NCBI RefSeq assembly: GCF_004684805.1
Contig: NZ_SRID01000030.1
Span: 1-33,058, forward strand
Reading direction: 5' to 3'
Source: Streptomyces palmae
GTDB lineage: Bacteria > Actinomycetota > Actinomycetes > Streptomycetales > Streptomycetaceae
Length of the DNA stretch: 33,058 bases
Shown: piece by piece, positions 1 through 33,058 of the stretch
Position numbering within the stretch: the stretch's first letter is position 1
Layout of the letters: each line of letters starts with the position of its first letter
Program-made: the position numbers and the translations under genes
Notes under the pieces: generated by a model
Told to the model about the DNA's origin: nothing
The model's input: only the letters and a program-made list of their open reading frames with translations
The model's database searches: none

Positions 1-13
1 GGGGCAGGGGGGG

Positions 14-1204
14 TCAGTGGTGGAGGAGCACCAGGTCGTCGCGGTGGACCACCTCGCGCTCGTAGGCCGCGCCCAGCTCCCGCGCGAGGTCCCGGGTGGA
101 CCGGCCGATCAGCCGGGGGATCTCCTTGGCGTCGAAGCTGACCAGGCCGCGCGCCACCGCCCGGCCCCCGGTGTCCCGCAGCTCGACCGGGTCGCCGGCG
201 GAGAAGTCGCCCTCCACCCCGGCGATGCCCGCGGGCAGCAGCGAGCCGCCGCGCTCCACCACGGCCCGTACCGCGCCCTCGTCCAGGGTGAGGGCCCCGC
301 GCGGCGCGGAGGCGTGGGCGAGCCAGAGCAGCCGGTCCCGGGAGCGGCGGCCGGTGCGGTGGAAGTAGGTGCCGGTCGGGCGGCCCAGCAGCGCGTCGGC
401 GGCCTGGCTGGCGGCGGTGAGGACGACCGGGATGCCGGCCGCGGCGGCGATCCGGGCCGCCTCGACCTTGGTCACCATGCCCCCGGTGCCCACCCCGGCC
501 CGTCCGGCGCTGCCGATGGACACCCCGGCCAGCTCGGCCGGGCCCCTGACCTCGGCGATCCGGGAGGTGCCGGGGGTGCTGGGGTCGCCGTCGTAGAGGC
601 CGTCCACATCGGAGAGCAGGACCAGCAGGTCGGCCCGGACCAGGTGGGCCACCAGGGCGGCGAGCCGGTCGTTGTCGCCGAACCTGATCTCGTCGGTGGC
701 CACCGTGTCGTTCTCGTTGACGATCGGCACCGCGCCCATCGCCAGCAGCTGGTCCAGGGTGCGGCAGGCGTTGCGGTAGTGCGCGCGGCGGCTGGTGTCG
801 TCGGTGGTGAGCAGGATCTGCCCGACCCGGCGGCCGTAGCGGGCGAAGGAGGCGGTGTACCGGGCGACCAGCAGACCCTGGCCCACGCTGGCGGCGGCCT
901 GCTGGCGGGCCAGGTCGCGGGGGCGCCGGTCCAGGCCCAGCGGGGCCAGCCCGGCGGCGATCGCGCCGGAGGAGACCAGCACGATCTCCTTGTCGCCCTC
1001 GCCCGGCTCCGCCCCGCGTCCCTCCAAGATCTTGGCGAGCGCGTCCACCAGCGCGTCCACCCGGTCCGCGTCCAGCCCACCGGCCGCGGTGGTGAGGGAG
1101 GAGGAGCCGACCTTGACCACGATCCTGCGGGCCGCGAGCACCTCCCCGCGCACCTCCCCGGCCCCCTGTCGGGAGGAGCCCTCGGTCCCGTCCTGCGCTG
1201 CCAC
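14..1204 (-). CDS. proB: Glutamate 5-kinase (ProB)
   Basis: Phosphorylates L-glutamate with ATP to gamma-glutamyl phosphate, the first step of proline synthesis in the cytoplasm. The 396-residue protein has the amino-acid-kinase fold: KVGSSS at residues 31-36, VSSGAIAAG around 77-85, the glutamate-binding NENDTVAT at 163-170 followed by FGDNDRL (175-181), LLSDVDGLY (196-204), and the nucleotide-binding GTGGMVTK (239-246). A C-terminal PUA domain (about 302-385) is present, as in long-form bacterial ProB. The GTG start has a GGGGA ribosome-binding site about 5 nt upstream; the first 25 residues are a poorly conserved extension. In many streptomycetes proB lies close to obgE on the same strand; here an oppositely oriented wall-polymer gene and two terminators separate them, so proB must have its own promoter in the divergent gap to its right. 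The downstream gene (proA would be expected) lies outside the window. Confidence 0.97.
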   Translation of the reverse strand: MAAQDGTEGSSRQGAGEVRGEVLAARRIVVKVGSSSLTTAAGGLDADRVDALVDALAKILEGRGAEPGEGDKEIVLVSSGAIAAGLAPLGLDRRPRDLARQQAAASVGQGLLVARYTASFARYGRRVGQILLTTDDTSRRAHYRNACRTLDQLLAMGAVPIVNENDTVATDEIRFGDNDRLAALVAHLVRADLLVLLSDVDGLYDGDPSTPGTSRIAEVRGPAELAGVSIGSAGRAGVGTGGMVTKVEAARIAAAAGIPVVLTAASQAADALLGRPTGTYFHRTGRRSRDRLLWLAHASAPRGALTLDEGAVRAVVERGGSLLPAGIAGVEGDFSAGDPVELRDTGGRAVARGLVSFDAKEIPRLIGRSTRDLARELGAAYEREVVHRDDLVLLHH

Positions 1205-1570
1205 GCCCGTCCCCTGCCTCTACTTGCCTCGTGCCGGTACTCGATGTGCTCGGTCGTGCTGGGTCGCACTCGGTCCGATCGCCCCCGGCAGAACCGCACC
1301 CGGGGCCTCGACCGCTCCGCAGCCCGCAATCTACGGCAGTCCACCTGGTGTGCGCCGCCGCGTTCCGACCGGCGGACGATGGAGCACTTTGCCCTGATTA
1401 AGGGTGATTGATGCCACCGTAGATTGTCACCGGCCCCGCCCGCGTCATACGGTCAGTGGTCGGCTTGTTCCACAACCCCAGGCGACGCTCAGGCGTCAGC
1501 GCGGGGAATGCGTGGCCAACCCCACATCGCCATAACTTCCGTCCCGCTTCTCCTGCCAGGAGCCCACCCA
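1205..1570. promoter_or_regulatory. Divergent promoter region between proB and the wall-polymer gene
   Basis: This 366-bp gap separates the two divergent starts and has no credible gene. Reading frames cross it, but they belong to extensions of the flanking genes without ribosome-binding sites. It holds the only AT-richer patch in the area (about 1390-1426) and a perfect 10-bp inverted repeat (separate entry). Both transcription units on either side must start here. I see no convincing TTGACA-type -35 box. Confidence 0.6.
1327..1426. promoter_or_regulatory. Paired CCGTAGATTG elements, one facing each divergent gene
   Basis: CAATCTACGG at 1327-1336 and CCGTAGATTG at 1417-1426 are perfect reverse complements, 80 bp apart. 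Each therefore reads CCGTAGATTG in the direction of the gene it faces: 122 nt before the proB start and 144 nt before the GTG at 1571. The TAGATT inside fits the actinobacterial -10 pattern TAnnnT, so these could be two -10 regions or two halves of one operator. Seen directly: the repeat and its symmetry. Inferred: the regulatory role. Confidence 0.45.
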
Positions 1571-3652
1571 GTGCCCTCTGCCGGAACCTCCTCCCGCCGA
1601 GCCGTACAGCTGGCGGCGCTGATCGCGATGGTGGTGTTCTTCACCGCCCAGCTGATCGGAGCCGTGCTCCCGAACGTACCGCTCCTCATCGCCGCCTCGG
1701 CGGGGGGACTCGCGCTCGATCTGTTCCTCCAGCACCAGCAGCCCGGCCTGCTCTCCCTGCTGAGCAAGATCCGCTTCGACGTCACGGTGCGACAGCTGCT
1801 CCGCGACATGCTCCTCCTGGTCGGACTGCTGCGCATCGACGGCATCGACCCGCTGCACGAGCACGCGCCGCTCACCGTCGGACTGCTGCTCTTCTACGTC
1901 GTCCACTTCGCCTGCCAGGCCGCCGCGGTGCTGGTGCGCCGCGTCCGGCAGCTGCCGTTCGTGACGCGCAACATCGACGCCTCCGCGCTGCGGCTGAGCG
2001 ACGCGCCGCCGCGCCTGTTCGCCCGCCAGCACGCCCGCCGGCTGCTGCGCCTGGCGGTCCCGGCCACCACCGGTCTGCTGGTCACCGCGGCCACCGAGAA
2101 CGCCTGGTGGGGCATCGCGGGCCTGGGCGTCGCGGTCCTCGTCGGCCTGGCCGGCACCGCCCACCTGGCCACCTGGCTGCTGCCGCGCAAGCGCTCGGTG
2201 AGCGAGCAGAAGGCGCTGGAGTGGCTGGACCGCTGGCTGGCCGAGTACCAGCCGACGGTCGGCATGTACTTCTCCGGCGGCACCACCTCCGCGTACCAGG
2301 CGAACATGTGGCTCTCCACGCTCGCCGAGCTGGACGGCAACCCGATCATCGTGCTCCGTGAGCGCTTCATGGTGCAGAAGATCGACGCCACCGACATACC
2401 GATCATCTGCCTGCCCAAGGTCGCCAACGTGATGCGGCTGGAGCACTCGGCGCTCAAGGTGCTGCTGCACCCGGCGAACTCCGGCAAGACCTCGCAGGTG
2501 CTGCGGATACCGTCGATCAAGCACGCCTTCATCAACCACGGCGAGAGCGACAAGCTCTCCAGCTGCAACCCGTACGCCAAGGCGTACGACGAGGTGTGGG
2601 TCGCCGGGCCGGCCGCCCGCGACCGCTACCAGCAGGCCGACATCGGTGTGGACGACCGCGACGTGGTCGAGGTGGGCCGCCCGCAGCTGGCCCCCATCCG
2701 CCCCTACGCGGGCGCCCCGACCGGCGCGTTCACCAACGTGCTGTACGCGCCGACCTGGGAGGGCTGGGACGGCAACCCGGGCAACACCTCGGTCATGCTG
2801 GCGGGCGAGAACATCGTCCGCGCGCTGCTGGCCGACCCCGGGGTGCGCCTGATCTACAAGCCGCACCCGATGACCGGTTCGGTGGTGCCGAAGGCCGGTG
2901 CCGCCAACGAGCGGATCATGGCCATGATCCGGGAGGCCAACAGCAAGCGGAACGGTCCCCGCCCGGGTCCGGAGGCCGCCGCCGAGCTGGACCGCCGCAC
3001 CGAGGAGCTCACCCGGCTCACCACCACCTCCTTCCGCCCCGACGCGGACGAGCAGGAGCGGATGCGGCTGCAGGGCGCTCCGGAGCCCGGGCGGGCCGAC
3101 CGCGTGGAGCAGGCCACGACGGCCTGGGAGAACGCCTTCTGGGCCGCGCTGCCGGAGTGGGAGCACCAGATCGTCACCGGCCCCCGCCCGGCGATCTTCA
3201 ACTGCTTCAACCAGGCCGACCTGCTGATCAGCGATGTCTCCAGCGTGGTCTCGGACTACCTCACCAGCGAGAAGCCGTACGCGGTCGCGAACACCTCCGG
3301 GATGACCGAGGAGGAGTTCCGGGCCGCCTTCCCGACCGTGCGCGCGGCGACCATCCTCTCCCCGAAGGCGACCGGCGTGCCGGCGCTGCTGGAGTCGGTG
3401 CGCCAGCCCGCCAAGGACACGCTGGCCGCTGAGCGCGCCGCGCTGAAGGGGCACCTGCTCGGCCCGTCCGACCCGCCGTCCCTGGTCCGCTTCAACCGGG
3501 CCGCGCTCGAGCTGGCCGCCGAGGCCGAGGCCCGCCGGCTCCGGATGGCCGACCGGCTCGCCGACGAGTTCTCCGGCCTGAGCGGTGCGGTCGGTGCCGC
3601 CGAGGAGATGGAGATAGAGGCGGGCGGCTCGGAGGAGACCGCGGGGGTCTGA
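1571..3652 (+). CDS. Membrane-anchored CDP-glycerol glycerophosphotransferase-like protein
   Basis: Probably builds or extends a teichoic-acid-like phosphate-linked wall polymer. The start is set at the GTG at 1571, which has AGGAG 8 nt upstream and yields 693 residues. A TTG at 1424 would add 49 residues but lacks such a site. The N-terminal third is membrane-bound, with hydrophobic stretches near residues 12-35, 36-55, 102-123, 160-178 and 180-203. The C-terminal half resembles the CDP-glycerol glycerophosphotransferase family (Glyphos_transf): NHG at 322-324, YAPTWEG at 392-398, KPHP at 430-433, and DLLISDVSSVVSDYL around 550-564, the signature of TagB/TagF-type enzymes. Classical TagF proteins are peripheral, so the multi-pass N-terminus is a difference. 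In S. coelicolor, genes of this type between obg and proA, close to the mre cluster, have been linked to spore-wall glycopolymers; the position here is the same. The donor and acceptor cannot be read from sequence. It ends in a strong hairpin terminator. Confidence 0.85.
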   Translation: MPSAGTSSRRAVQLAALIAMVVFFTAQLIGAVLPNVPLLIAASAGGLALDLFLQHQQPGLLSLLSKIRFDVTVRQLLRDMLLLVGLLRIDGIDPLHEHAPLTVGLLLFYVVHFACQAAAVLVRRVRQLPFVTRNIDASALRLSDAPPRLFARQHARRLLRLAVPATTGLLVTAATENAWWGIAGLGVAVLVGLAGTAHLATWLLPRKRSVSEQKALEWLDRWLAEYQPTVGMYFSGGTTSAYQANMWLSTLAELDGNPIIVLRERFMVQKIDATDIPIICLPKVANVMRLEHSALKVLLHPANSGKTSQVLRIPSIKHAFINHGESDKLSSCNPYAKAYDEVWVAGPAARDRYQQADIGVDDRDVVEVGRPQLAPIRPYAGAPTGAFTNVLYAPTWEGWDGNPGNTSVMLAGENIVRALLADPGVRLIYKPHPMTGSVVPKAGAANERIMAMIREANSKRNGPRPGPEAAAELDRRTEELTRLTTTSFRPDADEQERMRLQGAPEPGRADRVEQATTAWENAFWAALPEWEHQIVTGPRPAIFNCFNQADLLISDVSSVVSDYLTSEKPYAVANTSGMTEEEFRAAFPTVRAATILSPKATGVPALLESVRQPAKDTLAAERAALKGHLLGPSDPPSLVRFNRAALELAAEAEARRLRMADRLADEFSGLSGAVGAAEEMEIEAGGSEETAGV

Positions 3653-3723
3653 GCGGCCCCGCCGCCAGGCCGTTCGAGCCGGTCGACCGGCTGATCCGGC
3701 TGATCCCGGCCAATCCGGCCATG

Positions 3724-3771
3724 ACACCGAAGGCCCTCGGAGGAGCAGTCCTCCGAGGGCCTTCGCCGTGT
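3724..3771 (+). terminator. Terminator of the wall-polymer gene
   Basis: A 17-bp stem (arms 3728-3744 and 3749-3765, loop GCAG) is extended by ACAC/GTGT past a 2-nt bulge. It begins 72 bp after the stop codon at 3652. There is no U-tract, as is usual in streptomycetes. Confidence 0.8.
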
Positions 3772-3797
3772 CCGGGGTCGTCGCCCGATGGCCACCG

Positions 3798-3843
3798 ATG
3801 GCCGCGTGACGCCCCCCGATGCCCGCGTGATGGCCGCGTGATG
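3798..3843. repeat. Short imperfect repeats, ATGSCCGCGTGAYG
   Basis: Three copies of ATG(G/C)CCGCGTGA(C/T)G lie at 3798-3811, 3819-3832 and 3830-3843, within a stretch rich in CGATG steps (about 3785-3865). They sit between the two convergent terminators. No function is evident. Confidence 0.5.
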
Positions 3844-3880
3844 CCCGCCCGATACCGGTCCGATGACCGCCCGAACCGGT

Positions 3881-3921
3881 CCGGCCCCGCCGGGCCCCCG
3901 TGGAGGGGCCGGCGGGGCCGG
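3881..3921 (-). terminator. Terminator downstream of obgE
   Basis: A 13-bp GC-only stem (3881-3893 with 3909-3921) has a further CCCC/GGGG pairing inside it and a short loop. It lies 34 bp past the obgE stop codon in the minus direction and closes the rplU-rpmA-obgE unit before the convergent neighbour. Confidence 0.7.
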
Positions 3922-3954
3922 TGGGGTCTGGCAGCGCCCGGGCGGGGCGGGCGG

Positions 3955-5391
3955 TCAGAAGGGACGGAACTCGTCGAACTCGCGATCGGACTCGTCGCGC
4001 TCCGCATCGCGGTCGCGGCGGCGCTGCGCGGCGGGGCGGGGGGCGTCGAAGCGGTGGTCCTCACCGCGCCGGCCGAGCATCTCCGCACCGGCCGCCAGGC
4101 TGGGCTCCCAGTCGAAGACCACCGCGTCGTCCTCGGAGCCGATGGCCACGCCGTCGCCGGCCTTGGCACCCGCCTTCACCAGCGCCTCCTCGACGCCGAG
4201 GCGGTTGAGCCGGTCGGCGAGGTAGCCGACCGCCTCGTCGTTGTTGAAGTCGGTCTGCCGCACCCAGCGCTCGGGCTTCTCGCCCCGCACCCGGAACAGG
4301 CCGTCCTCCTCCGCGGTGACGGTGAAGCCCGCGTCGTCCACCGCCTTGGGGCGGATGACGATCCGGGTCGCCTCCTCCACCGGCTTGGCGGCCCGCGCCT
4401 CGGCGACGATCTTCGCCAGCGCGAAGGACAGCTCCTTCAGCCCGGTCCGGGAGACGGCCGAGACCTCGAAGATCTCGAAGCCGCGGGCCTCCAGCTCCGG
4501 CCGGATGATGTCGGCCAGGTCCTTGCCGTCGGGGATGTCCACCTTGTTGAGGACGACCACCCGCGGCCGGTCGGACAGGCCGCCGTACGCGGACAGCTCG
4601 GCCTCGATGACGTCCAGGTCGGACAGCGGGTCGCGCTCGGACTCCAGGGTGGCGGTGTCCAGCACGTGCACCAGCACCGAGCAGCGCTCCACGTGCCGCA
4701 GGAACTCCAGGCCCAGGCCCTTGCCCTGGCTGGCGCCGGGGATCAGCCCGGGCACGTCCGCGATGGTGTAGACGGTCGCGCCGGCGGTCACCACGCCCAG
4801 GTTGGGCACCAGGGTGGTGAACGGGTAGTCGGCGATCTTGGGCTTGGCCGCGGAGAGCACCGAGATCAGCGAGGACTTGCCGGCGCTCGGGTAGCCGACC
4901 AGCGCCACGTCGGCGACGGTCTTGAGCTCCAGCACGATGTCCCCGGTCTGACCGGGCTCGCCCAGCAGCGCGAAGCCGGGGGCCTTGCGGCGGGCGGAGG
5001 CCAGGGCCGCGTTGCCCAGTCCGCCGCGACCGCCCTGGGCGGCCACGAAGCTGGTGCCCTGGCCCACCAGGTCGGCCAGGACGTTGCCCCGCTTGTCCAG
5101 CACCACGGTGCCGTCCGGCACCGGCAGCACCAGGTCCGTACCGTCCTTGCCGGAGCGGTTGCCGCCCTCGCCGGGCTTGCCGTTGGTGGCCTTGCGGTGC
5201 GGACTGTGGTGGTACTCGAGCAGCGTGGTGACGGACTGGTCGACGACCAGCAGCACATCGCCGCCCCGACCGCCGTTGCCGCCGTCCGGCCCGCCGAGCG
5301 GCTTGAACTTCTCGCGGTGCACGGAGGCGCAGCCATGGCCTCCGTTACCCGCGGCGACGTGCAGCTCGACGCGGTCCACGAAGGTGGTCAT
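3955..5391 (-). CDS. obgE: Obg family GTPase (ObgE/CgtA)
   Basis: Ribosome-associated GTPase involved in 50S maturation and growth control; in Streptomyces Obg is also tied to the onset of aerial growth. The 478-residue protein has a glycine-rich Obg fold at about 1-158 ([18 protein letters not shown]), G1 GYPSAGKS at 166-173, switch TT at 192-193, G3 DVPG at 212-215 and G4 NKVD at 282-285. A C-terminal OCT-type domain follows at about 345-425, then a charged tail. The ATG start has GGAGG 8 nt upstream. It is third in rplU-rpmA-obgE, 153 bp behind rpmA, with a strong hairpin in that gap that may lower its expression relative to the ribosomal proteins. All motifs needed for GTP binding are intact. 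Confidence 0.97.
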
Positions 5392-5476
5392 TGCTGGTGC
5401 CTCCAGGATGAGGGTCGCCCCCGCGGCCGTGTACGGCCGGCGGGAGTCGTGGTCTGTGTCTTCACTCTTAACGCGC

Positions 5477-5521
5477 CGAGGGCGGACCCGCTTCCCACCC
5501 GGGAAGTGAGGTCCGCCCTCG
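5477..5521 (-). terminator. Intercistronic hairpin between rpmA and obgE
   Basis: Perfect 12-bp arms (5477-5488 and 5510-5521) enclose a second 6-bp stem CTTCCC/GGGAAG. It begins 24 nt past the rpmA stop and is followed in the minus direction by GCGTTAAGAG. No clear promoter follows before obgE, so it more likely acts as a partial terminator or RNA-processing and stability barrier than as a complete stop. Confidence 0.65.
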
Positions 5522-5544
5522 AAGCGTCGTTACGGGCTGATTAC

Positions 5545-5799
5545 TCAGGCGACCGGAACGATGTTCACGACCTTGCGGCCACGGTGGGTGCCGAACTGCA
5601 CCGCACCGGCGGCCAGCGCGAACAGCGTGTCATCGCCGCCGCGGCCGACACCCGTACCCGGGTGGAAGTGGGTGCCGCGCTGGCGGACCAGGATCTCACC
5701 GGCGTTGACGACCTGGCCGCCGAAGCGCTTGACGCCGAGCCGCTGAGCGTTGGAATCGCGACCGTTCCGAGTGGACGATGCGCCCTTCTTGTGTGCCAT
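5545..5799 (-). CDS. rpmA: 50S ribosomal protein L27
   Basis: Structural protein of the large ribosomal subunit whose N-terminus reaches the peptidyl-transferase centre. The 84-residue product starts [16 protein letters not shown], the mature-type N-terminus, with no Firmicutes-style cleavable extension. It carries the conserved [14 protein letters not shown] and HPG segments and has normal family length. The ATG is preceded closely by GAGGAGAG, and the gene starts 14 bp after rplU stops, so the two are co-transcribed. Confidence 0.98.
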
Positions 5800-5813
5800 C
5801 TCTCCTCAGTCCC

Positions 5814-6134
5814 TTACTTCGCAGCAGCGTCGATCTTGGTGATCTTCAGCGCGGTGTGCAGCTGACGGTGACCGATCCGCTTGCGGTAGCCGGTCTTGTT
5901 CTTGTACTTCAGGATGTCGATCTTGGCACCCTTGTGGTGGTCCACAACCTCGGCGTGGACCTTCACACCGGCCAGGACCCACGGGTCGCTGGTGACCGCA
6001 TCGCCGTCGACCACGAGCAGGGTCGAGAGCTCGACGGTGTCGCCGACCTTGCTGGTGGAAATACGGTCAACCTCGATGACGTCGCCGACGGACACCTTCT
6101 GCTGGCGGCCACCGGTGCGCACGATCGCGTACAC
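5814..6134 (-). CDS. rplU: 50S ribosomal protein L21
   Basis: Large-subunit ribosomal protein binding 23S rRNA. The GTG at 6134 gives 106 residues beginning [10 protein letters not shown] after the initiator, which is the family's usual N-terminus and length. A purine-rich GAGAGAG lies 8-14 nt upstream. An in-frame ATG at 6179 would add 15 unconserved residues and is less likely. The C-terminus has [16 protein letters not shown], the conserved rRNA-binding signature. It is first gene of rplU-rpmA-obgE and is driven by the promoter at 6294-6323. Confidence 0.95.
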
Positions 6135-6287
6135 GCGGAACTCTCTCTCGCTCGAAACGGAACCTCTGATGCCAGCCACTCACTGGGGCCCGGTCTCAAG
6201 AGAACGGGTCCGACAGATCCATGAGGACGAGCGGCCTCTCCCGGAGACCGGGAGGTGTTTGCTCAGGGGTGGGCGTACAGACGCCGA
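6135..6287 (-). other. 5' leader of rplU
   Basis: About 150 nt lie between the expected transcription start (near 6287) and the rplU GTG. The leader contains a perfect 7-bp hairpin, CTCCCGG/CCGGGAG with a 3-nt loop (6238-6254), and other GC-rich pairing. Such leaders on ribosomal-protein operons can be autoregulatory, but I cannot match this one to a known class. Confidence 0.4.
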
Positions 6288-6293
6288 GGGTCA

Positions 6294-6323
6294 AGATTAC
6301 GGGCCGACGCCCGGAAGGGTCAA
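6294..6323 (-). promoter_or_regulatory. Vegetative-type promoter of rplU-rpmA-obgE
   Basis: On the minus strand, TTGACC (6323-6318) and TAATCT (6299-6294) are separated by 18 bp. This matches the principal-sigma (HrdB-type) consensus TTGACN-TAnnnT. The start point would be about 6287. Confidence 0.75.
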
Positions 6324-6459
6324 ACCGGCGGGATCCGACCGCCCCGGGCGCGCCGCCCGCGCCGGAACGGGGTTGCCCCGTGGGACGCACCCAGGCCCGG
6401 TACGTCTCCATGGAACCCGCCGGAACCGGGCACGCGCCGGGTCCCGGCCCCGCGGGACA

Positions 6460-6591
6460 CGCCCAGGACGGTAGCGCCCAGGACCCGCACACGGGCCAGA
6501 GCGGTAGGCGCCGCGCAACACGCCAGGACAGTGCGGCCAGCCCAGCACAGCAGGGGCCCCGGGCCCGCACAGGCGCCAGGACGGTACGGCC
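6460..6591. repeat. Three imperfect direct repeats in the rne-rplU gap
   Basis: The gap from 6324 to 6715 has no credible gene. It contains three related units: CGCCCAGGACGGTAGCGCC (6460-6478), CGCCAGGACAGTGCGGCC (6521-6538) and CGCCAGGACGGTACGGCC (6574-6591), spaced 61 and 53 bp. On the minus strand each reads GGCC-(T/C)AC(C/T)GTCCTGGCG, and similarity continues for about 10 bp. They lie upstream of the rplU promoter. Their function is unknown. Confidence 0.5.
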
Positions 6592-6715
6592 CCGCGGGCC
6601 GTCGCCGGACGCGCCGGACGCACCTGTCCAGGGCGGCGTGCGGCCCGCCAGGGGCCGCGCCCAAGGGCCGGCGCGCCTGTACCGCGGTCCCCGCGGGCCC
6701 CTGGGCCCGCAAACG

Positions 6716-6754
6716 CGTCGCCCGCCCCGGCGGATGGTGCCGGGGCGGGCGACG
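6716..6754 (-). terminator. rne terminator
   Basis: A perfect 16-bp GC-rich stem (6716-6731 with 6739-6754) with a 7-nt loop lies 16 bp past the rne stop codon. A short TTT follows in the minus direction. Confidence 0.85.
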
Positions 6755-6770
6755 GGCCGAACGGGCGGGC

Positions 6771-9700
6771 TCAGCTCTCCGCGGGGCCCGAAACGGACGA
6801 CAGCGCCTCACTGCCGGCCGCCGCGCTCTTCTTGGCAGCCGTCTTCTTCGCCGTCGTCTTCTTGGCGGCCGTCTTCTTGGCCGTCGTCTTCTTGGCGGCG
6901 GTCTTCTTGGCCGCCGTCTTCTTCGCCGCGGCCTTCTTGGTGGTGGCGGCCTTCTTCGCCGGTGCCTTCTTGGCGGCCGTCTTACGGGCCGTCTTCTTCA
7001 CCGGCGCCTCGGCCTCCGCCACGTCCACCTCGGCCTCGGCGGCCTCAGGGGCCTGCTCCGGCTCGGCGGCGGCCCGCGGGGCCTCCTCGACCGGCTGCTC
7101 CGGCTCGGCGGCGGCCTCGGGCTGGCCGGCCGGGGCGCTGACGACCACCACGGCGGCCTCGGCACCGGCCGGCGAACCCGCCGGCGCGGACGCCTTCCGG
7201 GTCGCCCGGCGACGGGCCCGCGGTGCGGGCGCGGCCGGCGCCTCGACGGCCTCGGCCTCGGCCACCGGGGCAGCCTGCGGCTCCTCGGTCACCACGGCCT
7301 CGACCACCGGCACCTCGGGCGACTCCGGCGCCGCGGGGGCCTCGGCCACCGCGGTCTCGGGCGCCGGGGCCTGCGGCTCCTCGGCGGCCACCGAGGGGGC
7401 ACCTCCCTGCTCGAGCGAAGCCGAGAGCTTGGGGGAGGACTTCCGCGCGGCCTTCGGAGAGCCTGCCGGGGCGGACGCCTTGCGGGTCGCCCGGCGACGG
7501 GTACGGCCGCGGCCGGCCGCGGCCTCCGCCTCGGCGGCGCTGCTGTACAGCTCCTCGTCCGGGGCGAACACAGGCTCCGGCAGCGCCTTGGGCTCGGCGA
7601 TCTCCGCCGCGACCTCGGCCGCCGTCTCCACGGGTGCCGGCTCCGGGGTCGGCGCGGCCTCCTCCGCCACGGGCAGCTGCCCGTCCGGAAGCTCGTGCTC
7701 GTGCTGCGGAGCGCCCTTCTTCTTCTTGCGCTTGCCGCCACCGCCGACCGAGGACGGCTGGTCCATGTGCACGATCACGCCGCGCCCGTTGCAGTGCACG
7801 CAGGACTCGGAGAAGGACTCCAGCAGACCCTGGCCCACCCGCTTGCGGGTCATCTGCACCAGGCCCAGCGAGGTGACCTCGGCCACCTGGTGCTTGGTCC
7901 GGTCCCGGCCCAGGCACTCCAGCAGCCGCCGCAGCACCAGGTCCCGGTTGGACTCCAGCACCATGTCGATGAAGTCGATCACGATGATGCCGCCCAGGTC
8001 GCGCAGCCGCAGCTGGCGCACGATCTCCTCGGCCGCCTCCAGGTTGTTCCTGGTGACCGTCTCCTCCAGGTTGCCGCCCTGGCCGGTGAACTTGCCGGTG
8101 TTGACGTCGACCACGACCATCGCCTCGGTCCGGTCGATCACCAGCGAACCACCGCTGGGCAGCCAGACCTTGCGGTCCAGCGCCTTCATCAGCTGCTCGT
8201 CGATCCGGTACGTGGCGAACACGTCCACGTCCGAAGTCCACTTCTGCAGACGGTCGACGAGGTCCGGCGCGACATGCGAGACATAGCCGTGAATGGTCTC
8301 CCAGGCGCCGTCACCGCTCACGATGACCTTGGAGAAGTCCTCGTTGAAGATGTCGCGGACCACCCGGACGGTCATGTCCGGCTCGCCGTACAGCAGCGAG
8401 GGAGCGTTGCCGCTCTTCGCCTTCTTCTGGATCTCCTCCCACTGCGCCTGGAGCCGCTGCACGTCGCGGGCCAGCTCGTCCTCGCTCGCGCCCTCGGCGG
8501 CGGTGCGCACGATCACGCCCGCGTCCTCAGGGACGATTTTCTTGAGGATCTGCTTCAGGCGCGCCCGCTCGGTGTCCGGCAGCTTGCGGCTGATGCCGGT
8601 CATCGAGCCCTCGGGCACGTACACCAGGTAGCGGCCGGGGAGCGAGACCTGGCTGGTCAGCCGGGCGCCCTTGTGGCCGATCGGGTCCTTGGTGACCTGC
8701 ACCAGCACGGACTGGCCGGACTTCAACGCGGTCTCGATGCGGCGCGGGCCGTTGGCCAGGCCGAGCGCCTCGAAGTTCACCTCGCCCGCGTACAGCACGG
8801 CGTTGCGGCCCTTGCCGATGTCGACGAAGGCGGCCTCCATGGACGGCAGCACGTTCTGGACCTTGCCCAGGTAGACGTTGCCGACGTAGCTGGTGGCCTG
8901 CTCCTTGTTGACGAAGTGCTCGACGAGGACGTTGTCCTCCAGCACGCCGATCTGGGTGCGCTCGCCGCTCTGCCGGACGACCATCACCCGCTCGACGGCC
9001 TCGCGGCGCGCCAGGAACTCCGCCTCGGTGATGATCGGCACCCGGCGGCGGCCCTGCTCGCGGCCCTCGCGGCGGCGCTGCTTCTTGGCCTCCAGACGGG
9101 TCGAGCCCTTGATGGACTGCACCTCGTCCGCGCTGGTGCCCTCTTCCCGCTTGCGCGGCTCGCGGACCTTGACGACCGTGCGCTCCGGGTCGTCCGTGCC
9201 CGACTCGGCCTCCAGCGCGTCCCCGCTGCGGCGACGGCGCCGACGGCGGCGACGGCTGCTGCTGGTGCCGGCGCCGAGCCCCGACTCCTCGGCCTCGGGC
9301 TCCTCGGCCTCAGCCTCGGCCTCCGGGCCCTCCTCCTCGGACGGCTCCTCGCCGCCCTCGGCCTCCAGGGCCTCTCCGCGGCGGCGGCGACGGCCGCCTC
9401 GGCGACGGCGGCGGGACGGGCGCTCGCCCGACTCCTCGTCGCCGTGCTCCTCGACCTCGTACTCGGCCTCCTGCTCGGGCTCCTCGGCGGGCTCCTCGAC
9501 CGGCTCGGCCTCCTGGACCTCCACGTGCTCCTCGACCGGCTCACCGCGGCGGCGACGGCGGCGACGGCCGGCCGTGGCGCGCGGCGGCTCCTCGTCCTCG
9601 GTCTCCTCCTCGACGCTCTGCTCGGCCTCGGCCTCGGCGGCGGCCGCGGCGGCGGCGGTCTCCGGGGTCTGGAACATCGGCTCGGCGAAGACCGGCGCCT

Positions 9701-10811
9701 GGAACACGGCGGTCGGCGGCCGGACGGCCCGGCGGCGGGTGCGTCCGGGAGCCACCGGCTCCTCCTCGGCCTCGGCCTGCGGCTCGGCCGGTGCCGCGGC
9801 GGCGGGCTCGGCCACGGCCGGCGCCTCGGCCTGCGGCGCGCTGACCTTGCGGACCGCCCGGCGCCGGACCCGGCGCGGGCCGCCCTCGGCGGGGGCCTCG
9901 GTCTCGGCGGCTGCCTCGGGGGCGGCGGCCTCCACCACGGCCTCCGGCGCCTCGGCGGGCGTCTCGGCCTGCTCGGCCTCGACGACCGCGGGCGAACCGG
10001 CGGGCGCGGTCGCCTTACGGGTGGCACGGCGGCGGGTACGGGCCGGCCTGGCCTCGGCGGCCTCCGGCTCGGCGGCCACCTCGGCCACCGGCTCGGCGAC
10101 CGGCGTCACGACAGCCTCCACGGCCTCAACCTCGGAGGCAGCCGGCGAACCAGCGGGCGCCGTGGCCTTACGGGTCGCACGACGACGCGTACGCACCGGC
10201 TTCACCTCGGCGGCCTCCGGCTCGGCGGCCACCTCGGCCACCGGCTCGGCGACCGGCGTCACGACAGCCTCCACGGCCTCAACCTCGGAGGCAGCCGGCG
10301 AACCAGCGGGCGCCGTGGCCTTACGGGTCGCACGACGACGCGTACGCACCGGCTTCACCTCGGCGGCCTCCGGCTCGGCGGCCACCTCGGCCACCGGCTC
10401 GGCGACCGGCGTCACAGCAGCCTCGGCGGTCTGGACAGGTTCGGCCCCCGAAGCGGGCGGACCGGCGGGCGCCATCGCCTTGCGGGTCGCACGGCGACGG
10501 GTACGCGCCGGCTGGGCCTCGGCGGCCTCCGGCTCGGCGGCCACCTCGGTCTCCGGCTCGTCGGGCTCGACGGGCTCTATGGGACGTGCCACGACCTCGG
10601 CCGCGGCCGGCGCGGGGCTGGAAGCCGAGGCGCTGCCGGCGCTCGGCGGTCCGGCCGGGCGGGATGCCACGCGGCGACGGCGGCGCGGCGGCAGGGTGTC
10701 GCTGGGACTGTTGTTCTCGGACAGCGGAGCGGGGGCGGTGGCGCGCTGCGCCCCCGTCCCCCCGGCTTCCGATCGTTCCTGCGGCTCAGTGGGCTCAATT
10801 GGTTCGAGCAT
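6771..10811 (-). CDS. rne: Ribonuclease E/G with long low-complexity arms
   Basis: Endoribonuclease of mRNA decay and rRNA/tRNA processing. The start is taken at the ATG at 10811 (MLEPIEPTEP), with GGGAG about 10 nt upstream; an in-frame TTG at 10973 is less likely. The product has 1346 residues. A disordered, acidic and arginine-rich N-terminal arm (about 1-590) contains 51-residue repeats with the motif RTRRRATRKATAPAGSP, plus runs of 8-9 arginines. The catalytic core spans about 600-1020: an S1 domain, metal-binding DVNTG (near 900) and IDFIDM (near 944), and the zinc-link CVHC (near 1004), all intact. The C-terminal arm carries further RRRATRKASAPAGSP copies and ends in a histone-H1-like KKTAAKKTTAKK tail of about 65 residues. 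A core flanked by two arms is the known streptomycete RNase E layout, where the arms bind partners such as PNPase. Oddities are a perfect 153-bp tandem duplication and a dispersed repeat inside the reading frame. Confidence 0.95.
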   Translation of the reverse strand: MLEPIEPTEPQERSEAGGTGAQRATAPAPLSENNSPSDTLPPRRRRRVASRPAGPPSAGSASASSPAPAAAEVVARPIEPVEPDEPETEVAAEPEAAEAQPARTRRRATRKAMAPAGPPASGAEPVQTAEAAVTPVAEPVAEVAAEPEAAEVKPVRTRRRATRKATAPAGSPAASEVEAVEAVVTPVAEPVAEVAAEPEAAEVKPVRTRRRATRKATAPAGSPAASEVEAVEAVVTPVAEPVAEVAAEPEAAEARPARTRRRATRKATAPAGSPAVVEAEQAETPAEAPEAVVEAAAPEAAAETEAPAEGGPRRVRRRAVRKVSAPQAEAPAVAEPAAAAPAEPQAEAEEEPVAPGRTRRRAVRPPTAVFQAPVFAEPMFQTPETAAAAAAAEAEAEQSVEEETEDEEPPRATAGRRRRRRRGEPVEEHVEVQEAEPVEEPAEEPEQEAEYEVEEHGDEESGERPSRRRRRGGRRRRRGEALEAEGGEEPSEEEGPEAEAEAEEPEAEESGLGAGTSSSRRRRRRRRRSGDALEAESGTDDPERTVVKVREPRKREEGTSADEVQSIKGSTRLEAKKQRRREGREQGRRRVPIITEAEFLARREAVERVMVVRQSGERTQIGVLEDNVLVEHFVNKEQATSYVGNVYLGKVQNVLPSMEAAFVDIGKGRNAVLYAGEVNFEALGLANGPRRIETALKSGQSVLVQVTKDPIGHKGARLTSQVSLPGRYLVYVPEGSMTGISRKLPDTERARLKQILKKIVPEDAGVIVRTAAEGASEDELARDVQRLQAQWEEIQKKAKSGNAPSLLYGEPDMTVRVVRDIFNEDFSKVIVSGDGAWETIHGYVSHVAPDLVDRLQKWTSDVDVFATYRIDEQLMKALDRKVWLPSGGSLVIDRTEAMVVVDVNTGKFTGQGGNLEETVTRNNLEAAEEIVRQLRLRDLGGIIVIDFIDMVLESNRDLVLRRLLECLGRDRTKHQVAEVTSLGLVQMTRKRVGQGLLESFSESCVHCNGRGVIVHMDQPSSVGGGGKRKKKKGAPQHEHELPDGQLPVAEEAAPTPEPAPVETAAEVAAEIAEPKALPEPVFAPDEELYSSAAEAEAAAGRGRTRRRATRKASAPAGSPKAARKSSPKLSASLEQGGAPSVAAEEPQAPAPETAVAEAPAAPESPEVPVVEAVVTEEPQAAPVAEAEAVEAPAAPAPRARRRATRKASAPAGSPAGAEAAVVVVSAPAGQPEAAAEPEQPVEEAPRAAAEPEQAPEAAEAEVDVAEAEAPVKKTARKTAAKKAPAKKAATTKKAAAKKTAAKKTAAKKTTAKKTAAKKTTAKKTAAKKSAAAGSEALSSVSGPAES
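7394..7438. repeat. Dispersed streptomycete palindromic repeat inside rne
   Basis: The segment forms a hairpin: CCTCCC (7402-7407) pairs with GGGAGG (7433-7438), and GCTC (7409-7412) with GAGC (7425-7428). On the minus strand it contains CCCCAAGCTCTCGGCTTCGC followed by TCGAGCAGGGAGGTGCCCCC. From memory, this matches a repeat found many times in streptomycete genomes, mostly between genes. Here it is in frame and encodes KSSPKLSASLEQGGAPS in the C-terminal arm of RNase E. Confidence 0.7.
10078..10383. repeat. Perfect tandem duplication, 2 x 153 bp, in rne
   Basis: Bases 10078-10230 and 10231-10383 appear identical over all 153 positions (51 codons), so the reading frame is kept. Each unit encodes one RTRRRATRKATAPAGSP module. 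The next stretch (from 10384) begins with the same bases and then diverges, and a more diverged copy precedes 10078, making about four modules in a row. Identity at synonymous positions suggests a recent duplication or gene conversion. Confidence 0.9.
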
Positions 10812-11030
10812 GCGGGCGGTTCTCCCGTCACGCTCCCGGGGCGCCGCGTCCGGTCCGGCCAGGGTCCGCGTGATGAGCGCGGTACCGGCTGTCCGGGGCG
10901 CGGGCGCCGCACGGGAGCTGTCGTCTCGCTCGCCAGGTCCGTTTCTGCGGACCGGCGAAAGTCTCCTGGTCAATGCGCCTGCCGGACCCGGGTGGCTCCC
11001 TGGTGCTTCGGCGGCGCTTCGACGACGGTC

Positions 11031-11834
11031 CTACGCGGAACCTTCCGGCGCCGGCGCGGCGGTGCCCCTCGGTGAGGCCGGGTGGAGGTCAGTCCGGGCG
11101 GCCGTGGTTGGGGCGGCCATGACTGCCTCGCGATCGGGCGCGAGCGGGTCGGTCACCGTGCCGGTCTCCTCATCGAGCAGCCCCTGCGCCAGCCTGGTCA
11201 CCGCTGCGGGGACCGGCGGCGCCAGGTCGGCCGTAGCGCGGAGGCCGGACAGGACGTCGTCAGGTCGAACGGCAGGTGTCCCGTGCCGTACAACCAGCCG
11301 CAGTATCGCACAGGCACCCTCGCCTGGCCTATCGGCTGTCGGCGCGAGCGCCTCGAGCTGTGCCACCGCGGCACGGGCGTCGAAGGTTCGCAACCCGTTT
11401 TTGGTTCGGCGCTCGACCTCCACGGTCTCCGCCGCGAGGAAGGCCGCCACGGCGCGCTCGGCCTGCTCGTGCCGGACCCCGTCGAGCCGGATCTCCCAGA
11501 CGGACGCCTGGAGGCGGTCGGCGAGACCCGAGGTACGTGCCTCGACCGCGTCGACGACGTCAAGGCCGTCCGGCAGCGATTCGTCGAGCAGCTCACGCAG
11601 CGTCGCGGGCTCCCGCACCTCAGTGAGCTGGATCTCCAGATACTCGGCCTCGCTGCCGGTGCCGGTGGGTGCGGCATTGGCGTACGACACCTTCGGGTGC
11701 GGGGTGAAGCCCGCCGAGTACGCCATGGGTACCTCGGCGCGGCGCAGCGCCCGCTCGAAGGCGCGCTGGAAGTCGCGGTGGCTGGTGAACCGGAGGCGGC
11801 CGCGCTTGGTGTAGCGCAGTCGGATGCGCTGCAC
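11031..11834 (-). CDS. DUF2344 / TIGR03936 radical-SAM-linked protein
   Basis: Member of the DUF2344 family, usually encoded beside, or fused to, the TIGR03960-type B12-binding radical SAM protein; the shared biochemical role is unknown. Recognisable features are RLRYTKRGRLRFTSHRDFQR at the N-terminus and AYSAGFTPHPKVSYANA soon after. The GTG at 11834 gives 267 residues but has only a pyrimidine-rich sequence upstream. The same frame is open back to a TGA at 11883-11885, and within that stretch a CTG at 11876 has AAGGA 10 nt upstream, so the true start may be that CTG (281 residues, adding LGKRQPEGPPPP...). The partner radical SAM gene is about 4 kb away at 15768. The gene ends 219 bp before rne. 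Confidence 0.88.
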   Translation of the reverse strand: MQRIRLRYTKRGRLRFTSHRDFQRAFERALRRAEVPMAYSAGFTPHPKVSYANAAPTGTGSEAEYLEIQLTEVREPATLRELLDESLPDGLDVVDAVEARTSGLADRLQASVWEIRLDGVRHEQAERAVAAFLAAETVEVERRTKNGLRTFDARAAVAQLEALAPTADRPGEGACAILRLVVRHGTPAVRPDDVLSGLRATADLAPPVPAAVTRLAQGLLDEETGTVTDPLAPDREAVMAAPTTAARTDLHPASPRGTAAPAPEGSA

Positions 11835-11974
11835 CGCGGGTGCGGGCGGGGGGCCTTCGGGCTGTCGCTTGCCCAGTGTCGTTCAGTCCTTCGTGAGTGC
11901 CGTCGTACTGCTACCTAGAGTACGTGCCCCGGCGGCCGGCGGTTCCCGCCGGGGCTCGGCCCGGGGGACTCGGG

Positions 11975-12736
11975 CTACCGGCGGGGCGCGCCGAGGAGTG
12001 CCCGGCGCACCTCGCGCAGGGCCTGCCGCACCGCCCGGGAGACCGGGCGCCACAGCCCGTCGCGGATCCCGGTCAGGACCGGCCGCAGCAGGGTGCGCCA
12101 GACCCATCCGACGGGCACCACGACGAGCAGGCGGAACACGGTGCTGACGCAGCTCCACAGGGAGCGGCTGATGTGGCCGGCCACATGCCAGGCCCAGGCG
12201 AACACCGCCCCGATCCCCCGCAGCACCGGCCCCAGGACGTAGCGCCACAGCGCGAGCAGGGGGAGCACCAGGGTGTACCGGACGACGAGGGTGAGGAGCG
12301 CCCACAGGCCGCGTGCCATCCAGCTGACGGCGTGCCCGACGGGGGTCAGCACCCAGCGGTAGAGCGCGACCAGCGGCACGACGAGCAGGTAGTGGAGCAG
12401 CCGGCGCAGTCCGCGGCCGAGCGGGGTGAGCAGCACCCGGTAGAGCCAGGCCAGCGGGGCGACCACCAGAGTGTGCAGCAGCCAGGCCAGCGCGGTGGCG
12501 ACGGCTCGCAGCGGTATGAGGACGAAGACCTTCAGCAGCCAGCCCAGGGCCCGGCCCACCGGTGCCAGCACCCAGCGGTACAGCGCCCGGCAGCAGGCCG
12601 TCAACGCGTCCCACAGCAGCCGCAGCGGTAGCACCACGATCACCGCCAGGATCTGCACCGGCAGTCGGATCGCCTTGGTCAGGCAGCCCTCCCCCGGCTC
12701 CGGACGCGGCCCTGGCCTTGTCGTGTACGCGTGCAT
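11975..12736 (-). CDS. Membrane protein with repeated YRWVLxPVG-type motif, unknown function
   Basis: I do not recognise a named family. The 253-residue product is almost entirely hydrophobic and aromatic with scattered arginines, ending in a basic tail. A motif (Y/W)R-x-(V/L)L-x-P-(V/L) recurs at least five times: near residues 53 (YRWVLAPVG), 99 (YRVLLTPLG), 126 (YRWVLTPVG), 164 (WRYVLGPVL) and 213 (WRTLLRPVL), at irregular spacing of 27-49 residues. The hydrophobic segments are interrupted by arginines, which suggests in-plane amphipathic helices or re-entrant hairpins rather than a classical multi-span transporter. The ATG start has no strong ribosome-binding site. It lies between the DUF2344 gene and the PP2C phosphatase on the same strand; the flanking gaps are 140 and 81 bp, so co-transcription with the phosphatase is possible. 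Confidence 0.75.
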   Translation of the reverse strand: MHAYTTRPGPRPEPGEGCLTKAIRLPVQILAVIVVLPLRLLWDALTACCRALYRWVLAPVGRALGWLLKVFVLIPLRAVATALAWLLHTLVVAPLAWLYRVLLTPLGRGLRRLLHYLLVVPLVALYRWVLTPVGHAVSWMARGLWALLTLVVRYTLVLPLLALWRYVLGPVLRGIGAVFAWAWHVAGHISRSLWSCVSTVFRLLVVVPVGWVWRTLLRPVLTGIRDGLWRPVSRAVRQALREVRRALLGAPRR

Positions 12737-12817
12737 CCCGGCAAGCCTAGGGGATCCGGCGGCGGCCCCGGCGCCCCAGGTCGCGGGGGCCGTGCGGACG
12801 GCCGCCGGGCGATCCGG

Positions 12818-15439
12818 TCAGCGCTGGGGCGGGGTGGGGCGTACGGCGAGCACGGCGATGTCATCGGTGCTGTCGGCGCCGAATTCGATGATCAGTTCGT
12901 CGCAGAAGACGTCCAGGGGTTCCCGCGCGTACTCGGTCGTGTACCGCCGGAGCCGGTTCATGGCGTCCTCCAGGGACTCTCCGCGGCGTTCGATCAGGCC
13001 GTCGGTGAAGAACAGCAGGGTGGAGTGGGGCGGCAGCGCCTCGACGGCGGTGGGGCGGGGCAGGTCCGCGTCCATGCCGATCAGCAGGCCGTTGCCCGAG
13101 ACCAGGTAGTGGGTTTCGCCCTCCCGGGTGGTGAGCAGGGGCGGCAGATGGCCGGCGGAGGAGTAGTGGAGGCTGCTCCCCCCGCCTCCGTCCTTCTTGA
13201 GCAGGGCGTAGACGCAGGTGCCCGTCGCCTGGGGATCGAGGATCTGGCTCGCGCGGTCCAGCCGGTGCAGGACCTCCCCGGGCGGTTCCGGGCGGTCGAC
13301 GGCGAGGCCGCGCAGCATGTTGCGCAGGGTGCTCATGGAGACGGCGGCCGTGAGGTCGTGGCCGGTCACGTCCCCGATGACCAGCACGGTGTCGCCGCCG
13401 GGCAGGACGAAGGCGTCGTACCAGTCGCCGCCGACCACGGCGGTGGTGCTGGAGGGCAGATAGCGGGCGGCCAGCTCCACATGCCCGGCCCGGGGCAGCT
13501 CGGGCAGCAAGGCGCGCTGGAGGTGTTCGGCGTTGGAGTGGGTGTGGTGGTGCAGCAGGGCGTTGTCCACCCCCAGGGCGATGGCCCGGGCCAACTCCGC
13601 GACCAGGAGGATGTCCTCCTTGGTGAACGGGTTCGCCTCCCGCACCCGGACCAGGGTCAGCGCGCCGATGACCTCCCGCTGGGCCCGCAGCGGAGCGATG
13701 ATGGCGCTGTCGCCCCCCAGCTCCTCCATCAGCTCCAGTTGCCGGGCGTCCAGCGGACTGCTCGCCTCGCCGAGCGGGGGGATGTCGGCGACCAGCAGGG
13801 GGCCCGCGCCGCGCAGCGCCCGGGCCAGCGCCACCCGGTCGTTGTCGGACAGCGGCGGGAACCTGCCGTAGTACCTCCCGGGAATCCGCACCTGGGGATC
13901 CTGGTGCGCGATGCAGACCCGCAGCACCTGCCCCTGTTCGTCGAGCAGATCCGCCGCACACCAGTCCGCCAGCTGCCGGGTCAGGACGTGGCACACCCGG
14001 CGCAGTCCCTCGTGCAGATCGAGGGTGCTGGCCAGCGCTCTGCCGGTGTCGGCGAACAGGGACAGCTCCAGCTCCGCCTCGTCGATGTCCCCCTTCTTCG
14101 CGCCCTTCGTCGTGGTCGGCAGGTGCACCGGGCCCGGTACCGGTCGCGTCGCGTACCCGCCGGTCTCCGCGGCACCGGACGCGACGGGAGGAGACGTCGC
14201 CGGGGTGAGCTGGGCGACGAACACGGTGCGCCCGTCGACCGCCTCCTGGGTCTGGATGGCCAGCCGGACCGGGACCAGCCGGCCGTCGCGGTGCAGGGCG
14301 GGGACCGGTATGGATCGGCCCAGGATGCGGGACTCACCGGTGAGCAGCAGCGAGCTGAAGCCCATCCGGTGGCGTTCGCGGAGGTGCTCGGGGATCAGCG
14401 CGGTCAGCCGCTGCCCGAGGAGGTCGTACGCCCGCCAGCCCAGCAGGCCCGCCGCGGCACTGTTCACCGCGATGATCCGGTTGCGGTCGTCGGCCGCGAT
14501 GATCGGCACGTTGGCGGCCTCCGCCTCGCTGGCGTCCCAGGGCGCCAGTTCCGTGGGCGTGGCGCTCGGGGCGCCGGACACCAGCGTCCACGCGGTCGGG
14601 TGGCCGCCGGAGAGCTGGTTGGTGATCTGGTCGAACAGCCAGTGGCGGAAGGCCCGGATCTGCGGCAGGGCCGGCAGGGTGAGCAGGTTTCCCCGCCGTG
14701 CCGCCACATCGGCTTCCTCCAGCACCCTGCGCAGGGTGACCACGCCCGCGGCGGCGTCCACCGGGAACGCGACCAGCAGGGAGAGCGTCGAACTGTCGGG
14801 GGTCTCCTGGCGCACCGCGGCCGTCATGCTCGAGCAGATCATGTTGCTCATGTCCTGAGCGACCACGAGGTCCTCCGGAAGCACCCCGGTCCAGCAGGCG
14901 GTGAACGCCGCGAGGAACAGCTCGCGCAGCGCCCCCTCCCACTGCTGCTGCGCCGCCCAGTACAGGGAGTACGGCACGTCGTTCAGCGTCACGGTCACGG
15001 GTCGGCCGGGGGGCGCCACGGTCTCCCACGCGGAGGTCGGCGGCGCCGGTGCCTGGGGCCACAGTTCGAACCAGACCGACTTCCGGCCCTCGCCGCTGTG
15101 GACGCCATGGCTGGTGGCCAGCTCCTCCACCAGGGCCAGGCCCCGCCCGGTGAGGGCGTAGGGGTGGCGATCGTGCGGCACCAGGCCGCGGTCCGGCCGA
15201 TGATCGCTGACACGCACATGCGCCCGGCCCTCGACGACCCAGGCCGCCACCTCGGCCTCGGTGCGCGCGTGGATCACCGCGTTGGTCATCAGCTCGCCGA
15301 CCAGCAGCTCGGCGGTGTCCACCACCTCCGGCGCGGAACCGGCCAGTACCGACCGTACGAACCGTCGAGCCACCCCGACGTTCTCCGGTGCCGGAGACAG
15401 CCGTCGCGACGGCGCCTCGGGAGGAGGGAAGCTGCCCAT
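12818..15439 (-). CDS. PP2C-type (SpoIIE/RsbU) phosphatase with N-terminal ATPase, PAS and GAF domains
   Basis: Signalling phosphatase, probably acting on anti-anti-sigma (STAS) proteins. With the ATG at 15439 it has 873 residues. In order: a HATPase_c kinase-like domain (about 20-150; ELMTNAVIHA and GRGLALVEELA); a helical region of about 150 residues with no family I recognise; a PAS domain (about 305-415); a GAF domain (about 455-600); and a SpoIIE-type PP2C domain (about 635-870). The metal ligands look intact: GGDWYDAF, IGDVTGHD, FFTDGLIE and DDIAVL. The kinase-like domain is at the N-terminus, whereas in most streptomycete fusions it follows the phosphatase. A GTG at 15547 would add 36 residues, but a -10-like TATCCT lies between the two starts and favours the shorter form. 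No sigma factor or STAS partner is adjacent. Confidence 0.9.
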   Translation of the reverse strand: MGSFPPPEAPSRRLSPAPENVGVARRFVRSVLAGSAPEVVDTAELLVGELMTNAVIHARTEAEVAAWVVEGRAHVRVSDHRPDRGLVPHDRHPYALTGRGLALVEELATSHGVHSGEGRKSVWFELWPQAPAPPTSAWETVAPPGRPVTVTLNDVPYSLYWAAQQQWEGALRELFLAAFTACWTGVLPEDLVVAQDMSNMICSSMTAAVRQETPDSSTLSLLVAFPVDAAAGVVTLRRVLEEADVAARRGNLLTLPALPQIRAFRHWLFDQITNQLSGGHPTAWTLVSGAPSATPTELAPWDASEAEAANVPIIAADDRNRIIAVNSAAAGLLGWRAYDLLGQRLTALIPEHLRERHRMGFSSLLLTGESRILGRSIPVPALHRDGRLVPVRLAIQTQEAVDGRTVFVAQLTPATSPPVASGAAETGGYATRPVPGPVHLPTTTKGAKKGDIDEAELELSLFADTGRALASTLDLHEGLRRVCHVLTRQLADWCAADLLDEQGQVLRVCIAHQDPQVRIPGRYYGRFPPLSDNDRVALARALRGAGPLLVADIPPLGEASSPLDARQLELMEELGGDSAIIAPLRAQREVIGALTLVRVREANPFTKEDILLVAELARAIALGVDNALLHHHTHSNAEHLQRALLPELPRAGHVELAARYLPSSTTAVVGGDWYDAFVLPGGDTVLVIGDVTGHDLTAAVSMSTLRNMLRGLAVDRPEPPGEVLHRLDRASQILDPQATGTCVYALLKKDGGGGSSLHYSSAGHLPPLLTTREGETHYLVSGNGLLIGMDADLPRPTAVEALPPHSTLLFFTDGLIERRGESLEDAMNRLRRYTTEYAREPLDVFCDELIIEFGADSTDDIAVLAVRPTPPQR

Positions 15440-15454
15440 GTGCGCCGGGTGCCC

Positions 15455-15460
15455 AGGATA
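15455..15460 (-). promoter_or_regulatory. Possible -10 box of the PP2C gene
   Basis: TATCCT on the minus strand, 15 nt before the ATG at 15439, fits TAnnnT. It would give a leader of only about 8 nt. There is no clear -35 box. Confidence 0.3.
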
Positions 15461-15554
15461 ATCCCCCTGAAAAGGGCGCCGCCGCGGTAAGCCTCCCGAC
15501 CGGCGGTCACCGCCGGGCCCCACACGCCCGCCCGGCGTCTCCATCACTCATGGG

Positions 15555-15560
15555 TATGAT
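15555..15560 (+). promoter_or_regulatory. -10 box of the tRNA-like gene
   Basis: TATGAT, one mismatch from TATAAT, ends 10 nt before the first base of the tRNA-like structure. Transcription would then begin only a few bases upstream of the mature 5' end. The -35 region has no recognisable consensus. Confidence 0.45.
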
Positions 15561-15570
15561 CATCGGCAAG

Positions 15571-15644
15571 GCGGGGTCGTAGCACAGAGGTAATGCGCCG
15601 CGATGACATCTCGGAGGACGTCGGTTCGAATCCGACCGCCCCGC
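15571..15644 (+). tRNA. Non-canonical tRNA-Val(GAC)-like gene
   Basis: The fold is clear. T arm: GTCGG-TTCGAAT-CCGAC (15620-15636), perfect. Variable region: AGGAC. Anticodon arm: CCGCG-ATGACAT-CTCGG (15598-15614), with U33 and anticodon GAC at 15605-15607, but a C-U mismatch in the stem. D arm: GCAC-AGAGGTA-ATGC (15582-15596) with A14, GG and A21 in place and a C-A mismatch; TA at 15580-15581 fits U8-A9. The acceptor stem is abnormal. GCGGGG pairs with CCCCGC and CG with CG, leaving T15577 bulged, so acceptor plus T helix totals 13 bp instead of 12. No CCA is encoded. It may be a degenerate tRNA, a tRNA-like RNA with another role, or a working unusual tRNA. A -10 box upstream and a strong terminator downstream suggest that it is expressed. 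It is the only plus-strand gene between 3.7 and 31.5 kb. Confidence 0.65.
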
Positions 15645-15662
15645 CCCCTTTCACTCCCCACA

Positions 15663-15708
15663 CGACGTCGGCCTTCATGACCCGCTGTGGTCATGAAGGC
15701 CGACGTCG
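15663..15708. terminator. Bidirectional terminator between the tRNA-like gene and the radical SAM gene
   Basis: Perfect 20-bp arms (15663-15682 and 15689-15708) with a 6-nt loop, lying between the convergent tRNA-like gene and the minus-strand gene that stops at 15768. Confidence 0.85.
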
Positions 15709-15767
15709 CGTTCAGCGCCCAGGATCCCCCGACGGTGTCCTCAGCCGCCGGGGGTCCGGTCCGCCGC

Positions 15768-17729
15768 TCAGTGGGTGTGGCCGACCGGGGAAGGCGCCGG
15801 CGCCGCGTTCTTGACCGCCAGCGGCAGCAGCTTCTTGCCGGTGGGGCCGATCTGGATCTGGGTGTCCATCTGAGGGCAGACGCCGCAGTCGAAGCACGGG
15901 GTCCAGCGGCAGTCCTCGACCTCGGTCTCGTCGAGGGCGTCCTGCCAGTCCTCCCAGAGCCAGTCCTTGTCCAGGCCGGAGTCCAGGTGGTCCCAGGGGA
16001 GCACCTCCTCGTAGGAGCGCTCGCGGGTGGTGTACCAGTCGACGTCCAGGCCGAACTCGGGCAGGGTCTTGCCCGCGCACTCCATCCATCGGTCGTACGA
16101 GAAGTGCTCGCGCCAGCCGTCGAAGCGGCCGCCGTCCTCGTAGACCGCGCGGATCACCGCGCCGACCCGGCGGTCACCGCGGGAGAGCAGGCCCTCCACG
16201 ATGCCCGGCTTGCCGTCGTGGTAGCGGAAGCCGATGGAGCGGCCGTACTTCTTGTCGCCGCGGATCTTGTCGCGCAGCTTCTCCAGCCGGGCGTCGGTCT
16301 CCTCGGCGGACAGCTGCGGCGCCCACTGGAAGGGGGTGTGCGGCTTGGGCACGAAGCCGCCGATGGAGACCGTGCAGCGGATGTCGTTGGACCGGGACAC
16401 CTCGCGGCCCTTGGCGATCACCTTGGTCGCCATGTCCGCGATCTGCAGCACGTCCTCGTCGGTCTCGGTGGGCAGGCCGCACATGAAGTACAGCTTCACC
16501 TGCCGCCAGCCGTTGCCGTAGGCGGTGGCGACGGTGCGGATCAGGTCCTCCTCCGAGACCATCTTGTTGATGACCTTGCGGATGCGCTCCGAGCCGCCCT
16601 CGGGGGCGAAGGTGAGACCGGACCGGCGGCCGTTGCGGGTCAGCTCGTTGGCCAGGTCGATGTTGAAGGCGTCGACCCGGGTGGACGGGAGGGACAGACC
16701 GATCTTGTCCTCCTCGTAGCGGTCGGCCAGGCCCTTGGCGATGTCACCGATCTCGCTGTGGTCCGCGGAGGACAGCGAGAGCAGGCCGACCTCCTCGAAG
16801 CCGGTCGCCTTCAGGCCCCGGTCGACCATCTCGCCGATGCCGGTGATGGTGCGCTCGCGCACCGGGCGGGTGATCATGCCCGCCTGGCAGAAGCGGCAGC
16901 CCCGGGTGCAGCCGCGGAAGATCTCCACCGACATCCGCTCGTGCACGGTCTCGGCGAGGGGCACCAGCGGCTGCTTGGGGTAGGGCCACTCGTCCAGGTC
17001 CATCACGGTGTGCTTGGACACCCGCCACGGGACGCCGGACTTGTTGGGCACCACGCGGCCGATGCGCCCGTCGGGCAGGTACTCGACGTCGTAGAAGCCG
17101 GGGACGTACACCCCGCCGGTCTTGGCGAGCCGGAACAGCAGCTCCTCGCGTCCGCCCGGGCGGCCCTCGGCCTTCCAGGCGCGGATGATCTCGGTGATCT
17201 CCAGTACGGCCTGCTCACCGTCGCCGATCACCGCGCAGTCGATGAAGTCCGCGATCGGCTCCGGGTTGAAGGCGGCGTGGCCGCCGGCCAGCACGATCGG
17301 GTCGTCCAGGGTGCGGTCCGCCGCGTTGAGCGGGATCCCGGCCAGGTCGAGCGCGGTGAGCATGTTGGTGTAGCCGAGCTCGGTGGAGAAGCTGAGCCCG
17401 AACACGTCGAAGGCGCGCACCGGCCGGTGGCTGTCCACGGTGAACTGCGGCACCCGGTGCTCGCGCATCAGGGCTTCCAGGTCCGGCCAGACGCTGTAGG
17501 TGCGCTCGGCGAGGACGCCCTCGCGCTCGTTGAGGACCTCGTAGAGGATCATGACGCCCTGGTTGGGCAGCCCGACCTCGTAGGCGTCGGGGTACATCAG
17601 GGCCCAGCGGACGTCGCACTCGTCCCAGGGCTTGACGGTGGAATTGAGCTCCCCGCCGACGTACTGGATCGGCTTCTGCACGTGCGGGAGCAGAGCTTCG
17701 AGCTGCGGGAAGACCGATTCGACAGTCAT
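15768..17729 (-). CDS. TIGR03960 family B12-binding-type radical SAM protein
   Basis: Radical S-adenosylmethionine enzyme of unknown reaction, the standard partner of DUF2344 proteins. The start is the ATG at 17729 (MTVESVFPQLEALLPHVQ), with AAAGG 6 nt upstream, giving 653 residues; a start 12 codons earlier lacks support. The N-terminal part resembles a cobalamin-binding-type domain (DVFGLSFSTELGYTNML, VLAGGHAAFNPEP). The 4Fe-4S cluster motif CTRGCRFC has cysteines at residues 274, 278 and 281. The C-terminus has a further cysteine-rich stretch (CRWTPCFDCGVCPQMD) that could hold another cluster. In many actinobacteria the DUF2344 gene is adjacent; here two genes and the tRNA-like gene intervene. 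Confidence 0.93.
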   Translation of the reverse strand: MTVESVFPQLEALLPHVQKPIQYVGGELNSTVKPWDECDVRWALMYPDAYEVGLPNQGVMILYEVLNEREGVLAERTYSVWPDLEALMREHRVPQFTVDSHRPVRAFDVFGLSFSTELGYTNMLTALDLAGIPLNAADRTLDDPIVLAGGHAAFNPEPIADFIDCAVIGDGEQAVLEITEIIRAWKAEGRPGGREELLFRLAKTGGVYVPGFYDVEYLPDGRIGRVVPNKSGVPWRVSKHTVMDLDEWPYPKQPLVPLAETVHERMSVEIFRGCTRGCRFCQAGMITRPVRERTITGIGEMVDRGLKATGFEEVGLLSLSSADHSEIGDIAKGLADRYEEDKIGLSLPSTRVDAFNIDLANELTRNGRRSGLTFAPEGGSERIRKVINKMVSEEDLIRTVATAYGNGWRQVKLYFMCGLPTETDEDVLQIADMATKVIAKGREVSRSNDIRCTVSIGGFVPKPHTPFQWAPQLSAEETDARLEKLRDKIRGDKKYGRSIGFRYHDGKPGIVEGLLSRGDRRVGAVIRAVYEDGGRFDGWREHFSYDRWMECAGKTLPEFGLDVDWYTTRERSYEEVLPWDHLDSGLDKDWLWEDWQDALDETEVEDCRWTPCFDCGVCPQMDTQIQIGPTGKKLLPLAVKNAAPAPSPVGHTH

Positions 17730-17838
17730 CTCGAACCTTTGTGAGCTGGCAGGACGGACCCTCAAGCGTAACGCGGCCGAAGGGGCCCTCCGACCGGCCG
17801 AGGAACTCGGGCCGCCCGAGCGCGGTGGAGCCCCGGGC

Positions 17839-19452
17839 TCAGCGGCTCAGCGGGGCCCGGTACTTCTTCCGGGATGCCTTGGCCCACACCTCGGGCAGCG
17901 CGCGCTGCGCCTCCGTCGCCCGGGCCTCCTCCCGGCCGTGCAGCAGCCCGAGGGTGAAGGTGCTCTCCCCCGCGGCGTGCGCCTGGGCGGCGATCTCCCG
18001 TAGTGCGGTGCGGGCCAGCACACTGTCCTGGTGCTCACCCAGCAGCTTCTGGACCTTGGTGATCCGCTTGACCAGCCGTTTCGCGGGCTTGCCGAGCCAG
18101 GGCTGGGCGGCCTCGGCGGCGTAGCGGGCCCGCTTGGCGGCCTTGCGGGCGTTGTGCAGGGCCTGGTCGCGGTCCGGTCCGGGCGGCAGCTGGTACGCGG
18201 CGTCGACCCGGGCCGCCAGGCGGTCGAGTTCGCGGAGCACCGCGCGGCCGATCTCCCGCCCCGGGCCGCGGGCGGCGGCCGGGCGCAGCAGCGGGGCGCC
18301 GGTGGGGCCGGTCGGCGGGGTGGCGGTCAGCCCGCGCAGGTCGCCGAGGAGGGCCAGGTAGCGCTCGCTGTCCAGCACCGCGAGCAGCCCGGTCCGGGCG
18401 TCGCCGCGCCGGGTCTGGGACCACCTTTGCAGCCGGGCCCGGACGGGGCCGAGCCGCAGGGTTTCGGGGACGCCGTCCAGGGCGGCGCCGAGCCGGTCGG
18501 TGAGGACCTCCAGGTCCCGGTCGGCGCCCAGCTCGGCGGCGAGCCATTTCAGCTCGGCGCCCAGTGGATCGGTGACGGCGCGGTCCAGGAGCCGGCGGTA
18601 GGAGCGGAAGGTACTGCGCAGCCGCCGGGTGGCGACCCGCATCCGGTGCACGGAGTCCGGTACGTCCCGGCGGACCGCGGGGTCCAGTGCGACGATCGCG
18701 TCGATCTGGTGCCGGGCGTAGTCCAGCACCACGTCCCCGGCGGTCGGGGGCGCCGGCCGGCCGTCCTCGGACGGGCCGCCGGCGGCTTCCGGGGGGTGCT
18801 CGGGCGGGCGGTCCGCGGGTTCGGTGGCGGCCAGGGCGCGGGCGAGCTTGGAGTCGGCGGTGGCCGGGCGCAGTCCGGCGGCGGTCAGCCGGGGCTCGAT
18901 ACGGTCCAGCAGGTCCGGGTCCGCGCCCTCGGCCAGCTCCACCTCGACCTCGGTGAAGCGGTGGCGGGTGTCGCCGTGCGGGCCGGGCCGCCGGGCGGTG
19001 ACCCGGTCGACGGAGATCTCCGCCAGGTCATGGCCGGCGGCATCGCGCAGCAGGCCCACGCGGCGGCGGGTGCGCAGCCGGATCAGCGGGGTCAGGGGGG
19101 CGTCCAGGGTGCGGGAGCGCAGCAGAGCGGCGAGTTCGTCCGGTACCCGCTCGGCCAGCGGGGCGCGGATCTCGTCCCGGACCACGCGGCCGGTGCCCTC
19201 GGTGCGTACCGGCAGTTTGAGGTGCCAGCCCTCGTCGGCGCCTCCGGTGCGGCGGCGCAGGGTGATCCCGTCCGCGGCCAGCCGGCGGTCCGCGGTGTCG
19301 TAGTAGGTGGCGTCCAGGGTGATCGGGGCCCGTTCCTCCAGGGTGGCCGCGTCCGGCAGCTCGCGCAGCGATCTGAGTCGGGTCAGGTCGGGTGGCGACC
19401 CGCCCTCCGCGGCCTCGTACTTCCGCTCGATCTCTCGCACGGTGTGGGCCAT
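17839..19452 (-). CDS. CYTH and CHAD domain protein
   Basis: The 537-residue protein begins with a CYTH (triphosphate tunnel metalloenzyme) domain, about residues 1-205, including the signature EIERKYE at 7-13. A proline-rich linker follows, then a CHAD domain (about 230-530) with its conserved histidines in HRMRVATRRLRS and LHNARKAAKRARYAAEAA. CHAD domains bind inorganic polyphosphate, and CYTH domains hydrolyse triphosphates, so a polyphosphate-related role is likely, though the substrate is not known. The ATG start lies 6 nt behind a TAGATT box with no ribosome-binding site, so the mRNA is probably leaderless. It stands alone, 109 bp upstream of the radical SAM gene, on the same strand. 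Confidence 0.93.
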   Translation of the reverse strand: MAHTVREIERKYEAAEGGSPPDLTRLRSLRELPDAATLEERAPITLDATYYDTADRRLAADGITLRRRTGGADEGWHLKLPVRTEGTGRVVRDEIRAPLAERVPDELAALLRSRTLDAPLTPLIRLRTRRRVGLLRDAAGHDLAEISVDRVTARRPGPHGDTRHRFTEVEVELAEGADPDLLDRIEPRLTAAGLRPATADSKLARALAATEPADRPPEHPPEAAGGPSEDGRPAPPTAGDVVLDYARHQIDAIVALDPAVRRDVPDSVHRMRVATRRLRSTFRSYRRLLDRAVTDPLGAELKWLAAELGADRDLEVLTDRLGAALDGVPETLRLGPVRARLQRWSQTRRGDARTGLLAVLDSERYLALLGDLRGLTATPPTGPTGAPLLRPAAARGPGREIGRAVLRELDRLAARVDAAYQLPPGPDRDQALHNARKAAKRARYAAEAAQPWLGKPAKRLVKRITKVQKLLGEHQDSVLARTALREIAAQAHAAGESTFTLGLLHGREEARATEAQRALPEVWAKASRKKYRAPLSR

Positions 19453-19458
19453 ACAGCG

Positions 19459-19503
19459 AATCTACGCCGCGGTGAGGTGCCCGCGCACGGCCGCGGTGAG
19501 GTG
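19459..19503 (-). promoter_or_regulatory. Leaderless promoter and direct repeat before the CYTH-CHAD gene
   Basis: TAGATT (19464-19459) is followed by exactly 6 nt and then the ATG at 19452, the typical layout of a leaderless actinobacterial gene. Just upstream, GCCGCGGTGAGGTG (plus-strand reading) occurs at 19466-19479 and again at 19490-19503, a 24-bp period. The -35 region thus lies in repeated sequence, a possible operator. Confidence 0.55.
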
Positions 19504-19641
19504 TCCGCGCGCCGGGCCGCGGTTCGCATCCCCTCGGCACGGCGCCCAAGCGGGGCCGCGGCCCCACTCCCGCCGCGATACGGAACCCGCACACGGCCTC
19601 GGCCCCACCCCCGCCGCCGTACGGGCGCCCGCGGACGACCG

Positions 19642-19680
19642 CGGCCCGGCGCCTCCGCGATGGGCGGGGGTGCCGGGCCG
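19642..19680 (-). terminator. Terminator of the mre-rodA unit
   Basis: A 9-bp stem CGGCCCGGC/GCCGGGCCG (19642-19650 with 19672-19680), plus 2-3 further inner pairs, begins 17 bp past the rodA stop codon. The loop is about 15 nt. It should end the mreB-rodA transcript. Confidence 0.55.
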
Positions 19681-19697
19681 TGGTGTGGGGGCGAGGC

Positions 19698-20897
19698 TCA
19701 GGCTGATATCGGCCGCTGGACCTTGATGGACTGGAGGAGCCCCACCGCTATCCAGATGGCGAACATCGAGGAGCCGCCGTAGGAGACGAAGGGCAGGGGC
19801 AGTCCGGCCACCGGCATGATGCCCAGGGTCATGCCGATGTTCTCGAAGGCCTGGAAGGCGAACCAGGCGATGATGCCGGCGGCGACCACCGTGCCGTAGA
19901 GCTCGGTGGTCTCGCGGGCGATGCGGCAGGCGCGCCAGAGGATCACGCCGAGCAGCACGATGATCAGGCCCGCTCCGACGAAGCCCAGTTCCTCGCCGGC
20001 CACCGAGAACACGAAGTCGGTCTGCTGCTCGGGGACGAACTGCCCGGTGGTCTGGGTGCCGTGGAAGAGCCCCTTGCCGAGCAGTCCGCCGGAGCCGATG
20101 GCGATCCGGGCCTGGTTGGTGTTGTAGCCGACGCCGGCGGGGTCCAGTGCCGGGTTGGCGAAGGCGGCGAAGCGGTCGATCTGGTACTGGTCCAGCACTC
20201 CGAGCTGCCAGACCAGGACCGCGCCGATCACCGCGGTGCCGATCAGCCCGGCCACCCAGCGGTTGGAGGCTCCGGAGGCCAGCAGCACCGCGAGGATGAT
20301 GATCGCCATCACCATGACCGAGCCCAGGTCGGGCATGAGCAGCACGATCGCGATGGGCAGCGCGGCCAGGCCGAGGGCCTGTACGACGGTGCGGTGGTCC
20401 GGGTGTTCCCGGTCCCCCGCGTCCACCTTGGCCGCGAGCAGCATCGCCATGCCCAGGATGATGGTGATCTTGGCGAACTCGGAGGGCTGGACGGAGAAGC
20501 CGCCGCCGATCACGATCCAGGAGTGGGCGCCGTTGATGGTGGAGCCGAGCGGGGTGAGCACCGTCAGCAGCAGCAGGATGGACAGCCCGTACAGGATGGG
20601 TACGGCGCCGCGCAGGGTGCGGTGGCCCAGCCAGATGGTGGCCACCGCCAGCCCGATGCCGATGCCGGTGTTGAGCGCGTGCCGCACCAGGAAGTAGTAC
20701 GGGTCGCCCTGGTTGAGCTCGGTGCGGTTGCGGGTGGCCGAGTAGACCAGGGCCGCCCCGATGCCGGAGAGGGCGAGCGCGGCCAGCAGTATCACCCAGT
20801 CGAGCCGGCGCACCACGGAGTCGCGCGCGGTCAGCTTGCTCCAGGTGCCGGGCTCGGGGGCGTAACGCCGGATCGGGTAGCCGGAGGGCGTGGTCAC
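19698..20897 (-). CDS. rodA: RodA, SEDS-family peptidoglycan glycosyltransferase
   Basis: Membrane glycosyltransferase that polymerises lipid II together with PBP2. The start is the GTG at 20897 (TTPSGYPIRRYAPEP...), which overlaps the mrdA stop by 4 nt (GTGA) and has GGAGG 9 nt upstream. The 399-residue product has about ten membrane spans and SEDS signatures: FSVQPSEFAKI, GVGYNTNQARIAIGSGGLLGKG, FVFSVAGEELGFVGA and GLPLPFVSYGGSSM near the C-terminus. The S. coelicolor counterpart in this position is known as sfr. Overlap with mrdA ensures paired synthesis of polymerase and transpeptidase. Confidence 0.96.
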   Translation of the reverse strand: MTTPSGYPIRRYAPEPGTWSKLTARDSVVRRLDWVILLAALALSGIGAALVYSATRNRTELNQGDPYYFLVRHALNTGIGIGLAVATIWLGHRTLRGAVPILYGLSILLLLTVLTPLGSTINGAHSWIVIGGGFSVQPSEFAKITIILGMAMLLAAKVDAGDREHPDHRTVVQALGLAALPIAIVLLMPDLGSVMVMAIIILAVLLASGASNRWVAGLIGTAVIGAVLVWQLGVLDQYQIDRFAAFANPALDPAGVGYNTNQARIAIGSGGLLGKGLFHGTQTTGQFVPEQQTDFVFSVAGEELGFVGAGLIIVLLGVILWRACRIARETTELYGTVVAAGIIAWFAFQAFENIGMTLGIMPVAGLPLPFVSYGGSSMFAIWIAVGLLQSIKVQRPISA

Positions 20898-23032
20898 TGC
20901 GGCGCACCTCCGCCCAGGCCCACGGCCTTGTAGACCCGGCCCACCGGCTGGGCCTGGATGGTGCCGTTCGAGTCGATCCTGGGCAGGCTGCGCTGCGGGA
21001 CCGGCAGCAGGGCCTTCTTGCGGTCGATGGTGCCGTCCGCGGAGACGCCGTAGAGCGCGTTGTAGATGTTGCGCACCGCCGGGCCGGAGGCGCCGGAGCC
21101 GGTGCCGCCCTGGGAGATCGTCATCACGATCGTGTAGTCCTTGGTGTACGTCGCGAACCACGAGGTGGTCTGCTTGCCGTAGACCTCCGCGGTACCGGTC
21201 TTGGCGTGCATCGGGATCTTGTCCTGCGGCCAGCCGACGAACCGCCAGGCGGCGGTGCCTCGGGTGGCCACGCCCGCGAGCGCCTCGTTTATCTTCTTCC
21301 GGGTGGCCGCGTCCATCGGCAGCCGACCGTGCGACTTGGGCTTGATCTCCTGGACGTGCTTGCCGTCGGCGCTGACGATGGCCTTGCCGACGCTCGGGTC
21401 GTACAGGGTGCCGCCGTTGCTGATGGCCGCGTAGATGGTGGCCATCTGGATCGGGGTGACCAGGGTGTCGCCCTGCCCGATGGAGTAGTTGACGGAGTCA
21501 CCGGCGCGCATCTTCATGCCTTCGAGGCAGTTCTCGTAGGCGATGCGCTGGGCGTAGTCGCCGTCCTTCTTGCCGCTCTTGCACCAGGCCTTCTCGTTGG
21601 CCTTCCAGTAGTCCTTCTTCCACTTGCGGTCCGGGACCCGGCCGCTGACCTCGCCGGGCAGGTCGATGCCGGTCGTCTTGCCGAGGCCGAACTGGTGGGC
21701 GGTCTTGTAGAACCAGTCCTTGGCGTCCTTCTTGGGGTTGTTGCCGCCGTCCTTGAGCCACTGCTGGTGCGCGAGGCCGTAGTAGACGGTGTCGCAGGAG
21801 ACCTCGAGGGCCTGTCCCAGGCTGATGTCGCCGTGCCCGGCGGACTCGAAGTTCTTGAAGACCTGGCCGCCGATGCTGTACGAGCTGGGGCAGGGGTACG
21901 GGCCCTCGAAGGAGTAGCCGGCGTTGACCGCGGCGGTGGTCGGGATCACCTTGAAGATGGAGCCGGGCGCGGCCTGGCCCTGGATGGCCCGGTTGAGCAG
22001 CGGGTAGTTGGAGTCCTTGCCGGTGAGCTGCTTGTAGTCGCGGGCGGAGATGCCGCCCACCCAGGCGTTGGGGTCGTAGGTGGGGTTGGAGGCCATGGCG
22101 ACGACCCGGCCGGTCTTGGCCTCCATCACCACGACGGCGCCCGCGTCGGCCTTGTAGTTGGTGCCGGTGTTCTTGTCGAAGGACTTGCGGGCCTCCTTCA
22201 TGGCCAGCGCCAGTTCCTTCTCGGCGACCGCCTGCACCCGGGCGTCGATGCTGGTGATCACGTTGGAGCCGGGCTGGGCCTGCTCGCTCTTCGCCTTGCC
22301 GATGACCCGGCCGAGGTTGTCCACCTCGTAGCGGGTGACGCCCGCCTTGCCGCGCAGTTCGGCGTCGTAGGTCCGCTCCAGCCCGGAGCGGCCGATCTGG
22401 TCCGACCGCAGCAGCGGTGACGGGCCGTCCTCGGCCTTCTTGATCTCCTCGTCGGTCACCGGGGAGAGGTAGCCGAGCACCTGGGCCGCGTTGGATTCAC
22501 CGGGCGCGGCGTAGCGGCGCACCGGGGTGGGCTCGGCGCTGATGCCGGGGAACTCCTCGGCGCGCTCGCGGATCTGCAGGGCCTGCTGGGTGGTGGCCTC
22601 GTCGGTGATCGGGATGGGCTGGTAGGGCGAACCGTTCCAGCAGGGCTGCGGGGTCTTGGCATCGCACAGCCGCACCTTGGCCATGACGTCCGCGGGCTTC
22701 ATGTCCAGGACGCCGGCCAGTCGGGTGAGCACCGCCTCGCCGTCGTCCGGCATCTTCATCAGGTCGGTGCGGCTGGCGGAGACCACCAGCCGGGTCTCGT
22801 TGTCGGCCAGCGGGATGCCGCGGGCGTCCAGTATGGCGCCGCGGGTGGCGGGTTGGACGACCTGCTGCACGTGGTTGTTGTCGGCCTTGGCGGTGTACTC
22901 GTCACCGTTGCGGATCTGGAGGTACCAGAGGCGTCCGCCGAGGGTGAGCAGCAGCGAGAAGACCAGGATCTGGATGACGGCCAGCCGGACGGTGACCCGA
23001 GGGGTCCGACCGGTCTCCGGAATGTTACTCAT
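20894..23032 (-). CDS. mrdA: Penicillin-binding protein 2 (transpeptidase)
   Basis: Class B penicillin-binding protein that crosslinks peptidoglycan with RodA; in Streptomyces the cluster acts mainly in spore-wall synthesis. The 712 residues comprise a short cytoplasmic N-terminus, one membrane span (about 14-37), a dimerisation/pedestal region (RGAILDARGIPLADN near 64-78), and the transpeptidase domain. The active-site motifs are SIFK at 358-361 (nucleophile S358), SCD at 412-414 and KTG at 611-613. The ATG has GGAGG about 11 nt upstream, lying inside a 20-codon ORF that overlaps this gene by 8 nt. It overlaps rodA by 4 nt at its end. Confidence 0.96.
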   Translation of the reverse strand: MSNIPETGRTPRVTVRLAVIQILVFSLLLTLGGRLWYLQIRNGDEYTAKADNNHVQQVVQPATRGAILDARGIPLADNETRLVVSASRTDLMKMPDDGEAVLTRLAGVLDMKPADVMAKVRLCDAKTPQPCWNGSPYQPIPITDEATTQQALQIRERAEEFPGISAEPTPVRRYAAPGESNAAQVLGYLSPVTDEEIKKAEDGPSPLLRSDQIGRSGLERTYDAELRGKAGVTRYEVDNLGRVIGKAKSEQAQPGSNVITSIDARVQAVAEKELALAMKEARKSFDKNTGTNYKADAGAVVVMEAKTGRVVAMASNPTYDPNAWVGGISARDYKQLTGKDSNYPLLNRAIQGQAAPGSIFKVIPTTAAVNAGYSFEGPYPCPSSYSIGGQVFKNFESAGHGDISLGQALEVSCDTVYYGLAHQQWLKDGGNNPKKDAKDWFYKTAHQFGLGKTTGIDLPGEVSGRVPDRKWKKDYWKANEKAWCKSGKKDGDYAQRIAYENCLEGMKMRAGDSVNYSIGQGDTLVTPIQMATIYAAISNGGTLYDPSVGKAIVSADGKHVQEIKPKSHGRLPMDAATRKKINEALAGVATRGTAAWRFVGWPQDKIPMHAKTGTAEVYGKQTTSWFATYTKDYTIVMTISQGGTGSGASGPAVRNIYNALYGVSADGTIDRKKALLPVPQRSLPRIDSNGTIQAQPVGRVYKAVGLGGGAPQ

Positions 23033-23087
23033 TGCGCGCAGCGCCTCCGCTGGGGGTGGTGGCGGGCGACGGGTGGGTGTTGCTCAT
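23025..23087 (-). CDS. Possible 20-residue leader peptide overlapping mrdA
   Basis: An ATG at 23087 opens a 20-codon frame (MSNTHPSPATTPSGGAARNE). Its TAA lies inside the second and third codons of mrdA (ATGAGTAAC), an 8-nt overlap. AGGAGG lies 13 nt upstream, slightly farther than ideal. It begins MSN like mrdA itself. It may couple mrdA translation to ribosomes arriving from mreD, or it may be an unused frame. Confidence 0.35.
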   Translation of the reverse strand: MSNTHPSPATTPSGGAARNE

Positions 23088-23155
23088 GGCGCGTGGCGAT
23101 CCTCCTGGACGTCGTCCGGGGGAGCCTGCACCGAGGCTGGTGGCGGGCGGGTTGT

Positions 23156-23857
23156 TCACAGCCGCTTGACCCCCTTGAGGCGTCCGGCCTTGCCGGCCCG
23201 GTTCTTGGCGGCCTTGTTCATCAGGCTGCTGCGCGGGCTGCCGACCCGGGACGACTTCCGGCCCAGTCGGCCGGAGCCCAGGCCGCCGGCCGAGTTGAGC
23301 CAGCCGTAGGAGCCGTCGGGCTTGGAGCCGCCGGAGCTGTCGATCAGCGGGTCGTGCTCGGTGTGCCGGGCCAGGGCCATGATCAGCGGCACGGTGAACG
23401 GCGCCAGCAGCAGGTTGTACAGGGCCGCGGTGATCAGCAGCTTGGCCAGTCCCGGGCTGGCCGCCCCGTCGTCGCCGACCAGCGAGCCGACCCCGGCGTA
23501 CAGCAGGGTGGAGCCGATCGAGGCGCCGACGACCACCAGCATCGGGCCGGCGGCCGACCGGAGCCGGCCGGTCTCGGGCTTGGCCAGGCCGGCCAGGTAG
23601 CCGATGACGCAGAGCACCAGGGCGTAGCGGCCGGCGGCGTGGTCGGCGGGCGGCGCGAAGTCGGCGAGCAGGCCGGCGCAGAAGCCGATCAGCGCGCCCG
23701 CGGTGTGCCCGTACACCAGGGAGAGGGCGAGGACGACCAGCAGCAGCAGGTCGGGGACCGCGCCGGGCAGGTTGAGCCGGGCCAGTACGCAGATCTGGGT
23801 GAACAGGGCGACGACCACGAGCAGTGTGGAGAGCAGGATCCGGTTGAGGCGCAGCAT
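23156..23857 (-). CDS. mreD: Rod-shape membrane protein MreD
   Basis: Integral membrane partner of MreC in the elongation machinery. The 233-residue product has about five hydrophobic spans in its first 160 residues (LLSTLLVVVALFTQ, DLLLLVVLALSLVYG, YALVLCVIGYLAG, and others). A cytoplasmic tail of about 60 residues follows that is strongly basic (GRLGRKSSRVGSPRSS, NKAAKNRAGKAGRLKG). That tail makes it longer than typical MreD (about 160-180). It starts 3 nt after the mreC stop, so the two are translationally linked. Confidence 0.95.
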   Translation of the reverse strand: MLRLNRILLSTLLVVVALFTQICVLARLNLPGAVPDLLLLVVLALSLVYGHTAGALIGFCAGLLADFAPPADHAAGRYALVLCVIGYLAGLAKPETGRLRSAAGPMLVVVGASIGSTLLYAGVGSLVGDDGAASPGLAKLLITAALYNLLLAPFTVPLIMALARHTEHDPLIDSSGGSKPDGSYGWLNSAGGLGSGRLGRKSSRVGSPRSSLMNKAAKNRAGKAGRLKGVKRL

Positions 23858-23860
23858 CGG

Positions 23861-24802
23861 TCAGCTCCTGGTGGCGGCGTCGCTCGGGGGCGCGGTGTCC
23901 CGGGGGGTGACCTTCCGCTTCGGTTCGGTCTTGGGCTCGGCCGGCCGGGGCGGCAGCACCGAGTCGCGGGGGTTGTCGCGCGGTGCCTGGGTGACCACGC
24001 CGACGATGTCGAGCTTGGTGAAGCCGACGTACGGGCGTACCTGGACGGTGCGGGTCAGTCCGCCGTCGGAGGCGTCCACCCGGACCACCTCGCCGACCGG
24101 CACGCCGGGGACGAAGGGCCGGTTGCCGCGCGAGCCGAAGGTGACCAGCCGGTCGCCCTTCTTCACGTTGGCCTTGCCGTTGAGCAGTTGGACGCGCAGC
24201 GGGCGGTCGCCCTGGCCGTTGGCGAAGCCGATCTCGCCGGTCTTCTCCATCCGGGTGCCGACGGTGAAGTCGGGGTCGTTGGCGAGCAGCACGGTGGCGG
24301 TGGAGTAGCCGACCGTGGTGACCCGGCCGACCAGTCCGTCGCCGTTGATGACGGTCATGTCGCGGCGGACGCCGTCGCGGCTGCCCGCGTCGATGGTGAC
24401 GGTCCAGGAGAATCCCTGGGTGCTGCCGATGGCGATGACCTCGGCGCCGGTGATGCCGTACTGCCCGCGGCCGGCGGTGCGCAGCAGCTTGTCGAGTTCG
24501 GCGGAGCGGGCCCGGTTGCGGGTGTCGCTGCCGAGGCGCTGCTTGAGTTCGGTGTTCTCGCGCTCCAGATCGCTGATCCGGTCGTGGCGCTCGTCGGAGT
24601 CGCGTACCGCGGCGACGGCGTTGCCGACCGGGTCCACCACCCCTGCGACGCCCTCCTCCACCGGTCCGAAGACGGAGGCGGCGGTCCTTCGGGCACCGTC
24701 GAGGGGCGAGTCCTCGCCGCCTCGGATGTCCACCGTGATCAGTGCGAACGCGATGGCGATCAGCAGCACCAGGAGCAGGCGGCTCTCTCGTGTGTCCCTC
24801 AC
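23861..24802 (-). CDS. mreC: Rod-shape protein MreC
   Basis: Bitopic membrane protein that scaffolds the PBP2-RodA complex from the outer face of the membrane. The 313 residues have one N-terminal membrane span (about 9-25), a coiled coil with ERENTELKQRL near 79-89, and the MreC beta-barrel domain (GSTQGFSWTVTIDAGSRDG, NGDGLVGRVTTVG and later). The last 40 residues are proline-rich. The GTG start has AGGAAGG about 13 nt upstream. It is second in the cluster, 136 bp behind mreB; a hairpin and a possible promoter lie in that gap. Confidence 0.96.
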   Translation of the reverse strand: MRDTRESRLLLVLLIAIAFALITVDIRGGEDSPLDGARRTAASVFGPVEEGVAGVVDPVGNAVAAVRDSDERHDRISDLERENTELKQRLGSDTRNRARSAELDKLLRTAGRGQYGITGAEVIAIGSTQGFSWTVTIDAGSRDGVRRDMTVINGDGLVGRVTTVGYSTATVLLANDPDFTVGTRMEKTGEIGFANGQGDRPLRVQLLNGKANVKKGDRLVTFGSRGNRPFVPGVPVGEVVRVDASDGGLTRTVQVRPYVGFTKLDIVGVVTQAPRDNPRDSVLPPRPAEPKTEPKRKVTPRDTAPPSDAATRS

Positions 24803-24834
24803 GTGCGGCGACGTGCCTTCCTCGTAGGAGTCGG

Positions 24835-24863
24835 ACCTTATGCCTTGCGTGCCGAGATGTCGG
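24835..24863 (-). promoter_or_regulatory. Possible promoter of mreCD-mrdA-rodA
   Basis: On the minus strand, CCGACA (24863-24858) and TAAGGT (24840-24835) are spaced by 17 bp, a fair match to TTGACN-TAnnnT. It lies after the mreB hairpin and about 30 nt before mreC, so mreC onward could be transcribed separately from mreB. Confidence 0.4.
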
Positions 24864-24879
24864 CGGGGGCCGGTGTTTC

Positions 24880-24925
24880 GGCGTTCCGCCGGGCGGACGG
24901 ACCCTCATCCGTACGGCGGAACGCC
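24880..24925 (-). terminator. Hairpin after mreB
   Basis: Perfect 12-bp arms (24880-24891 and 24914-24925) with an additional ACGG/CCGT pairing inside, 13 bp past the mreB stop. It may terminate most mreB transcripts and leave a lower level for mreC and beyond. Confidence 0.65.
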
Positions 24926-24938
24926 ACGGTGACCGGCG

Positions 24939-25970
24939 TCACCTGCGGGGCTGGGCGTCCAGCACCTGCTGGAGCGCCTCGAACTCCTCGACGCACTTGC
25001 CGGAGCCCAGGGCCACCGAGTCCAGCGGATCCTCGGCGATGTGGATCGGCATGCCGGTCTCGACCCGCAGCCGCTCGTCCAGGCCGCGCAGCAGCGCACC
25101 GCCGCCGGTGAGGACGATGCCGCGGTCCATGACGTCGCCGGACAGCTCCGGCGGGCACTTGTCGAGGGTGGTCTTGACCGCGTCGACGATCGAGTTGACC
25201 GGTTCCTCCATGGCCTTGCGCACCTCGGCCGCGGAGATCACCACTGTCTTGGGGAGCCCGCTGACCAGGTCGCGACCGCGGATCTCGGTGTGCTCCTCGC
25301 CGGCGGTGGCGTACGCGGAGCCGATGGTGATCTTGATGTTCTCGGCGGTGCGCTCGCCCAGCAGGAGGCTGTACTCCTTCTTGACGTGCTGGATGATGGC
25401 GTTGTCCAGCTCGTCGCCGGCCACCCGGATGGACTGGGCGGTGACGATGCCGCCGAGCGAGATCACCGCGACCTCGGTGGTGCCGCCGCCGATGTCCACC
25501 ACCATGTTGCCGGTGGCCTCGTGGACGGGCAGGCCGGAGCCGATCGCCGCGGCCATCGGCTCCTCGATGATGTGCACCTGCCGGGCACCCGCCTGGGTGG
25601 ACGCCTCGATGACGGCGCGGCGCTCGACTCCGGTGATACCGGAGGGCACGCAGATCACCACACGCGGGCGGGCCAGGTAGCGGCGCTTGTGGATCTTCAG
25701 GATGAAGTAGCGCAGCATCCGCTCGGTGATCTCGAAGTCGGCGATGACGCCGTCCTTGAGCGGGCGGACGGCGACGATGTTGCCAGGGGTCCGGCCGATC
25801 ATCTTCTTCGCCTCGGCGCCCACGGCGAGGATTCCGCCCGTGTTGGTGTTGATGGCGACGACTGACGGCTCGTTGAGGACGATCCCGCGGCCCCTGACGT
25901 ACACCAGCGTGTTGGCGGTCCCGAGGTCGACAGCCATGTCACGGCCGATGAACGACATGTTGTTCCCCAT
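24939..25970 (-). CDS. mreB: Actin-like cell-shape protein MreB
   Basis: Bacterial actin that polymerises on the membrane with ATP. In Streptomyces it localises to sporulation septa and spore walls. The 343 residues show the actin-fold signatures: phosphate 1 [12 protein letters not shown] (13-24), connect 1 and adenosine regions, phosphate 2 [14 protein letters not shown], and [15 protein letters not shown] near the C-terminus. There are two plausible starts: the ATG at 25970 ([11 protein letters not shown]), the usual annotated form, and the ATG at 25958 four codons later, preceded by GGGGA at 5 nt. It heads mreB-mreC-mreD-mrdA-rodA. Confidence 0.98.
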
Positions 25971-26196
25971 GAGGATGCGTCTGGCCTTCCCAACTTGAGC
26001 GAATGCTTACTTGAGGTCGGCAGGATGGGTGATGTGGGTGCGCTGCGAGGGCGCGGAAGCTTTCATCGTAGTCTCGGTCGCGCACGTGCGACGCGAGGGT
26101 CCTCCGCCATTGTCAGCAGAACACGACCCCGCCCTCTACCAATGGTGACGTCGTGTCGGGGTGTCGCGTTCCCCCGATTGGCTCCGCATATGCCAA
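25971..26196 (-). promoter_or_regulatory. mreB upstream region
   Basis: The gap between mreB and the ndk terminator has no gene and must hold the mreB promoter(s). A -10-like TACGAT lies at 26070-26065, about 95 nt before the start, without a good -35 box. CCATTG (26108-26113) and CAATGG (26141-26146) form a 6-bp inverted repeat around a 27-nt spacer. Neither is decisive. Confidence 0.35.
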
Positions 26197-26236
26197 GGGG
26201 CGACCGAGAATATCGGCCGCCCCCGGTCGACCGGGG
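26197..26236 (-). terminator. Overlapping hairpins downstream of ndk
   Basis: Two structures share bases 26221-26223. One is GGGGCG...CGCCCC (26197-26202 with 26218-26223), with an inner CCGA/TCGG stem and loop GAATA. The other is the perfect 16-bp palindrome CCCCGGTCGACCGGGG (26221-26236). They begin 19 bp past the ndk stop. They most likely terminate ndk transcription before mreB. Confidence 0.55.
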
Positions 26237-26254
26237 TCCGAACGTGACGCTGCG

Positions 26255-26668
26255 TCAGGCGAGACCCGGGAAGAAAATCTTGATCTCGCGCTCCGCGGAC
26301 TCCTCGGAGTCCGAGGCGTGGACGAGGTTCTCCCGGACGATGGTGCCGAAGTCGCCCCGGATGGTCCCGGCGGCCGCCTGGATCGGGTCGGTCGGGCCGG
26401 CCAGCGCGCGCACGCCCTCGATGACCCGCTCGCCCTCGACGACCAGCGCCACGATCGGGCCGGAGGCCATGAACTCCATCAGCGGCTCGTAGAACGGCCG
26501 GCCCACGTGCTCGGCGTAGTGCTGCTCCAGCGTGTCGCGGCCGAGGGTACGCAGCTCCAGCGCGGTGATGGACCAGTTCGCCTTGCGCTCGATCCGGCCG
26601 ATGATCTCGCCGACCAGGCCCCGCTTGACCGCGTCGGGCTTGAGGAGGACGAGGGTGCGCTGGGTCAT
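26255..26668 (-). CDS. ndk: Nucleoside diphosphate kinase
   Basis: Transfers the gamma phosphate of ATP to nucleoside diphosphates through a phospho-histidine, balancing nucleotide pools in the cytoplasm. The 137-residue protein has normal length: N-terminal TLVLLKPDAVKRGLVG (K10 near the active site), GRPFYEPLMEFMASGP, and the catalytic His117 in NLVHASDS. The ATG has AGGAG 7 nt upstream. It lies between the folC-DUF4233 unit (203-bp gap with a dispersed repeat) and mreB (284-bp gap with hairpins), so it is probably transcribed mainly alone. Confidence 0.98.
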   Translation of the reverse strand: MTQRTLVLLKPDAVKRGLVGEIIGRIERKANWSITALELRTLGRDTLEQHYAEHVGRPFYEPLMEFMASGPIVALVVEGERVIEGVRALAGPTDPIQAAAGTIRGDFGTIVRENLVHASDSEESAEREIKIFFPGLA

Positions 26669-26783
26669 GGTGCGGACTCCTGTAGAGGGGAGGGCCCTGT
26701 GTAGGGCAGAAGGGTGGTGGCCCCGAGGCTACAGGGGTGAGCAGCCCGCCCCGAAACCGGCACGGACTTCACCCCGCGCACGA

Positions 26784-26840
26784 CGCGCCCCGAAGGGGCG
26801 CGGGGAACTGCGCGCTCAGCCACAGACGTCCCGCAGCCGA
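26784..26840. repeat. Dispersed streptomycete intergenic repeat
   Basis: GCGCCCC-GAA-GGGGCGC (26785-26801) is followed by GGGGAACTGCGCGCTCAGCC and ACAGACGTCCCGCAGCCG. From memory, close variants of this unit (hairpin, then GGGGAACTGCGCG, then CAGCCAC) are scattered in large numbers through streptomycete intergenic regions. Here it lies downstream of the DUF4233 gene, where the 7-bp hairpin could also serve as a terminator for folC-DUF4233. Confidence 0.7.
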
Positions 26841-26871
26841 AAAACACACCGCCCAGTCCCCACCGGCTCCC

Positions 26872-27207
26872 CTAGGACCCCATCGCCGCGAACCGCGCCT
26901 TCGCCTCGTCGATCTTCCGGCCGAAGTGCACCGAGGCCCACCACAGACCACCGAAGACCGCCCCCAGGAAGAACATGGTCGGCACCACGAAACCGCTCAG
27001 CACCAGGGCGCCCTGGAGTGCCCAGCCCACCTGGACCGCGCCCGGTCGGGTCAGCACCCCGCACAGCAGCAGGCACAGCAGCATGGCTATCCCGCTGACC
27101 GTCCACACGGTGCCGGTGGACAGGTCCGAGGTGTTCATGGCGACCAGCCCGGCGAAGCCGATCACCATGAACTCACCGATCAGCGTGCTCGCGCACAGTG
27201 TCCGCAT
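26872..27207 (-). CDS. DUF4233 small membrane protein
   Basis: The 111-residue protein has about four hydrophobic spans (FMVIGFAGLVAM, VSGIAMLLCLLLCGVL, LQGALVLSGFVV, FFLGAVFGGLWWA) and ends with a short charged tail. It matches the DUF4233 family, which is typically found directly behind folC in actinobacteria; its function is unknown. Its ATG follows the folC stop by one base (TGAGATG), with a GGGAGAGG site inside the end of folC, so it is translated together with FolC. Confidence 0.88.
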   Translation of the reverse strand: MRTLCASTLIGEFMVIGFAGLVAMNTSDLSTGTVWTVSGIAMLLCLLLCGVLTRPGAVQVGWALQGALVLSGFVVPTMFFLGAVFGGLWWASVHFGRKIDEAKARFAAMGS

Positions 27208-27208
27208 C

Positions 27209-28729
27209 TCAGCCTCTCCCCAGCAGCAGCCGTGCCTCGCCGACCGTGATGACCGAACCGGTGACCAGGACGCCGGCCCCGGCGAACTCGCCCTCTTCCT
27301 CGGCCAGGGTGATCGCCGCCTCCAGCGCGTCGTCCAACCGGGGCTCCACCTGGACCCGCTCGGCTCCGAACACCTCGACCGCGACCTGCGCCAGGGCGTC
27401 CGCGTCCATCGCCCGCTGGCTGGAGTTCTGCGTGATCACCACCTCGGCGAAGATCGGCTCGAACGCCTCCAGAAGGCCGCGTACGTCCTTGTCGTCGCTG
27501 GCCCCGACCACTCCGATCAGCCGGCTGAAGCCGAAGGCCTCACCGATCGCCGCGGCCGTCGCCTGGGCGCCCGCCGGGTTGTGCGCCGCGTCCAGCACCA
27601 CGGTGGGGCTGCGGCGCACCACCTCAAGCCGACCCGGCGAGGTGACCTGCGCGAAGGCGCGGCGGACGGTGTCGAGGTCCAGGGTGCGGGCGTGCTGGGA
27701 GCCGATCCCGAAGAACGCCTCCACCGCCGCCAGCGCCACCGCCGCGTTGTGCGCCTGGTGGGCGCCGTACAGCGGGAGGAAGACCTCCGGGTACTCGCCG
27801 CCCAGACCGCGCAGCGTCAGCAGCTGCCCACCGACCGCCATCTCCCGGCCCAGCACCCCGAACTCCAGGCCCTCCCGGGCAACCGTGGCGTCCACCTCGA
27901 CCGCCTTGCGGAGCAGCACCGAGGCGGCGTCCACCGGCTGCTGGGCGAGCACCACGGTGGCGTCCTTCTTGATGATCCCGCCCTTCTCGGCGGCGATCTG
28001 CTCCGGGGTCTCGCCGAGCCGGTCGGTGTGGTCCAGCGCTATCGGGGTGACCACCGCGACGCCGGCGTCGATCACATTGGTGGCGTCCCAGGTGCCGCCC
28101 ATGCCGACCTCAACCACCGCGATGTCCACCGGCGCGTCCGCGAAGGCCGCGTACGCCATGGCGGTCAGCACCTCGAAGAAGGACAGCCGGTGCTCCTGCT
28201 GGGCGTCCACCATCTCGACGTACGGCTTGATGTCCTGGTACGTCTCGATGAACCGCTCGGCGGAGATCGGCGCCCCGTCGAGGCTGATCCGCTCGGTCAC
28301 CGACTGCACATGCGGGCTGGTGTAGCGGCCGGTGCGCAGGTCGAAGGCGCCCAGCAGCGACTCGATCATGCGGGCGGTGCTGGTCTTGCCGTTGGTCCCG
28401 GTGATGTGGATCGAGGGGTAGGCGCGCTGCGGGGAGCCGAGGATGTCCATCAGCGCCTCGATGCGCTGCACCGAGGGGTCCAGCTTGGTCTCGCCCCAGC
28501 GGCCGGCCAGCTCCGTCTCGACCTCGCGCAGCGCGCGGTCCACCTCCGGATCCTCCGGTCGGGCGGGCACCTGGTCGCCCTGCGGCGGCCCGGCCTGGGC
28601 GCGCAGGGTGCGGCTGCCGGCCTCGATCACCGCCAGGTCGGGGTCGCGAACTGTCTCGGCGTCGACGATGTCGTCGAACTCGTCGGGCGTGTCCGAAGGG
28701 TCGGGCTCGTGCTGTGGGGGCTCACTCAC
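27209..28729 (-). CDS. folC: Bifunctional folylpolyglutamate synthase / dihydrofolate synthase
   Basis: Adds glutamate to dihydropteroate and to reduced folates, using ATP. The start is the GTG at 28729 (SEPPQHEPDPSDTPDE...), giving 506 residues; a start 10 codons earlier lacks support. The first ~90 residues are acidic and probably disordered, a streptomycete extension. The Mur-ligase-like domain follows: P-loop ITGTNGKTSTA, YTSPH, VEVGMGGTWDATN and DHTDRLG, then the C-terminal domain with VVLDAAHNPAGA. No ribosome-binding site precedes the GTG. Instead a TAGACT box lies 7 nt upstream, suggesting a leaderless mRNA. It forms a two-gene unit with the DUF4233 gene. Confidence 0.95.
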   Translation of the reverse strand: MSEPPQHEPDPSDTPDEFDDIVDAETVRDPDLAVIEAGSRTLRAQAGPPQGDQVPARPEDPEVDRALREVETELAGRWGETKLDPSVQRIEALMDILGSPQRAYPSIHITGTNGKTSTARMIESLLGAFDLRTGRYTSPHVQSVTERISLDGAPISAERFIETYQDIKPYVEMVDAQQEHRLSFFEVLTAMAYAAFADAPVDIAVVEVGMGGTWDATNVIDAGVAVVTPIALDHTDRLGETPEQIAAEKGGIIKKDATVVLAQQPVDAASVLLRKAVEVDATVAREGLEFGVLGREMAVGGQLLTLRGLGGEYPEVFLPLYGAHQAHNAAVALAAVEAFFGIGSQHARTLDLDTVRRAFAQVTSPGRLEVVRRSPTVVLDAAHNPAGAQATAAAIGEAFGFSRLIGVVGASDDKDVRGLLEAFEPIFAEVVITQNSSQRAMDADALAQVAVEVFGAERVQVEPRLDDALEAAITLAEEEGEFAGAGVLVTGSVITVGEARLLLGRG

Positions 28730-28736
28730 GGGCCCA

Positions 28737-28742
28737 AGTCTA
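28737..28742 (-). promoter_or_regulatory. -10 box of a leaderless folC transcript
   Basis: CGTAGACT is followed by 7 nt and the GTG start. The same core and spacing occur before valS. No -35 consensus is visible. Confidence 0.5.
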
Positions 28743-28775
28743 CGAGGCGGGTGCGACACATCGGGCGAGGACAGA

Positions 28776-28814
28776 CATCGCCGCCCCGGACCGTGACGGT
28801 CCGGGGCGGCGATG
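28776..28814 (-). terminator. valS terminator
   Basis: A perfect 18-bp stem (28776-28793 with 28797-28814) and 3-nt loop, starting 18 bp past the valS stop codon and just upstream of the folC promoter. Confidence 0.9.
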
Positions 28815-28832
28815 GGGCGGTCGCGGGGCCGG

Positions 28833-31466
28833 TCAGCCCTGCGGCAGGGCGGCCAACTGCGCCGAAATCCGCTCGATGTCGGACTCGGCCGCCGCCTTCC
28901 GGGTGCGGATCTTCTCCACCACGTGGTCCGGCGCCTTGGCCAGGAACGCCTCGTTGGTGAGCTTGGCGGAGGTCTGGGCGACCTCCTTCTCCGCCGCCGT
29001 CAGATCCTTGGTCAGCCGCTTGCGCTCGGCCGCCACGTCGATCGCGCCGGACAGGTCCAGCTCCACCGTGGCGCCCACCACCGGCAGCGCGGCGGTGGCG
29101 GTGAAGCCGTCCCCGGCGGGCTGCAGGCGCAGCAGCGAGCGGATGGCGTCCTCGTGCGGCGGCAGCGCGGTGCCGGCCAGGTCGAGCCGGGCCGGGACCT
29201 TCTGGCCGGGCTGCAGGCCCTGGTCGGAGCGGAACCGGCGGACCTCGGTCACCAGCTGCTGAACGGTGCCGATCTCCTGCTCGGCGGCCTGGTCGCGGAA
29301 GCCGCTGTCGGTGGGCCACTCGGCGATCACCACGGATTCCCGGCCGGTGAGCGCGGTCCACAGCTTCTCGGTGACGAAGGGCATCACCGGGTGGAGCAGC
29401 CGCAGGGTGGTGTCCAGCACCTCGCCGAGGACCCGGCGGGAGGCCTCGGCCCCGGCGCCGCCCTTGGCGAAGGTGGTCTTGGACAGCTCGACGTACCAGT
29501 CGAAGACCTCGTCCCAGGCGAAGTGGAACAGCGCGTCGGAGAGCTTGGCGAACTGGTAGTCCTCGTAGTACGCGTCCACCTCGGCGACGACCGAGTTCAG
29601 CCGGGAGAGGATCCACCGGTCGGCGGCCGACAGCCGCTCGGCCGGCGGCAGCTCGCCCTCCACCGTGGCGCCGTTCATCAGGGCGAAGCGGGTGGCGTTC
29701 CAGATCTTGTTGGCGAAGTTGCGGGAGCCCTGCACCCAGTCCTCGCCGATCGGCACGTCCACGCCCGGGTTGGCGCCGCGGGCCAGGGTGAAGCGGACCG
29801 CGTCGGAGCCGTAGGCGTCCATCCAGTCCAGCGGGTTGACCGCGTTCCCGAAGGACTTGGACATCTTCTTGCCGAACTGGTCACGGACCATGCCGTGCAG
29901 CACCACGGTGTGGAACGGCGGGGTGCCGTCCATCGCGTAGATGCCGAACATCATCATCCGGACGACCCAGAAGAACAGGATGTCGTAGCCGGTGACCAGG
30001 ATCGAGTTCGGGTAGAACCGCTCGACGCTCTCGGTCCGCTCCGGCCAGCCCAGGGTGGAGAACGGCCACAGGCCGGAGGAGAACCAGGTGTCCAGGACGT
30101 CCGTCTCCTGGTGCCAGCCCTCGCCCGAGGGCGGCTCCTCGTCCGGTCCGACGCAGACCATCTCGCCGTCCGGCCCGTACCAGACCGGGATGCGGTGGCC
30201 CCACCACAGCTGGCGGGAGATGCACCAGTCGTGGAGGTTGTCCACCCAGTCGAAGTAGCGCTTCGACATCTCCTCCGGGTGGATCTTCACCTGCCCGTCG
30301 CGGACCGCGTCGCCGGCGGCCTTGGCCAGCGGGCCGGTCTTGACCCACCACTGCATGGACAGCCGGGGCTCGATGGTGGTCTTGCAGCGCGAGCAGTGCC
30401 CCACCGAGTGGGTGTACGGGCGCTTCTCGGCGACGATCCGGCCCTCGGCGCGCAGCGCGGCCACGATGGCGCTGCGCGCCTCCAGCCGGTCCTGGCCCAG
30501 GAACGGGCCGTGCGCGGTGATCACCGCGTGCTCGTCCAGCACGGTGATGCTGGGCAGGTCGTGCCGCTGGCCGATCTCGAAGTCGTTGGGGTCGTGGGCC
30601 GGGGTGACCTTGACCGCGCCGGTGCCGAACTCCGGGTCGACGTGTTCGTCGGCGACGATCGGGATGCGGCGGCCGGTCAGCGGCAGCTCGATCTCGGTGC
30701 CGACCAGGTGGCGGTACCGCTCGTCCTCCGGGTGCACGGCCACCGCGGTGTCACCGAGCATGGTCTCGGCGCGGGTGGTCGCCACCACGATCGAGTCGTC
30801 GCCCTCGCCGTAGCGGATGGAGACCAGCTCGCCGTCGTCGTCCTGGTACTCCACCTCGATGTCGGAGATGGCGGTCAGGCAGCGCGGGCACCAGTTGATG
30901 ATCCGCTCGGCCCGGTAGATCAGCTCGTCGTCGTAGAGCCTCTTGAAGATCGTCTGGACGGCCTGGGACAGGCCCTCGTCCATGGTGAAGCGCTCGCGGG
31001 ACCAGGCGACACCGTCACCGAGACGGCGCATCTGGCCGGAGATCTGCCCGCCGGACTCGGCCTTCCACTGCCACACCCGCTCGACGAACGCCTCCCGGCC
31101 CAGGTCGTGGCGGGACTTGCCCTCCTTGGCCAGCTCGCGCTCCACGACGTTCTGGGTGGCGATGCCGGCGTGGTCCATGCCCGGCTGCCACAGCGTCTCG
31201 AAGCCCTGCATCCGCTTCCGCCGGGTGACGGCGTCGATCAGGGTGTGCTCGAAGGCGTGGCCCAGGTGCAGCGAGCCGGTGACGTTGGGCGGAGGGATGA
31301 CGACGGTGAAGGGGTCCTTGGGGCTCTTCGCGTCCGCCTCGAAGTAACCGCGCGCTACCCAGCTCTCGTACAGCTGCCCCTCTACCTCGGCCGGTGCGTA
31401 CTGGGTCGGCAGTTCGGGGGTGCTGTTCGGCCCGCTCGCGGGGCTCTGCTGAGTGTTATCGGTCAC
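28833..31466 (-). CDS. valS: Valyl-tRNA synthetase
   Basis: Class I aminoacyl-tRNA synthetase that charges tRNA-Val and edits mischarged threonine. The start is the GTG at 31466 ([12 protein letters not shown]...), giving 877 residues. The HIGH-type motif is [16 protein letters not shown] near residue 53. The editing domain occupies the middle, the KMSKS loop is [13 protein letters not shown], and the C-terminal coiled coil characteristic of ValS is present ([18 protein letters not shown] and following). All signatures are intact. No ribosome-binding site precedes the GTG; a TAGACT box 7 nt upstream suggests a leaderless transcript, which would leave no room for a T-box leader. It is flanked by its own terminator and a divergent gene, so it is monocistronic. 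Confidence 0.97.
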
Positions 31467-31473
31467 GGCGGCC

Positions 31474-31479
31474 AGTCTA
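31474..31479 (-). promoter_or_regulatory. -10 box of a leaderless valS transcript
   Basis: CGTAGACT is followed by 7 nt and the GTG at 31466, identical in core and spacing to the folC start. The -35 region has no TTGACA-like match. Confidence 0.5.
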
Positions 31480-31598
31480 CGGGCCCGCGCCACTCCGTTA
31501 CGAACCCGTTGCCGCCCCGGGCGGAACCGAGCCGGTGACGTCGGGAAGGATGTTGAACAACTGTCGCGCGCAACGAGGACGCACCGAAGGAAGGCCAG

Positions 31599-32561
31599 AT
31601 GAGCTACTCCCAGCCGCCACCGCAACCCGGCTCCCCCGGAGCCCAGCCGGGTCCGTATGGCGCGGGACAGCAGCCGCCGGTGCCCAACCCCTACGCCCAG
31701 CCGCCCGGTTACGGATACCCCCAGCAGCCCGGTGCCGCTGCGCCAGGTGGTTACGGTCAGCCCCAGCATTCCCCGCAGCCGGGGCCCTACACCCCGCCGC
31801 AGCAGCCGGGTGGTTTCGGCCAGCCCGGCTACCCGCAGCAGGGCGGGTACCAGCCGGGCTATCCGGCACCCGGCGGATACGGACAGCCCACCTCGTACGG
31901 GCAGCAGCAGCCCGCGGCACGGCCGGGCGGCGGGCGGGGCAAGAAGATCGGCATGGTGGTGGGCGCGCTGGCCGGTGTGGCCTCGGTGGCCACCGCGGTG
32001 GTGCTGTTCTTCGGCTCCGACGGCTCCGGCCGCTACAAGCTCACCACGCCCAAGACGGTCGCCGACAGCTACCACCGGCAGGGCAAGGGCTCCGGCGACC
32101 AGGACCTGTCGAAGTCCGGCGACGAGCGGCTGCGCAAGGTGGACGTGGTGGACAAGCCGCACCTGGTGACGGCGGACTACGAGGCCTCGGCGCACGAACG
32201 GATGAAGTTCACCGGAGTGTGGGGCGAGGTCAAGGACCCGCGGCAGGGCGCCAAGCTCGCCCTCGCGGTCATCGTCAAGTCGCTCGAGGACGACGGCAGC
32301 GCCCAGGCCGAGGGGCCGGCCCAGGACTTCTCCCCCGAGGGCTTCGACGGGGACGTACTCAAGTGCCAGGCCATGAAGTTCACCTCGGAACGGGGATCCA
32401 TGAGCGCGCCCGCATGCGTCTGGGGCGATAAGAGCACCCTCGGCGTCACGGTGATGGTCGACCCGGCCTCGGAGGTCCTGGGCGAAGGCATGTCGCTCCA
32501 GGACGCCGCGGAGCTGACCGCCAAGGTGCGCCGCGACGCGCGTGTCGAGATCGACGGATAG
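31599..32561 (+). CDS. Pro/Gly/Gln/Tyr-rich single-span membrane protein, unknown function
   Basis: The 320-residue protein has a cytoplasmic N-terminal arm (1-115) of low complexity, rich in P, G, Q and Y (PGPYG, PQQPG, GGYGQP), then GRGKK and one membrane span (about 117-138). An extracellular domain of about 180 residues follows, with two cysteines (C256 and C273) that could form a disulphide. There is no signal-peptidase site, so it should be a bitopic protein with its C-terminus outside. I recognise the general streptomycete type but no named family. The ATG has AAGGAAGG 4 nt upstream. It is divergent from valS and 26 bp ahead of a second protein of the same build. Confidence 0.85.
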
Positions 32562-32587
32562 CAGCAGGCGACAAAGCAAGGACTGAC

Positions 32588-33058
32588 ATGAGCTTCCCTC
32601 AGCCTGGCCCCTACGGTCAGCAGCCGCAGCCCGGTCCCTACGGCCAGCCGCAGCAACCCGGCCCGTACGGTCCGCCGCAGCAGCCTGGCCCCTACGGCCA
32701 GGGCGGCGCCCCCGGCCAGCCCGGTTACGGCTACCCCCAGCCGAGCCAGCCCGGCCAGCCGAACCCGTACGCCCAGCCCACCCAGCCCGGCCAACCCGGC
32801 CCGTATGGCGCGCCGCAGCAGCCGGGGCCGTACGGCCAGCCGCCGCAGCCGCCCCAGCCGCCGAGCGGCGGCATGAGCAAGAACACGAAGATAGCCCTGG
32901 CCATCGGCGCGGTCGTGGTGGTCGGCGCGATCGTCGGCGGCATCGTGGTGGCCGTCGGCGGGGACTCCGACAAGAACGACAAGGCGGGGCCGGCACCCAC
33001 CGGCTCGGCGAGCCCGGGCACCGACGGGCCGAGCAGCGCCCCGCCCACCACCCAGCCC
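32588..33058 (+). CDS. Second PGPYG-repeat membrane protein, cut by the window end
   Basis: The ATG at 32588 has AAGGA 5 nt upstream and an open frame of 157 codons to the edge with no stop. The cytoplasmic arm (about 1-95) has six PGPYG copies (near residues 6, 15, 24, 33, 70 and 79) plus GYGYPQ and NPYAQP units shared with the preceding protein. MSKNTK and one membrane span (about 102-123) follow, then an external Asp/Lys then Ser/Thr/Pro-rich linker. The outer domain is outside the window. The 26-bp gap to the upstream gene and the matching layout suggest a co-transcribed, paralogous pair. Confidence 0.85.

Follow-up and report, generated by a model that had tools for sequence, protein, structure and literature searches.

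The window, by which we mean the whole 33,058-nucleotide stretch of Streptomyces palmae DNA that was analysed, contains a short tRNA-like feature on the forward strand between a PAS/PP2C-type regulator gene and a gene of the TIGR03960 family (708 bits to TIGR03960). The PP2C label of the first neighbour comes from an earlier note on this DNA, and our profile scan gave PAS, RsbA and RssB matches. The tRNA-like body runs from acceptor strand to acceptor strand at 15570-15645 (+), as placed by ARAGORN, Rfam and comparison with related copies. ARAGORN names the segment 15571-15647 (+) tRNA-Val(gac), and in a scan of 2.2 kb the Rfam tRNA model matched it at 43.7 bits (E=1.9e-7; gathering score 29), confirming the tRNA match that the earlier note had proposed from inspection.

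The predicted fold is a cloverleaf with the D/T elbow nucleotides of a canonical tRNA, including U8 (T15580) and, within the D arm (15582-15596), A14 (15586), G18G19 (15589-15590) and A21 (15592). The anticodon arm (15598-15614) carries the loop ATGACAT at positions 32-38 (15603-15609, read as A-TGA-CAT), with T33 at 15604 and the anticodon GAC at 15605-15607, and the T arm (15620-15636) has the loop TTCGAAT. There is a C13-A22 mismatch (15585/15593) in the D arm and a C30-U40 mismatch (15601/15611) in the anticodon arm, and the 3' acceptor strand, CGCCCCGCC (15637-15645), encodes no CCA. All of these landmarks, together with the bulged T15577, had been correctly described before. The 5' acceptor strand (GGCGGGG-T-CG, 15570-15579) forms 7 bp with its partner, then the bulge, then 2 bp; the stem had been counted as 8 bp, but an extra pair, G15570-C15645, brings it to 9 bp, and the acceptor/T helix, given as 13 bp, is in fact 14 bp plus the bulge, instead of the 7-bp acceptor and 12-bp branch of a canonical tRNA. 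Folding energy is ordinary (z -0.8 for 15570-15645; +0.3 with the leader), so that the case for this gene rests on comparison of copies, from which the family, the constraint on stem and elbow, the promoter motif, the changing loop and the dispersal described below were all read.

A -10 element, TATGAT, is located at 15555-15560 (+), a box that in related copies usually lies 19-20 nt before U8, and from its spacing the expected transcription start would fall at 15566-15568 (+), a few nucleotides before the acceptor stem. Of 127 distinct upstream regions, 122 have a TANNNT motif at this fixed position ahead of the stem; in 12 control windows the corresponding count was 0-3 of 127. Because the covariance model used to collect copies contains -10 columns as well as pairs, it favours copies that have these two features; a BLAST search whose query lacked the promoter provides a check for the -10 element only, and the motif is present in 26 of the 29 upstream regions from that set. 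Among 44 near-identical copies, similarity falls off beyond the -10 box on the upstream side and within a few bases past the acceptor 3' strand, and the conserved unit of about 95 bp from box to strand (about 15555 to 15647 (+) in the window) recurs at many unrelated sites and on plasmids. Transcription would begin at the acceptor itself or a few nucleotides before it. The proposal of a tRNA-like RNA with its own promoter is supported.

The same cannot be said of the terminator assigned to the gene. A hairpin with two perfect 20-base arms does occupy 15663-15708 (z -8.5 for 15660-15711, without a T run), as had been claimed; it sits, however, past the stop codon with which the convergent TIGR03960 gene ends, and none of the 23 other copies examined with 110 bases of downstream flank shares its sequence. 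It is likely to be the terminator of the TIGR03960 gene, lying outside the tRNA-like unit. By eye, two other copies (L002 and L015) have hairpins of their own in the downstream flank, and a different hairpin stands at the equivalent place behind TIGR03960 in L032.

No tRNA-like copy was found at the TIGR03960 loci of 80 relatives, either by BLAST or with the covariance model (742 kb, 0 model matches). The earlier note had regarded a missing counterpart at this locus as evidence against the gene, but this absence is explained by the gene being dispersed, with counterparts at other sites. A clean empty site was not found among the relatives compared: S. fumigatiscleroticus has a PP2C-like gene (63% amino acid identity) beside TIGR03960 and no tRNA-like gene (L031:6041-8674), with a spacer too diverged for an empty-site comparison, and in genome G016 homology to the window ends before the spacer. 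Short, remnant-like matches to the PP2C-like neighbour were seen in S. longwoodensis (L064).

When the feature was compared with the ordinary tRNAs of the S. palmae genome, it stood apart from them. Ranked by score, the 64 tRNA matches of the genome end with two members of this family, namely the window copy (43.7 bits) and a second one on contig C50 (43.4 bits), which is more than chance would give. This second member (G000 contig C50:5376-5475 (-); L137, L282) has a Trp-type loop (CCA) and lies between what we take to be an M55 peptidase-like gene and a NUDIX-like gene. In a body alignment against 32 of the 64 matches, the best-scoring tRNA was tRNA-Pro(TGG), with 58 of 71 aligned positions identical; tRNA-Phe had a higher identity fraction at a lower score (56/67), and tRNA-Val genes (50-51 of 64-66) ranked only sixth to eighth, so that the Val label derives solely from the anticodon. 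As at least three ordinary tRNA-Val(GAC) genes are present in the genome and the body is nearest by score to tRNA-Pro(TGG), the tRNA-Val identity proposed earlier is not supported. Even tRNA-Pro(TGG) differs from the window gene in having a 7-bp acceptor, an encoded CCA and a Pro anticodon. The A-NNN-CAT loop type is that of the genome's tRNA-Ala(GGC), ATGGCAT, and 29 of the 32 ordinary genes compared likewise lack CCA inside the ARAGORN limits.

To place the gene among its relatives, 150 genomes of the genus were searched by BLAST with the 80-base unit without its promoter, and 12 of them (S. palmae included) were found to have a copy that is 91% or more identical across 78 or more bases, besides more distant copies; matches were counted in 101 of the 150 genomes, many of the others being short T-arm matches to ordinary tRNAs. 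With the covariance model R2 the copies score 50-112 bits and ordinary tRNAs up to 56.5 bits (20 stretches of the S. palmae genome), and because these ranges overlap it is location and core, and not the score, that distinguish the weakest copies. For the same reason the 328 of 392 genus genomes that match at 1e-9, many of them at the level of an ordinary tRNA, are unusable as a measure of family prevalence. In a sample of 245 genomes from the order, drawn from eight genera in unstated proportions, 74 had a match at E<=1e-12, all of them Streptomyces. In total 135 copies were collected, leaving out those with a T loop or D arm off the search pattern (e.g. L217). On these comparisons the window gene is best described as one copy of a dispersed Streptomyces family of tRNA-like genes and not as a decayed tRNA-Val.

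The long acceptor is kept by compensatory change across the family. At least nine standard pairs, and up to 15, can be formed in 75 of 78 distinct acceptors; 11 of the 78 have an internal mismatch in the span, and 50 of the 78 fit best with one unpaired 5' nucleotide, a T two pairs from U8 in 31 of the 50 and a C one pair from U8 in 17; the T at the bulge is found in 42 of the 44 near-identical copies. The pairing score averages 10.7 for strands of the same gene against 6.8 when 3' strands are swapped (maximum 7.5 in 200 shuffles). In an alignment of 21 sequences, a covariation score of 0.173 and 25 cells with changes on both sides were each reached by 0 of 500 shuffles, although two of the five covariation measures were no higher than in shuffles (six pairs with change on both sides, reached by 87/500; the number of further pair types, reached by 436/500), and relatedness among the sequences can inflate such scores. 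The likeness to tRNA-Sec or tRNA-His suggested earlier is loose in view of this range of lengths; the exclusion of tRNA-Sec stands, given a variable loop of 5 nt instead of the long arm of that class II tRNA. The suggestion of a degenerate tRNA is not supported, since the odd stem is maintained by compensatory change. The mismatch in the anticodon stem is also a family trait: on ungapped loops, 30-40 is unpaired in 79 of 84 members with an A-NNN-C[AG]T loop (C-U in 43, U-U in 22, A-G in 13 and U-C in 1).

In a tRNA that serves decoding one would expect the anticodon to be retained, whereas in this family it varies. The 44 near-identical copies, from 27 of 69 sites, may owe part of their near-identity to recent spread; 58 of 76 body positions are invariant among them, and only seven exceed 0.5 bits of entropy, namely the loop positions 33, 34 and 35 (1.07, 0.99 and 1.76 bits; 15604-15606 in the window) and positions 22 (0.90), 50 (0.99), 64 (0.95) and 65 (0.90), with the T-stem pair 50-64 varying on both sides. 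Position 34 is thus no more variable than 22, 50, 64 and 65, and only position 35, where all four bases occur, stands out singly as the most variable of the body. Positions 33-35 present ten triplets and positions 34-36 seven nominal anticodons, while C36 and U38 are kept in 44/44 and A37 in 43/44 copies. Family-wide, an A-NNN-C[AG]T loop is present in 84 of the 135 copies, among which 14 triplets occur and of which 64 have C33; at this level neither U33 nor the anticodon is conserved, while the window copy itself keeps U33 and a legal anticodon. The anticodon changes even at one orthologous locus, where three genomes with seven common neighbouring protein families have GAC, GTC and GGC, which argues against decoding; at another site common to three genomes one copy has a wholly different arm. 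A further 38 of the 135 copies form a Trp-type class with a tRNA-Trp-like CTCCA loop (one with GCA), and these members look normal in the loop and could decode.

The dispersal of the family is seen both in the flanks of its copies and on plasmids. By flank similarity the 135 copies fall into about 69 sites (single-linkage, approximate), one of these groups having 15 members, and no copy lies within an open reading frame as called by a crude caller. When neighbours up to about 5 kb from the first 21 loci were compared, the only common ones were those of syntenic groups, of one broad group of six and of several two-member pairs; no mobility gene recurs beside these loci, and the window's own subfamily has no recurrent neighbour there. 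Among plasmid records, the window unit matches one and an LRR-linked copy matches nine, that one included. Six of these records, each a linear Streptomyces plasmid, were opened, and the model confirmed a copy in every one (66.9-110.4 bits), for which ARAGORN gives the names Asp, Trp, Ala, Cys, Ser and Cys. In five of their tables a locus-tag number is skipped at the match, which may mean that NCBI has an RNA gene annotated at that place. Searches for phage or viral carriers gave nothing convincing, a mycobacteriophage tRNA-His matching at 77%, and a description of the family was not found in a literature search limited to open PMC papers and to the terms used.

Several individual loci deserve mention in their own right. 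On the S. coeruleorubidus plasmid (L278:8254-8326, -), a Gly(tcc) tRNA is called on the opposite strand, some 160 bases away from the family copy; one genome has a pair of copies separated by about 0.7 kb whose anticodon arms are unrelated (L190/L289); and the copy at L124:3707-3782 (L015) lies, by eye, between DivIVA-like and ileS-like genes, its acceptor span extending to 14 and possibly doubling as a terminator stem.

Some relatives of the window gene are linked to genes encoding leucine-rich repeat (LRR) proteins. Using as query an LRR protein of genome G134, which is outside the sample and was chosen since its gene adjoins a family member, we found such a protein in 15 of 101 genomes, and in all 15 the LRR or SDR-LRR operon is immediately preceded by a family member in the same orientation (10/10 of the LRR-first type and 5/5 of the SDR-LRR type, some with tandem pairs of tRNA-like genes). 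Several of these 15 members were already among the BLAST-found copies, and two (L292, 50.0 bits; L295, 56.0 bits) score within the ordinary-tRNA range (up to 56.5 bits). SDR loci without the LRR gene have a family member in one case of six, and loci of SDR paralogues (L302-L320) in 0 of 19. In 10/10 LRR-first genomes the coordinates place a DUF2201 gene some 3-4 kb downstream of the LRR gene, and the order LRR-Ank-AAA-DUF2201 was established by Pfam for L288 only. In L280, L349 and L353 a Trp-type copy is also divergent from a DUF2201-AAA pair near the SDR gene (Pfam for L349 and L353 only), a pair that is cut short in L279 and absent in L281.

DUF2201 itself was considered as a general partner and rejected: none of 30 DUF2201 genes had a model match within about 1.5 kb, eight of them belonging to LRR operons with the tRNA-like gene further upstream, which leaves 0 of 22 outside such operons, and 14 wider DUF2201 stretches (one a 6.5-kb contig) gave no model match. 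On the linked proteins PADLOC returned only weak ankyrin, PDC-M and RtcR-type AAA matches. In L288, L283 and L352 the tRNA-like gene is followed by LRR, an Ank protein whose N-terminal part has no Pfam match, MoxR AAA and VWA/DUF2201 genes. Tandem tRNA-like pairs with loops resembling the Ala, Glu, Asp and Gly anticodon loops precede an SDR gene with an N-terminal Cys-rich motif (by eye) in L291, L294, L299 and L279. The S. palmae genome has no such LRR protein at E<=1e-15, so that the LRR link is a clue to the family and not a demonstrated partnership of the window copy; with neither an LRR gene nor a recurrent neighbour of its subfamily, the coupling may fail to apply to this copy.

Among known RNAs of tRNA shape, YrlA and the Y RNAs are non-decoding, have a tRNA-like elbow and are sometimes encoded beside genes for partner proteins. 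The family resembles them in its elbow and in the partner-like neighbour genes of some members, but it differs in having a complete cloverleaf with an anticodon arm, and the genes beside these members (LRR/SDR or LRR/Ank/AAA/DUF2201) are unlike those of YrlA and Y RNA. No Rfam Y RNA family was among the 15 matches listed at E up to 10, of which only tRNA reached its gathering score, and no TROVE gene was among the Pfam matches of 18 selected proteins. The allo-tRNAs have 8/4 or 9/3 branches (12 bp) and SerRS identity elements, and share with the family a tRNA scaffold with abnormal acceptor/T geometry and many anticodons on one body (PMC7609411), as in the seven nominal anticodons of the near-identical copies. 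They differ in that the family has a 5-bp T stem, an acceptor of 9-15 pairs that is often bulged and a short variable loop, and the window gene, with its 5-bp T stem and 14 bp plus bulge, has neither an 8/4 nor a 9/3 branch. The tRNA-Other of Bacillus cereus is a tRNA-like gene not functional in translation and with a regulatory role; it is part of larger RNAs in one island, whereas the present family is dispersed with a promoter close to the stem (PMC3399842). The L288 operon, with its MoxR-type AAA and VWA/DUF2201 genes, recalls the MoxR-vWA ternary conflict systems (PMC7159879), although the words 'leucine', 'ankyrin' and 'DUF2201' do not turn up in a word search of that paper, in which 'LRR' and 'tRNA' occur in reference titles only.

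Taken as a whole, the comparisons indicate that the window feature is real and unusual, a putative tRNA-like non-coding RNA wrongly typed as tRNA-Val. The reading we favour, although we would put it somewhat short of an even chance, is that it specifies a tRNA mimic which is leaderless, takes no part in decoding and spreads horizontally, and which may serve as a decoy or sensor for enzymes that act on tRNA. RNA polymerase would start at or just before the 5' end of the acceptor, and given such a start no RNase P step would be needed; the RNA would fold into the tRNA L-shape and would not be used in decoding, because the acceptor has 9 bp, CCA is not encoded and U33 and the anticodon are unconserved in the family. 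By imitating a tRNA it might then occupy or sense, in trans, proteins that act on tRNA, the likeliest targets being anticodon-loop nucleases or similar toxins, with the loop as the changing part and the elbow as the handle, and in some genomes this role might be coupled to the LRR proteins encoded beside related members. The decoy or sensor function is speculative and the least certain step of the explanation; it is suggested by the intact elbow, by loops with the very sequence found in real tRNAs (Ala ATGGCAT, Glu CTCTCAA), by the changing apex and by the LRR_6 neighbours of relatives, a ribonuclease-inhibitor-like repeat type. A wider version, which we regard as doubtful, would make the family an RNA-protein module of stress or immunity, in which leaderless mimics with diversifying loops serve as bait for, or sensors of, agents that damage tRNA, the founder being operonic with LRR and AAA/DUF2201 or SDR genes and solitary copies having spread horizontally.

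It is also conceivable, though unlikely, that the gene encodes a working tRNA of unusual form, comparable to the allo-tRNAs with their varied anticodons, which reads GNN codons once processing and CCA addition have trimmed its long stem to normal length. All elbow nucleotides are intact, the A-NNN-CAT group has by definition NNC anticodons that would read GNN, most ordinary tRNA genes compared also lack CCA within the ARAGORN limits, and the Trp-type relatives retain CCA anticodons; these points have to be set against the prevalence of C33, the anticodon that differs at an orthologous locus, a helix maintained far past 7 bp, the unpaired 30-40 and the ordinary tRNA-Val(GAC) genes already present. 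We give the same low probability to a tRNA-gene derivative that spreads for itself as a small mobile or selfish unit without host function: the many flank-distinct sites, all apparently outside open reading frames, and the copies on linear plasmids would fit such a unit, but its RNA structure and promoter are constrained, 15 members belong to one flank group and no mobility gene recurs at the first 21 loci. More improbable still is a trans-acting regulatory RNA whose A-NNN-CAU loop would be complementary to AUG-NNN-U, a start codon and the next codon of an mRNA, since A-NNN-CAT is the plain loop of the genome's tRNA-Ala(GGC) and ancestry explains the CAU; Trp-type and E-type members lack it, though some SDR-LRR-linked members have it, and the points on its side are the retention of positions 36-38 while 33-35 vary and the regulatory pseudo-tRNA known in B. 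cereus (PMC3399842). A decayed tRNA pseudogene, to which the mismatches and the low tRNA score might point, is scarcely credible, given that the same mismatches, bulge and promoter recur across sites and genomes.

A tRNA finder reports these genes as ordinary tRNAs with arbitrary anticodons, and such labels can bias tRNA inventories, and with them models of codon supply, in a major genus of antibiotic producers. An RNA in which almost the whole tRNA is retained but the anticodon is not offers a direct test case for roles of the tRNA shape outside translation, and the link of relatives to an uncharacterised LRR operon, found in 15 of 15 genomes, offers a genetic handle on its function.
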